From NCBI RefSeq assembly GCF_000175575.2, contig NZ_CP005986.1:813549-877548 (forward strand): a stretch of DNA of 64,000 bases, in the 5' to 3' direction. A program made the position numbers and the translations under genes. The notes under the pieces were generated by a model. The model made no database searches. It had not been told where the DNA came from and saw nothing but the letters and a program-made list of their open reading frames with translations. The DNA comes from Acidithiobacillus caldus ATCC 51756. Its GTDB lineage: Bacteria > Pseudomonadota > Gammaproteobacteria > Acidithiobacillales > Acidithiobacillaceae. This document shows, one piece after another, positions 1-64,000 of the stretch. Numbering within the stretch: position 1 is the first letter of the stretch; each line of letters opens with the position of its first letter.

Positions 1-24
1 AACCTGGAAAAGGAGCGGCACTGA
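1..24 (+). CDS. C-terminal tail of an upstream gene, possibly Isc ferredoxin (fdx)
   Basis: Only seven codons and a TGA are visible, reading NLEKERH-stop, and the TGA overlaps the ATG of iscX. In Isc operons the gene before iscX is normally the 2Fe-2S ferredoxin fdx, which ends in a short basic/His-containing tail. The assignment rests on gene order alone; the sequence is too short to prove it. Confidence 0.35.
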   Translation, partial: NLEKERH

Positions 25-218
25 TGCGTTGGACGGACACCCAGGATATCGCCATCGCCCTGGATGAAGCCCATCCCGATGTGGATGTGGCCCACATCCG
101 CTTCACGGACCTGCACCGCTGGGTGACGGAGTTGCCGGAGTTCGCGGACGACCCGGAGCGCTCCAACGAGGGTATCCTCGAGGCCATCCAGATGGCTTGG
201 CTCGCCGAGCGGGACTAG
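24..218 (+). CDS. iscX: IscX, Fe-S cluster assembly adaptor
   Basis: A small acidic 64-residue protein with the IscX/YfhJ pattern: an MRWTDTQDIA start, a central DVAHIRFTDLHRWV helix and a C-terminal EAIQMAWLAE helix. The length is typical of the family. IscX binds the cysteine desulfurase IscS and modulates frataxin/IscU-dependent Fe-S assembly in the cytoplasm; this is family knowledge. The start overlaps the preceding stop codon, and an AGGAG lies just upstream, so it is the last gene of an isc-type operon that begins outside the window. mnmA, whose product receives sulfur that originates at IscS, follows 9 bases later. Confidence 0.9.
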   Translation: MRWTDTQDIAIALDEAHPDVDVAHIRFTDLHRWVTELPEFADDPERSNEGILEAIQMAWLAERD

Positions 219-227
219 GCGCGGGGC

Positions 228-1274
228 GTGGCGAGAATCGTCGTCGCCCTGTCGGGTGGGGTAGACTCGGCGGTGGCAGCAGCGCTCCTCGCCGATGCGG
301 GTCACGACTTGGTGGGAGTCACCCTGCGTTTGTGGCCTCAGAGTCGCTGCTGCGACGAGCGCGATATCGAAGATGCCGCGGACCTGTGTGCGCAGCTAGG
401 GATCCCCTATCGGGTGTTGGACTATCGTCAGCGGTTTCGCGAGGCCATCGTCGAGCCCTTCGTTGCCGATTACCTGGCCGGACGTACCCCCAATCCCTGC
501 GCGCGCTGCAATCAGCTTCTGAAATTCACTGCCCTGTGGCAGGAATCGGCGGCGCTCGGAGCCGATTTTCTGGCGACAGGGCATTACGTGCGCCTGCGCG
601 AGGTGGGGGACGACTGGCAACTCCGGCGTGCCGTGGATGAGCGCAAGGATCAGTCCTACTTTTTGTTTGCCGTCCCCGGGGAGCTCTTGCCCCGGCTGCG
701 GTTCCCCCTCGGGGAGTGGCGCAAGGAGGAGGTGCGCACCTGGGCACGGCAGCGCGGTTTGGCCATCGCCGCCAAGGGCGATTCACAGGATCTCTGCTTC
801 ATCCCCGATGGCGACACCGGCGCCTTCATCAAATCGCAGACGCAGGTGGAGGTACGGCCAGGGGACATTGTCGATGCCACGGGAGCCGTGCTGGGACAGC
901 ACGAGGGTCTCGTCCACTACACCGTCGGCCAGCGCCGCGGTCTGGGTGGAGGGGCAGCGGTGCCGCGCTATGTCCTTGCTCTCGATGCCAAGCACAACCG
1001 GCTGCAGGTGGGCCCTGAAGCCGCCCTGTTCCGCGGCGAGGCGCGCTTGCGCGACTGTAACTGGTTGACAACACAGAGCGTAGCACTGGACACTCCGGTC
1101 ACGGTCAAGCTGCGCTACGCAGCGTCCCCGGTCCCGGCGACGCTGCGGCTGCTGGATGGAGCGGCGGCACACCTGCGCTTTGCCACACCACAGCGGGCCA
1201 TTACCCCGGGGCAGGCTGCCGTGTGCTATGATGGCGATCGGCTGCTGGGCGGCGGTTGGATCGCGGACGGATGA
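228..1274 (+). CDS. mnmA: MnmA, tRNA-specific 2-thiouridylase
   Basis: This 348-residue enzyme thiolates U34 of Lys, Glu and Gln tRNAs. The PP-loop ATP-binding motif SGGVDS is at residues 9-14. The two catalytic cysteines are visible as Cys94 in NPCARCN (nucleophile position) and Cys190 in DSQDLCFIPDG (persulfide-forming position). The GTG at 228 is chosen because it places the PP-loop the usual distance from the N terminus. Its ribosome-binding site is weak (GGGGC). The C-terminal beta-barrel contains the family motif TVGQRRGL. Its position next to iscX fits a shared sulfur-relay role. Confidence 0.95.
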   Translation: MARIVVALSGGVDSAVAAALLADAGHDLVGVTLRLWPQSRCCDERDIEDAADLCAQLGIPYRVLDYRQRFREAIVEPFVADYLAGRTPNPCARCNQLLKFTALWQESAALGADFLATGHYVRLREVGDDWQLRRAVDERKDQSYFLFAVPGELLPRLRFPLGEWRKEEVRTWARQRGLAIAAKGDSQDLCFIPDGDTGAFIKSQTQVEVRPGDIVDATGAVLGQHEGLVHYTVGQRRGLGGGAAVPRYVLALDAKHNRLQVGPEAALFRGEARLRDCNWLTTQSVALDTPVTVKLRYAASPVPATLRLLDGAAAHLRFATPQRAITPGQAAVCYDGDRLLGGGWIADG

Positions 1275-1316
1275 GGCATGCGTTGGAATTGGGTTCTGAA
1301 GGAGGGGCGGGAACCG

Positions 1317-2060
1317 GTGTCCGATCTCGAGCTAGGCAAGACCGTCTATCGCATCCTCGTGGTGGAGGATGAGGAAGGCATCCAGGAGCTTTTGCGTCTG
1401 AGCCTGCAGAAACAGGGCTTCGACGTGACCTGCGTGGCGAGTGTGGAACAGGCGGAGGAGCATCTTCGGGATCCCATGCCCCACCTCATCGTGCTCGACT
1501 GGATGCTGCCCGGTGAAAGTGGAGTTGCCTGGTGTCGCAGCCTGCGGCGGGCGGAGCGGACCCAGAGCCTGCCCATCATCGTGCTCACCGCCCGGGGCGA
1601 AGAGGGCGATCGGGTCCACGGACTGGAGTCCGGCGCCGACGACTATCTGTCCAAGCCCTTTTCGCCGCGGGAACTGGGCGCCCGGGTGCAGGCGCTGCTG
1701 CGCCGCAGCTACGGAGGGCTCACTCCAACCCACGTCCGCATTGGTGAACTGCTGGTGGACATCAAGGCCCACCGGGTCACCCTCGACGATGAACTGGTGG
1801 GTATGGGCCCCACGGAATTCCGCATGTTGCGCCTCTTTGCCACCAATCCCGACCGCGTCTATTCCCGGGAAGCCCTGCTGGACCACATCTGGGGTCGGCA
1901 GAGCTTCATCGAGGAGCGCACCGTGGATGTCCACATCCGCCGCCTGCGCCGTGCCCTGGCCAAGGTGGGCTACGCCAATATCATCGAGACGGTGCGCGGT
2001 GAGGGCTATCGCTGCAATCCCTTGGCACCGCGCGGGCTCCTGGTGGAGGAGGATGCGTGA
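1317..2060 (+). CDS. phoB: PhoB, phosphate regulon response regulator
   Basis: An OmpR/PhoB-class regulator of 247 residues. The receiver domain has phosphoacceptor Asp61 in VLDWMLPG, Thr91 and Lys113 in YLSKPF. The winged-helix DNA-binding domain fills roughly residues 145-240 (IRRLRRAL and VRGEGYRC). I place the start at GTG 1317 because GGAGG lies at 1301-1305; an ATG at 1278 would add 13 residues of unlikely sequence. The stop overlaps the phoR start, so the two are translationally coupled. With phoR, pstB and phoU downstream, a role in phosphate starvation is well supported. Confidence 0.93.
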   Translation: MSDLELGKTVYRILVVEDEEGIQELLRLSLQKQGFDVTCVASVEQAEEHLRDPMPHLIVLDWMLPGESGVAWCRSLRRAERTQSLPIIVLTARGEEGDRVHGLESGADDYLSKPFSPRELGARVQALLRRSYGGLTPTHVRIGELLVDIKAHRVTLDDELVGMGPTEFRMLRLFATNPDRVYSREALLDHIWGRQSFIEERTVDVHIRRLRRALAKVGYANIIETVRGEGYRCNPLAPRGLLVEEDA

Positions 2061-3412
2061 GTTTTCTGCGGGCCTGGTTCCCGCTGCTGCTGCCCCTGAG
2101 TCTTGCCCTGCTGTGGTGGTGGGGACGGGTTCCGCTGCACCAGATCGCCGCCTTTCTCTGGTTTTCGGCCTTTGTCTCGGCCCTTTGGGTGGGCTGGCAT
2201 CGGCAGCAGGCCCTACGCTTTCGCGCCTGGTTTCGGGAAAAACGCACCAGCATGCCGCCCTTGAGTGCGGGCATCTGGGAGGAAACCTTTGCTGAGGGCT
2301 ACCACTGGCGCCGGCATCAGGAGATCACCCAGCGGCAATTGAGCGCCCAGATCGTGCAGTTGCGCGATGCCCTGCAGGCCATGCCCGATGCCGTCATCCT
2401 CATGGACGAGGACGGCCGTCTGCTCTGGGTCAACCCGGCGGCGGTGCAGCTACTCGGCCTGCACTGGCCAGACGACCTCGGCAAACCCTTTGCCTACTGG
2501 CTGCGTCTGCCGCAGATGCGCCAGTTTCTGAGCGGCGAGGCAAGCACGGCAATCCAGATGCCCATGCCGCGTGATCCGGAGCGGATAGTGGAGGGCTTGC
2601 GCTACCCCCTGGGCGATGCCGGGGCCCTGGTGCTCTTTCGCGACATAACCCGCTTGCGGCAACTGGAGCAGGTGCGCCAGGATTTCGTTGCCAACGTCTC
2701 CCACGAACTGCGCAGCCCCCTGACGGTCATCCGCGGATTCCTCGAAAATCTCCTGGACGGCCCCCTGGGTCGTGACGCCGAGGTCGGTCCGCAACTGCGG
2801 CTCATGGAGGCACAGAGCCAGCGCATGCAGTCCTTGGTGGAGGATCTGCTCTCCCTGGCCCGCATGGAATCGACGGAACCCGACCCGCAGCGCCTCCAGG
2901 AGCTCCTCCCAGCCGAACTTCTGCACCGCAGCCTCAATAGCCTGGCTCCGCGGATTCAGGAAAAAGCGCTGCGACTGGCGTTGGAGGTGGATGAGGATCT
3001 GGCCATCCTCGCGGAACCGCTGGATGTTCAGAGCATCGTCCACAATCTCGTGGACAATGCCGTGAAATATTCCGCCGCCGGCGGGCTGATCCGGATAGCT
3101 TGGAGTGAGACGGCGACGGAACTGTGCTTTACGGTGGAGGACCAGGGCGATGGCATCGCGCCGGAGCATTTGCGGCGCATCACCGAGCGCTTCTATCGGG
3201 TCGATCGCGGACGCTCCCGACGCGTCGGCGGGACGGGTCTGGGGCTCGCCATCGTCCGCCATGCCGTGGAGCGGTACCGCGGACGGCTGGAGATCCACAG
3301 CGAGGTGGGTCGCGGTTCGGTCTTTCGGGTCCATTTCCCGTTGGCCCTGGGGCGGCGCCGAGAGGTAGAGCGCGAGCCGGAAAACACCGTCGCTGTCATC
3401 AAAGTGTCATAA
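2057..3412 (+). CDS. phoR: PhoR, phosphate regulon sensor histidine kinase
   Basis: A membrane-bound histidine kinase of 451 residues. Two hydrophobic segments at about residues 7-22 and 30-46 are followed by a PAS domain (about 105-195, QAMPDAVILMDEDG). The dimerisation domain carries His216 in VANVSHELRSPL. The ATPase domain has an N-box (NLVDNAVKYS) and G-boxes (DQGDGI, GGTGLGLAIV). The short periplasmic part is typical of PhoR, which senses phosphate through PstB/PhoU rather than directly. The GTG start overlaps the phoB stop. The last codons of phoR contain a Pho box for the next transcription unit. Confidence 0.93.
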   Translation: MSFLRAWFPLLLPLSLALLWWWGRVPLHQIAAFLWFSAFVSALWVGWHRQQALRFRAWFREKRTSMPPLSAGIWEETFAEGYHWRRHQEITQRQLSAQIVQLRDALQAMPDAVILMDEDGRLLWVNPAAVQLLGLHWPDDLGKPFAYWLRLPQMRQFLSGEASTAIQMPMPRDPERIVEGLRYPLGDAGALVLFRDITRLRQLEQVRQDFVANVSHELRSPLTVIRGFLENLLDGPLGRDAEVGPQLRLMEAQSQRMQSLVEDLLSLARMESTEPDPQRLQELLPAELLHRSLNSLAPRIQEKALRLALEVDEDLAILAEPLDVQSIVHNLVDNAVKYSAAGGLIRIAWSETATELCFTVEDQGDGIAPEHLRRITERFYRVDRGRSRRVGGTGLGLAIVRHAVERYRGRLEIHSEVGRGSVFRVHFPLALGRRREVEREPENTVAVIKVS

Positions 3413-3426
3413 AATGCCGTTATAAT
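3393..3426 (+). promoter_or_regulatory. Pho box plus -10 element driving pstB-phoU
   Basis: Two 7-base direct repeats, CTGTCAT at 3393-3399 and GTGTCAT at 3404-3410, are separated by CAAA, giving the 11-base period of a PhoB site (consensus CTGTCAT-N4-CTGTCAT). A perfect TATAAT follows at 3421-3426, exactly 10 bases after the second repeat. That is the geometry of PhoB-activated promoters, where the box replaces the -35. The box lies entirely within the last codons and stop of phoR. A short inverted repeat, CGAGT-N5-ACTCG (3431-3445), sits at the expected transcript start. Confidence 0.88.
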
Positions 3427-3458
3427 CGGTCGAGTTTTTTACTCGGATGGGGGAGAAC

Positions 3459-4226
3459 ATGGCGGAGCAAGGCAAGGCCAAGATCACGGTAAGCCACCTG
3501 GATTTTTTTTACGGTAACAACAAGGCACTGAAAGATATCAACATCGAGCTCCCGGAGAAGCAGGTGACGGCTTTCATCGGTCCCTCGGGCTGCGGCAAGT
3601 CGACCCTGCTGCGGGTGTTCAACCGGATGTATTCCCTCTACCCCGGGCAGCGGGCCGTTGGTCAGGTGCTGTTGGACGGAGAGGACATCCTCAGCCCCAG
3701 CATCGACGTGAACCTGCTCCGCGCGAAGGTGGGAATGGTCTTTCAAAAGCCCACGCCCTTCCCCATGTCCATTTATGACAACATCGCCTTCGGCATCCGC
3801 CTTTACGAAAAACTGCGGAAAGTCGAGATGGACGAGCGGATCGAGCAGGCCCTGCGCCAGGCAGCCCTCTGGGATGAAGTCAAGGACAAGCTCAAGGCCA
3901 GTGGTCTGAGCCTCTCGGGCGGCCAGCAGCAGCGCCTGTGTATCGCCCGGGCCGTGGCGGTCAAGCCCGAGGTCATCCTTCTGGACGAGCCCACGTCCGC
4001 CCTGGATCCCATCGCCACCCTGAAGATCGAGGAACTGGTGAGCGAACTGCGCGATCGTTTCACCATTCTCATCGTCACCCACAACATGCAGCAGGCAGCC
4101 CGCGTCTCCAATTTCACGGCCTTCATGTACCTGGGGGAGATGGTGGAATTCGGTCCGACCCAGCAGCTCTTCACCAACCCACAACAGAAGCAGACGGAAG
4201 ATTACATCACCGGTCGCTACGGCTAA
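3459..4226 (+). CDS. pstB: PstB, phosphate ABC transporter ATP-binding protein
   Basis: A 255-residue ABC ATPase. Walker [10 protein letters not shown] is at residues 41-49, and the Q-loop motif [12 protein letters not shown] is specific to PstB. The signature LSGGQQQR, Walker [14 protein letters not shown] and a switch His in VTHNMQQA are all present. The start at ATG 3459 follows GGGGGAG at 3449-3455; an earlier ATG at 3447 lacks a ribosome-binding site. It powers PstCA-mediated phosphate import and, with PhoU, signals to PhoR. The permease and binding-protein genes are not next to it, which is unusual. Confidence 0.95.
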
Positions 4227-4236
4227 GGAGTCGAAC

Positions 4237-4956
4237 ATGGACAAAGAGCCCCACATTTCGCAGCGTTTCGACGAGGAACTTCAGGGTGTGCACGAACTGG
4301 TCTTGACCATGGCGGGCGTGGTGGAGGAGCAGTTCGCCAACGCCATGGTGGCCCTGCAGCACCAGGACAGTGAATTGGCCAACGAGATCATCTCCCGGGA
4401 TGCGGTGGTCAATGGCTATGAGGTCCGCATCGAGGAGGAGTGCATCGGCATCCTGGCCCGGCGGCAACCGGCAGCCGGCGACCTGCGTCTGGTGATGACG
4501 CTGATCAAGACCATTGCCGATCTGGAACGTATCGGCGACAAGGCCGCCAAGATTGCCAACATGGTGCTGTCCATGGGCCACGGTTCCCAGGCGATCCACG
4601 CCAATTTTCTGCGCGATGTGCACGCCATGGGGGAATATGCGCTGCGCATGCTGCGCGAGGCCATGGATGCGCTGGCGCGGGCCGACGCCGATGCGGCCAT
4701 CCGCATCGCCCGAGGCGACGAGGAACTCAACCAGGAGTACCGCGGGGCGACGCGGCGTCTCGTGACCTACATGATGGAGGATCCCCGCACCATCACCGCG
4801 GCCATCGACGCCCTGTTCATCGCCAAGGCGGTGGAGCGGGTGGGCGACCATGCCCGTAACGTCTGTGAATACGTGATCTACCTTGCCAAGGGGCGCAATG
4901 TTCGCCATATTCCCCTGGAACAGGTTGCCAAAGATCTGCAGAAAGGAGCTTCATGA
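4237..4956 (+). CDS. phoU: PhoU, phosphate signalling regulator
   Basis: A 239-residue all-helical protein made of two tandem PhoU domains, with acidic metal-binding E/DxxxD-type motifs (for example ADLERIGDKAAKIA and KAVERVGDHARNV). PhoU links the Pst transporter to PhoR and limits phosphate uptake. It starts 10 bases after pstB with an AAGGAG ribosome-binding site, and its TGA overlaps the ppx start (ATGA), so pstB, phoU and ppx are probably one Pho-controlled transcript. Confidence 0.94.
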   Translation: MDKEPHISQRFDEELQGVHELVLTMAGVVEEQFANAMVALQHQDSELANEIISRDAVVNGYEVRIEEECIGILARRQPAAGDLRLVMTLIKTIADLERIGDKAAKIANMVLSMGHGSQAIHANFLRDVHAMGEYALRMLREAMDALARADADAAIRIARGDEELNQEYRGATRRLVTYMMEDPRTITAAIDALFIAKAVERVGDHARNVCEYVIYLAKGRNVRHIPLEQVAKDLQKGAS

Positions 4957-6461
4957 CCCTGCCGTCGTCCTCCCCCGAACCTGCGCTCCTGGCTGCCGTC
5001 GACCTTGGCTCCAACTCTTTTCACATGGTGGTGGCGCAGGAGTGGGGGACGGAGCTCCGGCTTCTGGATCGTCTGCGTGAGGGCGTGCGTCTGGCCGAGG
5101 GCCTGCGTCCGGACGGCAGCCTCGACCCAGCCGTGGCGAGTCGCGCCCTGGAGTGTCTGGCGCGTTTTGCCCAGCGCTTGCAGGGAGTGCCGCCCGAGCG
5201 CGTGCGGGTCATCGGCACCAATACCTTGCGCCTGGCCACCCGTGCCGAAGACTTCGTGGGCGCCATCGAAAAAACCCTCGGTTTTCCGGTGGAGATCGTC
5301 GCCGGACGGGAAGAGGCGCGCCTGATTTATCTCGGTGTTGCCCACAGCCTCGCCGTGGATGCCCGTGAGCGGCGGCTGGTGGTGGATATCGGCGGTGGCA
5401 GCACCGAGGTCATTGCCGGCACCGGTTTTCAGCCCTGGATCACCGAGAGTCTGAATTATGGCTGCGTGGCTTCGACACGCAGCTTCTTTGCCGACGGCCG
5501 CATCAGCGAGGCTGCCATGGCGGCCCTGCAGAATCGGGTGCGGCTGGCCATCGAACCGAGCCTTGGCGATTATTTTCGCCACGGTTGGGATCAGGCGGTG
5601 GGCTCTTCGGGCACCATCAAGGCGGTATTGCGCATCCTCAGTGAGAACGGCCAGGGCACGCGCATCACCCCCGGCGGTCTGGAGTGGCTGCGCGCGCAGG
5701 TACTCCAATTGGGACAGATTTCTGCCCTGCACAAGCTGCGCGGACTGAAGAGCGATCGGGCGGCGGTCTTCCCCGGCGGACTAGCCATCCTCCTCGCCCT
5801 CTTCGCCTCCCTGCGGATCCAGGAAATGCGTTTTTCCGAAGGGGCCTTGCGGGAGGGAGCGATCTACGATCTGCTCGGGCGCATCCACCACGAGGACAGT
5901 CGTGAACTGAGCGTTGCCAACCTCCAGCAGCGCTTTCACAGCCAGGTACAACGCAATGCCGAAGTCGTGGAGTGGGCAGGGCAGCTGTTTGCCGCCGCAC
6001 GTCACGCCTGGGCGCTGCACGATGGCCACCTCGCCTGGCTGCGCTGGGCTGCGGCCACCCACGACATCGGGCTGGACATCGCCCACTCGGGCTTTCACAA
6101 GCACGGTGAATACATCTGGCGCAATGGCGACATCGCCGGATTCTCGCGACGTGAGCAGAATCTCATCGCCTGTCTGGTGCGCTGCCAACGCAAAAAACTC
6201 CTGAGTCTCTCGCAATTGCAGGCCTTGGGAGTCGCGGCGGAGGATGTCGAGGGACTGCAGCGACTGGCCGTGCTCCTGCGCCTGGCCATCGTCCTGCAGC
6301 GCGGTGCTACCGGTCTCGACCACAAGCCAAGCCTGACCATTCGTGGGCGGACGCTGGAGTTGCGCTTTCCCCCGAACTGGCGTACCACCGCCCCCTTGTT
6401 GGCCGCAGATCTGGAGCAGGAGCAGATCCTGGTCAATCCCGATTTTCAGGTGCTCTGCTAA
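4953..6461 (+). CDS. ppx: Ppx/GppA exopolyphosphatase
   Basis: A 502-residue member of the ASKHA phosphatase superfamily. The phosphate-binding signatures are AAVDLGSNSFHMVV near residue 14 and VVDIGGGSTEVI near residue 145. The C-terminal half is helical and HD-like (ATHDIGLDIAHSGFHKH), as in long-form Ppx. It probably releases phosphate from polyphosphate; a pppGpp phosphatase (GppA) activity cannot be excluded from sequence. It overlaps phoU by four bases, so its link to phosphate starvation is direct. Confidence 0.9.
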   Translation: MTLPSSSPEPALLAAVDLGSNSFHMVVAQEWGTELRLLDRLREGVRLAEGLRPDGSLDPAVASRALECLARFAQRLQGVPPERVRVIGTNTLRLATRAEDFVGAIEKTLGFPVEIVAGREEARLIYLGVAHSLAVDARERRLVVDIGGGSTEVIAGTGFQPWITESLNYGCVASTRSFFADGRISEAAMAALQNRVRLAIEPSLGDYFRHGWDQAVGSSGTIKAVLRILSENGQGTRITPGGLEWLRAQVLQLGQISALHKLRGLKSDRAAVFPGGLAILLALFASLRIQEMRFSEGALREGAIYDLLGRIHHEDSRELSVANLQQRFHSQVQRNAEVVEWAGQLFAAARHAWALHDGHLAWLRWAAATHDIGLDIAHSGFHKHGEYIWRNGDIAGFSRREQNLIACLVRCQRKKLLSLSQLQALGVAAEDVEGLQRLAVLLRLAIVLQRGATGLDHKPSLTIRGRTLELRFPPNWRTTAPLLAADLEQEQILVNPDFQVLC

Positions 6462-6545
6462 ACCATCGCCCGCAGGGAGGGGAATCCCATCGATCTGTTC
6501 AATGGGCTCCTGGAGAGCCTCGGTTACGCGCCAATCACCCTCGAC

Positions 6546-7091
6546 ATGGTGATCGAGTTCTTGCGCCACTACGGCTACGGGATCCTCTTTCTCGGAACCC
6601 TGCTGGAGGGAGAGGCGGTGGTGGTCGTGGCCGGCGCCCTGGCCCAGGCGGGTATCCTGGAATTGCCGTGGGTGATTGCCGCCGCCTTTGCCGGCAGCAC
6701 CATCAACGATCAGGTCCTGTACCAGGTGGGGTATCGTTACGGGGATCGCGTGCTGGGATGGATTCCGCTCTTCCTGCGGCGTCATGTGGTCAAGGCCGAG
6801 GGGCTGATCCGCCGCTACGGCAATGTCATCACCCTGGTGTTTCGCTTCATCTATGGCACCCGCACCATCACGCCCATCCTCCTGGGTGTGCACCGTTACC
6901 CGCCGCGTCGCTACCTGTGGATGAACCCGCTGGCCGCACTGATATGGGCGGTGGTGTTGTCGGTGGTGGGTTATCTCCTCGGCGCCTCGCTGCGCCCGTT
7001 GCTAAGGAACGTGCACAACGTTCAGCTGGCGCTTCTTGGGCTACTCATCGTCGGAGCCATCGTCGCTTGGTGGCTGCACCGGCGGCGCTGA
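6546..7091 (+). CDS. DedA family membrane protein
   Basis: A DedA/SNARE-associated membrane protein with the family motifs FLGTLLEGEAVVVVAG and F.R.IYGTRTITPILLG, followed by hydrophobic segments at the C terminus. DedA proteins act in undecaprenyl-phosphate or phospholipid flipping and in membrane homeostasis. From ATG 6546 the protein has 181 residues, but this ATG lacks a ribosome-binding site. The frame is open back to 6459, and a strong GGGAGG (6475-6480) lies before ATC 6489, which would add 19 residues (see findings). It sits alone between ppx and the rpsB promoter. Confidence 0.85.
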   Translation: MVIEFLRHYGYGILFLGTLLEGEAVVVVAGALAQAGILELPWVIAAAFAGSTINDQVLYQVGYRYGDRVLGWIPLFLRRHVVKAEGLIRRYGNVITLVFRFIYGTRTITPILLGVHRYPPRRYLWMNPLAALIWAVVLSVVGYLLGASLRPLLRNVHNVQLALLGLLIVGAIVAWWLHRRR

Positions 7092-7124
7092 AGCGCCGAG
7101 GATGGGGGCGCCGGTCTGCGGCGA

Positions 7125-7153
7125 TTGCGGGCGCAAGCATTCTTTGGTATAAA
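7125..7153 (+). promoter_or_regulatory. sigma-70 promoter of the rpsB-tsf envelope operon
   Basis: TTGCGG at 7125-7130 and TATAAA at 7148-7153 are separated by exactly 17 bases. The promoter lies 35 bases after dedA and about 130 bases before rpsB, leaving a long leader. No other good promoter was seen between here and the end of the envelope genes. Confidence 0.65.
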
Positions 7154-7159
7154 CCGCCA

Positions 7160-7283
7160 GGGCTCATGGGCGAGGGCTTATGGGCCCAAATTCACACACC
7201 GATCGGCGCAGGCGCGCGGGTGTCCTTCGGGATCGTCGTCTGGGATCGGTGGCGGACAGCAACCCCTACGCAGGAGCATCTCC
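7160..7283 (+). ncRNA. rpsB 5' leader, possible S2 autoregulatory RNA
   Basis: The transcript leader before rpsB can fold. CACCGATC (7197-7204) pairs perfectly with GATCGGTG (7244-7251), and a smaller GGGC/GCCC hairpin precedes it. In enterobacteria the rpsB leader binds ribosomal protein S2 and represses rpsB-tsf. The position and structure fit such an element, but I could not compare it with a covariance model. Confidence 0.4.
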
Positions 7284-8039
7284 ATGAGCAGTCCCAATGT
7301 CAGCATGCGCGCTTTGCTGGAAGCCGGTGCGCACTTCGGTCACCAGTCGCGTTATTGGCATCCCAAGATGGCCCCCTACATCTTTGGTGAACGCAATCGC
7401 ATCCACATCATCAACCTCGAGCATACCCTGCCCATGCTGCGTACCGCTCTGGCTTTCCTCGAGCAGGTCTCGCGCAAGCACGGTCGCGTGCTGTTCGTGG
7501 GCACCAAGCGTCAGGCGCGCGAGGCCATCGAGGAGGAGGCGCGCCGCTGTGGCGCTTTTTATGTGAACCAGCGCTGGCTGGGCGGGACCCTCACCAATTT
7601 CAAGACCATCCGGCAGTCGCTACGTCGCTTTGAGGAGCTGGAGCAGATGAGCGTCGATGGCACGCTGGAAAAACTCACCAAGAAAGAGGTGCTGACCCTC
7701 ACCCGCGAGCGGGAGAAACTGGAGCGCAGTCTGGGCGGCATCAAGGATATGACCGGTGTGCCCGATGCCCTTTTCGTCATCGATGTCGGGCACGAGAACA
7801 TCGCCGTTGCCGAGGCCAAGAAGCTGGGGATCCCCGTGGTTGGCGTAGTGGACAGCAACTGCGATCCATCACCCATCGACTACCCCATCCCCGGTAACGA
7901 CGACGCCACCCGCGCCATCCGCCTCTACGCGAGCCTGGCTGCGGATGCCATCCTCGCCGGTCGTCAGGGCAGCGAAGCCGATCTCCTGGACGATTTCGTC
8001 GAGGTCGAGGAAGAAGTCATCGAGATCGACGCCGACTGA
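7284..8039 (+). CDS. rpsB: Ribosomal protein S2
   Basis: A 251-residue small-subunit protein starting [20 protein letters not shown], with the classic motifs [18 protein letters not shown] and PDALFVIDV. The start is ATG 7284 after CAGGAG; the open frame upstream is leader. The acidic C-terminal tail ([13 protein letters not shown]) is in the usual place. It is the first gene of the translation/envelope operon, followed by tsf after 40 bases. Confidence 0.97.
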
Positions 8040-8079
8040 ACGGCGAAGTCGCCCGAATCACGGACACAAAGGAGCAGCT

Positions 8080-8958
8080 ATGGCTATTTCTGCGCAGCAG
8101 GTCAAGGAATTGCGGGAGCGCACGGGCGCCGGCATGATGGAGTGCAAGACGGTCCTGACGGAGGCCGACGGCGACATGGAGGCGGCAGTGGATCTCCTGC
8201 GCAAGCGGGGGCTCGCCAAGGCCGACAAGAAGTCGGGCCGAGTGGCCGCCGAGGGACGCATCGCTCTGGCGGAAAGTGCCGATGCCCGCGCGGCGGTGGT
8301 GGTGGAGGTCAATTGCGAGACGGACTTCGTCGCCAAGAACGAGGCCTTCGTCGCCTTTGCCCAGGACTGCGCGGCGGCGGCGCTGGAGCGGGGGCTGACG
8401 GAGGTGGCGCAGCTGCTGGCCGACGCCGAACTGGAAGAGCGGCGCAAGACCCTGGTCAGCCAGTTGGGTGAGAACATCGCCGTGCGTCGTCTGCAGCGCC
8501 TGGAGGTTTCCCAGGGACGTCTGGGCAGCTATCTCCACGGCAATCGCATCGGCGTGCTGGTGGCCCTGGAAGGCGATGGGGCCTCGGAGGATCTGGGCCG
8601 CGATCTGGCCATGCACGTGGCGGCCTCCCGTCCGGAAGTGGCCTATCCGGAGCAGGTTTCCGCCGAGCGTCTGGAGCGGGAAAAGGAAATCTATCGCGCT
8701 CAGGCGGCGGAGAGTGGCAAACCCGCCGAGATCGTCGAGAAGATGATCAGTGGTCGGATGAGCAAGTTCGTAAACGAGATCGCCCTCGTGGGCCAGGCCT
8801 TCGTCAAGGATCCGGACCGGAGCGTTGGCGACCTGCTCAAAGCGCACCCGGGGCTTCGCGTGACGGGCTTCGTCCGCTTTGAGGTGGGTGAGGGCATCGA
8901 GAAGCAGCAGGGGCCGGATTTCGCCACGGAGGTCATGTCCCAGGTCCGGGGTGCCTGA
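8080..8958 (+). CDS. tsf: Elongation factor Ts
   Basis: A 292-residue GDP/GTP exchange factor for EF-Tu. The N-terminal UBA-like domain (VKELRERTGAGMMECK, residues 7-22) and the core motif VNCETDFVAKNE that contacts EF-Tu are clear. ATG 8080 is preceded by AAAGGAG. The length is normal for proteobacteria. The pyrH start abuts its stop. Confidence 0.97.
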   Translation: MAISAQQVKELRERTGAGMMECKTVLTEADGDMEAAVDLLRKRGLAKADKKSGRVAAEGRIALAESADARAAVVVEVNCETDFVAKNEAFVAFAQDCAAAALERGLTEVAQLLADAELEERRKTLVSQLGENIAVRRLQRLEVSQGRLGSYLHGNRIGVLVALEGDGASEDLGRDLAMHVAASRPEVAYPEQVSAERLEREKEIYRAQAAESGKPAEIVEKMISGRMSKFVNEIALVGQAFVKDPDRSVGDLLKAHPGLRVTGFVRFEVGEGIEKQQGPDFATEVMSQVRGA

Positions 8959-10243
<1,285 letters not shown>

Positions 10244-10244
<1 letters not shown>

Positions 10245-10999
10245 TGACCGGGCTGAATCGCAGCACGACCCTACCGCGCCACCTCGCCATCATCATGGAC
10301 GGCAATGGACGCTGGGCGTACCGGCGTCACCTGCCGCGCGTGGCGGGGCATCGACGCGGGGCGGAGGTGGTGCGCGAGATGGTGCAATCCTGCGCCGAAC
10401 TGGGCGTGGCGCACCTCACCCTCTTCGCCTTCAGTACCGAGAACTGGCGGCGCCCGCCGCTGGAGGTTCGTCTGCTGATGAACCTGTTCCGTCTCATGCT
10501 GCGCCGCGAGGCGCGCCGCCTTCACGAGCATGGGGTACGGCTGCGGATCATCGGTGATCGCCGGGCTCTGGAGGCGGACATCGTGGCCCTCATCGAGGAA
10601 GCGGAGACGCTCACCGCCAGTAACGATCGACTCACCCTCAACCTGGCCGTCAACTACGGTGGGCGCTGGGACATAGCGCAGGCGGCCCGTACCGCCGCCT
10701 TGGAATTGCAGCGTCGTGGAGGGGATCTCGCTGAACTGGACGAGGCAAGCATCGCGCCACACCTCGCTTTGGCCGATAGCCCCGAGCCGGATCTGCTCAT
10801 CCGCACCGGCGGCGAGGAGCGTATCAGCAATTTTCTGATCTGGCAGATGGCCTACACGGAATTCTATTTCACTGAGGTGCTCTGGCCGGATTTCGATCGC
10901 GACGCGCTGGAGCAGGCGCTGCGGTCCTTTGCGCAACGGCAGCGGCGTTTCGGCCGCACCGGCGATCAGCTTCTGGACGACGCTTGCAGCAGCGAATAG
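10244..10999 (+). CDS. uppS: Undecaprenyl diphosphate synthase
   Basis: A cis-prenyltransferase of 251 residues that makes the C55 lipid carrier precursor for peptidoglycan and O-antigen. It shows IIMDGNGRWA with the catalytic Asp, FAFSTENWRRP, and RTGGEERISNFL. It starts at the last base of the frr stop and overlaps the next gene by 16 bases. Confidence 0.96.
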
Positions 11000-11781
11000 T
11001 CACTGCTGCGCTGTTGTTCCTGGTTTTCGTTCCTTTGGTGTACTGGGCGCCCGCGCCCATCTTCCGCCTGTTCCTTGCCGGCGTTTTCCTGCTCGCGTTG
11101 GACGAATGGCTGCAGCTCGCGCAGCTGGGACGGCATCGTCTCTGGGCCCTTCTGGGGAGCCTCGGCTTTCTGATCCTCGTCTTTTTTTGGCGCGGCGGCA
11201 TCTGGCTTTGCGCTGTTGCCGGCATATTCTGGCTGCTCATCCCCATCGTCCTGCTGCGTGCCCGTACTCCCGCAAAAGTGCAGAGGGCGCCGCGGTGGAT
11301 GGCGCTACTCGCCGTGCCGGCGCTTTTCCCTGCCTTTCTCTTGGCGGCGATCCTTCAGGGGCAGCGTCCGCCACTGCTCTTGTGGGTCATCCTCCTCGTC
11401 AGTGCCACGGACATTCTGGCGCTGGCCGTGGGCAAGACCTGGGGGCGCAAGCCGCTGGCGCCCTGGCTGAGTCCAGCCAAGACCCGAGAAGGTCTCTACG
11501 GTGGCTTGCTTGCCGGACTGATGATGGGCACACTGGGGGCAATGGTCCTGATCGGCAGGGATCCCCATGCACTGGTGGGCGGTGCTGTGCTGGGCTTGCT
11601 GGTGGCCGCTTTTGGCGTGGTGGGCGATCTCCTGGAGAGCCTGCTCAAGAGGCGCAGTGGTCATAAGGACAGCGGCAGGATCCTGCCTGGTCATGGCGGT
11701 GTGCTGGATCGGATCGATGCGATGCTGGCGGGAATTCCGGTATTTGTTCTGGGTCTGATAGCTCTGGGTTGGTGGAAATGA
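10984..11781 (+). CDS. cdsA: Phosphatidate cytidylyltransferase
   Basis: A multi-spanning membrane enzyme of 265 residues that makes CDP-diacylglycerol for all phospholipids. The complete signature [20 protein letters not shown], followed by GVLDRIDAM, is near the C terminus. The most likely start is TTG 10984, within uppS, because it gives the usual [11 protein letters not shown] terminus; no ATG or GTG lies nearby. It overlaps dxr by ATGA. Confidence 0.93.
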
Positions 11782-12944
11782 CACGCGGAATCTGTATCTT
11801 GGGGGCCACGGGCTCCATCGGCAAAAGCACCCTGGACGTGATCGGCCGGCACCCGGAAGCGTTCCGGGTCCTCGCCTTGACGGGTAACCATCGGGTCCAG
11901 GAAATGCTGGAGATAGCCCTGCGGCACTCGCCGGAGTTCGTGGCCATGGCCAACCCGGATGCGGCGACGGCGCTGCACACGGCCCTGGTGGCAGCGGGTC
12001 GCGACGATATCCGCGTGGGCAGTGGGACGGAGGCCTTGCTGGAAGCGGTGCGATGGCCGGGTGTGTCTGAGGTGATGGCGGCCATCGTTGGCGCTGCGGG
12101 CCTGATGCCGACCCTCGCCGCCGTGCGCGCAGGGCATCGCGTCTATCTGGCCAACAAGGAGTGTCTGGTCATGGCCGGGTCCTACTTCATGGAGGAGGTG
12201 CGTCGGCACGATGCCACGCTGCTCCCCATCGATAGCGAACACAATGCCGTCTTTCAATGTTTCGGGGACCCGAAAGGCGTGCGCCGCATCCTGCTGACGG
12301 CATCGGGGGGGCCCTTCCGGACTTGGCCCCTGGAACGCCTGCAGGACGTCACCCCGGAGCAGGCCTGTGCACACCCCAACTGGGTGATGGGACGGAAGAT
12401 CTCCGTGGACTCGGCGACCATGATGAACAAAGGCCTGGAGGTCATCGAGGCACACTGGCTGTTCTCCCTCCCCGCAGACCAGATCGATGTGCTGATCCAC
12501 CCGCAGAGCATCATCCACTCCATGGTCGAATACCTGGATGGGTCGGTGCTGGCGCAGCTCGGCAATCCGGACATGCGCACACCCATTGCCCACGCCCTGG
12601 CATACCCGCAGCGTATGCACAGCGGCGTATCCTCCCTCGACCTGGCGCGCGGCCCTGCCCTGGAATTCGAGGAGCCGGACCTTGCGCGCTTTCCCTGTCT
12701 TGGTCTGGCCTTCGCGGCCCTCCGTGCGGATGGAGCAGCGGCTACGGTGCTCAATGCGGCCAATGAGGTGGCGGTGGCGTCTTTTCTGGACGGTCGCTTG
12801 CCCTTTTCCGCCATTGCCCGTCTCGTGGAGCAGACCCTCACGGATTACCAGCCGGCGCAGCCAACGGATCTCGACGCTGTGCTGGACATCGATGCCGAAG
12901 CCCGCCGGGTCGCTGCGGCGCACCTTGGGCTGGCAGCCGCCTGA
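11778..12944 (+). CDS. dxr: 1-deoxy-D-xylulose 5-phosphate reductoisomerase
   Basis: A 388-residue enzyme for the second step of the MEP isoprenoid pathway and the target of fosmidomycin. The NADPH loop [12 protein letters not shown] is at the N terminus. NKECLVMAG, the metal-binding [11 protein letters not shown], and SGGPFR follow in the family order. I choose ATG 11778, which forms an ATGA overlap with cdsA, over GTG 11769. The neighbouring uppS uses the isoprenoids this pathway makes. Confidence 0.96.
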
Positions 12945-12957
12945 GCGTCTGCTGTTC

Positions 12958-14313
12958 ATGGGCCTGTTGCTCACCCTGTTGGCCTTTGTCATCGCCATCG
13001 GTCTGTTGATTCTGGTGCACGAATCCGGCCACTTCTGGGTGGCCCGGGCCATGGGTGTCCAGGTCCTGCGTTTCAGCATCGGCTTTGGCAAGCCGCTGCT
13101 GCGCTGGCAACGCAGTCCCGAGGATACCGAGTATGTCCTTGCTGCCATCCCCTTGGGGGGCTATGTAAAGATGTTGGGGGAGCAGGATGGCTCCACCTTG
13201 CCGCCGGCGCAGCGGGCGCGCGCCTACGATCAGCTGCCACCGGCGCGGCGATTTCTCATTGCCCTGGCGGGACCGGCGGCCAATTTCGTGCTGGCCGTGG
13301 TCGCCTATGCCGGCGTCGCAATCATCGGCATTCCCGGTCTTGCTCCCGTGGTCGGCACCGTGGCCCCCCATGGCCTTGGACAGCGCGCCCAGCTCGTGCC
13401 CGGCGACCGTATCCTGGCGGTGAACGGACATGCGGTCAGCACCTGGGAGGATCTGCGCATGGATCTCCTGGCGGCGGCAGTGGGTAGCGAGCGTCTGCAG
13501 TTGCGCATCCGCAGTCCGGATGGTCGGCTTGAGTCCCGCGAATTGTCGCTGCAAAAACTGCCCCCAGACAGTGTTGGTCCCGATTTCATGGAAAAGGTGA
13601 TGGGACTCGGTCCCTATCTGCCGCCCGTGGTGGGTGCGGTGCAGGCCGACAGTCCGGCAGCCATGGCCGGCCTGCAGCCCGGCGATCGCATTCTGGCTGT
13701 GGACGGCAGGCCCGTATACAGCTGGCAGGATCTGGCCCGTCGCATTGAATCTTATCCGCACCAGCGTCTGCTGTTGCGCCTCGAGCGCAAAGGTGTCACC
13801 CAGGTACGGGCCGTGACCACCGAATACGTCCTCGATGCCAAGGGGCAGCCCCAGGGACGGATCGGGATCGTCATGGCACCGCTGCCGGCGGACCTCATCG
13901 TGCGCAAGGAGCGCGGCCCACTCGCAGCCATGGCCTACGGCGCGCGCCAGACCTTCCGTATGTCGGTCCTGACGGTGGAGATGCTGGGACAGATGATCTC
14001 GGGCCGGGTCTCGCCCAGCAACATCAGCGGTCCCATCGGCATCGCCGAGGCCGCTGGGCAGAGTTTTGCCGCGGGTCTCGCCCCGTATCTGGCCTTTCTC
14101 GCACTCATCAGCATCAGCCTGGGGGTGCTCAACCTATTGCCCATCCCCATCCTCGATGGCGGTCACCTCGTCTTCTGCGCCGTGGAAATGGCGACGGGTC
14201 GCCCCCTGCCGGCGGCGGTGGTGCAAAAAGCGCAGATGATCGGTATAGTGCTGCTTCTGATGCTCATGTCCTTCGCCTTCTACAACGATATTCTGAGACT
14301 GTTGAAACCGTGA
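12958..14313 (+). CDS. rseP: RseP, site-2 membrane metalloprotease
   Basis: A 451-residue intramembrane zinc protease. The zinc motif HESGH is at residues 21-25 in the first membrane helix. Two PDZ domains occupy roughly residues 125-300 (VVGTVAPHG, VVGAVQADSPAAMAGLQPGD). The third zinc ligand is in NLLPIPILDGGH. In the sigma-E stress response RseP cleaves anti-sigma factor RseA after DegS, and it also clears signal peptides. It starts 14 bases after dxr and overlaps bamA by four bases. Confidence 0.95.
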   Translation: MGLLLTLLAFVIAIGLLILVHESGHFWVARAMGVQVLRFSIGFGKPLLRWQRSPEDTEYVLAAIPLGGYVKMLGEQDGSTLPPAQRARAYDQLPPARRFLIALAGPAANFVLAVVAYAGVAIIGIPGLAPVVGTVAPHGLGQRAQLVPGDRILAVNGHAVSTWEDLRMDLLAAAVGSERLQLRIRSPDGRLESRELSLQKLPPDSVGPDFMEKVMGLGPYLPPVVGAVQADSPAAMAGLQPGDRILAVDGRPVYSWQDLARRIESYPHQRLLLRLERKGVTQVRAVTTEYVLDAKGQPQGRIGIVMAPLPADLIVRKERGPLAAMAYGARQTFRMSVLTVEMLGQMISGRVSPSNISGPIGIAEAAGQSFAAGLAPYLAFLALISISLGVLNLLPIPILDGGHLVFCAVEMATGRPLPAAVVQKAQMIGIVLLLMLMSFAFYNDILRLLKP

Positions 14314-16655
14314 AAAAAATCAGCCTCGTACCTCAAGCTTCCAGCGTCCTGGTCGTAACGGCGGCGATCGTCGGTAGTGTCTGGGCTACTCCTGCCCTGG
14401 CCTTCGCGCCCTTTACGGTCAAGAATATCGAGATCCGTGGGTTGGAGCACATCGCCCCGGGTACAGTCTACAACTATTTGCCGATTCACATCAGCGAAAC
14501 CGTGGACGATCAGAAGGCGCAGCAAGCCATCAAGGAACTGTACTCCACCGGGTTTTTCAAGGATGTCACCATCGCCCGTTCCGGAGACGATCTGTTGGTG
14601 GTGGTGCAGGAACGGCCCATCATCGCCAGCATTCGCACCAAGGGCATCAAGGCCTTCTCCAAGGATGAACTGCAGGGAACCTTCAAGGGCATCGGTCTCG
14701 AAGAACGGCATATCTTCAACCGTGCCGTCCTCGATCAGGTGGTGCAGGGATTACAGCAACAATACGAGGGCATGGGCTATTACAATGCCAAAATCACCAC
14801 CCACGTCGAGAAACTGCCGCGCAATCGCGTGGCCATAGATATCGATGTGCATCAGGGTGAGCAGGCCACCATAAAACAGGTCACCATCGTCGGGAATCAT
14901 GCCTTCAGCGAGAGCCGGCTGCGCGGGTTGTTCTCCATCGGTGCGCCGGACGCTTTTTCCTTTTTTACCAAGAACGATCGCTACTCGCGGGAGAAGCTGG
15001 AAAAAAGTCTGGAGAAGCTCCACGATTTCTACCTCGACCGGGGCTATCTCAATTTCGCCATCGAGTCCTCCCAGGTACAGGTTACGCCCAACCGTCGCTA
15101 CGTCTACATTACCGTCAATATTCATGAGGGGCCGGTTTATCGAATCAGCAAGGTCGAGTTGACGGGTAATCTGGTCCTGCCGCGCAAGGATCTGGAAAAG
15201 CTGGTGGAGGTCAAGCCGGGTGAGCGTTTCTCACGGGAGCGGATCAACGCTACCAATCAGGCCATTGCGGAAAAGCTCGGCGATTATGGTTACGCGTTTG
15301 CCAATACCACGCCGGTACCCGAGGTGGACGAGAAAAAGCATGAGGTCGCCATCGATTTTCAGGTGGATCCGGGCAATCGCGTCTACATCCGGCGTATTGA
15401 AATCAGCGGTAACGACAAGAGTCGGGATTACGTCATCCGCCGTCAGTTCCGCCAGATGGAAGGCGCCCTGTACAATCGCGAACTGATCGATCGCTCCAAG
15501 CTGCGTCTGCAACAGACGGGTTTCTTTGACAAGGTGGATACCAAGACGGTGCCGGTGCCCGGACATCCCGACGAGCTGGATCTGGATGTGCACGTCAGCG
15601 AGCGACCGACGGGCAGCTTCAGCGTGGGTGTGGGCTACTCCAACGCCCAAGGCTTCCTCTTCAATGGCTCCATCAGCCAGAATAATTTCATGGGTACGGG
15701 TAATGCGCTGTCGTTCTCTGCCAACGTGGGCGGCCTGGGTACGGCGTACAACCTGTCTTTTACCAATCCGTATTTCACGCCCGATGGCATCAGCCTGGGC
15801 TTCAATCTCTATCGTAACGACACCAATCTGTCGACTCTGGCCATCGCGCCGTATCAGGAGATCGACTACGGCGCCTCGGTGACCTTGGGTATACCGGTGC
15901 TGGAGTACGTCTACGATTACATGACCCTGGGCTTCGATCATACCAACATCAATCTGCAAAACGGCGCGAATTATCCGCTTTACCAGAACTACATCGATCT
16001 GTACGGCAATTCGGCCAATTCCATTACCCTGGGTAATGACCTGGTCTACAACAGCACCAACTCGCCCATCTTCCCCACCAAGGGCGTGTACGGTAGCCTG
16101 TCGTTGAAGGCAGCGGTGCCACCGGGAAAATTGCGTTTCTACAAGGCCGAGATCAAAGCCAATTATTATCATCCCTTCACCTCCTGGTTGTCTGGGGGGT
16201 TGGGTGCGCGTTATGGCTTCATCAATAGCTATTCGGGCAAACCGGTGCCCTTCTTCGATAACTTTTATCTGGGCGGGCCGACCACCTTGCCCGGGTACCA
16301 GACCTATGCCCTGGGCCCGCAGATCGACGGTTATCCTGTGGGTGGTACGCGTGAGCTCCTGCTCGATGCCAACCTCTATTTCCCCTTGCCGGGCCTCCAG
16401 GACAACAAGAATTTTCGTATGAATCTGTTCGTTGCCAGCGGCTGGGTATATGGCGTGAGTGCCGATTCTGCGGGCAATTTCCAGTACACCAACAACTATT
16501 TCCCGAGCCTTGGCAATCTGCGGACCACAGCCGGTGTGGGCTTTCTGTGGATCAGCCCCCTTGGCCCCCTGCGCCTGTCCTTGGCCATTCCCCTGGACAA
16601 GAAGCCGGGTGACCTGACCCAGCCGCTGCAGTTCACCGTAGGAAACGCCTTCTGA
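14310..16655 (+). CDS. bamA: BamA, outer-membrane protein assembly factor
   Basis: A 781-residue Omp85 protein. A signal peptide ends near ALAFAPFTV. Five POTRA domains follow (to about residue 425), then a 16-stranded barrel with the conserved loop-6 type region and a terminal Phe (FTVGNAF). It inserts beta-barrel proteins into the outer membrane. The GTG start at 14310 overlaps the rseP stop. It is followed at once by its chaperone partner skp. Confidence 0.96.
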   Translation: MKKISLVPQASSVLVVTAAIVGSVWATPALAFAPFTVKNIEIRGLEHIAPGTVYNYLPIHISETVDDQKAQQAIKELYSTGFFKDVTIARSGDDLLVVVQERPIIASIRTKGIKAFSKDELQGTFKGIGLEERHIFNRAVLDQVVQGLQQQYEGMGYYNAKITTHVEKLPRNRVAIDIDVHQGEQATIKQVTIVGNHAFSESRLRGLFSIGAPDAFSFFTKNDRYSREKLEKSLEKLHDFYLDRGYLNFAIESSQVQVTPNRRYVYITVNIHEGPVYRISKVELTGNLVLPRKDLEKLVEVKPGERFSRERINATNQAIAEKLGDYGYAFANTTPVPEVDEKKHEVAIDFQVDPGNRVYIRRIEISGNDKSRDYVIRRQFRQMEGALYNRELIDRSKLRLQQTGFFDKVDTKTVPVPGHPDELDLDVHVSERPTGSFSVGVGYSNAQGFLFNGSISQNNFMGTGNALSFSANVGGLGTAYNLSFTNPYFTPDGISLGFNLYRNDTNLSTLAIAPYQEIDYGASVTLGIPVLEYVYDYMTLGFDHTNINLQNGANYPLYQNYIDLYGNSANSITLGNDLVYNSTNSPIFPTKGVYGSLSLKAAVPPGKLRFYKAEIKANYYHPFTSWLSGGLGARYGFINSYSGKPVPFFDNFYLGGPTTLPGYQTYALGPQIDGYPVGGTRELLLDANLYFPLPGLQDNKNFRMNLFVASGWVYGVSADSAGNFQYTNNYFPSLGNLRTTAGVGFLWISPLGPLRLSLAIPLDKKPGDLTQPLQFTVGNAF

Positions 16656-16657
16656 TC

Positions 16658-17206
16658 ATGTGGTTGCGGAGGCACGGGAACCGGCTCTGGCTGTCTGTTC
16701 TGGCGCTACTGCTGCTTGCCTGGACGCCCGGGGCGATAGCCGAAGGCATAAAGATTGGCTTCGTGGACCTGGACAAGGCCCTGCGCGAGTTGCCCGAGGC
16801 GCAGGCGGGGGCGGCCAGCCTCAATCGACAAATCGAGGCGCGGCAGAAGGAAATCGAGGCCAAGCGTCAGGAGATCGACAACTTTCAGCGTAGCCTCGAA
16901 AAGGATTTCCCCAAGCTCAGCAATGCCCAGCGCCAGGAGCGGGAGGCGCAGTTGCAGGCCATGGTCATGAGCCTGCAAAAGTATCAGCGCAAGGCTCAGG
17001 ACGAAATCAGTGTGCAGCGCAATGAGATCCTGGAAAAGATCCAGAACCGCCTGGTTCACGTGGTGAGCCAGATCGGTCAGGCGGGTCACTACACCCTCAT
17101 TTTGAACGACAAGTCCGTGCTGTACGTCAACGGCGCCATCGATCTGACCCAACAGGTCGTGGCGGCCATGGAGAAACAGCCGGCAAGCAAGGGCGACCGG
17201 AAATGA
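16658..17206 (+). CDS. skp: Skp/OmpH periplasmic chaperone
   Basis: A 182-residue secreted protein with a signal peptide (cleavage near [10 protein letters not shown]), then the Skp opening [12 protein letters not shown] and a long charged coiled coil rich in Gln, Glu and Arg (about residues 55-130). It holds unfolded outer-membrane proteins for BamA. It starts two bases after bamA. The family is variable in sequence, but the context makes the call secure. Confidence 0.92.
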
Positions 17207-17225
17207 TCGGTTGGCGGGAAAGGCC

Positions 17226-18293
17226 GTGAGCAGGTCCGCTACCACATCGGCAAGCCTCGCGGAATTGGCGCAGGTCGCCAGGGCCGAGTTGCGCGGTGAC
17301 GGCCACTTCCAGATACTGGGAGTAGCACCTCTGGAAGCGGCGGGACCCCACGACCTGAGCTTTTTTCAACCGCCCCGTTCACCGCAGATCCTTGCCGAGA
17401 CCCGCGCCGGTGCCCTCATTCTGCGGGAGCAGGAACTCAGCCTGTACGAAGGCAACGCGCTGGTGAGCAGAAATCCGTACGCAAGCTTCGCGCGTGTGCT
17501 ACAGCATCTCTATCCGGCGCCTCGGCCGGCGCCAGGGGTGGACGAGGGGGCCTGGATTGCCGTCGATGCCCACATCCACCCCGCTGCCCGCATCGAGGCC
17601 GGAGTACGGGTGGCTTCGGGGGCGGTGGTCGAGGATGGCTGTTGGCTGGAGACGGGTGTGGTCGTCGGTGCTGGTGTGCGCCTTGGCGCGGGCTGTCACC
17701 TCTTTCCTGGGGTAAAGGTCTATGCGGGCGTCCAAATTGGGCCCAACTGCAGTATCCACGCCAATGCCGTCATTGGCGCCGATGGTTTCGGCTTTGCTCC
17801 AGACGGGGATGCCTACCTCAAGATCCCGCACATCGGCGGAGTGCGCATCGGTCGCGATGTGGAGATCGGCGCCAACAGCTGCATCGATCGCGGGGTGATG
17901 GCCGACACCGTCATCGGCGATGGCGTCAAGATCGATAATCTGGTGCAGATTGGTCATAATGTCCGCATCGGCGAGCATACCGTCATTGCCGGCCAGACCG
18001 GAGTGTCGGGCAGTACGACCATCGGGGCACACTGTCGCATCGGCGGCCAGGTGGGCTTCGCCGGCCACATTCGCATCGCCGATGGCTGCATCATCGCAGG
18101 ACAGAGCGCCATCACCCACGATCTGCGTACCCCGGGGGTGTACTCGGGAGTGCTGCCCGCCCGCCCTGCCCGACGCTGGCGGCGCCTGGCGGCGCGCTTC
18201 GACACCCTGGAGGAGTTTGTGCAGCGCTTCAAGCAATGGGAAAAAACGGCAGCGGCCCGTGCTTCTGCTCACCGGGAGGAGAGTGACGACTGA
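17226..18293 (+). CDS. lpxD: LpxD, UDP-3-O/N-acyl-glucosamine N-acyltransferase
   Basis: A 355-residue left-handed beta-helix acyltransferase of lipid A synthesis. An N-terminal uridine-binding domain ([12 protein letters not shown]) is followed by hexapeptide repeats with the active-site region [11 protein letters not shown], then a helical C terminus. GTG 17226 is the likely start; TTG 17211 is an alternative that adds five residues. It overlaps fabZ by one base. If the GnnAB pathway operates here, its substrate is the 3-acylamino form of UDP-glucosamine. Confidence 0.94.
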
Positions 18294-18739
18294 TGGTGCA
18301 ACTGGATATTCACGAGATACTGAAACGTCTGCCCCACCGCTATCCGTTCCTGCTGGTGGATCGGGTAGAGGAATTGCAGCCCAATCACTATCTGCGGGCG
18401 CTGAAGAACGTCAGTATCAATGAGCCCTATTTTCAGGGCCATTTCCCGGATTTCCCGGTCATGCCGGGTGTGCTCATCGTCGAGGCCCTGGCGCAGGCGG
18501 CAGCGCTGCTGGCCTTCGTCTCCGAGGAAAAATACGGCGAGAACGAGGCGGTATACTTTGCCGGTATAGACAAGGCGCGCTTTCGCAAACCGGTGGTACC
18601 CGGAGATCAGCTGATCCTGCTTGCCGAGGTCAGTCGTCGTCGCGGAGGTATGTGGCAGATGCAGACCACGGCACACGTCGGCGATACCCTGGTTGCATCG
18701 GCCATGCTCATGGCTACCTTGCGCGAGCGCGACGCATGA
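18293..18739 (+). CDS. fabZ: 3-hydroxyacyl-ACP dehydratase FabZ
   Basis: A 148-residue hotdog-fold dehydratase of fatty-acid elongation. The catalytic pair is visible as His50 in FQGHFPDFPVMPG and Glu64 in IVEALAQ. It starts on the last base of the lpxD stop and overlaps lpxA by ATGA. FabZ competes with LpxA and LpxD for 3-hydroxyacyl-ACP, which explains its location. Confidence 0.97.
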   Translation: MVQLDIHEILKRLPHRYPFLLVDRVEELQPNHYLRALKNVSINEPYFQGHFPDFPVMPGVLIVEALAQAAALLAFVSEEKYGENEAVYFAGIDKARFRKPVVPGDQLILLAEVSRRRGGMWQMQTTAHVGDTLVASAMLMATLRERDA

Positions 18740-19518
18740 GCGCGGTGGTCCACCCGCAGGCCGTCGTCGACCCCTCTGCCCGCCTCGGAAGCGACTGCAC
18801 CGTCGGCCCCTTTGCCGTGATCGGCGCCGATGTCGAGCTGGGTGAGCACTGCTCGGTCGGGGCCCATGCCGTCATCGAGGGTCCCTGCCGTATCGGCGCC
18901 CGCAATCGCGTCCACCCCTTTGCCTCCATCGGCAGTGCTCCCCAGGATCTGGGCTATCGCGGCGAGCGCACGGAGCTGGTGGTGGGGGACCACAATACCT
19001 TTCGCGAATTCGTCACCATCAACCGCGGCACGGTCAAGGGTGGCGGGGTAACCCGTATTGGTGACCACAACCTTTTCATGGCCTACTGCCACGTGGCCCA
19101 CGATTGCCAGATCGGCAATCATGTGGTCATGGCCAATGCGGCGACGCTGGCCGGCCACGTCTGCATCGAGGACTATGCCATCCTCGGTGGCCTGTCGGCA
19201 GTGCATCAGTTTGCGCGGGTGGGGGCGCACGCGATTCTGGGCGGCGGGACCATGGCCCCGCTGGACGTGCCGCCCTACATGATGGCGGCCGGCAACCACG
19301 CCAGCCTGCACGGTATCAACGTCCGCGGGCTGGCGCGGCGGGGCATTTCGCGGGATACGATTCTGCAGATCAAGCGCGCCTATCGGGTGCTCTTCCGTTC
19401 CGGACAGCGTCTGGAGGAGGCCATGGAGGAGTTGGAGCGGCGCGGTCTCGATGCACCGGAAATCGCTCACCTCCTGGCCTTTCTGCGCGGTACCCAGCGC
19501 GGTATCACCCGGCCATGA
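18736..19518 (+). CDS. lpxA: LpxA, UDP-GlcNAc (or GlcNAc3N) acyltransferase
   Basis: A 260-residue trimeric left-handed beta-helix enzyme that starts lipid A synthesis. The catalytic His122 lies in CHVAHDCQIG. Gly169-Gly170 occupy the position of the acyl-chain ruler (Gly173 in E. coli), which suggests a long 3-hydroxyacyl chain. The A. ferrooxidans enzyme prefers UDP-GlcNAc3N, and gnnA/gnnB directly downstream suggest the same here. It overlaps fabZ and gnnA by four bases each. Confidence 0.95.
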   Translation: MSAVVHPQAVVDPSARLGSDCTVGPFAVIGADVELGEHCSVGAHAVIEGPCRIGARNRVHPFASIGSAPQDLGYRGERTELVVGDHNTFREFVTINRGTVKGGGVTRIGDHNLFMAYCHVAHDCQIGNHVVMANAATLAGHVCIEDYAILGGLSAVHQFARVGAHAILGGGTMAPLDVPPYMMAAGNHASLHGINVRGLARRGISRDTILQIKRAYRVLFRSGQRLEEAMEELERRGLDAPEIAHLLAFLRGTQRGITRP

Positions 19519-20483
19519 AGACGCTGCGCACGGCCGTGGTGGGTGTGGGGCATCTTGGCCGCTTTCACGCCCAGAAGTATGCCGCCTGTTCCAACTTGCA
19601 GGGGGTATTCGACCAGGATCCCGAACGCGCGGCGGCGGTGGCAGCGGAACTGGGCTGCACCGCCTTTGCAAGCCTCGAGGAACTGCTGGCAGGGGTGGAT
19701 GCCATCTCCATTGCTACGCCCACCTCGACGCATTTCGCCGTGGCAACGGAGGCGCTTCGGGCGGGCGTGCACTGTCTGGTGGAGAAACCCTTCACCCTGG
19801 ACCTGGCCGAGGCCGAGGCCCTGGAAGCCCTTGTCGCCCAAGTAGGAAAGGTGCTGGCCGTTGGCCATATCGAGCGCGCGCACCCGGCCATCCGCCATCT
19901 GCGCGGCCGTGGCTTCGGCGCACCGCGCTATGTGGAGGCGGAGCGCCTGGCGCCCTTCAAGCCGCGCTCCCTGGATATCGATGTCATCATGGATCTCATG
20001 ATCCACGATCTCGACCTGACCCTCTGGTTCAGTGGCGAGCACCTCCAGGACATCCGTGCCGTGGGTGTGGCGGCGGTCACGGACAAAGCCGACATGGCCA
20101 ATGCCTGGGTCACCCTCGGCAATGGTGCCGTGGCCAATCTCGCGGCCTCCCGGGTAGTGCGTGAGCCGGTGCGCCGGATGCGGATCTTCTGGGAAGATCG
20201 CTACGCTTCCGTCGATTTCACGACGCGGCAGCTGCGCCTGGTGGAGCGGGGGCGTGGCTCCGTCCCCGGTATCCCGGGAGCGGAGGAGCAGGTCTTGGAA
20301 CTGCCGGCGGAGGACGCCCTGGAGTATGAAATTCGTAATTTCCTCGGCGCCGTGCTCGGGCAAGAGGCACCCATGTGCAGTGCCCGGGAGGGGAGGCTGG
20401 CCCTTGCCGCCGCCCTCGGCGTGCGAGACGCCGTAGAATCGTTTTTGCATGCCAAGGAGGGCACCCCGTGTCGGGAGCCGTGA
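19515..20483 (+). CDS. gnnA: GnnA-like UDP-GlcNAc 3-dehydrogenase (Gfo/Idh/MocA family)
   Basis: A 322-residue NAD-dependent oxidoreductase. The Rossmann motif VVGVGHLGRFHAQKY is near the N terminus, and the family catalytic motif EKPFTLDL is at about residue 95. In A. ferrooxidans GnnA oxidises C3 of UDP-GlcNAc so that GnnB can transaminate it, giving lipid A with amide-linked chains at both positions. The gene lies between lpxA and gnnB with ATGA overlaps, the same order as described for that genus. The substrate is inferred from family and location. Confidence 0.87.
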   Translation: MKTLRTAVVGVGHLGRFHAQKYAACSNLQGVFDQDPERAAAVAAELGCTAFASLEELLAGVDAISIATPTSTHFAVATEALRAGVHCLVEKPFTLDLAEAEALEALVAQVGKVLAVGHIERAHPAIRHLRGRGFGAPRYVEAERLAPFKPRSLDIDVIMDLMIHDLDLTLWFSGEHLQDIRAVGVAAVTDKADMANAWVTLGNGAVANLAASRVVREPVRRMRIFWEDRYASVDFTTRQLRLVERGRGSVPGIPGAEEQVLELPAEDALEYEIRNFLGAVLGQEAPMCSAREGRLALAAALGVRDAVESFLHAKEGTPCREP

Positions 20484-21607
20484 ACCAGATGGAATCGTCA
20501 GCCCGTCCCGAACCCATTCCCATGGTCGATCTGCGCCAGCATTATGCGCCGCTGAAGGAGGCCATGCTGGCCGGTATCGGTACCATCCTGGATGGTGCGA
20601 GCTTCATTCTGGGCGAGCAGGGGCGGGCTCTTGAGGCGGAAATCGCCGCCTTCATCGGCGTTGGACACGGGATTGGCTGCGCCTCCGGAACCGATGCCCT
20701 GATGCTGGCCTTGCGCGCCCTGGATATTGGTCCGGGGGACGAGGTCATCGTCCCCACCTTCACCTTCATCGCCACCGCCGAGGCGGTGCGCTACGTGGGC
20801 GCCACCCCCGTCTTCGTCGATGTGGACGATCGCTATTATCGCATCCAGCCCGAGGCGGTCGCCGCTGCCATTACGCCGCGTACCCGCGCCATCATCCCGG
20901 TGCACCTCTATGGTCTCGGTGCGGACATGCCGGCGTTGCTGGAGTTGGCCGCGGCCCACGGCGTGGAGGTCATCGAGGATTGTGCGCAATCGCTGGGCGC
21001 CACCCTGGGCGGACGCAAGCTGGGGAGCTTGGGTCGCCTTGCCTGCTTTTCCTTCTTTCCCAGCAAGAATCTGGGTGGCGCTGGCGACGGCGGGATGGTG
21101 GTCACGGACGATGCGGAGTTGGCCCGCCGCCTTCGTGGCCTGCGCAATCACGGCTCTTGGCAGACCTATCGGCACGAGGTGCTGGGCTACAATAGCCGGC
21201 TCGACGAGATTCAGGCGCTGATCTTGCGCGAACTCTTCGTCCACATCGAAGCCTACACCCGTGGCCGCCAGCAGGCTGCGGAATACTACCGTGAGGCCCT
21301 GGCCGGTCTCGACCTGCGCCTGCCGGAAGTGCCCGCGGGACAGAACCACGTCTACCATCAATACACGATCCAGGTGCGCGATCGCGATGCCCTGCGCGCG
21401 GCCCTGCAGGCAGAGGGAATTGCCAGTGCCATCTACTATCCCATCCCGGGACATCGTCAGCAGGCCTTTGCCGATCTCGCCCCGGCCTCCTGTCCGGTGG
21501 CAGAGCGCCTCAGTGAGACGGTGCTCTCCCTGCCCATGTTTCCGGAGTTGCGACGGGACCAAGTGGAACGCATCGCGACGGTGATCCGCACCCACCTGCG
21601 GTCCTGA
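20468..21607 (+). CDS. gnnB: GnnB-like 3-keto-GlcNAc aminotransferase (DegT/DnrJ/EryC1 family)
   Basis: A 379-residue PLP-dependent sugar aminotransferase. The Schiff-base Lys200 lies in SFFPSKNLGGAGDGG. GTDALMLAL and EDCAQSLGA are further family motifs. GTG 20468 with AAGGAGGG seven bases upstream is the start, so the gene overlaps gnnA by 16 bases. With GnnA it would convert UDP-GlcNAc to UDP-GlcNAc3N before LpxA acts. A general sugar aminotransferase role is the only alternative. Confidence 0.87.
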   Translation: MSGAVNQMESSARPEPIPMVDLRQHYAPLKEAMLAGIGTILDGASFILGEQGRALEAEIAAFIGVGHGIGCASGTDALMLALRALDIGPGDEVIVPTFTFIATAEAVRYVGATPVFVDVDDRYYRIQPEAVAAAITPRTRAIIPVHLYGLGADMPALLELAAAHGVEVIEDCAQSLGATLGGRKLGSLGRLACFSFFPSKNLGGAGDGGMVVTDDAELARRLRGLRNHGSWQTYRHEVLGYNSRLDEIQALILRELFVHIEAYTRGRQQAAEYYREALAGLDLRLPEVPAGQNHVYHQYTIQVRDRDALRAALQAEGIASAIYYPIPGHRQQAFADLAPASCPVAERLSETVLSLPMFPELRRDQVERIATVIRTHLRS

Positions 21608-21609
21608 GG

Positions 21610-22743
21610 ATGGGAAACTCGGTTTTCCTGATAGCGGTGGAGCGCTCGGGGGAAAATCTGGGACTCGACATCCTCCGCCGCACGCAAGCAGCGGGACTTG
21701 GCCTGCATTGGTACGGGGTGGTGGGAGCGCGACTGCAGGCGGCGGGCGTACGCTCCGTGGCCGACGGTGAGGTGTTGGGGGTCATGGGGTTCGTGGAAGT
21801 GTTGCGTCACTATGCCGCCCTGCGCAGGCTGTATGCGCGCATCGAGGCGGTACTGCGTCAGGAACGACCGCAGGCCGTGGTGCTCATCGATCATCCTGCC
21901 TTCAATCTGCGCGTGGCGCGCCTGGCAAAATCCTTGGGTATCGCGGTGCTCTACGTGGTGGGTCCGCAGATCTGGGCCTGGCGGGCGGGACGCATTGCCA
22001 AGATGCGGGAGAGGATCGATCGGATGTTGGTGCTCTTTCCCTTCGAGCGCCCGCTCTATGCCGAGGCCGGTATTCCCGTGCAGGTGCTGCCGCACCCGCT
22101 GCTCGCCCAGTGCCAGGCGGCGCCCAGCCGGGAAGCGGCGCGGGCCGCCCTGGGCATTGCCGCCGATGTGCCGCTTTTGGCCCTGCTTCCCGGCAGCCGG
22201 CCAACGGAGCTGCGGCGTCTGGCGCGAGGTATGGTGGAGACGGCACAGTGTCTGCGCGAGCGGCTTCCCCAGCTGGAGGTGGCCGTAGCCTTGGCGCGCG
22301 AGGATCTCCTGCCACTGTGGCAGTCTGCCCTGGGTGAGGAGCGCGGCATTCGCCTGGTGCTGGCCCAGAGTCTGTTGTTGTTGGCCGCCGCCGATGTGGT
22401 GCTGGTGGCATCGGGTACGGCAACCCTGGAAACGGCACTCATGCGGCGCCCGGCCGTGGTCGTCTACGCCATGCAGCCCGTCACCTTCTGGCTGGCGCGA
22501 CGTCTGGTACGGGTGCCCTTTGTGGCCATGCCCAACATCCTGCTCCAGCAAAAAATCTATCCGGAGTATCTCCAGGATGCCTTCCAGCCAAAGATCGTGG
22601 CCGAAGCACTGGAGCGGCTGCTGGGTCCGGCGGGTCGCGCGCAATGCGCGGCACTGGAGGCGCTTCCGGAAAAACTGCGTGGCGACGACGATGCGGCCAT
22701 TGCCGCCGCCCTCGAGGCGGTACTGGGGGGGGGACGTGCCTGA
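21610..22743 (+). CDS. lpxB: Lipid A disaccharide synthase
   Basis: A 377-residue GT19 glycosyltransferase that joins UDP-diacylglucosamine and lipid X. It shows GVVGARLQAAG, the conserved VGPQIWAWR, LPGSRPTEL and SGTATLE. It starts two bases after gnnB, and the downstream rnhB overlaps its end by eight bases. lpxC, lpxH and lpxK are not in the window. Confidence 0.96.
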   Translation: MGNSVFLIAVERSGENLGLDILRRTQAAGLGLHWYGVVGARLQAAGVRSVADGEVLGVMGFVEVLRHYAALRRLYARIEAVLRQERPQAVVLIDHPAFNLRVARLAKSLGIAVLYVVGPQIWAWRAGRIAKMRERIDRMLVLFPFERPLYAEAGIPVQVLPHPLLAQCQAAPSREAARAALGIAADVPLLALLPGSRPTELRRLARGMVETAQCLRERLPQLEVAVALAREDLLPLWQSALGEERGIRLVLAQSLLLLAAADVVLVASGTATLETALMRRPAVVVYAMQPVTFWLARRLVRVPFVAMPNILLQQKIYPEYLQDAFQPKIVAEALERLLGPAGRAQCAALEALPEKLRGDDDAAIAAALEAVLGGGRA

Positions 22744-23313
22744 GCTGGAACACCGTGGTCGCGGCTGGGTCGGTCTCGATGAGGCGGGGCGGGGTCCTCT
22801 AGCAGGGCCTGTGACGGTGGCGGCGGTGATCCTGGCGCGGCCGCTGCCTGGCCTGGCGGACTCTAAGAAACTCAGCCCTCTGCGGCGCGCGGTACTCTCT
22901 CAAAAAATTCGTGCCGAGGCTTGGGCCTGGGCCATCGCTTCGGCGGGCAGCTGGGAGATAGAGCGGTATAATGTCTTGCAGGCTACCCTGCGGGCCATGG
23001 ATCGGGCTCTGCGGGCCTTGCCGCCGGGGCCCTGGCGGGTGGCGGTGGACGGTAATCGAGCCCTGCCGCACTGGCAGGCCGAGACTCTGGTGCGTGGAGA
23101 TAGCCGCCTAGACGCCATCGCGGCGGCCAGTATTCTGGCGAAAACGGCACGCGATGCCGAGATGGACGCCCTGGATCGGCACCTTCCGGGCTATGCTTTT
23201 GGCCAACACCGCGGCTATCCCACTCCCCTGCATCTGGCGGCGCTGCAACGGCTGGGTCCAAGTCTCATTCATCGACGCGGCTTTGCGCCGGTGGCGGCAC
23301 GGACGAGGAGCGC

Positions 23314-23317
<4 letters not shown>
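22736..23317 (+). CDS. rnhB: Ribonuclease HII
   Basis: A 193-residue RNase H-fold enzyme that removes RNA from RNA-DNA hybrids and single ribonucleotides. The first catalytic acids are Asp15 and Glu16 in GLDEAGRGPLAGPV, with DSKKLS and ASILAKTARD further on. The GTG start lies inside lpxB. The lpxB-rnhB-dnaE order is common in proteobacteria. Confidence 0.95.
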
Positions 23318-26814
<3,497 letters not shown>

Positions 26815-26864
26815 GCATGCGCAGGGCCCTGTGACAGAACACCAAAGCCCATGAAGGAGTGTCC

Positions 26865-27815
26865 ATGAAGACCGGTTACCTGGATTTCGAGCAGAGCGTG
26901 GCAGAGCTGGAAGGCAAGGTGGAAGAACTGCGCGCCCTGAATCAGCCGGGTATCGAGGAGGATATCCGTCGTCTCGAGCTGAAGGCGCGCAAGGAATTGC
27001 AGCGCATCTACAGTAAACTGAGTGCCTGGCAGACCGTTCAGGTGGCACGACACCCGCAACGGCCCTACACCCTGGATTACGTGCGGGCACTCTTTACGGA
27101 GGTGCAGCTTCTGGCTGGCGATCGTGCCTATGCCGACGACCACGCCATCGTCGGTGGCCTTGCCCGTTTCCACGGACGCGGAATCGTCTGGATCGGCCAG
27201 CAGAAAGGCCGCGACACCAAAGAGAAAATCCAGCGCAACTTTGGTATGCCGCGCCCCGAAGGGTACCGCAAGGCACTGCGCCTCATGCGTTTGGCCGAGC
27301 GCTTTCAATTGCCGCTGTTCACCTTCATCGACACCCCCGGCGCCTACCCCGGCATCGGCGCCGAAGAACGTGGCCAGAGTGAAGCCATCGCCCGCAACCT
27401 GGCCGTGATGTCGGACCTTGGCGTTCCCATCCTGTCCACGGTCATTGGTGAAGGCGGATCCGGTGGTGCCCTCGCCATCGGCGTCGGTGACCGCCTGTTG
27501 ATGCTGGAGTACAGCGTGTACTCCGTGATCTCCCCCGAGGGCTGCGCGTCCATCCTCTGGAAAGATGCGGCGCAGGCGGAGACAGCGGCTGAGAATCTGG
27601 GTATCACCGCGCGCAGGCTTTACAGTCTGGGCCTTGTGGATGAAGTGGTACCGGAGCCCCTGGGGGGTGCCCAGCGCGATCCCGAGGCCGTCTTCCAGGA
27701 GCTGGATCAACGGCTGGAGATTCACCTCAACCAGCTGCTGGCGCTGGACAAGGGCAAGCTCCTCAGTAATCGCTATGAGCGCCTCATGCACTATGGGGTG
27801 GTGGGCGCCGCTTGA
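26865..27815 (+). CDS. accA: Acetyl-CoA carboxylase carboxyltransferase alpha subunit
   Basis: A 316-residue subunit that, with AccD, carboxylates acetyl-CoA for fatty-acid synthesis. It shows [14 protein letters not shown] at the start, [34 protein letters not shown] and [16 protein letters not shown] 26865 follows AAGGAG by five bases; GTG 26859 overlaps that site and is rejected. dnaE-accA-tilS is a common order. Confidence 0.97.
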
Positions 27816-27825
27816 GCGGGGGTGT

Positions 27826-29223
27826 GTGAGGGACGACATCGAGGCGCGGTTGCGCCGCCGGCTGTGGCTCGAGTGGGGCCTTGCGCCGACAAGGCCGGTG
27901 ATCCTCGCTTTCAGTGGCGGTCGCGATTCCACGGCACTCTTCTGGGCTTTACACGCCATTGGTCAGGATTTCGTGGCGGCCCACGTGGATCATGGCTGGC
28001 ATCCCCGAAGTGCAGAATGGGCAGCGCGCTGTGCTGAGGTGGCGGCGTCCGCCGGCGTTCCCTTCGTCCTGCGCCAGCTGGGCAAGGATCTCTGTGGTGA
28101 GGGGCCCGAGGACGTGGCCCGGCGCGGTAGATATGCCGCCCTGCAGAGCCTCCTTGGGCCAGGACAATTCCTGCTCACGGCCCAGCATCGCGACGATCAG
28201 GCCGAGACCTTTCTCCTACAAGCCCTACGCGGCGCCGGCGCCGCCGGTCTCGCCGCCATGCCCTGGCGCCGACCTCTGGGTTCGGGCGTACTGGCGCGAC
28301 CCTTGCTGGATTGCTCCGGGCAGACCTTGCAGGGCTATCTGCACCGCCGTGGACTGCAGTGGATCGAGGATCCGGCCAACCGCGATCCGCGCTTTGCCCG
28401 CAGTCGGGTGCGGCGGCAATTCATACCGGCCTTGGTCCGTTGCGGTTGGTCCGATCCGGCCACGCCCATCGCCCGCAGTGCCGCCAATCTTGCCGATACG
28501 CTCCAGGTAGAAGCGGACTGGTTTCGCCGGATGTGGCGGGATTACTGCCGAGCATGCCCGGAGAAAGGGGCTGAGCCGCGCCTCTCCCTGGCTTTTTTGC
28601 GGACGCTGCCGGAGTCGCTGCACCGCGTGTTTTTGCGCCAGTACCTGCGCCATCGTCGCTTGTCGCCCCCCAATCACGAAGATTTGCAGACCCTGCTGGC
28701 GCGCACGGCGCAACCTGCCCACGGTCAGCGTCTAGCCTGGCCGGGAGTGGAGGCCTGGGTGCAGGGAGGCTGGCTGTGGCTGTGGCCAGCAGACCTCCAC
28801 TGGGGCGAAGGCGGTCCCCAGGGCACCTGGTGGCCGCAAGCACCGGAAGGTGTCGGCTCGGGGTTTGCCTGGAGTTTTGGGGGAGAGGCGCCCGCGGCGA
28901 CGCGCCTGCATCGGCTGGACCCCGCCGTGCTTGCGCGACCGCTGCGCTGGGAGCGTCCGCAGCCGGGCATGCGCTATGTGGACGCGGCGGGACACCATCG
29001 TCCCCTCAAGAAACTGTTGTTGGAGGCGGGCGTTCCACCCTTTCTCAGACCGCAACTGCCCCTGCTTTGGGATGCTCGGGATCGTCTGTTGCTGATGCTG
29101 GGGTTCCCCCGCGACAAAGGTCTGGGCGAAACGGCGGATGGGCCCCTGCGGCTCTGGCCGAAGCCGAATGACCAATGGGATTTTTCCCTGAAGTTCGAGG
29201 AACCGGGTCTCGGAGTGCGATGA
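27826..29223 (+). CDS. tilS: tRNA(Ile)-lysidine synthase
   Basis: A 465-residue PP-loop ATPase that converts C34 of tRNA-Ile(CAU) to lysidine. The PP-loop SGGRDS is at residues 30-35, and TAQHRDDQAETFLLQALRGAG is the family signature. A central TilS domain and a C-terminal domain follow (KKLLLEAGVPPFLR). The start at GTG 27826 is the only start codon close to the PP-loop; its ribosome-binding site is weak. It ends the envelope/replication operon. Confidence 0.92.
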   Translation: MRDDIEARLRRRLWLEWGLAPTRPVILAFSGGRDSTALFWALHAIGQDFVAAHVDHGWHPRSAEWAARCAEVAASAGVPFVLRQLGKDLCGEGPEDVARRGRYAALQSLLGPGQFLLTAQHRDDQAETFLLQALRGAGAAGLAAMPWRRPLGSGVLARPLLDCSGQTLQGYLHRRGLQWIEDPANRDPRFARSRVRRQFIPALVRCGWSDPATPIARSAANLADTLQVEADWFRRMWRDYCRACPEKGAEPRLSLAFLRTLPESLHRVFLRQYLRHRRLSPPNHEDLQTLLARTAQPAHGQRLAWPGVEAWVQGGWLWLWPADLHWGEGGPQGTWWPQAPEGVGSGFAWSFGGEAPAATRLHRLDPAVLARPLRWERPQPGMRYVDAAGHHRPLKKLLLEAGVPPFLRPQLPLLWDARDRLLLMLGFPRDKGLGETADGPLRLWPKPNDQWDFSLKFEEPGLGVR

Positions 29224-29231
29224 AGCATGCC

Positions 29232-29263
29232 TTGACCTTGGGTTCATACCGACCGTATGGTAT
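29232..29263 (+). promoter_or_regulatory. Promoter with overlapping palindromic operator for the OYE gene
   Basis: A -35-like TTGACC at 29232-29237 is followed 18 bases later by TATGGT (29256-29261). The sequence ATACC-N8-GGTAT at 29246-29263 (ATACCGACCGTATGGTAT) is an inverted repeat covering the spacer and -10. This looks like a TetR- or MarR-type repressor site, as is common for Old Yellow Enzymes. No regulator gene lies nearby. Confidence 0.5.
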
Positions 29264-29304
29264 CTTAGAAAACGGTGGTTTTCATCCCAACAAGGAGCAG
29301 AATC

Positions 29305-30396
29305 GTGCAAGACAAGGCCTCGGAACCGACACAAAAGGATCTTTTCGCCCCCTGGCAGTTGGGGGCTTTTCGCTTGCGCAACCGCATCGGTCTTGCCCCC
29401 ATGACCCGCATGTCCGCGGAAAAAGACAGCATTCCGCGCCAGGACGTGCTGGATTTTTTGGTGCGGCGGGCGGAAAACGGGGTGGCTCTCATTACGACGG
29501 AGGCCATCGTCAGCGATTACGAGAGCGCCCAGGGCTATCCGGGGCAGGCGCGTCTTCTCACCCAACGGCAGATCAATGCCTGGGCCACGGTCAACGAGCG
29601 CATCCGCGCCGCCGGCAGTGTCTCCATCCTGCAGATTTTTCACTGCGGACGGGTGGCCTGGCCGGAGGTCAACCCCGCCCAGCGCACCATCGCCCCCAGC
29701 GCCATCGCGCCGCGCCAGAACAATCCTTTGACCCAGGCGCCCTATCCCATCCCCGACGCCATGTCCGCCTACGACATCCAGCACAGCATCCAAGGCTTCG
29801 TCGAGACCGTCAAAGGGGCCATGGCGGCGGGTTTCGATGGGGTAGAAATTCACGGCGCCCACGGCTACCTCATCAGCCAATTCTTGTCGAGCTATAGCAA
29901 TCGGCGGGAGGACGCTTACGGCGGCTCCCTCGACCAGCGTTTCCGTTACGCCCGCGAAGTGGTCGAAGCCGTGCGTCCCTGGGTGCCTCAGGATAAGTTG
30001 CTATTGTTCCGTATCTCCAATTGGGGTGTTGTGGATATGGACGTCTCCCTTTTTGCCGATGCCGAGGAATGGAAAGCGCTCATCGCCCACATCGATGCCT
30101 TGCCCATCGACGCCATCTCGGTATCCACCTACCGCTTTTCCGATGAGGCCTTTGGCAGCGGCATGAACATGGCCCAGCTGACCCGCACGGCGACGAAAAA
30201 ACCCATCTTCATTTGCGGGCAGATTTACGATCGCGATACGGCGGAAGCGGCCCTGGCCGATGCCGATATGGTCCTTTCGGGAAAGTCTTTGCTGCTCAAT
30301 CCCCACTGGGTGCAGGACATCCAAGCGCGCAAAGCGCTGCGCCCCTATCGCTCCGAGGAAGCGAACATCGCCTATACCAAGGAACCTCTACCGTGA
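29305..30396 (+). CDS. Old Yellow Enzyme family NADH:flavin oxidoreductase
   Basis: A 363-residue FMN TIM-barrel enzyme. Motifs in order are RNRIGLAPMTRM (FMN site), ILQIFHCGRVAWPE, the substrate-anion pair region GVEIHGAHGYLISQFLS (His-x-x-His), and YGGSLDQRFRYAREVV. Such enzymes reduce electrophilic alkenes, quinones or nitro compounds with NAD(P)H. The substrate cannot be told from sequence. GTG 29305 follows AAGGAG by eight bases. It converges on, and overlaps by nine bases, the GH3 gene on the other strand. Confidence 0.87.
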   Translation: MQDKASEPTQKDLFAPWQLGAFRLRNRIGLAPMTRMSAEKDSIPRQDVLDFLVRRAENGVALITTEAIVSDYESAQGYPGQARLLTQRQINAWATVNERIRAAGSVSILQIFHCGRVAWPEVNPAQRTIAPSAIAPRQNNPLTQAPYPIPDAMSAYDIQHSIQGFVETVKGAMAAGFDGVEIHGAHGYLISQFLSSYSNRREDAYGGSLDQRFRYAREVVEAVRPWVPQDKLLLFRISNWGVVDMDVSLFADAEEWKALIAHIDALPIDAISVSTYRFSDEAFGSGMNMAQLTRTATKKPIFICGQIYDRDTAEAALADADMVLSGKSLLLNPHWVQDIQARKALRPYRSEEANIAYTKEPLP

Positions 30397-31965
30397 AGGT
30401 TCGGTTCCGGCCGTCGGTCCCGTTGGCGCTGCGGCGCAAAGGCTCTCTCCCTTGGAGAGACGCTCCCAAATTTGGGCAAAACGCTGCGGGTCCGGCACCA
30501 CCCGAGGCACTTTGTTCTGGCCGCCCAGCCGGCCTTCGGTCTTGAGCCAGTGGGCGAAACTCCCCGGGGCGAGGACGTGCAGCTCGGGAGGGGTGAGTTG
30601 CAGGGCACGGTGCTCGTCGTAATCGGCATTGCGCCGGCGCAGTTCCTCGTCGAGGGTTTTCGTCATGAGCTCGAGGCGTGGCCGAAGTTCGGCCGAAGGC
30701 GGCAAGGGAGCGGCGGACTCCAGCAAAAAAACGTGATGACCAAGGCCAGGTCGGTCCTCGGCGAAGGACGGCCCGACCATCCACTCGGCGACGGGCATGC
30801 CGCCTGTGGCGGCGGCGCGCGCAACGGCCGCAGCCAACTCCTCGGGATGGAGATGCTCGCCGAAGACCGAGAGGTAATCCTGCAGGCGTCCGACGATGTG
30901 AATGCGCGGCGGTCGCCGCGTGAGGACGCGGACGACGTCGCCGATGAGGTAGGACCACAGGCCGGCGGCGGTCGTGAGGACTAAAGCGTAATCCTCGCCG
31001 CTGACGCAATCCCGCAGCCAGTGCCGACGCGGCCGTTCCCGACCGAGTTCCGCGACGGGCACGAATTCAAAAAAAGCGCCATGTTGCAGGTGCAGGCGCA
31101 GGCCTGCTTCGGGCTCGCCGTCGGCGCTGGCGATGAAGGCTTCACTGGCGGCGTAGACCTCCCGCAGTTCGGCCCGGGTGCCCGTGAGGAAAGGGGCGAA
31201 CAAAGGCCGGTAGGGGGCGAAGGGCACGCCGCCGTGCAGGAGCAGCTCAAGCCTTGGGAAAGGCGGGTTGCCGACCTGGGCGGCGACCGCCCGGAGGAGG
31301 AGCAGGAGCCAGCTCGGCGTCCCGGCCAAACGACGAATGTCGTGGCCAGGACTATCCGCCGCGAGGATGCGGAGCTTTGCTTCCCAGTCGCCAAGCAAGG
31401 CCAGCCGTCGGGGCGGATAGACAAAGGGGCGGGCCCACCGGGGTAGGGTGGCGGCGGCGATGCCGCTCAGATCCCCAGCCCGGATGCCGGGAGCGAGGGA
31501 GCGCAGATCCGTGCTTCCCCCCAAGAAAAAGAAGCGGCCACGCATTGGCCGCGCCCAAGGGCACGCGCGCTGATGCCACACCAAGGTATCCAATGCGGCG
31601 CGCCGCTGGGCCCGCAGCATCGTCCAACTCAAGGGCAGATACTTGCTGCGCCCACTGCTCGTTCCGGAACTCAGGGCGAAAAAAGGGATGCGGCCAGACC
31701 AGGTTTGGTTCTGGATCCGCGGAAATTCGGGTTCCCAATAGCTATGCCAGAAAGACTCATAATCGCGCAGGGGAACCCGGGACTGAAAATCGCGCACGCT
31801 CTGGATCCGCGCGAAGTCGTGGTCCTCGGCAAAACGGCAGGCACGCGCTTGACCTATGAGGTGCAGCAGGAGATGCTGCTGGCATTGCACCGGGTCCAGG
31901 GCATCGAGGTAACGGGCCCGACGCCGGGCGTAGTGTCGAAAGAACCTATCCGGCACTTCAGTCAT
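30388..31965 (-). CDS. GH3-family acyl-acid amido synthetase
   Basis: A 525-residue ANL-type adenylating enzyme of the GH3 (auxin-responsive) family. The ATP/Mg motif SSGTSSGRSKY is at residues 99-109, the second motif YAASEA at 271-276, the YLIGD motif at 339-343, and LSVFGE at 365-370 before the mobile C-terminal domain. Plant GH3 enzymes conjugate acyl acids such as indoleacetate or jasmonate to amino acids; bacterial members are poorly characterised, so the substrate is unknown. It is translationally coupled (ATGA) to an upstream acylase. Confidence 0.85.
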   Translation of the reverse strand: MTEVPDRFFRHYARRRARYLDALDPVQCQQHLLLHLIGQARACRFAEDHDFARIQSVRDFQSRVPLRDYESFWHSYWEPEFPRIQNQTWSGRIPFFALSSGTSSGRSKYLPLSWTMLRAQRRAALDTLVWHQRACPWARPMRGRFFFLGGSTDLRSLAPGIRAGDLSGIAAATLPRWARPFVYPPRRLALLGDWEAKLRILAADSPGHDIRRLAGTPSWLLLLLRAVAAQVGNPPFPRLELLLHGGVPFAPYRPLFAPFLTGTRAELREVYAASEAFIASADGEPEAGLRLHLQHGAFFEFVPVAELGRERPRRHWLRDCVSGEDYALVLTTAAGLWSYLIGDVVRVLTRRPPRIHIVGRLQDYLSVFGEHLHPEELAAAVARAAATGGMPVAEWMVGPSFAEDRPGLGHHVFLLESAAPLPPSAELRPRLELMTKTLDEELRRRNADYDEHRALQLTPPELHVLAPGSFAHWLKTEGRLGGQNKVPRVVPDPQRFAQIWERLSKGESLCAAAPTGPTAGTEPSR

Positions 31966-34181
31966 TGGCCTTTCAGTTCCAGGCGGTGAGGGAAGCGCTG
32001 GACGACCGTCTCACGCCGCAGAGGCATCTGTATATAACGTCCTTCGCGCCAGTGTGGGATCTGATCGGCAAACTGCGCGCTACCCAGCCAGCCGTCTTGA
32101 CCACCCAGGAGCACGCAGTGGTTGTCGTCCATATCTTCTAGGCGACAGAGGAAACGGGCCTGGGCGCCAAAGCTGGCGCGGTGCGGGCCGCGTACCAGCC
32201 CATGTGCCACCTTCATGAGCGTCTCGCGGGAACCACCGCTGGGCCATTGCTGGCCAGGCAAAAGGCGGCCCAGAAGGGGCAGCGATGCCAGCCAGTGAGC
32301 ACTGTGCATTCGGTGTAGGTCACCCCAGCGGGGATGGCGATGCCAGCGGCGCTGAGCCAGCGCCACAGCACGTGTCAGGAGTCGCCGCCGTTGGCGGGAC
32401 GGCAGAGCGCGAAGATCCTCGGGGAAAAAACGGCAGATGACCCCCCAATCCGATTCCCCTTTCCAGATCCCATCCACATGCCCAAGCTCTTGGAGTGTGG
32501 CTGCCAGGAGCAGCTCAAAAGCGCTGGCGCCGCGGCTTTCGACGGTATAATCCCCGGGCCAGTGTTGCAGAGCATGGCGTAGGTCGTCCGCGCGCGGCAG
32601 ACCGTTCAGCTGTTCCGCCAGAAATTGCGCGAGCGCCCGCGCCCTGGAGGAGTGGACATCCCGTTGCCAGGCCATGAGCTGCGCTTTGGTGAGGGGTCCC
32701 TGACGGTCGCGAAGCAGTTGACGCAGGCGCTCCGCCCGATCGGGATTGCTGAAAAAGAGCCCGATGAAGTCGGCACCGGCGGGCTCGTCGTTGGCCGAGA
32801 CCGCGATGTCCGCCGCCGCCGGACTGCCCATGACGGTGGAGTAGAAAGCACCCGCTTCGGTGCGCTGCACCCGCACACGGTCGGGGCATTGGTGCGGGTT
32901 GGCCGTCCAGCGCATCCGTGGGTCCCTTGGATCGCGCAGGAGGTCGGGATAGGCACTGGCGCGCCGTGGCAGGGTCGCCGCGTAGACGTGCTCCACGCCG
33001 CCTTGGCGATCCGCTGCCAGAAAATTGAGACCGGGCACGGACCAGGTCGCCAGGATCCGGCGCAGACTCCCTGCCTCCTTGGCCTCCATCAGTTCCAGCA
33101 GGGGCGTGAACTCATCGCTGGGACGGTGGCCCATCCAGGCGAGAGCCACTTTCTCCTGGCCTTTGGGCCAGAGGCGGGTGTCGCTGACCAGCGGCCCTAC
33201 AGTAGTCCAGCGTCGCCAGACGTTTTTGGCGGGGAAGAAGCGTCGGCTGAGGCGAACGCGTTCTTTCCCGCAGATATCGTCGTCCTTCACGGCAAAGAGA
33301 TCGCTGCTCAAGGAGCGCAGATTGGTCCCGCCCCAGGCCAGATCTCGGTTACGACCGATGCTGATGAAGGGGATACCTACGGGAGCAAGACCGACGGCGT
33401 CCATGCCCGGGGCATGGAGACCCAGGAGCAGCCAGGCATTGGGCAGGGCGAAACCCAGGTGCGGATCGCTGGCCAGCCAGGTGCTGCCCTGCGCACCCTC
33501 GGTCACGGCCAGCGCGTTGCTGCCACTCCGGGCTACGGTGAAAAGAGAGGCCAATTCGGCCCTGGTGGTCGTATTCGTGGCACCATGCGTGGATCCCGCC
33601 AGCAAGCGCCGCTGCCAACGACGTTGCCAGTGGGCTTGTCGACGCTGCCGCAGAAAACGCCCGAAAAGCAGCCAGTGGACGTCGGCCGCGATGACCCGGC
33701 TCATGCGGACGATGTCCAGCGGCGCCCAGGGGCGACGTTGTAAACCCAGCCAGCGAAACTCCGGTGGTCGCCGATCTTGTGCCGCAGCGTAGGCATTGAG
33801 GCCGGTGACGAAGGACTCCAGCCAGTGCCGGGTGCGGTCGGGCAGCAAGGCGAGGATCTCCGGGGCAGCCCGGCCGGGATCCAGGCAGCGGATGAGTTCG
33901 TCCACAGGGGTGAGCAGCGGGCCCAGGAGTTCGCCCAGGCGACCCTCGGCCAGGTAACGCAGGAGGTAGAGCTGCGTTTCCCGCAGATGGCATTGCACGA
34001 GGCCGATGGCAAGGGCCAGATCCCCATCGTTCTGGGCATAGATCTGGGGGATCTGATGTTCATCCCAGAAGATCTCCACCTCGGCCAGCAGAGGGAGACC
34101 ATGGCGTGGAAACCGCTCCAGTCTGGTCCCCAGGGCGATGGGTTCTCTCCTGCCGAGAAAGGGCATACGTCGCCAAACCAT
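31962..34181 (-). CDS. Penicillin acylase-type Ntn-hydrolase (peptidase S45)
   Basis: A 739-residue self-processing amidase. The nucleophile Ser221 lies in RSGSNALAV, so autocleavage between Gly220 and Ser221 should give a small alpha chain and a large beta chain. Family motifs WDEHQIPQIYAQ near residue 40, ASDPHLGFALPN and NRDLAWGGTN are present. The family includes penicillin G acylase and the AHL acylase PvdQ. No signal peptide is visible from ATG 34181 (preceded by AAGGAG), so unlike most relatives it may be cytoplasmic. Its TGA overlaps the ATG of the GH3 gene. Confidence 0.88.
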   Translation of the reverse strand: MVWRRMPFLGRREPIALGTRLERFPRHGLPLLAEVEIFWDEHQIPQIYAQNDGDLALAIGLVQCHLRETQLYLLRYLAEGRLGELLGPLLTPVDELIRCLDPGRAAPEILALLPDRTRHWLESFVTGLNAYAAAQDRRPPEFRWLGLQRRPWAPLDIVRMSRVIAADVHWLLFGRFLRQRRQAHWQRRWQRRLLAGSTHGATNTTTRAELASLFTVARSGSNALAVTEGAQGSTWLASDPHLGFALPNAWLLLGLHAPGMDAVGLAPVGIPFISIGRNRDLAWGGTNLRSLSSDLFAVKDDDICGKERVRLSRRFFPAKNVWRRWTTVGPLVSDTRLWPKGQEKVALAWMGHRPSDEFTPLLELMEAKEAGSLRRILATWSVPGLNFLAADRQGGVEHVYAATLPRRASAYPDLLRDPRDPRMRWTANPHQCPDRVRVQRTEAGAFYSTVMGSPAAADIAVSANDEPAGADFIGLFFSNPDRAERLRQLLRDRQGPLTKAQLMAWQRDVHSSRARALAQFLAEQLNGLPRADDLRHALQHWPGDYTVESRGASAFELLLAATLQELGHVDGIWKGESDWGVICRFFPEDLRALPSRQRRRLLTRAVALAQRRWHRHPRWGDLHRMHSAHWLASLPLLGRLLPGQQWPSGGSRETLMKVAHGLVRGPHRASFGAQARFLCRLEDMDDNHCVLLGGQDGWLGSAQFADQIPHWREGRYIQMPLRRETVVQRFPHRLELKGQ

Positions 34182-34222
34182 TGGGACTCCTTCCCCCGGG
34201 GTGTCGTGCGCTCTTGAAAGGC

Positions 34223-34251
34223 ATGGTAGCTGTCGTCCCGTGTACGAGCAA
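34223..34251 (-). promoter_or_regulatory. Promoter of the acylase-GH3 operon
   Basis: On the minus strand TTGCTC (34246-34251) and TACCAT (34223-34228) are separated by 17 bases, 42 bases before the acylase ATG. The divergent outer-membrane gene begins at 34462; the 280 bases between the two starts hold this promoter and no gene. Confidence 0.5.
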
Positions 34252-34461
34252 GGACAGGGGTGCCGGTTCACTGCGATTGCTGCCCGGGATCCAGCCTAAA
34301 AAACCCGATTATCATCAAAACCTGTGAAAACTTCGGATCTTATTGGGAGCGATGGTCAATGCCAGCATGCCTTTTTGGTCACGGAACTCGTGCCAAGTTC
34401 AGGAGGTCAAAGTCGGCACAGGTAAACTCCTGCATATCGAGACGAAATAGAGGAGGCAGTA

Positions 34462-35142
34462 ATGAAGAGATTACTTGCAGCGGGCGTTTCTGCGAGCCTT
34501 GCCGTTCTGGTTTCTGGTGCTGCATGGGCCACACCCTTATCTCAGACACTGAACAGTATCGGAGTTTATGGAAACGTCACGGGAGTGAGTAACGATGGCG
34601 GCAGCACGACCGGCGGTATCGGTTTTCGCGCTTCCGTTTATCGCGATAACTTTCTGTTTTCTGCCAATTATAGGCACGATTTCGGAGCGGCCTTCCAGAA
34701 TTCCTCTGGCGGTGATACCAACGCAGTCAATGTCAAGGGCGCTTATCTTGTACCCTTGAACGAAGATTTTGCCGTTGGTCCTTACTTGTCCTATCAGTAC
34801 ACCCGTTTTACCCTGAATGACCCGGTCGGAGCCTTTCACTACACCAACAACGCCATCGGCGGGGGAGGGTATGCAGCCTTTCACCAAGGCCCGCTGACCG
34901 TCACGGGAAATGTCGGGTATCTCTCCGGAGTGTCTGCCACGTACAGCTATACCAATGGTGGGTATCGTCAAGCCTTCACCAGTGCGAACGGCTCCGCCAA
35001 CGTGCTCCAACTGGGTATGCAGGCGGATTACCAGGTATCCGGACCCTGGTACGCCTTCACCGGTTTCAAGTGGGATCGCTATATGCACCACGGCGATTTC
35101 AATCTGCTCCAGGGAAATGTTGGGCTCGGTTACAGCTTCTGA
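34462..35142 (+). CDS. Small outer-membrane beta-barrel protein
   Basis: A 226-residue protein with a clear signal peptide (cleavage after AAWA, about residue 23). It is rich in alternating aromatic/polar strands (for example FLFSANYRHDFG, VGPYLSYQYTRF, WYAFTGFKWDRY) and ends in GLGYSF, the C-terminal Phe signal for Bam-mediated insertion. It looks like an 8- to 10-stranded barrel of the OmpA/OmpW size class. No specific family was recognised. A GGAGG site precedes ATG 34462, and a strong terminator follows, so it is a single-gene unit. Confidence 0.8.
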   Translation: MKRLLAAGVSASLAVLVSGAAWATPLSQTLNSIGVYGNVTGVSNDGGSTTGGIGFRASVYRDNFLFSANYRHDFGAAFQNSSGGDTNAVNVKGAYLVPLNEDFAVGPYLSYQYTRFTLNDPVGAFHYTNNAIGGGGYAAFHQGPLTVTGNVGYLSGVSATYSYTNGGYRQAFTSANGSANVLQLGMQADYQVSGPWYAFTGFKWDRYMHHGDFNLLQGNVGLGYSF

Positions 35143-35180
35143 GCTCCGGATTTACCCGGCGTAAACCACAGCCTTTACTT

Positions 35181-35207
35181 CTGCCGCAGGAATGCGGCAG
35201 TTTTTTT
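35181..35207 (+). terminator. Rho-independent terminator of the barrel gene
   Basis: The perfect stem CTGCCGCA / TGCGGCAG with loop GGAA is followed by seven Ts. It sits 38 bases after the 34462 gene and just before the end of the convergent gene at 35213. Confidence 0.92.
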
Positions 35208-35212
35208 GCCAA

Positions 35213-35488
35213 TCAGCCCAGGCGTGGTTCACGACGACGATCGGTGTGCCGCTCCGATTCCGGTTCAGACGGACCGTTCGCCCAGAGGCGAATTGCCCAT
35301 ATGAAAGCCACCAACCAGAATACCAGGGTCCATCCCAGCAAGACGTTCATGGCGATAAGTCCAGAACGGGGGCTTCCTGCAGCCCAGGAAAGGAGGCTTG
35401 GCAGCAGATAGATGACGATCCCCAAACCGGTGCCCAGAAGCAACAGGACGTCAAAGCCCTGAGGACTATAGAACAGCCAATGTATCAT
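35213..35488 (-). CDS. Superinfection-immunity-like membrane protein
   Basis: A 91-residue protein with two or three hydrophobic segments. It resembles the T4 Imm-type superinfection immunity family (Imm_superinfect), whose hallmark is a YLLP motif followed by an N-x-x-x-GWT helix: here IYLLPSLLS (about residue 27) and MNVLLGWTLVFWLVAFIWA. Phage Imm proteins block DNA entry of later phages; most chromosomal copies have unknown roles. It follows a Sel1-repeat gene 24 bases upstream on the same strand. Confidence 0.7.
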   Translation of the reverse strand: MIHWLFYSPQGFDVLLLLGTGLGIVIYLLPSLLSWAAGSPRSGLIAMNVLLGWTLVFWLVAFIWAIRLWANGPSEPESERHTDRRREPRLG

Positions 35489-35512
35489 GTTTATCCTTTT
35501 CTCTGCGGCTAG

Positions 35513-35929
35513 TCAGACGGCCCCATCGAGGAGCTTTTCCGCCTGCCGAGCGGTATTCCGATGACCATCTCGCGCCGCCATTTTCCAGTAATGGACGGCC
35601 AAGTCGGCATTTTTTGGTACCCCCCAGCCGTGGGCGTAGGCATCGCCGAGTTCGAGTTGTGCCGGAGCACTCAGATGCTTGGCCGCCCGTCGCCACCAAT
35701 GTATCGCTTTGGCAAGATTCTGTGGTACTCCATTGCCGGCCGCATAGTCGAGACCCAGACGATACTGGGCCGGAGCGTACCCCTCACGGGCGCTGCGCCG
35801 AAGCTGCTGCAGTTGCGTGCCCCCCCCAGGGGACACCGGGGTGGCAGCGGGCGCGGCCCAGACTTCCGGTGCACAAAGCAGGCAACACGCAACGCCCCAG
35901 GAAAATGCCTTCCGGCTTACTCTGAACAT
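35513..35929 (-). CDS. Secreted Sel1-repeat protein
   Basis: A 138-residue protein with a signal peptide (cleavage near VWAAPA) and two clear Sel1-like repeats plus a partial third: APAQYRLGLDYAAGNGVPQN, APAQLELGDAYAHGWGVPKN. These alpha-solenoid repeats mediate protein-protein contacts. The start overlaps the stop of an upstream small secreted protein (TGATG), so they are coupled. Confidence 0.82.
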   Translation of the reverse strand: MFRVSRKAFSWGVACCLLCAPEVWAAPAATPVSPGGGTQLQQLRRSAREGYAPAQYRLGLDYAAGNGVPQNLAKAIHWWRRAAKHLSAPAQLELGDAYAHGWGVPKNADLAVHYWKMAARDGHRNTARQAEKLLDGAV

Positions 35930-36225
35930 CAGTCCTCCATTTTGTTCCGTGCCGTTCCCCGATGGATCGTGGTCCGACCTTGGTCCGTCACTGCAGTTTC
36001 ACGTAACGAGCAGCCCGGCACAAGGTAGTCGGGATTGATATCCTGCATACGTGCCTGACTCCGCGTCTGGCAGACATAGGTAGAAACATTGGCATGGGCT
36101 ATATAACCCGTTTCGGCAACAGCGGCGGCCGAAAATGCCGCCAGAATAAGCGAGACGACCATCGCCAGGTGGCCCCGTGTCCGTCTCATGCGGTGTTCGT
36201 TCTGTTTTTTGAGTCTACGGATCAT
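35929..36225 (-). CDS. Small secreted protein of unknown function
   Basis: A 98-residue protein. A basic N terminus (MIRRLKKQNEHRMRRTRGH) precedes a hydrophobic signal sequence that ends near AVAETG. The mature part of about 60 residues has just two cysteines (YVCQT and VPGCSLR), which could form a disulfide. I do not recognise the family. ATG 36225 follows TGGTGGAG; an in-frame ATG at 36252 lacks a site. It is coupled to the Sel1 gene. Confidence 0.6.
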   Translation of the reverse strand: MIRRLKKQNEHRMRRTRGHLAMVVSLILAAFSAAAVAETGYIAHANVSTYVCQTRSQARMQDINPDYLVPGCSLRETAVTDQGRTTIHRGTARNKMED

Positions 36226-36304
36226 GTCTCCACCAGATATACCTTTGTCCAAAAGAAGGGATACACGCCGATAGGACCATCAAAAATCGCTGTGGTTCGC
36301 ACAT

Positions 36305-36328
36305 AAAAAAAGGGCCCGGAGGCCCTTT
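36305..36328 (-). terminator. Rho-independent terminator of the His/Lys-rich gene
   Basis: On the minus strand the stem AAAGGGCC / GGCCCTTT closes a four-base loop and is followed by a run of Ts. It lies 18 bases after the stop at 36346. Confidence 0.9.
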
Positions 36329-36345
36329 CCGCAGATCCTGTAGGA

Positions 36346-36597
36346 TCAGCTCTTCTTGGCTTCGGCGTGCTTGACCATGGGCTTGTGCACGACCTTCTTG
36401 GCGGCCATCTTGTGCATGGGGGCCTTGTGCGCCACCTTCTTCTTCATCGGGGCCTTGTGCATCGGAGCCTTGTGCATTTCGGACTTGGCGGGAGCCTTGG
36501 CGGTTTCCTTGGCGGGAGCGGTGGTGGCGGCGAAGGCGGAAGACACGGCAAAGACCGAGATCAGGGCGACAACCACAGCGGAAGTTTTAACGGACAT
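36346..36597 (-). CDS. His/Lys/Met-rich secreted protein, acid-shock-like
   Basis: An 83-residue protein: a signal peptide (cleavage after SSAFA, residue 23) and a mature region of about 60 residues with 16 Lys, 6 His, only 3 acidic residues and no Cys. It contains HKAPMHKAPM-type repeats and a KETAKAPAK stretch. The composition resembles acid-shock proteins (Asr) of enterobacteria but is richer in His and Met, so metal binding is also possible. ATG 36597 follows GAGGAG. A sigma-54-type promoter lies upstream and a terminator downstream, so it is a single-gene unit. Confidence 0.75.
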   Translation of the reverse strand: MSVKTSAVVVALISVFAVSSAFAATTAPAKETAKAPAKSEMHKAPMHKAPMKKKVAHKAPMHKMAAKKVVHKPMVKHAEAKKS

Positions 36598-36642
36598 GAT
36601 ACATCTCCTCATGGAAAGTGTGGTACAGCACTCCTTCTTAAG

Positions 36643-36660
36643 CATACATCGTGCCAATTT
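36643..36660 (-). promoter_or_regulatory. sigma-54 promoter of the His/Lys-rich gene
   Basis: The minus strand reads TGGCACGATGTATGCTT. The -24 GG (36657-36656) and -12 GC (36645-36644) are exactly 10 bases apart, and the flanks match the RpoN consensus TGGCAC-N5-TTGC closely. The transcript would start near 36632, leaving a 35-base leader. Confidence 0.72.
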
Positions 36661-36757
36661 CCTTGAACATTGATTTTAATAGAATAATAGGGGTGGTCGT
36701 AAGGTTGGAGTGGTGATTTTTTGTCGGGTGCCGGCGACGTCGGCGCTGCGGATGCGC

Positions 36758-38596
36758 CTATCTGATGTAAAAACCTGATTCCTCCGTGTCGGGAGCTTGC
36801 GACAGTGCCCCATGAGAGCCCAAGCCTTGCAACTCGGCGAAGTGGCGGTATGGTTCACACTCGCGCAGGAGCTCCCTATGTGTGCCAAGGGCGATGAGAT
36901 GCCCGGCATCCAGGACGGCGATGCGATGGGCGTGGACGATGGTCGCCAAGCGATGTGCAGCCACCAGGGTGGTACGGTCGGCAGTCAAGAGCGCCAGCGC
37001 TTCCTGTATGAGCCGCTCGTTTTCCGCGTCCAGGGCACTGGTGGCCTCATCCAGAATGAGTATGCGTGGATCGCGCAGAAGCGCGCGGGCGATGGCAATG
37101 CGCTGGCGCTGACCGCCAGAAAGCGCCACCCCTTTTTCGCCGACGTGGGTCTGCAGTCCCTGAGGGAGTCGCTCGGCAAACTCGTCCACCCGCGCCGCCT
37201 GTACCGCCCGGCGGAGGGCCGCTTCCGTAGCCTCGGGTCGGGCCATGCGGATATTGTCGGCAATGCTCATGGAGAAAATCACCGCCTGTTGGGGGACGAT
37301 GGCGATCTGGCGACGCAGCTCATGCAGGCGCAAGGCCCGCAGATCCTGGCCGTCCAGCAGGATGTGTCCGGTCTCGGGTAGATAATGGCGCAGGAGCAGG
37401 CTGAAGAGCGTGCTCTTGCCGGCTCCGGAGGCGCCCACCAGGGCCAGGGTCTCGCCCGGGGCGACATCGAGGTCGATGTGGTGCAGTGCGGCGATGTCGG
37501 GGCGACTGGGATAGCGGAAGGAAACGTCGACGAAGCGCAGACTGGCAGGGGGATTCTTGTGGCTGACGGCGACCGGAATGGGGGGCTCCACGGCGCTGGC
37601 TCTGGTCTCCTCGGGAGTTTCGTCCAGCAGGGCCAGGAGGCGTTCCGTAGCGCCAGCCAGGCGCCCCAACTGTCCCCACAGGCTGCCCAGGGTGGACAGG
37701 CTCGAGGTGGCCATGAGGGCGTAGATGAGGAAGGCAGCAAGCATGCCCATTTGGGCGCGGCCGTGCACCACCAGCCAGCCGCCCAAGTACAACATGACGC
37801 TGAGCAGACCGAATATCAGTGCGCCGCTGACCAGGCTGGCGCCGACCTGAACGCGAATCCGTCGCCGCACCTGCTCCAACAGATGGACGATATCGGCGCG
37901 GTAGCGCGCCTCCGCTGCCGTCTCCTGGGTCATGGCTTGTACCACCCGGATACCGTTCAGACTTTCTTCGGTGTGCGCCGACAGGTCGGCAAGGTAATCC
38001 TGTTCAAGCCGGCTGTAATGCCGCTGCAGACGGCCTGCACGCAGATTGATCCACACCAGGGGTGGCAGGATCAGGAAGCCCGGCAGCACCAAGAGAGGAA
38101 GCGTGGTCACCATCAGCAGCAACGCACCCACCAGGGTCAGACCACTTTGCAGGGCGCCGCCGAGTACACCGGCAAGGCCAAAGCGCAGGATGGTGACGTC
38201 GCTGCTGAGCCGGGAGATGACCTCACCGGTACGGAAGCTCTCGTAGAAGGGCGCGGGTAGCCGCAGGACGTGGGCAAAGACCTGCTGCCGCAGATCGGCG
38301 ACGATACCCTGGCCGATCCAGGTGGCCAGGGCCTCGCGCGCGGCCCGCGCGGTGACGGTAAAAAGGCCGAGAATGAACAGGACGATGCTGGCGATAAGCA
38401 GCATCCGGGTCTGGACGATGCCGTGGTCCAGTAGGAACCGAGCGCCTTGCGGCAAGGCGAGACTCCCAGCAGCACTCAGCAGGAGCGATAGCAGATAGAG
38501 GGCAAAGAGTCCGTAGCGACCGCGCAGGAAAGGCAGGAGCTTCAGCAGAACCGAAAAGTTCTTGGTGGTGGGTCGTTGCCAGGGGTTGGCAGCCAC
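36758..38596 (-). CDS. MsbA-type ABC exporter (fused permease-ATPase)
   Basis: A 612-residue half-transporter. Six membrane helices occupy about residues 25-310, followed by a nucleotide-binding domain with Walker A GASGAGKST, signature LSGGQRQRIAIARALL, Walker B ILILDEATSALD and His switch VAAHRLAT. It would act as a homodimer, exporting a lipid, drug or peptide. The similarity is of the MsbA/ABCB class, but the order with lpxK seen for true msbA is absent, so I give no gene symbol. It follows the dehydrogenase gene after a hairpin. Confidence 0.85.
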   Translation of the reverse strand: MAANPWQRPTTKNFSVLLKLLPFLRGRYGLFALYLLSLLLSAAGSLALPQGARFLLDHGIVQTRMLLIASIVLFILGLFTVTARAAREALATWIGQGIVADLRQQVFAHVLRLPAPFYESFRTGEVISRLSSDVTILRFGLAGVLGGALQSGLTLVGALLLMVTTLPLLVLPGFLILPPLVWINLRAGRLQRHYSRLEQDYLADLSAHTEESLNGIRVVQAMTQETAAEARYRADIVHLLEQVRRRIRVQVGASLVSGALIFGLLSVMLYLGGWLVVHGRAQMGMLAAFLIYALMATSSLSTLGSLWGQLGRLAGATERLLALLDETPEETRASAVEPPIPVAVSHKNPPASLRFVDVSFRYPSRPDIAALHHIDLDVAPGETLALVGASGAGKSTLFSLLLRHYLPETGHILLDGQDLRALRLHELRRQIAIVPQQAVIFSMSIADNIRMARPEATEAALRRAVQAARVDEFAERLPQGLQTHVGEKGVALSGGQRQRIAIARALLRDPRILILDEATSALDAENERLIQEALALLTADRTTLVAAHRLATIVHAHRIAVLDAGHLIALGTHRELLRECEPYRHFAELQGLGSHGALSQAPDTEESGFYIR

Positions 38597-38647
38597 GACG
38601 TCCTAACCTCTCTCGGTAGACGGCGCCACGGGGACACCTGCGGCGCC

Positions 38648-38674
38648 GTGGCGGCGGTGTTCCCGCCGCGCCAC
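38648..38674 (-). repeat. GC-rich hairpin after the dehydrogenase gene
   Basis: GTGGCG at 38648-38653 pairs with CGCCAC at 38669-38674, and inner GCGG/CCGC extends the stem with a two-base bulge. It sits directly after the 38678 stop but has no T run, so it may be a weak terminator or an mRNA-stabilising stem within the operon. Confidence 0.4.
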
Positions 38675-38677
38675 TGT

Positions 38678-39427
38678 TCAGTGATCCTCGCGGAAGATCT
38701 TGTCCACCCGCGCCTGCGCCCGCGGCTTGATCACCAGGCGATCGACATTGACGTGGGCCGGCAGGGAGAGTATCCAGCGCACGGCTTCGGCAATATCCTC
38801 GGCATGCAGGGGCTCGAGCCCAGCATACACGGCGCGTGCCCGTTCGCTGTCGCCGGCAAAACGCACCAGCGAAAATTCCGTCTCTGCCAGACCCGGGTCG
38901 ATTTCCGTCACCCGAATGGGCAAACCGAGCCATTCCAGGCGCATGGTCTCGCTGATGGCGCGCACGGCGTGTTTGCAGGCCGTATATCCCGAACCACCGG
39001 GGTAGGTCTCGGAGCCGGCAACGGAGCCGATGTTGATGACCGTCGCCAAGGGTGCAGCGCGCAGTTGCGGCCACAGTGCCTTGGTGACTCGCGCAAGACC
39101 GAGGACGTTGCTCTGCCACATCTGCTCCCAGTGTTCCTCGCGGAATTCGGTGATGGGCTCGAGGCCCAAGGCACCACCGGCATTGTTGACGAGTACGTGT
39201 ACCGGCCCCGGGACGCTGCGCGCGAATTCCGCCACGGAAGCGCTGGAGGCGACATCCAGCACCTTGGGGATGCCGCCGTGCTGGGCGGCCAGTTGCTCCA
39301 GACGCTCCCTGCGCCGGGCTGCCCAGATCACCTGGTAGCCCTCCCGTAGCAGCACCTGGGCGATGGCCGCACCAAAGCCTGAGGAAGCTCCGGTCACGAC
39401 AGCCGTTTTGCGTTCTGGTGTGGTCAT
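38678..39427 (-). CDS. Short-chain dehydrogenase, YdfG-like
   Basis: A 249-residue SDR. It shows TGASSGFGAAIA (cofactor loop), VLVNNAGGALG, the catalytic Ser in NIGSVAGS, and YTACK. The C-terminal LPAHVNVDRLVIKPRAQ matches the YdfG subfamily, which oxidises 3-hydroxy acids or L-allo-threonine and reduces malonic semialdehyde with NADP. ATG 39427 begins 13 bases after DUF3501, so it is the last member of the rubrerythrin operon. Confidence 0.87.
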   Translation of the reverse strand: MTTPERKTAVVTGASSGFGAAIAQVLLREGYQVIWAARRRERLEQLAAQHGGIPKVLDVASSASVAEFARSVPGPVHVLVNNAGGALGLEPITEFREEHWEQMWQSNVLGLARVTKALWPQLRAAPLATVINIGSVAGSETYPGGSGYTACKHAVRAISETMRLEWLGLPIRVTEIDPGLAETEFSLVRFAGDSERARAVYAGLEPLHAEDIAEAVRWILSLPAHVNVDRLVIKPRAQARVDKIFREDH

Positions 39428-39440
39428 GTCTCTTGCCGGT

Positions 39441-40022
39441 TCAGTGGAGATCTGCGCACAGGGCCTGACGCACGGGCTCCGGCGGCAATACCTGCGTCTG
39501 GTACAGCGGATGGTCGACACCAAAGTGCAGGGGCGCGCCATCCAGGGCCTGGCGTTTCTGTTCGGCATTCAGCTGAAAACGCAGAAAATGCACAGCGGAG
39601 GTTTTGTCCTCCGTCGCCCGCGACAGGTCTTCGTCGGCAATGGCGTAGACGCGCTCACCTTCACCGATCTGCACCCAAACGCGGTGCTCGATCCCGACGA
39701 GTTCGCGGCAGCGCTGCTGGCGTTCTGCGCGATCCGGATATTCCAGCATGAAGGTGGCCTTCCAGTTGTCGCCATCAGGAATCAAAGGATTGTAGGCCGC
39801 CAACTCCTCCTCGATGGCCGCCGGCTCGAAGATCCGCTCGACACGCAGCATCTCCTGCACCTGGTATTGGATGCTCAGGCGGTCTTCGAAGTAAAGGGTG
39901 GCGTGCTCGCCGAGGGGCAGGCGACGCCGACTCTTGTGCTCCATGACCTGCTGGCGAAATCCGGCGCGCTTTTCGGCGTAGTGCTCCAGGCTCCAGAGAT
40001 CGGCACGTTGCAGCTTTTCCAT
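39441..40022 (-). CDS. DUF3501 protein
   Basis: A 193-residue soluble protein of the DUF3501 family (start MEKLQRADLWSLEHYAEKR, core FEDRLSIQYQVQEMLRVE). Its function is unknown. The gene follows the Fe-S oxidoreductase after only two bases. The trio rubrerythrin, Fe-S protein, DUF3501 recurs in proteobacteria as I recall, which suggests that all three serve one process. Confidence 0.85.
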   Translation of the reverse strand: MEKLQRADLWSLEHYAEKRAGFRQQVMEHKSRRRLPLGEHATLYFEDRLSIQYQVQEMLRVERIFEPAAIEEELAAYNPLIPDGDNWKATFMLEYPDRAERQQRCRELVGIEHRVWVQIGEGERVYAIADEDLSRATEDKTSAVHFLRFQLNAEQKRQALDGAPLHFGVDHPLYQTQVLPPEPVRQALCADLH

Positions 40023-40024
40023 GA

Positions 40025-41395
40025 TCAGTCCTCCAATCCGTAAGCATAGGCCAACATACGCCAGGGAGTCTTGGGCCGTGGTGCTTCGTCCATTCCCCAG
40101 AGTTCACGAATCTGTTCTGCGGCCAGCGGACAGTCGCTGCCCCAGTGGTCCGGGCCGGCTTCTTTCATCTGCCGGGCGATGGGACGTCCAATCTTGCAGG
40201 CATGGGCGTGGAATTCGGCCTTGACGGTGTAGGTGCCATCGTGGCCGGAACAGCGCTCGATCACCTCCACTTCGGTGTCCGGTATGAGACTCAGGATCTC
40301 GCGGGCCTTGGCGCCGATGTTCTGTACCCGCTGATGGCAGGCGGCGTGGTGCATCACCCTGCCCAGGCTGTGCTTGAAATCCGTGCGCAGAAGGCCCTCC
40401 CTGTGGCGCAGGGACAGGTATTCCATGGGGTCGAAGATGCGACTCTGGACACGCCGCACATCGGCGTCGTCGGGAAAGAGCAGGGGCAATTCCTGCTTGA
40501 ACATGAGCACACAGGAGGGGATGGGGGCGACGATGTCGAAACCGTCCTCCACCAACCGCAGCAATTGCGGAACATTGGCCTCCTTGGCCCGCCGCACCGC
40601 CTCCAGATCGCCCAGTTCCAGTTTCGGCATGCCGCAGCAGCGCTCTTTCTCCACCAGCCGCAGGGCAATACCGTTGTGGCGATAGACGCGGGCTAGGTCG
40701 GTGGCAATCGTCGGGTCGTTGTGCTCGCCGTAGCAGGTGGTGAAGAGAGCAACCTTACCGCTGGTCCGCTCACCTGCGCGCACCTCCACCTCGCCGTCTT
40801 CGGCCAGGAGTTGGGTGAGTCGCGGACGCGCAATCTCCTCGGCAAAGTCCGGCAGTGGCGCATCCTTGGCGATGCCGATGGCCTGTTCCATGCTGGCGCG
40901 TACCCGGGGCGACCGATTGAGGCGGTTGATGGTGGCCGATACCACAGGAATGCCGGCAAGATGGCCCAGCAGGTCCGTGGAGGTAAGGGCCTGATCGCGC
41001 AGGGAGGCACCGTGCTCGCGATAGTGTACGGCCTTGGCGCGCAGCATCAGATGCGGGAAGTCCACCTCCCACTCGTGAGGAGGGACGTAGGGGCATTTGG
41101 TCATGAAGCACAGATCGCAGAGGAAGCACTGCTCAGCGACCTTGTAAAAATCTTTTTTGTCGACGCCATCCAACTCCAGGGTCGGCGAGTTGTCGATGAG
41201 ATCGAAGAGGGTGGGAAAGGCTTGACAAAGGCTGACGCAACGGCGGCAGGTGTGGCAGATGTCGAATACCCGTTCCAGCTCGGCATCCAGTTTATCGTGC
41301 TGGAAAAATTCCTCGGACTGCCAGGGGATGGGATGGCGATAAGGCGTCTTGTCCGCCGGCGCCTTCGCGCTCGCGTTGGATTGGTCCGCAGCCAT
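40025..41395 (-). CDS. GlpC/HdrD-like Fe-S oxidoreductase
   Basis: A 456-residue protein with two 4Fe-4S motifs, [11 protein letters not shown] (Cys47, 50, 53, 57) and [13 protein letters not shown] (Cys90, 93, 96, 101). Two CCG-type domains follow: [11 protein letters not shown] with an earlier TTCYGEHN, and ERCSGHDG with [10 protein letters not shown]. This is the architecture of GlpC and heterodisulfide reductase HdrD. No membrane segment is seen. ATG 41395 has a GGAG site. Between rubrerythrin and DUF3501 it most likely passes electrons to rubrerythrin. Confidence 0.85.
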
Positions 41396-41453
41396 GGTGG
41401 TGCTCCATAGGTCGGTGCGAGCGCCGTTGCCAGCGCCCGCGGGCACGTGTGGA

Positions 41454-41870
41454 TCAGCCCAACTCGTCGAGGGCCTTCTGGAAACGATTGGCGTGCGAGC
41501 GCTCCGCCTTTGCCAGGGTCTCGAACCAGTCGGCAATCTCGTCAAAGCCTTCTTCCCGCGCGACCTTGGCCATGCCCGGATACATGTCGCTGTACTCGTG
41601 GGTCTCCCCGGCCACCGCACTCTTCAGGTTGGCGTGGGTATCACCAAAGGGCTCATTGGTGGCAGGATCGCCGACCTTCTCCAGGTATTCCAGGTGGCCA
41701 AAGGCGTGGCCCGTTTCGCCTTCGGCGGTGGAGCGGAATACGGCCGAGACGTCGTTGTATCCCTCCACGTCGGCCTTGGATGCAAAGTAGAGATAGCGTC
41801 GATTGGCCATGGACTCGCCATGAAAGGCCTCTACCAGGTTGGCCGCCGTCTTGCTGCCTTTGAGTTCCAT
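41454..41870 (-). CDS. Rubrerythrin (erythrin type, no rubredoxin domain)
   Basis: A 138-residue ferritin-like four-helix protein. Di-iron ligand motifs appear as [13 protein letters not shown] near residue 14, [16 protein letters not shown] (E-x-x-H) and [14 protein letters not shown] / [10 protein letters not shown]. The C-terminal rubredoxin domain of classical rubrerythrin is missing, as in sulerythrin, so electrons must come from a partner. The family reduces hydrogen peroxide. ATG 41870 follows GGAGG. Confidence 0.9.
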
Positions 41871-41922
41871 TGCGTTTCCTCCATAGGTCAGATGGGACAT
41901 CCCCGTTTTCACAGGTGATCTG

Positions 41923-41951
41923 AGTCTAGACTGTGTATAAGCGGACGTCAA
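41923..41951 (-). promoter_or_regulatory. Promoter of the rubrerythrin operon
   Basis: On the minus strand TTGACG (41946-41951) and TAGACT (41923-41928) are separated by 17 bases. The -10 lies in the perfect 10-base palindrome AGTCTAGACT (41923-41932), a possible operator. Confidence 0.55.
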
Positions 41952-42059
41952 GGAAGATGGAACCCCCGTGCCAGCCGTCGTCTGATGCTCGGAACGTTCC
42001 ACGACGTTCCGGCCTGCTTCAGTCAGTCCCAGTGCCCGTGTGGGGTGCCCAAAACGGCG

Positions 42060-42224
42060 ATGACCTCGATTCCCAGGGTGACGGCGACGGTGTTTTTTGT
42101 GCTCACAGGGCCGAGTTTGTGGATGCTCGCGGGATTGACGGCCGTTCTGGTCATCGTCCTTGGGATATATCGCGCCGTGGGACCCGGGCGGATGTTGCTG
42201 GCCGCCCTTATTGCCTTTTCCTGA
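42060..42224 (+). CDS. Possible small membrane protein
   Basis: A 54-residue frame with two hydrophobic stretches (VFFVLTGPSLWMLAGLTAVLV and MLLAALIAFS). GTG 42045 is an alternative start, and neither has a convincing ribosome-binding site. It stands alone between the rubrerythrin promoter and the end of a membrane-protein gene. I do not recognise it; the opposite strand also holds a short open frame, so the call is weak. Confidence 0.3.
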   Translation: MTSIPRVTATVFFVLTGPSLWMLAGLTAVLVIVLGIYRAVGPGRMLLAALIAFS

Positions 42225-42281
42225 CCTGCGCGCCGCCGATCACACCCGTCCGCGGGGTGAATCCGGGCCGTCGCTCGGGTA

Positions 42282-43118
42282 CTAGCCACCAACGCTGCGC
42301 AGTTGTGCGCGCCAGTTGCGCGCTTTCACCGTTTGTACCTGGCGTCCGGGCAGACCGAAGCTCTCCCGCAGGAAGCACCAGCCATACAGACCCACCATCT
42401 GCAGCAGTGCGACGGCCAGTACGCCGATGAAGAGCGCCGCAGGCTCCGTGTGCAGGCGCGCCGTCAGGAACTGGCTCAAACCCTGCAGGGCCAGGCTTGC
42501 CAACAAAAACCCAAGCCAGACACGAACGTTGATGAGCACGGCCTGAAAACCCGCCAGCAGGGCGATATAGCCCGTGCGCGTGATTCCTGCCACCACCACG
42601 CCCACCGACAGCAGCAGGAAGACGTTACCGAGGAGGACTTGGGCATTCCCGAGGCTATTGCTGATGAGGGACCGCAGCCAGAGGGGGAGGGCGTCCCAGG
42701 CTGGGGTATGCAGGTGGTGGAGGCTGGCTGCCGTGGATAGGTGATCCTGGGCCAGAATGGCCCCGAGATACTGCCGCAGCGCCAGCATCAGCAGCAAGAG
42801 GACCAGGAGCAGGACGGCCAGATCCAGGATGAGACGCAGCAAGGGCCACCAGGGCACATGACCTAGGCGACGCAGCACCGGAAGCAGGCCCGTCTCGCCG
42901 CTGTGCACTGCCATGGTAATGGCAAAGATCAGGGTCATTTCCACACAGGCGATGGGTATGCCCAGCAACAGCGGTTGCCAGGCGGTATTTACGGCAGCAA
43001 GGGCGCCGAAGAGCAGAAGGAAGACCGCAGGACTGCTTGCCATGAGATCCCAGGATTCTCGCCACCAACGGCGGATCCATCCGGGCTCCACGGGCTGGGG
43101 CTTCAACAGGGCACTCAC
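42282..43118 (-). CDS. Integral membrane protein of unknown function
   Basis: A 278-residue protein with about six hydrophobic segments (for example VFLLLFGALAAVNTAW, LILDLAVLLLVLLLLMLAL, VFLLLSVGVVVAGI). A short basic tail follows (VKARNWRAQLRS). No family was recognised with confidence. It overlaps the end of xseA by ATGA, so it is translated with it, although no functional link to exonuclease VII is known. Confidence 0.75.
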   Translation of the reverse strand: MSALLKPQPVEPGWIRRWWRESWDLMASSPAVFLLLFGALAAVNTAWQPLLLGIPIACVEMTLIFAITMAVHSGETGLLPVLRRLGHVPWWPLLRLILDLAVLLLVLLLLMLALRQYLGAILAQDHLSTAASLHHLHTPAWDALPLWLRSLISNSLGNAQVLLGNVFLLLSVGVVVAGITRTGYIALLAGFQAVLINVRVWLGFLLASLALQGLSQFLTARLHTEPAALFIGVLAVALLQMVGLYGWCFLRESFGLPGRQVQTVKARNWRAQLRSVGG

Positions 43119-44455
43119 TCCGGCGACCGTCCACGTACCTGCAGCCGCAGTCTCCCCCGCGCCAGGGTCGCGTCCAGTTCTGCCCCAAGGCCAACGCTAC
43201 GACTGTCGCGCACGATTTGGCCATCGCCATCTCGAAGAATGGAGAAACCGCGCTGGAGCACCGCCTCCGGATTCAGCAATTGCAGGGCGTTGCGCAATTG
43301 CTGCAGGCGCTGCTGCTGGTGTTCCAGGCGCAGGCCCATGGCCCGCTCCAGGGCCTTACGCTGGTTCAGCAGGTTGCGCTCGCCCTGCAAGAGGAGGTGT
43401 TGCGGGTGGTGGCTGCGCCGCCGACGGTCAAGATTTGCCAGCCGCTCGCGTGCTTCCCACAAGCGTCGGCGCACGGCTTGGCGCAAACGCTGTTGCAGGC
43501 CAGCAAGCCGGTGTTGCCCGTGGTCCAGGGCCTGGCGCGGGTCACGCAGACGCAAGCGCAAGTGATCCAGACGCTGCGTTTCCTCGCGCAGCCGCCGGAC
43601 CATGGCCCGTGTCAGCTGTTGTTTGAGTTTCTCGATGCGGTCGCGAATCTCTATGCCATCGGGGCTTGCCGCCTCCGCCGCAGCCGTTGGCGTCGGTGCG
43701 CGGAGATCCGCAGCAAAGTCGGCGATGGTGAAGTCGATCTCGTGGCCGATACCCGTTACCACCGGCAGGGGACAGGCCCGGATCGCGCGCGCGACGGATT
43801 CCTCATTGAAACACCACAGATCTTCCGCACTACCACCGCCGCGGGCGAGTATGACGAGATCTTCCTGCGCCCGCTGCCCTGCGCGCTGCAGTGCGGCACA
43901 GATCTGGGCTGCAGCCTGATCGCCCTGGACCAATACCGGGTAGACGACGATTTCCAGCACTGGCCAGCGTCGGGCAAGGGTCACCCGGATGTCGTGCAGG
44001 GCGGCGCCGCTGGCGGAACTGATGACCGCCACGCGCCGCGGCCAGGCTGGCAAGGGACGCTTGAGTTCCGGGGCGAAGAGCCCCTCCGCCGCCAATTTTT
44101 CTTTCAGGGCGGCAAAGCGTGCCTGGAGATCCCCTGCACCCACCGCCGTGAGGCTTTCGATGAGTAGCTGAAAATCCCCGCGTCCCTCGTACAGGGTGGG
44201 CTGGGCCAGCACCTGCACCTGGAGACCGTCTTTTGGGCGCAGGCGGCACAGGGCATTGCGCGCCCGGAACATGGCACAACGGACCTGCGCCCGGTCGTCC
44301 TTGAGGGAAAAATACCAGTGTCCCGAGGCCGGCTGCACAAAATTGGAGATCTCACCCGTCACGCGCAGCAGCGGAAAATTACCCTCCAGAATCTCACGCA
44401 CACTGCGATTCAATTCGCTGACGCTCAGTGCCGGGATTTCCGCCTCATTCGTCAT
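43115..44455 (-). CDS. xseA: Exonuclease VII large subunit
   Basis: A 446-residue subunit. An N-terminal OB fold (LRVTGEISNFVQPASGHWYFSLKD) precedes the catalytic domain with ISSASGAALHDI, ILARGGGSAEDLWCFN and TGIGHEIDFTIADFAADLRAPTP. A long coiled coil rich in Arg/Gln follows. It degrades single-stranded DNA with XseB, which is not in the window. It is divergent from the thioredoxin gene. Confidence 0.95.
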   Translation of the reverse strand: MTNEAEIPALSVSELNRSVREILEGNFPLLRVTGEISNFVQPASGHWYFSLKDDRAQVRCAMFRARNALCRLRPKDGLQVQVLAQPTLYEGRGDFQLLIESLTAVGAGDLQARFAALKEKLAAEGLFAPELKRPLPAWPRRVAVISSASGAALHDIRVTLARRWPVLEIVVYPVLVQGDQAAAQICAALQRAGQRAQEDLVILARGGGSAEDLWCFNEESVARAIRACPLPVVTGIGHEIDFTIADFAADLRAPTPTAAAEAASPDGIEIRDRIEKLKQQLTRAMVRRLREETQRLDHLRLRLRDPRQALDHGQHRLAGLQQRLRQAVRRRLWEARERLANLDRRRRSHHPQHLLLQGERNLLNQRKALERAMGLRLEHQQQRLQQLRNALQLLNPEAVLQRGFSILRDGDGQIVRDSRSVGLGAELDATLARGRLRLQVRGRSPE

Positions 44456-44516
44456 GCTCGATCCTCCAAGCCTTGCCCTTGGCCATCACTAAGCCCGTTT
44501 TCGGGTCAGCGCGCCC

Positions 44517-44545
44517 TTGACCCATACCGATGCAGCATTTATGGT
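44517..44545 (+). promoter_or_regulatory. Promoter of the thioredoxin gene
   Basis: TTGACC (44517-44522) and TATGGT (44540-44545) are 17 bases apart, about 45 bases before the ATG. The AGGAGG site lies at 44580-44585. Confidence 0.6.
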
Positions 44546-44589
44546 CAGCCTAACACGAATCTTCGGCAAACGACGAGAAAGGAGGCCCC

Positions 44590-44973
44590 ATGGCCGTAGT
44601 AGAATTGACCCAGGAAAACTTCGAGGCGACGGTAACGGGCAACGACATGGTACTCGTCGATTTCTGGGCCCCGTGGTGTGCACCCTGTCGCGCCTTTGCA
44701 CCGATTTTCGAGGCAGCCTCAGAAAAGCACCCCGATGTCGTCTTTGCCAAGGTAAACACGGATGTCGAGCAGGAGCTTGCGGGAGCTTTCCAGATTCGCT
44801 CGATACCGACCCTCACCATCTTTCGCCAGCAGATCGGCATCTTTTCCCAGGCCGGTTCACTGCCGGCCAGCGCCCTGGAAGAGGTGATCCAGCAGGCCTT
44901 GGCGCTGGACATGGACCAGGTGCGTAAGGAAATCGCCGCCCAGCAAAACGGCCAGGGCGAACCCTCCGCCTGA
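44590..44973 (+). CDS. Thioredoxin-like protein with a CAPC active site
   Basis: A 127-residue thioredoxin-fold protein without a signal peptide, so cytoplasmic. The active site is WAPWCAPCRAF, with Ala in place of the usual Gly of CGPC. The cis-Pro loop IRSIPTLTIF is intact. A C-terminal extension of about 20 residues (MDQVRKEIAAQQNGQGEPSA) is polar. The dipeptide between the cysteines tunes redox potential, so this is probably a specialised thioredoxin rather than the main TrxA. It has its own promoter. Confidence 0.88.
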   Translation: MAVVELTQENFEATVTGNDMVLVDFWAPWCAPCRAFAPIFEAASEKHPDVVFAKVNTDVEQELAGAFQIRSIPTLTIFRQQIGIFSQAGSLPASALEEVIQQALALDMDQVRKEIAAQQNGQGEPSA

Positions 44974-45002
44974 CTGAGCAGCGCGGCTGGGCGCCCGGTG
45001 TT

Positions 45003-45440
45003 TCAGGTGCCCGTGAGTATCTGCACCAGCATCAGGGCCAGCAGAGCGATCACCGCCGAGGTCAGGCCGGTGCGCAGGGGCATGAACCAGGACGGCAGTT
45101 GAATTCTGGAACGCAGGCGCCGGTCCGCCAGCCACTGGGCGATGAAGCCCGCGATCAGTATGAGGATGGCGGTGCCGGGCGTCCACCATAGCGCCATGAA
45201 GCCCCACAGGGCTGGGATGACGCTCCAGAGCAGGAGCATGGGAGCCTCGCGCTGTCCTTCCCGGTCCAGGGCCAGTCCCCAGTGTATGGCCCCCAGAAAG
45301 CTCAGGATAATGGCAGCGTAAAGATTGCCCAGGGTTGCGGCAACGATGCCATAGCCTTTGAAGAAGGCAAGATTCGCCAACACCAGCGGCAGGATGCCGC
45401 TCCAGCCCAGGATCCGGGCCATTCCCTTGCTGTCATTCAT
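45003..45440 (-). CDS. DUF3429 membrane protein
   Basis: A 145-residue protein with about five hydrophobic segments. The family hallmark is GAIHWGLAL in the second or third helix, here ILSFLGAIHWGLALD at about residue 50. Function unknown. ATG 45440 has a GGAG site upstream and overlaps the end of a small single-helix protein, so the two are coupled. Confidence 0.8.
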   Translation of the reverse strand: MNDSKGMARILGWSGILPLVLANLAFFKGYGIVAATLGNLYAAIILSFLGAIHWGLALDREGQREAPMLLLWSVIPALWGFMALWWTPGTAILILIAGFIAQWLADRRLRSRIQLPSWFMPLRTGLTSAVIALLALMLVQILTGT

Positions 45441-45612
45441 GGTCGGTGGACTCCGCTGGATGGGCGACCTGCGTCGATTGGCTAGGGCTACTGCTGCCAA
45501 TCCCGGCCGGCTGGATATTGGTGAAACCGATGACCACCAGTCCCACCATGGCAGCCGCCCACAGTAACAGGAACAGGCCCAGGAGCAGGGTACCCGTCTT
45601 GGGACGTTTCAT
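45433..45612 (-). CDS. Small single-span membrane protein
   Basis: A 59-residue protein: a basic start (MKRPKTG), one hydrophobic helix (LLLGLFLLLWAAAMVGLVVIGF) and a polar Ser/Pro tail (SSSPSQSTQVAHPAES). ATG 45612 follows GGGAGATGG; an ATG three codons upstream sits on that site. It lies between tonB and the DUF3429 gene, overlapping the latter by eight bases. Function unknown. Confidence 0.55.
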   Translation of the reverse strand: MKRPKTGTLLLGLFLLLWAAAMVGLVVIGFTNIQPAGIGSSSPSQSTQVAHPAESTDHE

Positions 45613-45630
45613 GATTTCCATCTCCCGAGG

Positions 45631-46485
45631 TTACCAGGCGCTGACATGGCGGACGCCCAGAAAGTGCATGTTCAGAGGGATCTCTATTCGCCGCGTCTGC
45701 TTGCGCAACTGCTCCGAGAAGGGCGTGTAGGGAAAGGATAGGCGGATTATACGCTCGGCGGCGGCATCCAGGGCCGGATTGCCGGAGGACTGATCGACCA
45801 CGATGCGCTCGAGGTCTCCCTTTGGATTCAGTACCACCGTAACCTTCAGATTTCCCACCATCTCACCAGGATAGTTGAGATCCCCAATACGCTCCAGCTT
45901 CTGGATCCAGCCGGCAATGTAGAAGTCGGCCACGGGGCCCGTGGGATTCTTGAACTTGGGCAAGGGCGGACTCGCCGTCGCCTGGCGCGCCGCCTGATCC
46001 ATCTGTTGCTCCAGGGTGCCGAGATTGATGCGTGGCGGAGCCGTTTCTGCCCGGGCGCTGGGAGTGCTGGCGGGAGTCGCGGGCGCCTTGTTGGGCCGCG
46101 GCAGGGGTCTCGGAGCCGGGGTATGGGAGATTTGCGGTTGTACCGGCTCCCGACTCTGGACCCGCGGCCTCGGCTTCACCGTGGGCCTGGGCTCGACTTC
46201 AGGCCGTAGTTCCGTCTTAGGCGTCGTCCGTGCCGGCGGGACGGCTTTTGGTCGGGCGACGCTGGGCCGGCTGGGTGCTGCGGGCTGCGGCATGATCTGA
46301 AAGGTCTTGTTCTGGATCTCGTTGCTTTTCAGACGCAGGGGGTGGGGTGGAGCCACGTGGACCCACAAGGCCAGGAAGAGGGCCAACAGCGCAGCCGAGA
46401 GCACGAGCCAAGGGAGCAGGCTCTCGCTCCAGTGCGGTTTTTCTTCCGGAACCAGAAAAAAGAAAGGTCGTTCAGCGCTAAGCAA
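45631..46485 (-). CDS. tonB: TonB-type energy transducer
   Basis: A 284-residue protein. An N-terminal helix (LLPWLVLSAALLALFLALWV) anchors it in the inner membrane. A Pro/Arg-rich spacer (about residues 65-150, repeated PRP and PRPR units) spans the periplasm. The C-terminal TonB domain carries YPGEMVGNLKVTVVLNPKGDLERI and DAAAERIIRLS. The frame opens at TTG 46485, as no ATG or GTG precedes the helix. ExbB and ExbD are not nearby. Confidence 0.87.
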   Translation of the reverse strand: MLSAERPFFFLVPEEKPHWSESLLPWLVLSAALLALFLALWVHVAPPHPLRLKSNEIQNKTFQIMPQPAAPSRPSVARPKAVPPARTTPKTELRPEVEPRPTVKPRPRVQSREPVQPQISHTPAPRPLPRPNKAPATPASTPSARAETAPPRINLGTLEQQMDQAARQATASPPLPKFKNPTGPVADFYIAGWIQKLERIGDLNYPGEMVGNLKVTVVLNPKGDLERIVVDQSSGNPALDAAAERIIRLSFPYTPFSEQLRKQTRRIEIPLNMHFLGVRHVSAW

Positions 46486-46583
46486 GGACGCTACACCTCG
46501 GCCAGCTGTCGTGGATCTGCATGGTAGCTAGCTTGAGGCATCGTCTCGCGTGAGTAAAGGGAGTATCGGCGTGCACATGCCCA

Positions 46584-48119
46584 TCACTGTGGGCGGCGCA
46601 GTTCCCGCAATTCCGGCAGGCGCTGTGCCCAGAGCAGGAAAAAATACAGCGCGATGGCACTACCGATGAGCAGGAGCAGGTGTACCAGCCGATCCCACAG
46701 GCCCCAATGCAGCCACTGCGCATGGGCTCCCCGACCCCACCAGAGAAACAGACCCATGGCGCCAGAGGCAAGGCTCGTCTGCCGCAGGAATCTCCACCAA
46801 CCCGGGAAGGGGCGATAGACGCCATCGCGGCTCAGGCGTCGCGCCAGGAGGATGGAATTCACGAGCGCCGCCAGGGTGGTGGCCAAGGCCAGCCCCAGTT
46901 GCCGAAAGTGCCAAGCGAGCATGAGACTGACGACCACGTTGACCAGCACGCTGATGACACCGAAGCGTACCGGCGTCCGGGTGTCCTGACGTGCGTAAAA
47001 GGCGGGGGCAAGAACCCGGGCGGCGATGATGGGAACGATGCCGAGGCCGTAGCCCACCAGACTCAGGGCGCTCTGTGCAGCATCCTCGGCGGTGTAGGCG
47101 CCGTAGTGAAAGAGGGTGATGAGCAGGGGTTCGGCCAGCAGCACGAGGCCCAGGGTAGCGGGAAAGCCCACGAGCCAGGTCCAGCGCAGACCCCAATCCA
47201 ACGTTGCCGGAAACTCGGAGGAGCCGCTTGCAGCCTGACGCGACAGCATCGGCAAGACCACGGTGCCCAAGGCTACACCGAAGACCCCCAGAGGGAACTC
47301 CACCAAGCGGTCCGAGTAATACAGGTAGGACACGACATTGGCGCCCACCAGGGAGGCGAGGATGGTGTTCAGAAAGAGGTTGACCTGTGCCACCGAGGCG
47401 CCGAAGGCGGCGGGTCCCATGAGTCGCAGCACCTTGGCCACTCCCGGGTCGCGTCGGCGCAGGCGCGGCCAGTGCAGATGGCCGATACCGCGCAAGGCCG
47501 GAATCTGAAAGAGCAACTGCGCCACCCCGCCCAGGGTAACCCCCCAAGCCACCGCCACCGCCGGTTGCGCGCTGTGCGGTGCCCACAATAGGGCGGCGCC
47601 AATGATACCCAGATTCAGAAAGACCGGGCTGAAGGCGGGTACCGTAAAATGTCCATAGGTATTGAGGACTGCTCCCGCGAGGGCTACCAGAGAGACCAGG
47701 AAGAGATAGGGAAAGGTGATGCGCAGCAATTCGACGGTCAAATGAAACTTGCTGGCATCCGCTGCAAAGCCGGGCGCAATGAGCAGTACCAGGATAGGGG
47801 CGGCGACGATGCCGATGACCGTCACCACCACCAGGGTAAGGGCCAGCCAGCCGCTGACATCCTCCACGAAGGCGCGGGTATCGGCAGGACTGCGCTGGCT
47901 GCGGTATTCCCCGAGCACCGGGATGAAGGCCTGCGAGAATGCCCCCTCACCAAATAGACGCCGAAACAGGTTGGGTATGCGTAGCGCAACGAAGAAGGCG
48001 TCGGCCATGGGGCCGGCACCAAAGAGGTGAGCCAGGACGATATCGCGGACAAAACCCAGGATTCGCGACAGCAGGGTATTGCTGCCCACTTTGAGAACAC
48101 TTTTCAGGTTCCGGGACAC
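46584..48119 (-). CDS. murJ: MurJ, lipid II flippase
   Basis: A 511-residue MOP-family transporter with 13-14 membrane helices. It begins SVLKVGSNTLLSRILGFVRD and includes GAGPMADAFFVALRIPN and FGEGAFSQAFIPV. Both are MurJ/MviN signatures, including the Arg residues of the central cavity. It flips lipid II for peptidoglycan synthesis. It lies 12 bases after the transglycosylase gene, and the two act on the same polymer. Confidence 0.95.
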   Translation of the reverse strand: MSRNLKSVLKVGSNTLLSRILGFVRDIVLAHLFGAGPMADAFFVALRIPNLFRRLFGEGAFSQAFIPVLGEYRSQRSPADTRAFVEDVSGWLALTLVVVTVIGIVAAPILVLLIAPGFAADASKFHLTVELLRITFPYLFLVSLVALAGAVLNTYGHFTVPAFSPVFLNLGIIGAALLWAPHSAQPAVAVAWGVTLGGVAQLLFQIPALRGIGHLHWPRLRRRDPGVAKVLRLMGPAAFGASVAQVNLFLNTILASLVGANVVSYLYYSDRLVEFPLGVFGVALGTVVLPMLSRQAASGSSEFPATLDWGLRWTWLVGFPATLGLVLLAEPLLITLFHYGAYTAEDAAQSALSLVGYGLGIVPIIAARVLAPAFYARQDTRTPVRFGVISVLVNVVVSLMLAWHFRQLGLALATTLAALVNSILLARRLSRDGVYRPFPGWWRFLRQTSLASGAMGLFLWWGRGAHAQWLHWGLWDRLVHLLLLIGSAIALYFFLLWAQRLPELRELRRPQ

Positions 48120-48131
48120 GAAAGCAGAGAC

Positions 48132-50141
48132 TTAAGGCCGAGGGGTGGTGGCAGTGGCCGCCGCGGGCTCGAGACCAAGGTCCGGCTGCAGTTGCCACAG
48201 GGACAGGATGTCCGGTTCCTTGCCCTGGAGCAGGGCGCTGTAGATGGCCGCATTGCTCAGCACCGCCTGCACGTAGTCGCGGGTCTGTTGGTACGGAATG
48301 TTGGCTGCGAAAATGGCTCCGCCCCAGGGGCCTGGCTCTGGGCTCCAGCGCTGGAGCCAGCGCTGGACGGCGCCTGGCCCGGCATTGTAGGCGGCCGCAG
48401 CCAGTGGCAACGCCCCTTGAAACCGGTGGAGCAGGTGTGCCAGATAGGCACTGCCGATATCCAGATTCCCGCTATTGCTGTGCAGGTCGGCGCCGGCGAG
48501 GGTCGGGTCACGACCTTTGATCCAGGCCGCCGTAGCCGGCATGACCTGCATGAGTCCCTGCGCGCCTGCCGACGAGGCAATACCCGGAGCGAAGCCCGAC
48601 TCCTGCCGGATCAGACCGGCCACGAAGGCCGGGTCCAGGGCATGGTCTTGCGCCGCTGCAAGAATGGCGCGGGGAAAGGGTAGCACATAGCCCTGCCGCC
48701 AGTCGCCATCCTTGGGAACCCGAGTGCTGGCATTGATGACCAGTAGCCAGGCCTGTCGGTCCGCAGCGGCAGCCGCCGCCGAGCGAATAGCGTTGGCGTC
48801 GGACAAGCCATCGAGGACGTGCTGCCACTCGGCCAGGGCGTCAAAATACAGGCCGAGCTGGTACAGGGTAATGGCGCGTCGGAAATCCCCCCGGCTGGTC
48901 AGCGCTGGCGTAGCCTTTGGAGCCGGATCCGCGCTGGGTTCCGGCAAGCGCAGGGGGCGCCCCAGCGCCGCCAGGGAAAGCTGGCCGGCGTAGTCCCAGG
49001 GCCATGCCAGCCGGGCAAAGGTTGCCCGCGCCGCATCCACACGCCCCTGCTGCCATTGGGCAAAGGCATTCCAGAATTGCCACTCGCCGCGCTTACGCTG
49101 TGCCGTCGACATCCGTGCATAGGCGCGCTCCACCAGGGGCCAATCGCGGGCGCGCAAGGCGGCACGGATCATCCAGGCCAGCACCTCGTCGCTGGGTCGA
49201 TAGTCGGGATCGCTGCGATAGGCCTCGGCATACCAGGTTGCTGCCTCGAGGTGCAGCTGCCGTGCCCCGCTCCAGGCCGCCTCGTACAGGATTTCAGCGC
49301 GCAGCGCCGCGGGCAGCCCCTGCCCCCGACTCGAGGAAATCCAGGCTACGGCGCGTTCCGGTTGCTGATAGGCGAGTTGCAACCAGGCGAGCGTAATAAG
49401 CTGCCGAGCGACCGCAGGTTCCGTACCCGCAGCCTCTGGAGCGGTCCGCGTCACGATCCACGCGCCGGGGTCCTGTATCAGTTTCGGCAGGTTGCGCGCT
49501 GCCGATGGCGGCAGAAAGGGAGCAAACTGCAAAGCTTGCTGGAAGAACCCTTCGCGAAAAAAGCGTTGCAATTGCTGCCAAAGTGCCGACTGCGGTATCT
49601 GGCCGGCGGCCAGCGCCGTTTTCGCCAGGCCGTTGCAGGCCCGGTCGGAGGGCGAGGCAGCACGCCACAGGAGCAAGGGCGGCTCCAGATCCACCGCGGA
49701 GCTCAGCAAGGGGTCGCTGGCAGCGTAGCAGCGCAGACTGATGAGCCGCGGCGTGGGCCCCTGGCGATAGACCTTGGCAAAGTCGGCCCAGTCCTGACGC
49801 TTGCCCAGTTGCAGGAGCCACTGGCGACGCAACAGTTCTGGTGCCACTCCCGAGGGAAATTGATGAATGTATGCCTCATACTGGCTCTGGGTGAGGGTGG
49901 ACAGACGTGGCTGCAGAGCCCAGTAGCCCACCCAGGATCCCATGTAGGTCTGGGCGAGGTCGGGCAGGGCGCTCGCCGCTGGTAGATAGTCCTTGTTGGC
50001 GAAGCCCTCCGCCGCTTGCCGTAGTAGCTGCTGCTGAGCCGCCGTGAGTTCGGTCCCGGCCGTGACCAGTGCCGGGAGCAACACGGTGCATGTCACAGCA
50101 AGGCCGAGAAAGAACTTCAGCGGGCGGCGTGGCCGGGACAT
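48132..50141 (-). CDS. slt: Soluble lytic murein transglycosylase (Slt70-like)
   Basis: A 669-residue periplasmic enzyme. A signal peptide (cleavage near LVTAG) leads into a long alpha-superhelical U/L region (to about residue 480). The C-terminal lysozyme-like domain shows catalytic Glu in GLIRQESGFAPGIAS, then AQGLMQVMPATA, GSAYLAHLL and AAAYNAGPGAV. It cleaves peptidoglycan with 1,6-anhydro formation. It starts two bases after the upstream 122-residue gene and precedes murJ. Confidence 0.93.
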   Translation of the reverse strand: MSRPRRPLKFFLGLAVTCTVLLPALVTAGTELTAAQQQLLRQAAEGFANKDYLPAASALPDLAQTYMGSWVGYWALQPRLSTLTQSQYEAYIHQFPSGVAPELLRRQWLLQLGKRQDWADFAKVYRQGPTPRLISLRCYAASDPLLSSAVDLEPPLLLWRAASPSDRACNGLAKTALAAGQIPQSALWQQLQRFFREGFFQQALQFAPFLPPSAARNLPKLIQDPGAWIVTRTAPEAAGTEPAVARQLITLAWLQLAYQQPERAVAWISSSRGQGLPAALRAEILYEAAWSGARQLHLEAATWYAEAYRSDPDYRPSDEVLAWMIRAALRARDWPLVERAYARMSTAQRKRGEWQFWNAFAQWQQGRVDAARATFARLAWPWDYAGQLSLAALGRPLRLPEPSADPAPKATPALTSRGDFRRAITLYQLGLYFDALAEWQHVLDGLSDANAIRSAAAAAADRQAWLLVINASTRVPKDGDWRQGYVLPFPRAILAAAQDHALDPAFVAGLIRQESGFAPGIASSAGAQGLMQVMPATAAWIKGRDPTLAGADLHSNSGNLDIGSAYLAHLLHRFQGALPLAAAAYNAGPGAVQRWLQRWSPEPGPWGGAIFAANIPYQQTRDYVQAVLSNAAIYSALLQGKEPDILSLWQLQPDLGLEPAAATATTPRP

Positions 50142-50143
50142 GG

Positions 50144-50512
50144 TCAGCGTTGGCGCAGATGTAACCAGCGGCTGAGGTGCTTGCTGACGGATGCCAAGCG
50201 GTTGGGGTGATCCTCGGCCAGGGGGCCGACGTGCAGATTGAGGGGCTCACAGTGGTCCTTGCCGTGGCAGATGACCCCGTGTGACTGACAGTTGGCCCCG
50301 GCCGCCTTGAGGATCTCCACCATCTGTTCTTCGGCTTCTGCACCGCAGCGCCCGTCGTATTGAATGAGTGCCAGATGTTTTTCCGGGATGTGGTCGATGT
50401 GTCCGCCCATTTCTTCGAATTGCTTGAGTTTTTCCAGAGCGGCTGGGGTCACGCCGTGGAGCGCACCACTGATGATGAAGCGGGGTGGGCGTTTGGGCTC
50501 AGCGTTTTGCAT
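50144..50512 (-). CDS. Conserved-looking small cytoplasmic protein, Cys/His-rich
   Basis: A 122-residue soluble protein without signal or membrane segment. It opens with basic residues (PKRPPRFIISGALHG) and has four cysteines (IQYDGRCG, AGANCQSHGVICHGKDHCEP), the last three clustered with His, a possible metal site. I do not recognise the family. It sits between the second ABC permease gene (21 bases) and slt (2 bases), so it is co-transcribed with metal import and cell-wall genes. Confidence 0.7.
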   Translation of the reverse strand: MQNAEPKRPPRFIISGALHGVTPAALEKLKQFEEMGGHIDHIPEKHLALIQYDGRCGAEAEEQMVEILKAAGANCQSHGVICHGKDHCEPLNLHVGPLAEDHPNRLASVSKHLSRWLHLRQR

Positions 50513-50533
50513 CGTGCATGTACCTCCTGGGAG

Positions 50534-51406
50534 TCACCCGTCGGGTCGGGTTCCCGTATCGGGATCGCCACCATGATGCCACCTTGTGCCTCGCCGAAAA
50601 AGCCTCGCTCCGGCCTGTGGCGACCAGAGCGCCGCCGGGCGAGCGCGCAGAGCGATGAAAAGCGCGGCACCCAGTGTGCCGACAAAAAATCCCAGAGGCC
50701 AGTTGCTCCAGTAAGACAGCGCGATGGCCGACCAGACCAGGATCTCGGCCAGGACCATGCTGAGCAGGAACGCGCGGGCGGGCTTCGCACTGAGGCGTTG
50801 CGCTGCGGCGGCGGGAGCCACCAGCAGGGTGAAGACCAGCAGGGTGCCGACGACGGGCAAAGCCGTTGCCGTGACGATGGCCAGTAACCCCAGGAAGAGC
50901 CAGTCCATGCCAGCACGGCTCAACCCACAGATCGCTGCCAGATCCGCGGACGTAGATTGCAGGAGCAGTGGACGAAAACTCAACACGCAGAGCGTCAAAA
51001 CCAGAACGCAGACCACCGCCGTCGGCGCCAGCGCGCTGTGCGGGATGCCCAGCACCTCGCCGAAGAGCAGGGCGTAGACCGCAGGCGCATAGGCGCCCGA
51101 AAGACTCAGCAAGAGCGCCCCCAGGGCGAGAAAACTACTGAGGAGTAGACCGATGGCTAAATCCCTGGGACCGAGGCGCGCCCCCTGCTGCACGAAGAGC
51201 ACCCCGAGAAAAGCGAAACCGAGCAGGCCCACCAGGGGATTGATACCGGTCAAAACCGCCGCCGCCCCCCCGGGAAAGGCGCTCAACGGTAGGGCGTGGG
51301 CAGCAAAGACGGAGCGACGGATGACGGTGAAATAGCCCATGGCCCCTGCCGCCAAGGCGAGAAAGCTCGCGGCTATCCAGGTGGGGAGCATGTAGCTTGC
51401 GAACAT
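50534..51406 (-). CDS. ABC-3 family metal permease, second copy
   Basis: A 290-residue membrane protein with about eight helices of the ZnuB/MntB type (FTVIRRSVFAAHALPLSAF, GTLLVFTLLVAPAAAAQRLS). ATG 51406 overlaps the stop of the first permease (TGATG). The C-terminal tail after the last helix is basic and Gly/Arg-rich. It probably pairs with the first permease as a heterodimer. Zinc or manganese is the usual cargo; the sequence does not decide. Confidence 0.82.
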   Translation of the reverse strand: MFASYMLPTWIAASFLALAAGAMGYFTVIRRSVFAAHALPLSAFPGGAAAVLTGINPLVGLLGFAFLGVLFVQQGARLGPRDLAIGLLLSSFLALGALLLSLSGAYAPAVYALLFGEVLGIPHSALAPTAVVCVLVLTLCVLSFRPLLLQSTSADLAAICGLSRAGMDWLFLGLLAIVTATALPVVGTLLVFTLLVAPAAAAQRLSAKPARAFLLSMVLAEILVWSAIALSYWSNWPLGFFVGTLGAALFIALRARPAALWSPQAGARLFRRGTRWHHGGDPDTGTRPDG

Positions 51407-52317
51407 CAGCAGTCCTTCGCGCAGCCGCTGGGCGGCGGCATCGCTGCCGCCCAGATTTTTCTGCCGCGCTGCGCCGCCCACAGGCTTGCGCCCAGATATT
51501 CCAGCAGCGTGAGCAGCACGATGAAAAAGCTGACGGGCCAGGATGCGCCGGAGAACCAGTAGTAGCTCTGCCACGATAAAAAGATTCCAAGGACGACGGC
51601 GAGCGTGGCAAGGCCTGCCGCCCAGACAAATGCCCAGACCGGGCGCGTCGCCAATTGCAGAGCGGCACCGGCTGGGCCGAGGAGCAAGGCCGTGGCCAAT
51701 ATCGCGCCGATGGTCATGGCGGAGATGGCGGCGGCGAGCCCGAGGAGGAGAAGGTACAGTATCTCGAGAATGGCGACGGGAATGCCTTGTGCCCGGGCGA
51801 GATCCGCGTCCGCGGCGATGAGGAGGAGCGGCCGAAAGCCGAGGGTGATGGCACTTAAGGTGCCCAGGGTAAGCAGGAGCACTGGGGGCACGAGGCCCGG
51901 AGAGACGGCAAAGAGCGAGCCAAAGAGTACCGTCACGGTACTGCCGGAGGCGCTGGTCGTGGTCATGGCAAGGTAGAGAAACAGTGCCGTGAGGCCGAGA
52001 CCCGCCCCCAGCACGATGCCCGTGGCCAGATCGCGCTCGCGTGCCTCGCGCAGACCCAGCCAGCCCATGGCCAGGGCGGCAAGCCAGGCCATGCCGAGAA
52101 ATCCCCACAGGGCCGAAATACCCAAGAGAAAGGAGGCGGCGCCTCCGGCGCTACTGATATCGCCCAGGGCGTGACCGGCGAAGGCATGGCCGCGCAGAAG
52201 GGTGAAAACGCCAAGGCTCGCATTGATCAGCGCGGCGGATATCCCCATCAGCAACGCGGTGCGCACCGCCGAGTTGGCGAAAAGGGCGCCCCAGTCCACC
52301 GTCAGTGCTGCGGACAT
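51406..52317 (-). CDS. ABC-3 family metal permease, first copy
   Basis: A 303-residue permease with about nine helices. The ABC-3 core motifs are LLRGHAFAGHALGDISSAGGA and ATALLLGPAGAALQLATRPV. It overlaps the ATPase gene by 16 bases upstream and the second permease downstream. Two different permease genes with one ATPase are typical of some Zn/Mn importers. No solute-binding protein gene is adjacent. Confidence 0.84.
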   Translation of the reverse strand: MSAALTVDWGALFANSAVRTALLMGISAALINASLGVFTLLRGHAFAGHALGDISSAGGAASFLLGISALWGFLGMAWLAALAMGWLGLREARERDLATGIVLGAGLGLTALFLYLAMTTTSASGSTVTVLFGSLFAVSPGLVPPVLLLTLGTLSAITLGFRPLLLIAADADLARAQGIPVAILEILYLLLLGLAAAISAMTIGAILATALLLGPAGAALQLATRPVWAFVWAAGLATLAVVLGIFLSWQSYYWFSGASWPVSFFIVLLTLLEYLGASLWAAQRGRKIWAAAMPPPSGCAKDC

Positions 52318-53174
52318 GCGCCGTGTTCCCTCGGCGGTGGCGGCGGCAGTTCGGTACCCGCGTGCCGCAGTTCGCCGGGGCCATCCGGGGAGTCCGGCAG
52401 TACCAGATAGCGGCCGTGGTGGCGCAGGACCGACACCGGATAGCCATAAAGGCGACTGAGCACCTCGGGGCGCACCACCTCGTCCACGGTGCCCGCAGCT
52501 GCACGCCCACCCACCAGATATACCAGTCGATCCAGCACCGGTAAAAGCGGATTCATGTCGTGTGCCGTGACCAGGACCGTGATCCCATGCTCGCGGACCA
52601 GCCTGCCCAAGAGTTGGATCAGGCTCGTGGTGCTGCGGAAATCCAGATTTGCCAAAGGCTCGTCCAACAGCAGCAGCTGCGGTTGGCGCACCAGGGCGTG
52701 AGCGATGACGGCGCGCTGCTGCTGTCCCCCGGAAAGTTGCCCCAGGCGTTGTTGGGCAAAGGATTCCGCGCCAACGGCCGCCAGTGCCGCTTCGGTGGCG
52801 GCCCGATAGCGTCGGCGCCGCCAGGGTAGACCAAAGTGTCTGCCACTGATGCCGAGTTCCACCAGATCGCGGGTACGCAGCGGCAGTTGCGGGTCGAAGG
52901 CAATTTTCTGGGGAACGTAGCCCACAACATCGCGCATCGCCCCCACTGTCCCGCCGGCAAGGCGGATCGCCCCGGAGGAAATCCTCTGAAGACCCAGGAT
53001 GCTGCGCAGGAGGGTAGTCTTGCCCGCACCGTTCTCACCGATGAGACCGCACAGGACACCCCCCTCCAGACTCAGGCTCAGTCCCTCTAAAACCTGTCGG
53101 CCGCCCAGGCGCACGCCAAGGTTTTCGATCTCGAGGAGCGTCTTTCCAGACGCTGGAGGGAGGGAGTGGGACAT
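52302..53174 (-). CDS. ABC transporter ATPase for metal import
   Basis: A 290-residue ATPase. Walker A GENGAGKTT, signature [16 protein letters not shown], Walker B LLLLDEPLANLD and switch VTAHDMNPLL are intact. The C-terminal extension is rich in Pro and His (PPPPPREHGACPQH), which might bind metal. With the two ABC-3 permeases it forms a ZnuABC/MntABC-like importer. It is the first gene of a six-gene minus-strand unit that continues to murJ. Confidence 0.85.
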   Translation of the reverse strand: MSHSLPPASGKTLLEIENLGVRLGGRQVLEGLSLSLEGGVLCGLIGENGAGKTTLLRSILGLQRISSGAIRLAGGTVGAMRDVVGYVPQKIAFDPQLPLRTRDLVELGISGRHFGLPWRRRRYRAATEAALAAVGAESFAQQRLGQLSGGQQQRAVIAHALVRQPQLLLLDEPLANLDFRSTTSLIQLLGRLVREHGITVLVTAHDMNPLLPVLDRLVYLVGGRAAAGTVDEVVRPEVLSRLYGYPVSVLRHHGRYLVLPDSPDGPGELRHAGTELPPPPPREHGACPQH

Positions 53175-53322
53175 GCTACATCGCTATGCAACCAAGTTGC
53201 GCGATGATTCACCCTCAGGCATCCCGCGTCAAGGTCATTCTCGGCGACGGGAGATCGGCAGGCGGCCCGCTCCCGCCCACTGCCCCTGTTCCCCACTTCC
53301 GCTCGTCGGCCTTCCGGCAGCG

Positions 53323-54561
53323 TCAGGACGCGGCATCCGCAAGCCTGGCGGGCAGGTTGGGCTGTCGCGGCAGGAACGCGGCCAGCAGGCCGATGAGGGG
53401 CAGGAAGGCACAGATCTCGTAGACGCGCACGATACCCCAGAGATCCGCCAGTTGCCCCAGTGCTGCGGCACCGATCCCCCCGAGACCAAAGGCGAGCCCG
53501 AAGAAGAGGCCAGAGATGGTGCCCACCTTGCCCGGTACGAGCTCCTGGGCGTAGACGACGATGGCGGGAAAGGCCGAGGCGAGCAGGAAACCGATGATCA
53601 GGGTAAGCACCGCACTGGCAGTAAGGCCCACATAAGGGAGGGCCAGGGTAAAGGGTGCTATGCCCAGCAGAGACACCCAAATGACGGTCTTGCGACCAAT
53701 ACGATCGCCAATGGGGCCGCCCAGGAGGGTACCCGCAGCCACCGCCGCCAGGAAGAGGAACAGATGCATCTGCGCCTCACGCACCGGTATGGCAAAGCGC
53801 TGGACCAGATAGAAGATGAGATAGCTGCTGATGCTGGTGAGATACAGGAACTTGGAAAACATCAGGGCTACCAGGATGGCGAGGCTGCGGCGCACCTGCG
53901 CGCGCGGCAATGCCTGCCGATCCTGGCTGGCACGCCGATGGCGAGGCTGGCGATGCTGATGCTGGTACCAGCGCCCGACGAAGCTGAGGATGACGATGGC
54001 CGCCAAAGCCACCGCCGAGAACCAGGAGAGACTGTGCTGCCCATTGGGCATGACGATGAAGGCGGCCAGCAAAGGACCGGTCGCTGAACCCACATTGCCG
54101 CCCACCTGAAAGATGGATTGTGCGAGCCCGTGCCGTCCTCCCGAGGCCATGCGCGCCACTCTGGACGACTCCGGATGGAAAACGGAAGAGCCCAGGCCAA
54201 TCATGGCCGCCGCCAGCAGCAGAACGGGGTAGCTGGGTGCCACCGAGAGCAGCAGCAGACCGAAAAACGTCGACACCATGCCCAAGGGCAAGGAGTAGGG
54301 CATGGGGTGCGCGTCGGTGTAGCGGCCCACCAGAGGTTGGATGATGGATGCCGTCAGTTGATACGCCAGGGTAATCAGTCCAATCTGCGCAAAACTGAGA
54401 TCGAAGTGACCCTTGAAGAGGGGATACACCGCCAGCATCAGGGACTGGATACTGTCGTTGAGAAAGTGAGAAACGCTGATGGCGCCCAACACCTCGAAGC
54501 GTGTGCGCTCGGCGGGATCGCGGTAAAGCTGGCTCTCCTGGACAATTTCGTTGGTGGACAT
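53323..54561 (-). CDS. MFS exporter, fosmidomycin-resistance (Fsr) type
   Basis: A 412-residue twelve-helix transporter. The Fsr-like features are the N terminus SVSHFLNDSIQSLMLAVYPLFK, FHPESSRVARMASGGRHGLAQSIFQVGGN, and GPLLAAFIV. A His/Arg-rich loop (HQHRQPRHRR) separates the two halves. E. coli Fsr exports fosmidomycin, the inhibitor of DXR. The natural substrate here is unknown. It is divergent from the phosphohexomutase gene. Confidence 0.8.
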   Translation of the reverse strand: MSTNEIVQESQLYRDPAERTRFEVLGAISVSHFLNDSIQSLMLAVYPLFKGHFDLSFAQIGLITLAYQLTASIIQPLVGRYTDAHPMPYSLPLGMVSTFFGLLLLSVAPSYPVLLLAAAMIGLGSSVFHPESSRVARMASGGRHGLAQSIFQVGGNVGSATGPLLAAFIVMPNGQHSLSWFSAVALAAIVILSFVGRWYQHQHRQPRHRRASQDRQALPRAQVRRSLAILVALMFSKFLYLTSISSYLIFYLVQRFAIPVREAQMHLFLFLAAVAAGTLLGGPIGDRIGRKTVIWVSLLGIAPFTLALPYVGLTASAVLTLIIGFLLASAFPAIVVYAQELVPGKVGTISGLFFGLAFGLGGIGAAALGQLADLWGIVRVYEICAFLPLIGLLAAFLPRQPNLPARLADAAS

Positions 54562-54722
54562 GCCTTGGCTCGGTGCGAGAGGATGGAACAAAGGGCGCAG
54601 TGTAGAACGACCTTTTGATACCGTCCAGTCGGTGTCTTGCGCGTCGGCACGGCCCGTCGCCTTTTGCTGACGACCGCAGCCCGGGACGGGTATCATCCGG
54701 TAACAGGACAGGGGAGGACGCC

Positions 54723-56180
54723 ATGGCAGCTTTCGGAACCAGTGGATTGCGGGGTTTGGTGGAAGAGTTGGACGACCGCCTCGTCTACCGCTACGTACGA
54801 GCCTTCTTGCGGTATCTGGAGGACCTTCGTGAGTTCGCGCCGGGCAGCGAGGCCATCCTGGGAGGCGATCTGCGACCGAGCACCCCGGCGATACTCGAAG
54901 CCGCCTGGGCGGCGGTGGACGATGCCGGCGGCGAGCCCCGCTTCGCCGGTTACCTGCCGACCCCAGCCCTGGCCCTGGCCGGCTTCACGCGAAAGGTTCC
55001 GTCCCTCATGGTGACGGGCAGTCACATTCCCTTCGACCGCAACGGCATCAAGTTCAATCGGGTACAGGGTGAGCTCGGCAAGGCCGATGAGGCGGGCATT
55101 CTTGCCCACCTTGCGGCCGTCCCTGAACCCGAGAGAGACGGGCGCGGAGCTCTGCGCCACAGGCCGGTTTTGCCTGCACCCGAGTCTTCCTTCACGCTCG
55201 ACTATCTCCGTCGTTACCGGGATTGTCTGGATTCCCGGGCCCTGGCGGGGCTGCGCATCGGCATCTATCAGCATTCCGGTGTGGCCCGTGACCTTCTGGA
55301 AACGCTCCTCGCCGGGTTCGGTGCCCAGATCATCCCTCTGGGACGGACGGAGGACTTCGTTCCCATGGATACGGAAGCCCTGCGGGCGGAAGACCGGGAG
55401 CGGGCGGCCCGCTGGGTGCGCATGCACGCCCTCGATGCCCTGGTCAGCACCGACGGCGATGCCGACCGGCCGATGCTGGCCGATGAGTGCGGCAACTGGT
55501 GGCGCGGCGATCTTCTCGGCCTGGTCAGCGCCCGTATCCTGGCTGCCGATGCCGTGGTGACGCCCGTCTCCAGCAATACCGCCCTGGAGCGGAGCGGCTT
55601 TTTTGCCCATGTCCTGCGCACCCGCATCGGCTCGCCCTACGTCATTGCCGCCATGGACGAGGCGCGGGCCCAGGGTTACCAGCGTATCGTCGGTTATGAA
55701 GCCAACGGCGGTCTGCTCCTGGGCTCGGAGATTCCCTGGGAAAAGGGCAGACTCGCGGCCCTGCCGACTCGGGATGCCGTCCTGCCCCTGCTCGCCGTTC
55801 TGCGCGAGGCGCGGCGTCGCGAACAGCCCCTCTCCAGTCTGCTGGATACCTTGCCGCAGCGCTTCACCAGCAGTGATCGCCTGCAGGACTTCCCCACCGA
55901 GGTCAGTCATCGACGCCTGCAACGCTATCGTGCGGCGGATGGCCGCGCGCTTTTTGGCCGGGATTTTGGTGATCTCTGTGGTGGCGAGCCGCTCCGGCTG
56001 GATCACAGCGATGGCGTTCGCGCATTTTTTGCCAGCGGCGACATCCTCCATTTGCGGCCCTCGGGTAATGCCCCGGAGCTGCGTTGCTACACCGAGGCTG
56101 ATTCGGTCACGCGCGCCGAAGCACTGTTGCAGGGAGCGCTGACGCGACTGGCGCGTTGGCGTCAGCCGGAGGAGGCCTGA
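54723..56180 (+). CDS. Phosphomannomutase/phosphoglucomutase family enzyme
   Basis: A 485-residue alpha-D-phosphohexomutase. It shows FGTSGLRG at the N terminus and the active phosphoserine loop VTGSHIPFDRNGIKF; this Ser is in a TGSHIP motif as in ManB/CpsG-type enzymes. The metal loop is DGDADRPML, the sugar loop GYEANGGLLLGSEI, and the phosphate-binding loop RPSGNAPELRCY. It probably makes mannose-1-P or glucose-1-P for surface sugars. ATG 54723 follows GGGGAGG. A small membrane gene follows immediately. Confidence 0.88.
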   Translation: MAAFGTSGLRGLVEELDDRLVYRYVRAFLRYLEDLREFAPGSEAILGGDLRPSTPAILEAAWAAVDDAGGEPRFAGYLPTPALALAGFTRKVPSLMVTGSHIPFDRNGIKFNRVQGELGKADEAGILAHLAAVPEPERDGRGALRHRPVLPAPESSFTLDYLRRYRDCLDSRALAGLRIGIYQHSGVARDLLETLLAGFGAQIIPLGRTEDFVPMDTEALRAEDRERAARWVRMHALDALVSTDGDADRPMLADECGNWWRGDLLGLVSARILAADAVVTPVSSNTALERSGFFAHVLRTRIGSPYVIAAMDEARAQGYQRIVGYEANGGLLLGSEIPWEKGRLAALPTRDAVLPLLAVLREARRREQPLSSLLDTLPQRFTSSDRLQDFPTEVSHRRLQRYRAADGRALFGRDFGDLCGGEPLRLDHSDGVRAFFASGDILHLRPSGNAPELRCYTEADSVTRAEALLQGALTRLARWRQPEEA

Positions 56181-56474
56181 TTGCCGCGCCGCTCCGGGAG
56201 CCTGGTGCTGTACCTCGGTCTGGGTCTGCTGCTACTGGCCCTGTTTCTGATGGTGCTGCGCTATCTGGGCGTGGTTTTTGCCACCAGTGCCAAGGCCCAG
56301 CTCGCCCTGCAGGCGGACAATGCCGAAGCACTGGTACTGCTGCACCTGGCGCAGATCCTCAATTGGGTCCGCTGGCGCTGGATTGCCGACATTCTTGCCG
56401 CTGGAGTGCTCTTGACCTTGTGGGATAGCCTGCAGGGCCTCCGGTCGCGTTTATGGCCTCCGCGCCAGGACTGA
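56181..56474 (+). CDS. Small membrane protein following the mutase
   Basis: A 97-residue frame with two hydrophobic segments (LYLGLGLLLLALFLMVLRYLG and IADILAAGVLLTLWDSL). The start would be TTG 56181, directly after the mutase stop, with GGAGG in the last mutase codons as a site. I do not recognise the family. Translational coupling to the mutase makes it more likely to be real. Confidence 0.5.
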   Translation: MPRRSGSLVLYLGLGLLLLALFLMVLRYLGVVFATSAKAQLALQADNAEALVLLHLAQILNWVRWRWIADILAAGVLLTLWDSLQGLRSRLWPPRQD

Positions 56475-56510
56475 GCCTCGGGGGACGCAGGCAGGTAAAC
56501 CGACCCCCGC

Positions 56511-57941
56511 TCAGGCCTGCGGCAGCCGGGATCCGCTTCCCTCCCGCCGCGCCATGAGTGTGGGCAGATCCTCAAGATTCCAGGCGGCGACGAAGGCCGC
56601 CAGGGTGAGCGCCGCGGCAATGCCGAAATCCCAGTGCAGAGCGTGGACGATGTGCGCAGCGGCACGGCCATCGGATGCTGCCGACGTGCTCCCCAAAAAG
56701 TGGGTGAACACCGCACCAAAGCCGGCCACCCCCAAGGTCCCGCCCAGAGAGCGGAAGAGCGATACCGTCGCTGTGGCCACGCCCAGATGGCGATGGGGGA
56801 GCGCCCATTGGGCCGATAGCACCATGACCTGCATGGTCGAGCCCAGCCCCACGCCGAGCAGGATCAGAGCGCCATCGATCTGCCAAAAGGGCGTCTGCAC
56901 CGCAATGTGCGAGAGCCACCAGAGCGCGATAGCCGTCAACAGGGTCCCGAGGATCGGCACCCACCGGAATTTTTGATGTTTGCTGATCCAACGCCCGCTG
57001 AAGATCGAGGTCAAGAGCATACCCACCAGCAGGAAAAGCATTTCCAGACCCGATTCCGTCGGTGTGAAGGCGCGCACCGTCTGATAATAGGTGGGTAAAA
57101 AGCTGATGGATCCAAGCATTGCCGTGCCCACGAAAAAGGACACGATGACACTCGCGCTGAAGGTCTTATGCCGGAAAAAACCTAAAGGTAAAATGGGCTC
57201 TGGATGGCGCGGGCTCCAGTAAAAAATCCCCCAGAGACTCGCCAGTATCGTCACAAGGAGGATCCAGTGCCAGGGTCCGGTATTTTGCAATTCCGTGAGC
57301 AGTACCAGAGCAGACAGGCCCAGGAATAGGGAAGCGGCACCGACGATATCGAAAGGAAAGCGTTTTCTTGGGGTTTTCGGAAATGCCCAGTGGATGATGA
57401 TCAGGCAAAATAGGCCAAAGGGGATGTTGATGTAGAAGATCCAGCGCCAGCCCAGATGCTGGACGACGAATCCGCCCAGAAAAGGCCCGATCAGGGTCGC
57501 CAGGCCAAAAGCGGCGCCCACCAGACCCTGGTACTTGCCGCGCTGCTCCAGCGGCAGGAAGTCGGCGATGCTGGCAATGGCGGTGACCAGGATGCCGCCG
57601 CCACCAAGACCCTGCAGAGCCCGAAAGCACACCAAGCTTTCGAGACTCCAGGCCAGCCCCGAGAAAATCGAACCCACCAGAAAGAAAGCCACCGCAAAAC
57701 TCAACACCAGCTTGCGCCCCATCAGATCGCCGACCTTGCCGTAAATGGGCAGTGAAACCGTAGAACTCAGTAGATAAGCGGTAATTACCCAGGGGAGGTG
57801 AGCGAGTCCGTGCAAATCCACGGCGATGGTTGGCAAGGCCGTGGCCACGACGGTCTGATCCATGGCCGCAAGGAATATGGCGGACAGTACCGCCAAGAAC
57901 ATGCTCTTTTGCGCCAAGGACAAACGATAAGGTGCAGACAT
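56511..57941 (-). CDS. DHA2-family multidrug MFS exporter
   Basis: A 476-residue, 14-helix major facilitator. Motifs include DQTVVATALPTIAVDL (motif D1 region), GKVGDLMGRKLVLS (motif A), and RALQGLGGGGILVTAIASIAD (motif B/C area). These identify the EmrB/QacA-like DHA2 group, which exports drugs or organic compounds using the proton gradient. ATG 57941 follows GGGATGG. It stands alone. Confidence 0.87.
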   Translation of the reverse strand: MSAPYRLSLAQKSMFLAVLSAIFLAAMDQTVVATALPTIAVDLHGLAHLPWVITAYLLSSTVSLPIYGKVGDLMGRKLVLSFAVAFFLVGSIFSGLAWSLESLVCFRALQGLGGGGILVTAIASIADFLPLEQRGKYQGLVGAAFGLATLIGPFLGGFVVQHLGWRWIFYINIPFGLFCLIIIHWAFPKTPRKRFPFDIVGAASLFLGLSALVLLTELQNTGPWHWILLVTILASLWGIFYWSPRHPEPILPLGFFRHKTFSASVIVSFFVGTAMLGSISFLPTYYQTVRAFTPTESGLEMLFLLVGMLLTSIFSGRWISKHQKFRWVPILGTLLTAIALWWLSHIAVQTPFWQIDGALILLGVGLGSTMQVMVLSAQWALPHRHLGVATATVSLFRSLGGTLGVAGFGAVFTHFLGSTSAASDGRAAAHIVHALHWDFGIAAALTLAAFVAAWNLEDLPTLMARREGSGSRLPQA

Positions 57942-58368
57942 GGACCATCCCGGATCGACAGACAATGACGACGATGCTAACACAAAGGACACGACCGAGA
58001 GGATGGAAAGCGGCCTCAGGCTGCAGTCTTTTGGCGCCGAGTTGCTTAACGTCGCCAAGGCGTCACCACGGCGATGGGCATGAGTCGCGCTACCAACGGT
58101 GCCGTGGCGTTGGAAGCACGCCCCCGGATTGATCCCGCATAGTGACCGATACGGTCGTGCCATACTCGGCTATAGCTGACTGCGCTGCCGCCGTCACCAC
58201 AGGATGGCTGGAGTATATCACGACGTCGCGCTGGTGCATTGCGACCGACTGCGTCTGTCCGAGGCTTTGCCAAATTTTTTCATAAGGGTTGCGAGCGCGC
58301 CTGGGACCTTGCTCCATCCGACGGGTACGCATAGGTTTGGTCAACCGTTGGCTAGCGCGCAGGACACC
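57942..58368. other. Gene-poor stretch between exporter and toxin-antitoxin pair
   Basis: These 427 bases hold no frame that I can recognise. A minus-strand frame ending at 58090 has no family resemblance and runs under the antitoxin. The region separates the ordinary chromosome from an island-like stretch and may contain the promoters for the flanking divergent genes. Confidence 0.5.
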
Positions 58369-58602
58369 ATGCTGAAAGTGAACATGTGCGAAGCGAAGAC
58401 CCAGCTCTCTAAACTCGTGGAACGTGTGCTGGCGGGGGAAAGCGTGATCATCGCGAAGTTTGGAATGCCGGTGGTGCGTCTCGTCCCCACGTCTATCGAA
58501 CATCGGCAACGACGCCCGGGACTGTTCGAAGGAAAAATTCGTATGGCGCCGGATTTTGACCAAACCAGAGAGGAAATTTCGTCGGGGTTCGAGCGCGAGT
58601 GA
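58369..58602 (+). CDS. Phd/YefM-type antitoxin
   Basis: A 77-residue protein with the Phd/YefM fold: CEAKTQLSKLVERVLAGESVIIAKFGMPVVRLVP. The C-terminal half (EGKIRMAPDFDQTREEISSGFE) is acidic and probably disordered, wrapping the toxin. It binds its own promoter in related systems. Its stop overlaps the GTG of the PIN toxin by four bases, the usual coupling of such pairs. Confidence 0.88.
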   Translation: MLKVNMCEAKTQLSKLVERVLAGESVIIAKFGMPVVRLVPTSIEHRQRRPGLFEGKIRMAPDFDQTREEISSGFERE

Positions 58603-58985
58603 GTCAGCTGCTGCTGGACACGCATTCTTTTCTTTGGTGGCTCGAAAATGATGCTGCATTGGGGGAGCGGGCTCGCGCGGAGATTGCTTGTGCCGAAAAT
58701 CCGGTTTTTGTCTCTGCCGCGAGTTTTTGGGAAATCGGTACCAAAAGGTCTCCAGGAAAATTGGAGGCCCCAGGCGATCTGCAAGATGTTTTGTCGGAGG
58801 ATAATTTTCTGGGGCTTCCACTTCAGGTAGCGCATGCGGCGTTGGCTGGAGTTTTGCCGCTGCACCATCGCGGTCCTTTTGATCGGATGCTCGTCGCGCA
58901 GTCGATGATCGAGGACTTACCGTTGGTTACGGCTGATCGTCAACTACACGTTTACGATATTCCTATTCTCGATGCCTGCTCCTGA
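58599..58985 (+). CDS. PIN-domain toxin (VapC-like ribonuclease)
   Basis: A 128-residue PIN-domain protein. The acidic active-site residues appear as LLLDTHSFLWWL (first Asp), SAASFWEIGTK (Glu), PFDRMLVAQSM (Asp) and LVTADRQL (Asp). VapC toxins cleave tRNA or rRNA when freed from antitoxin. All four catalytic positions are intact, so the module looks functional. It lies next to a decayed insertion sequence. Confidence 0.88.
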   Translation: MSQLLLDTHSFLWWLENDAALGERARAEIACAENPVFVSAASFWEIGTKRSPGKLEAPGDLQDVLSEDNFLGLPLQVAHAALAGVLPLHHRGPFDRMLVAQSMIEDLPLVTADRQLHVYDIPILDACS

Positions 58986-59135
58986 TCCGCTAAAAACACC
59001 CCCATTGCGCGTTTGGCTGGAGCGACGCCTAGCCCTGGATGGCTTTTTACGGCATCCCCCAGGGAGGCTCTGAACTGGCCTCCTGATACAATGGGCTGAC
59101 CGAGTTGCGAGGAGACGCCATCCACGACCGGGCAG

Positions 59136-59528
59136 ATGACCTCTGCCGAAGAACCCAGCCTGTCGCGGCGCCGAAAGCAGACCAAGCGGGAACGCTTTTT
59201 GGCTGAGATGGATGCGGTGGTTCGCTGGGCCGGACTTGTGGCCTTGATTGAACCGCACTATCCCACGGGGGCCATCGGTGGTCCTTGCGGACCGGGGCTA
59301 CGATCATCCTCGTGTGCATGACACGCTGGCGGCCCGAGGCATCCGAAACGCTGTAGCGCGTCGACGTTTTCCTGGTCAGAAAACGGGATTGGCCGCTCTC
59401 AAACGCTATAACCGCGCTATTGCCCGGATCCGTGCCCGGGGTGAGCATGTCTTTCGGGCGCTCAACTGACCACGCTCTTTGCCTTGGCCAACTTGCACAT
59501 GCTGCGCAGATATCCACTGGCCGAGTAG
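59136..59528 (+). pseudogene. Decayed IS5-family transposase
   Basis: The N-terminal piece (RRRKQTKRERFLAEMDAVV, IEPHYP) and the C-terminal pieces (VVLADRGYDHPRVHDTLAARG; YNRAIARIRARGEHVFR; TLFALANLHMLRR) of an IS5-like transposase are present in different frames. Roughly the central two-thirds, including most of the DDE catalytic region, is deleted at about 59265-59285, and a second frame change occurs near 59465. It cannot be active. No clear inverted repeats were found. Confidence 0.75.
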
Positions 59529-60029
59529 TGAGTGGTGCGTCCAGATTCTAGGAATCTCCCAGAAAATGGTGGTATTTCGATCGGACATGGGCCTCATGGC
59601 GTCGTTTTTTGCGATTCCGGATCAGCGACGGTGTCTTTTTCGACTAAATCGGACCTTCCCTCGTCGCTGGGGTACTTCTGCGCTACCCCGTATATATCGG
59701 GCGGCGTGGACCCATCGAGGCGGAAACAGCCGTGGCGGAACTCATCTGTTGGAAGCATTTGCGTCAGGGGCGCAGGTATTGGTGGCGCAAGCCCTATCGC
59801 TGGATCCTGCGGCGGGTCATTGGCGTGCGTTGAGCCGCGACGCTTCGGTCTTGACCACCCGGATAGGTGCGACAAGGCGCATGGGGCAAGGGGACGGTGT
59901 TGCCGTTACGTGAACGCATCTCCGTATTCCTAAGGGCTCTGGGCTCATCGCGCTCTTGGATAGCCAGGAAGCGAGACGCAACAGGACGCTTCGCCGCCTG
60001 GCGATCGCTAAAAATTCAGCGATTCAATA
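59529..60029. other. Remnant DNA between the insertion sequence and tRNA-Leu
   Basis: About 500 bases with only short frames in every reading direction, none of which I recognise. One piece reads YWWRKPYRWILRRVIGVR before a stop (about 59780-59836), but it has no start and no known family. It looks like degraded mobile or accessory DNA. Confidence 0.5.
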
Positions 60030-60114
60030 TGGTGCCCAGGGCCGGACTCGAACCGGCACGGCATAAGCCGAGGGATTTTAAGTCCCTTGCGTCTACCGAT
60101 TTCGCCACCTGGGC
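60030..60114 (-). tRNA. tRNA-Leu (anticodon UAA)
   Basis: The minus strand starts GCCCAGGTGGCGAAATCGG and ends with the T arm GGTTCGAGTCC and acceptor CCTGGGC-A-CCA. The anticodon loop is CTTAAAA within the stem AGGGA/TCCCT, giving UAA. A variable arm (CGGC-TTAT-GCCG) marks it as class II. The CCA end is encoded. It lies beside accessory genes and could be an integration site. Confidence 0.96.
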
Positions 60115-60278
60115 GCGCAGTCAATGACGGGCTTCATTCACGCAGGTACCCTGTGCAGATGGGAGGATACTCGGCACAGAGCAAGTATGATGATGACAGA
60201 CCGCGATGCCCTTTCCAAGACTTGACCCGGTGTGGCTCGGGTTCTGCGCCGGACAGGGGAGAGGTTCGCCTGCGGTAC

Positions 60279-60309
60279 TTGAGCACGTACCCGGGTACGG
60301 TGATATCAC
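60279..60309 (+). promoter_or_regulatory. MerR-type operator and promoter of merC
   Basis: TTGAGC (60279-60284) and TATCAC (60304-60309) are separated by 19 bases, the long spacer typical of MerR-family promoters. The palindrome GTAC-CCGG-GTAC (60287-60298) lies within the spacer, as the GTAC-N4-GTAC core of mercury operators does. No merR is within the window. Confidence 0.7.
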
Positions 60310-60334
60310 TGGGGTATCTACCGTCCGCCGGAGT

Positions 60335-60775
60335 ATGATCATGTCCATGGTATCGCGTGTCGCTGAAAAAACGGGAGTCATTGGTGCTGTTGTGGGCAGT
60401 TTCAGTTGTGCTGCCTGTTTTCCTGCCGCGGCGAGTCTCGGTGCGGCCATCGGCTTGGGCTTCTTGAGCCAGTGGGAAGGCCTCTTCATGCACTGGTTGA
60501 TCCCAAGCTTTGCAGCCTTGGCCCTGCTTGCCAATTTGTTGGGCTGGTTCGCTCACCGGCGATGGCAACGCACCGTGCTCACCTGTCTCGGTCCATTTCT
60601 GGTGCTCCTCGGAGTTTTTGGGATGACTCAGCATTTCCTGGTGCGCGACTGGTCTCGCGGACTGTTTTACTCGGGCCTGATCCTGATGATCCTTTTTTCG
60701 CTGTGGGATTTCTTCTGGCCTGCTCAGCCTCGCTGCACTTCCGAGGTCTGCAAGAGTCCAGAGCAATCGCGCTGA
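60335..60775 (+). CDS. merC: MerC, mercuric ion transport protein
   Basis: A 146-residue inner-membrane protein with four hydrophobic helices. The first holds GSFSCAACFPAAASLGAAIG with the mercury-binding Cys25 and Cys28. The second cysteine pair is near the C terminus (RCTSEVC). MerC moves Hg(II) into the cytoplasm for reduction by MerA; MerC proteins are well known in Acidithiobacillus. merA is not adjacent. The promoter upstream has MerR-type geometry. The nearby in-frame ATGs at residues 3 and 5 leave the exact start open. Confidence 0.9.
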   Translation: MIMSMVSRVAEKTGVIGAVVGSFSCAACFPAAASLGAAIGLGFLSQWEGLFMHWLIPSFAALALLANLLGWFAHRRWQRTVLTCLGPFLVLLGVFGMTQHFLVRDWSRGLFYSGLILMILFSLWDFFWPAQPRCTSEVCKSPEQSR

Positions 60776-61018
60776 GAATCCTCGAGTCCTGCCCTGGTTG
60801 CGCGGCTCGCGCGGATGCGCAATCAGAGCTTACCGGATACGGGTCGCCTTCACCCAACCCTCTGGAGAGGCGTCCCTTTGCAGAGCGCCTGCCCGGATCG
60901 CCGCTGCACCTCGGCCGGTCGTGAGCGTGCTGTCGATCTTTGCTGGGCGTATTGACCAAGCGGCCTTGGTTGTGGATGGTAGCTCGGCGGTCAACGCGCG
61001 AGGAATCCGGGGAATACG

Positions 61019-62161
61019 ATGACGAAAAGTGTGCCTTATGCGGATGTCATCATCGTTGGCGGTGGGATAAGTGGTCTATATGCTGCCCGGCTGCTAACGG
61101 ACCTGGGGGTGGATTGGCGCTTGTTGGAGGGCAGGAACCGAATGGGCGGTCGAATTCTGTCCGTGGTTCCTCCACGCGCTGTGAACCCGATCCACCCGAC
61201 CCAGGCACCCGGTTTTGATCTTGGACCGTCCTGGTTTTGGCCGGAATACCAGGGCGATCTGGCTCGACTCGTGGAGCAGCTGCAACTCGAGACTTTTCCC
61301 GAATTTGAGACCGGTGAGATGGTGGTCGAGCGCCTTGCGACGCCTGCGCCGTATCGTGTACCCGGCTATTCTTCCGCACCACAATCCTGGCGACTGGCAG
61401 GCGGTATGGGTGCACTGGTAACCAGGCTGCAGGACGGACTGAAGGGCGACCGTATGCATCTGGGGCAAGTCCTACACAGGTTGGAAATTTGCGGAGAGCA
61501 GATAGTCCTCACCACCCGAAACGAGAAGGGAGAAACGAAGCAGTGGCAGGGTGGTACGATTCTGCTGGCACTGCCGCCGCGCCTTGCTGCCCAGACCCTG
61601 GATTTTCAACCCGCGCTGCCTCAGTACCTGGTGGAAGACTGGTCTGCAGTACCCACGTGGATGGCGCCCCACGCTAAATATGTGGCCCTCTACGATAAAC
61701 CCTTCTGGCGCGAGCAGGGCCTGTCGGGTGAGGCTCGGAGCGTTCTTGGACCGCTGCAGGAAATCCACGATGCCTCTGCGCCCGATGGGCCGTTTGGACT
61801 GTTCGGTTTTTTGGGGCTGCCGGCGCGAGATCGTCGCAGTCTCACGGAGCCACTTCTGCTGGAGGCCTGTCGCGAGCAGCTCGGTCGCCTTTTCGGGATG
61901 GCGGCAACGGGGCCCGTGACTGAGTATTACAAGGATTGGGCAGCTGACCCATTCACCGCGACCGCAGCCGATACCCACATCGGCGATGGCCATGTGCCAG
62001 CTCCCAGAGCCGCTCCCGAGGAAGGTCCTTGGGCGGGCCGTATTTACGCCATCGGAAGCGAATGGGCGAGGGAGTTCCCGGGCTACGTGGCGGGTGCTCT
62101 TGAGAGCGCAACGATTGGAGTAAACCGGATCTGCCTGAACCGTGAGGACAGGAACCGGTAG
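61019..62161 (+). CDS. FAD-dependent amine oxidase-family protein
   Basis: A 380-residue flavoprotein. The dinucleotide motif VIIVGGGISGLYAARLL is at residues 10-26, followed by GRNRMGGRI. A C-terminal flavin motif (IYAIGSEWAREFPGYVAGALESA) closes the FAD site. It resembles monoamine-oxidase/phytoene-desaturase-type enzymes; the substrate is unknown. The 240 bases before it contain a possible TTGACC -35 near 60953 but no recognisable gene. It has a weak GGGGAA site. Confidence 0.82.
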   Translation: MTKSVPYADVIIVGGGISGLYAARLLTDLGVDWRLLEGRNRMGGRILSVVPPRAVNPIHPTQAPGFDLGPSWFWPEYQGDLARLVEQLQLETFPEFETGEMVVERLATPAPYRVPGYSSAPQSWRLAGGMGALVTRLQDGLKGDRMHLGQVLHRLEICGEQIVLTTRNEKGETKQWQGGTILLALPPRLAAQTLDFQPALPQYLVEDWSAVPTWMAPHAKYVALYDKPFWREQGLSGEARSVLGPLQEIHDASAPDGPFGLFGFLGLPARDRRSLTEPLLLEACREQLGRLFGMAATGPVTEYYKDWAADPFTATAADTHIGDGHVPAPRAAPEEGPWAGRIYAIGSEWAREFPGYVAGALESATIGVNRICLNREDRNR

Positions 62162-62201
62162 CGCCGGAAAGCAGGTTTTCGTCTTCCCATCTGAGGCCCG
62201 G

Positions 62202-62269
62202 TATACTCGTTTGCCGCTAACTAGCGGGGTACGATTGGTAAAACGGCAACCCCGTTTCCTATTATAGGA
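62202..62269 (+). other. Candidate structured RNA or leader
   Basis: The -10-like TATACT (62202-62207) is followed by interlocking complementary segments: TTGCCG (62211-62216) with CGGCAA (62244-62249), CCGCT (62214-62218) with AGCGG (62223-62227), and CGGGGT (62225-62230) with ACCCCG (62249-62254). The first and third pairs cross, so they form a pseudoknot or alternative folds. A further hairpin, GACCTT-N7-AAGGTC, lies near 62290. No known RNA family was recognised in this 324-base gene-free stretch (62162-62485). Confidence 0.4.
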
Positions 62270-62429
62270 GCGCGAAAACCTTGCCTGCCATGACCTTTTT
62301 CCTGAAGGTCGCCAGCCGTCTTCTTAAAAGTTCTGTTCGACGCTTTTTTCGAAGCTACGCACTTCGGGACTAGAAGCGCTTTACCGGAGGGCAAGTCAAC
62401 CCTAACAAATCAGCGAGAGCATATACACC

Positions 62430-62447
62430 ATGGCATTCATATTGCTT
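62430..62447 (+). promoter_or_regulatory. sigma-54 promoter of the dsrE-like gene
   Basis: TGGCATTCATATTGCTT: GG at 62432-62433 and GC at 62444-62445 are exactly 10 bases apart, with TGGCA and TTGCTT flanks matching RpoN sites. The start would be near 62457, leaving a 29-base leader before the ATG. Confidence 0.75.
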
Positions 62448-62485
62448 GTTGGAGGCGGTCATCGACTCGACAGGCAGGGATGATC

Positions 62486-62980
62486 ATGAACTTTAGAATA
62501 TTCGTATTATGCTGCGGTATTTTGTTTGGCGTTATGATGGGCGTCGGTCAGGCAGGTACTCTGTCGGATGCGCAGGCGATCTCTGGCCTGCATGCCGCAA
62601 AGGCCGTTTTTCTGGTCAATGTAAAAAACCCGGACGCCCTCTACCATGTCGTCAAGGTTATCGAGCTAACACGCAAGCAGCTCGAACAGCAGAAGGTCGC
62701 GCCCCATTTCATCGTGGTCTTTATTGGTCCCGACGTCGCCTTCCTGACAAAAGATCGCAGAGGGATTCCATATACCGATGAACGCGCTGTCGCTGGTATA
62801 CAGCATGAGATTGAACGGTTTGCTAGGAAAGGGATTCAATTCCAGGCCTGTGGCGTCGCTCTAAAAGGCATGGACATACATCCCTCCATGCTCATATCCA
62901 CGGTGCAACCTGTGGAGAGTGGATTCATTTCGGTCATCGCTTATCAAGAAAAAGGATATGCCTTGGTTCCAGTATATTGA
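62486..62980 (+). CDS. Secreted DsrE/DsrF-like sulfur-carrier protein
   Basis: A 164-residue protein with a signal peptide (cleavage near GVGQAG). The body has the DsrE fold: HFIVVFIGPDVAFLTKD, then a helix, then GIQFQACGVALKGMDI with Cys122 at the position where DsrE proteins carry a reactive cysteine, and a C-terminal YALVPVY strand. Cytoplasmic DsrE relays sulfane sulfur; exported versions are less known. ATG 62486 is better placed after AGGCAGGG than ATG 62480. A sigma-54 promoter precedes it. Confidence 0.8.
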   Translation: MNFRIFVLCCGILFGVMMGVGQAGTLSDAQAISGLHAAKAVFLVNVKNPDALYHVVKVIELTRKQLEQQKVAPHFIVVFIGPDVAFLTKDRRGIPYTDERAVAGIQHEIERFARKGIQFQACGVALKGMDIHPSMLISTVQPVESGFISVIAYQEKGYALVPVY

Positions 62981-62998
62981 TGTGCGATTAGAGAAAAT

Positions 62999-63049
62999 CC
63001 AATAGTTGCCCGGGCAGCAGACGCTAAATCTATATACCCGGGCTATTGG
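62999..63049. terminator. Long inverted repeat between convergent genes
   Basis: CCAATA-GTT-GCCCGGG (62999-63014) and CCCGGGC-TATTGG (63037-63049) form a 13-pair stem with one bulge and a 22-base loop. It lies between the stops of the convergent dsrE-like (62980) and DUF302 (63065) genes, where a two-way terminator is expected, although T runs are absent. Confidence 0.55.
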
Positions 63050-63064
63050 TGGAACTCTGCGCTA

Positions 63065-63544
63065 TCAAACAGCTCCGGGTATGCTCTTCAAAGCCGCGAT
63101 GACCACAGAGTCGATCCGATTTGCAATAGTGTCGGCGGAAGTCTTCTGGGTATAAGCGATCCGTTCCGGATAGACAATCGTCGTCGTCCCGTTCTTCGCG
63201 AACACCGTAAGATCCAATGGACAGACGGCCGCGGATTTCCAATGGCTGTTCAGCAACTGGCTGAAGAACATGGGGTTACAGAAGACAAAGGCCTGCACGT
63301 CGGTGAACTTGCCCTGGTTGAGATCGGGGATATGCAGCACCTTCTCCTTGGCTTCGATCCGTTTCAGCACGTCCAGATGCATTACCACCTTGAAGTGGTG
63401 TGCAGTCAGCGCGCGCTCCAACTCGGGTACGACCCGGCGGAGAGGAGCGTGTATATTTTCTACATACAAGTCGCCGGCAAGGGCTGACGAGCTGAAAGCC
63501 ATAGCCACTGCGACGCCGGCGATAATCTTTACGGAAAGATGCAT
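63065..63544 (-). CDS. Secreted DUF302 protein
   Basis: A 159-residue protein with a signal peptide (cleavage after SSALA). The rest matches the DUF302 fold: LERALTAHHFKVVMHLDVLKRI, VFCNPMFFSQLLNSHWKSAAVCPLDLTVFAKNGTT. It contains two mature cysteines. The family is often seen near sulfur or heavy-metal genes but has no assigned activity. ATG 63544 follows GAGGAAC. A perfect TATAAT lies upstream (minus strand, 63572-63577), with a poor -35. Confidence 0.82.
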   Translation of the reverse strand: MHLSVKIIAGVAVAMAFSSSALAGDLYVENIHAPLRRVVPELERALTAHHFKVVMHLDVLKRIEAKEKVLHIPDLNQGKFTDVQAFVFCNPMFFSQLLNSHWKSAAVCPLDLTVFAKNGTTTIVYPERIAYTQKTSADTIANRIDSVVIAALKSIPGAV

Positions 63545-63600
63545 TTCGTTCCTCCAGAATATGAGTGGAAAATTATACAACTAACATCTGTTGTTCCCAT

Positions 63601-63616
63601 CTGGGCATGTGCCCAG
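63601..63616. promoter_or_regulatory. Palindrome, possible activator site
   Basis: CTGGGCATGTGCCCAG has 7-base arms around a central TG. It lies 25-45 bases before the -10 of the DUF302 gene and about 60-75 bases before the sigma-54 promoter of the divergent gene, a usual place for an enhancer-binding-protein site. Confidence 0.45.
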
Positions 63617-63671
63617 AGGAACATTGTGCCATTTGGCCCCAACCTCAATGGTAATCTGAGGTTCTGCGTTA

Positions 63672-63689
63672 GTGGCATAAATCATGCTT
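63672..63689 (+). promoter_or_regulatory. sigma-54 promoter of the exported-protein gene
   Basis: TGGCATAAATCATGCTT: GG at 63674-63675 and GC at 63686-63687 are exactly 10 bases apart. The transcript would start near 63699, 33 bases before the ATG. Confidence 0.7.
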
Positions 63690-63731
63690 TCACGAATTTG
63701 CGATTAACACAAGACCAAAGGAGAGGACACC

Positions 63732-64000
63732 ATGAACGTTTCTGTCGTCGCGAAACGACGAGTCGCCGCTGCGCTGGCTGTTTCCTTGATTGCCATGAAT
63801 GCCGGCACGGTTTCAGCAGCAAACTGGTTCAAGATTCAGGACACCAACGCCAAGAAGGTACCGTTGATCTCGGGTTTCATTGAACCAGACGTATTCGCGA
63901 TGGCAGGTACTCCAGTAGCGATTTATAATCCGGTTCTCAAAAAATACGTAGAAGCTGTACCACATGTGAATTTGGTAGGCCCAAACTTTACACAAAGTAC
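63732..64000 (+). CDS. Exported protein, possibly an outer-membrane porin (partial)
   Basis: The first 89 residues of a gene that runs off the window. A signal peptide (cleavage near TVSAANW) is followed by WFKIQDTNAKKVPLISGFIEPDVF, which recalls the N-terminal strand of some outer-membrane porins, but too little is visible to decide. AAAGGAG precedes ATG 63732, and a sigma-54 promoter lies upstream. The local sequence is clearly less GC-rich than the rest of the window. Confidence 0.6.
   Translation, partial: MNVSVVAKRRVAAALAVSLIAMNAGTVSAANWFKIQDTNAKKVPLISGFIEPDVFAMAGTPVAIYNPVLKKYVEAVPHVNLVGPNFTQS

Follow-up and report, generated by a model that had tools for sequence, protein, structure and literature searches.

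To our knowledge, bacterial GH3 enzymes of the OlsH type acquired a first tested function only in 2025. Specifically, OlsH of Singulisphaera acidiphila was shown in that year to make N-acyl-ornithine from a free fatty acid, ornithine, ATP and Mg, and the gene beside it encodes OlsI, an O-acyltransferase despite its annotation as a hydrolase (PMC12493201). The OlsH product is absent in living E. coli, for which the authors suggest a shortage of free fatty acid, and the roles of homologues outside the planctomycetes are left open. The tree in that report takes in GH3 proteins of Defluviicoccus and of the Acetobacteraceae type, and the word "acylase" appears nowhere in its main text (PMC12493201). 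Plant GH3 synthetases such as JAR1 and GH3-1 share domain architecture and ATP motifs with the protein described here, but they are distant in sequence and their acyl substrates are hormones, for example auxin and jasmonate. Among enzymes of the opposite chemistry, the closest described system is D-succinylase, for which we know of no GH3 partner. PvdQ and MacQ are also related, as exported S45 Ntn acylases that take fatty acyl chains off amides.

Here we describe a locus in a 64,000-nucleotide stretch of Acidithiobacillus caldus ATCC 51756 DNA (the window) that resembles OlsH/OlsI in having a GH3-type first enzyme, matching ATP motifs and an adjacent gene for a partner of hydrolase fold. However, the alpha/beta-hydrolase OlsI partner by which an OlsH operon is recognized is here an S45 Ntn acylase, the GH3 protein scores under the OlsH cut-off, and OlsB-type genes are also present in the genome. 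The novelty lies in the genetic partnership between an Ntn acylase and a GH3 amide synthetase of bacteria. A search of open-licence papers returned no description of a GH3 and penicillin-acylase-type pair, in line with a preliminary description of this DNA that had called the pair undescribed, and no lipid work on Acidithiobacillus, ornithine lipids included.

A two-gene unit on the minus strand

The features of the locus are as follows, in window coordinates.

30388..31965, minus strand: GH3-family acyl-acid amido synthetase, 525 aa, second gene (Pfam PF03321, PF23571, PF23572; NCBIfam OlsH, 494 bits)
30937..30966, minus strand: GH3 nucleotide motif III, AGLWSYLIGD
31141..31158, minus strand: GH3 nucleotide motif II, VYAASE
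31642..31671, minus strand: GH3 nucleotide motif I, SSGTSSGRSK; Ser100 is the counterpart of the essential Ser115 of OlsH
31962..31965, minus strand: ATGA overlap of the acylase stop TGA and the GH3 start ATG, read from the sequence
31962..34181, minus strand: S45 (penicillin-amidase family) Ntn acylase, 739 aa, first gene (PF01804, 426 bits)
32790..32792, minus strand: Asn464 of the SAN motif, a likely oxyanion-hole residue; invariant in 17 homologues
33459..33461, minus strand: His241 of the DPHL motif; invariant in 17 homologues
33519..33521, minus strand: codon of catalytic Ser221, with predicted self-cleavage at Gly220/Ser221; G220-S221-N222 invariant in 17 homologues
33525..33590, minus strand: putative excised spacer, residues 198-219 (pLDDT below 50)
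34187..34192, minus strand: AAGGAG ribosome-binding site of the acylase, read from the sequence, with a 5-nt spacer to ATG 34181

The overlap of the acylase TGA with the GH3 ATG was noticed in the preliminary description and is real, and we infer that it couples translation of the two genes. The acylase most likely starts at ATG 34181, because the AAGGAG site precedes this codon at a 5-nt spacing, although the longest open frame reaches a GTG at 34271. The gene end given previously, 34251, thus lies upstream of the best start, whereas the earlier numbering of Ser221, and its placement at a self-cleavage site, is correct for the 739-residue protein that begins at ATG 34181. Because the downstream neighbour (29275-30396, an OYE-family oxidoreductase) is on the opposite strand and the upstream neighbour (34462-35142) is divergent from the acylase, the unit comprises two genes. 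A single promoter ahead of both had also been proposed, but a consensus scan for sigma-70-like promoters found none, against 0.8 expected, and does not support the proposal as it was made. Each protein is the sole member of its family detected in the genome. The GC and GC3 contents of the pair resemble those of neighbouring genes, and composition is therefore uninformative on recent transfer.

All three domains of the synthetase (N, M and C, at 66, 53 and 62.8 bits) pass the Pfam cut-off of 23.6. The ATP-binding motifs claimed earlier are all present, and Ser100 and Ser274 are invariant among six homologues. The best curated match is the OlsH model NF052613, at 494.2 bits and below the equivalog cut-off of 620. 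Twelve other GH3 proteins paired with an acylase score 482-610 bits against this model, and two clades of unpaired GH3 proteins score lower, at 447 and 361 bits. The enzyme is thus best regarded as a near relative of OlsH that falls below the curated cut-off, a position that points to amino lipids; the preliminary description had overlooked OlsH, the nearest GH3 enzyme of known function. The same genome carries an OlsB-type protein and an overlapping OlsA-like acyltransferase frame (L029:6159-7879), which together probably make up a full OlsBA pathway for ornithine lipids. Each of the 12 other pair-carrying genomes tested also has OlsB-type domains. Because of these OlsB-type domains, the GH3 enzyme is not needed as the sole route to ornithine lipids and, near as it is to OlsH, cannot be classed as OlsH. 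On the aminolipid proposal favoured below, the amino acid it uses would probably be ornithine or another basic one. It may be that this amino acid differs from the one used by OlsH, or that the enzyme serves salvage rather than sole synthesis.

The acylase matches PF01804 at 426.5 bits over profile positions 1-673 of 675. The GSN triad, the DPHL histidine and the SAN asparagine, each invariant in the 17 homologues, show rare exceptions in a wider set. We take His241 to occupy the position of the B-chain histidine in S45 enzymes of the cephalosporin acylase type. In the AlphaFold model (pTM 0.87), confidence is low in the residues immediately preceding Ser221, which is what a self-excised spacer would be expected to give. 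By both sequence and fold, the nearest solved structure is D-succinylase from Cupriavidus sp. (PDB 7EBY, 7EA4; TM-score 0.75), an N-acyl amino acid deacylase that shares the S45 fold but is only about 20% identical and acts on N-succinyl-D-amino acids. Cephalosporin acylases, MacQ and PvdQ follow as structural relatives. Identity as PvdQ was considered and rejected, as the window acylase reaches only 25.7 bits on the PvdQ model NF051460, against a cut-off of 950.

The S45 family includes acyl-homoserine lactone acylases, and the structural kinship to MacQ and PvdQ would suit the suggestion, made in the preliminary description, that the pair recycles a quorum signal, with the acylase degrading acyl-homoserine lactones and the GH3 enzyme remaking or remodelling them. 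We consider this very improbable. D-succinylase is nearer to the acylase than either MacQ or PvdQ. Furthermore, a search with the LuxI family PF00765, the one acyl-homoserine lactone synthase family used, detected no such protein in the window's genome or in 10 of 12 other genomes with the pair, and one of the hits in the remaining two (2 of 13 overall) carries an internal stop. Quorum signalling is therefore rejected as a general role on the LuxI search.

Distribution and co-inheritance of the pair

Scanning of named genomes with a GH3 alignment yielded 37 related loci, and in 22 of these the acylase gene lies upstream of the GH3 gene, abutting or overlapping it in nearly all cases. Junction length could be measured for 20 adjacent pairs and ranges from -8 to +19 nt, with the 4-nt overlap in ten; at one locus counted as paired (L038) the acylase lies 2.5 kb away. 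Paired loci occur in Acidithiobacillus, Acetobacteraceae and other Rhodospirillales, Defluviicoccus, Acuticoccus and Desulfofustis. Outside Geobacter, six or seven of the 37 GH3 loci are without the acylase, and L047, which is counted as unpaired, stops at a contig edge. The genes remain adjacent as sequences diverge: identities are 71% (GH3) and 73% (acylase) within the genus, about 50% and 43% in two further genera of the same family, and 46% and 43-44% in another family of the class.

A similar picture emerges from 398 evenly drawn Pseudomonadota genomes, the window's own among them. The full-length GH3 subfamily is present in four (above 600 bits; next best 69), and the acylase is adjacent in all four. 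The acylase subfamily is present in five (above 700 bits; next best 348), four of which have the GH3 gene. The probability of this overlap by chance is about 5e-9, or 4e-7 when the window's genome is removed, before adjacency is counted. Thus, the pairing is far above chance. Moreover, the paired GH3 proteins share one region of the GH3 tree (4 label changes, versus 12 in shuffles), and the GH3 tree is mirrored by that of the acylase (r = 0.91; 0 of 2000 permutations). In many bacteria the two genes have been passed on as one unit. The preliminary description had proposed a search for the pairing in other genomes and would have given up the idea if none was conserved; given the 22 of 37 loci, the 4 of 4 genomes in the draw and the mirrored trees, that ground for abandoning it has not materialized.

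The gene neighbourhoods around the pair vary among the genera examined, and clustering of the neighbours revealed no third conserved gene that stood out. This pattern bears on the idea that the pair serves scavenging or detoxification, whereby the acylase liberates acids bound in N-acyl amides and the GH3 enzyme, acting on different substrates, captures toxic free acids by conjugating them to amino acids. GH3 enzymes do conjugate free acids, and free organic acids are harmful to acidophiles. However, no conserved transporter or catabolic gene accompanies the pair, which also occurs in Defluviicoccus and Desulfofustis, lineages with no known acidophily, and we judge such a function quite unlikely.

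Several individual genomes deserve mention. One other Acidithiobacillaceae genome (G022, L024:9516-10443) carries both genes as broken fragments, side by side, and genomes G018 and G025 carry C-terminal fragments of GH3. Genome G105 has an acylase of the paired subfamily (L135:8601-10649; 731 bits), and no GH3 gene was found in it. In the closed genome of Indioceanicola profundi, an intact pair resides on a 1.18-Mb plasmid-class replicon (NZ_CP030127.1; L099:3573-7500), and both genes are absent from the gene table used.

Export signal of the acylase

A signal peptide is a usual, though not strict, feature of S45 precursors, and the window acylase lacks one: its N-terminus (MVWRRMPFLGRREPIALGTRLERFP) has no hydrophobic run, and a check of other frames and upstream starts revealed no hidden signal. 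Its congener likewise has no hydrophobic N-terminus. Among the 21 acylases with a readable N-terminus, eight carry a lipobox at the same aligned position (LPGC, LSAC, TASC or LGGC), and a ninth, at locus L136, has a clear LGGC lipobox signal. In two lineages the lipobox cysteine is replaced, giving LPGF in A. ferruginosus and A. sulfuriphilus and LSAR in one Defluviicoccus. Several lipobox-free acylases keep a hydrophobic N-terminal segment, and a membrane anchor is therefore possible in these proteins.

The lipobox pattern requires at least three changes on the unrooted acylase tree, and the export signal seems to have been lost more than once. The simplest reading of this unrooted tree is that the ancestral acylase was an exported lipoprotein whose signal disappeared in several lines. 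Given the lipobox signal of at least nine homologous partners, the window lineage most plausibly lost an exported form, and its cytoplasmic acylase seems to be derived. The original observation of an acylase without a signal peptide therefore holds for the window protein but not for the family, and a pair confined to the cytoplasm is not the rule.

Lipobox-bearing partners would be outside the cytoplasm, where they could take part in a masking scheme like that of PvdQ, itself a structural relative of the acylase. Here the GH3 enzyme would attach a fatty acyl group to a cytoplasmic amino compound, and the acylase would strip off the chain once the product had crossed the membrane. This arrangement is a poor fit to a window acylase without a signal, the clustered neighbours include no recurring exporter or peptide synthetase, and the low PvdQ score given above is also unfavourable. 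We regard it as decidedly unlikely.

Candidate roles of the pair and related GH3 loci

We tentatively favour, at somewhat less than an even chance, the possibility that the pair constitutes a module for N-acyl amino acids (amino lipids), with GH3 forming the amide and the acylase cutting amides of this kind, so that acyl chains are released or exchanged. This proposal builds on the gene anatomy, the conserved pairing, the co-inheritance, the conserved catalytic residues and the lipobox pattern as observed, and from these we infer substrates, direction of flow and compartments. The GH3 enzyme would activate a free fatty acid with ATP and couple it to an amino acid. The co-translated acylase, after self-processing at Gly220/Ser221, would hydrolyse an N-acyl amide of the same class as the GH3 product, and could thereby either free acyl chains for re-use by GH3 or trim its product, with aminolipid acyl exchange as the outcome. 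In the likely ancestral layout, an acylase anchored as a lipoprotein outside the cytoplasm would keep synthesis and cleavage apart, whereas the window's genus no longer has the export signal, and its two enzymes would be expected to share the cytoplasm.

The dependence of OlsH on free fatty acid provides a reason for a partner that releases fatty acids. Two similarities are consistent with the aminolipid proposal, namely the closer approach of the paired GH3 proteins to OlsH than of the two unpaired clades, and the resemblance of the acylase to D-succinylase, a deacylase of N-acyl amino acids. On the other side, a shared substrate with both enzymes in the cytoplasm would threaten a futile cycle, genome G105 keeps the acylase without GH3, and the six or seven GH3 loci noted above do without the acylase. 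The preliminary idea of coupled amide-making and amide-breaking enzymes is thus retained in part: a GH3 relative of OlsH and an S45 acylase do form a conserved pair, but the quorum role and a generally cytoplasmic design fall away.

For the non-planctomycete OlsH homologues, a partner that is inherited with GH3, is probably coupled to it in translation and has the opposite chemistry narrows the range of roles to consider. The pair would also reveal how cells escape futile cycling after the cleaving enzyme loses its export signal.

In the Geobacter clade (L057-L062 and L066), a protein of about 350 aa is encoded directly upstream of GH3 (for example, L060:7804-8922). This protein has no Pfam or NCBIfam match, and contains a GVSFG nucleophile elbow and a conserved HASLIFHH motif. 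Its AlphaFold model matches alpha/beta hydrolases, but these fold matches are no more than suggestive because the model is of low confidence (pLDDT 49.5). The layout is the one seen for OlsI beside OlsH.

Given such partners, the S45 enzyme could instead be an acyltransferase occupying the slot of OlsI, in which an acyl chain is loaded onto Ser221 and passed to the N-acyl amino acid made by GH3, yielding a two-chain lipid through a further two-gene aminolipid pathway. The precedent of OlsI, a presumed hydrolase that proved to be an O-acyltransferase, is favourable to this alternative, as are the elbow, conserved His and tentative fold of the Geobacter-clade protein and the ability of a penicillin V acylase to move fatty acyl groups onto amino acids. 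However, the catalytic residues do not depart from those of S45 enzymes that hydrolyse in the ordinary way, acyl-ACP and acyl-CoA donors would be out of reach for a lipoprotein acylase outside the cytoplasm, and OlsBA-type genes are present anyway. We consider transfer of this kind unlikely. A broader and speculative version, which we credit with a small but appreciable chance, is that GH3 and S45 constitute an undescribed two-enzyme aminolipid pathway, with the Ntn acylase serving as an acyltransferase or acyl-exchange enzyme on the N-acyl amino acid from GH3. At least three switches between exported and non-exported forms would then mean that relatives carry out the same reactions either on opposite sides of the membrane or both within the cytoplasm.

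Other GH3 loci have different surroundings. At two Roseobacter-group loci (L048:8902-13763 and L053:8785-13536), GH3 without an acylase is followed by a 351-aa protein of unknown function, and the opposite strand encodes an SDR and an enzyme resembling BioF or serine palmitoyltransferase; each looks like another amino- or sphingolipid cluster. Finally, in an Azospirillaceae MAG (L043:5050-8716), GH3 lies between a fatty-acid desaturase and an epimerase, again without the acylase, and no terminal branch in the GH3 tree is longer than that of this protein.
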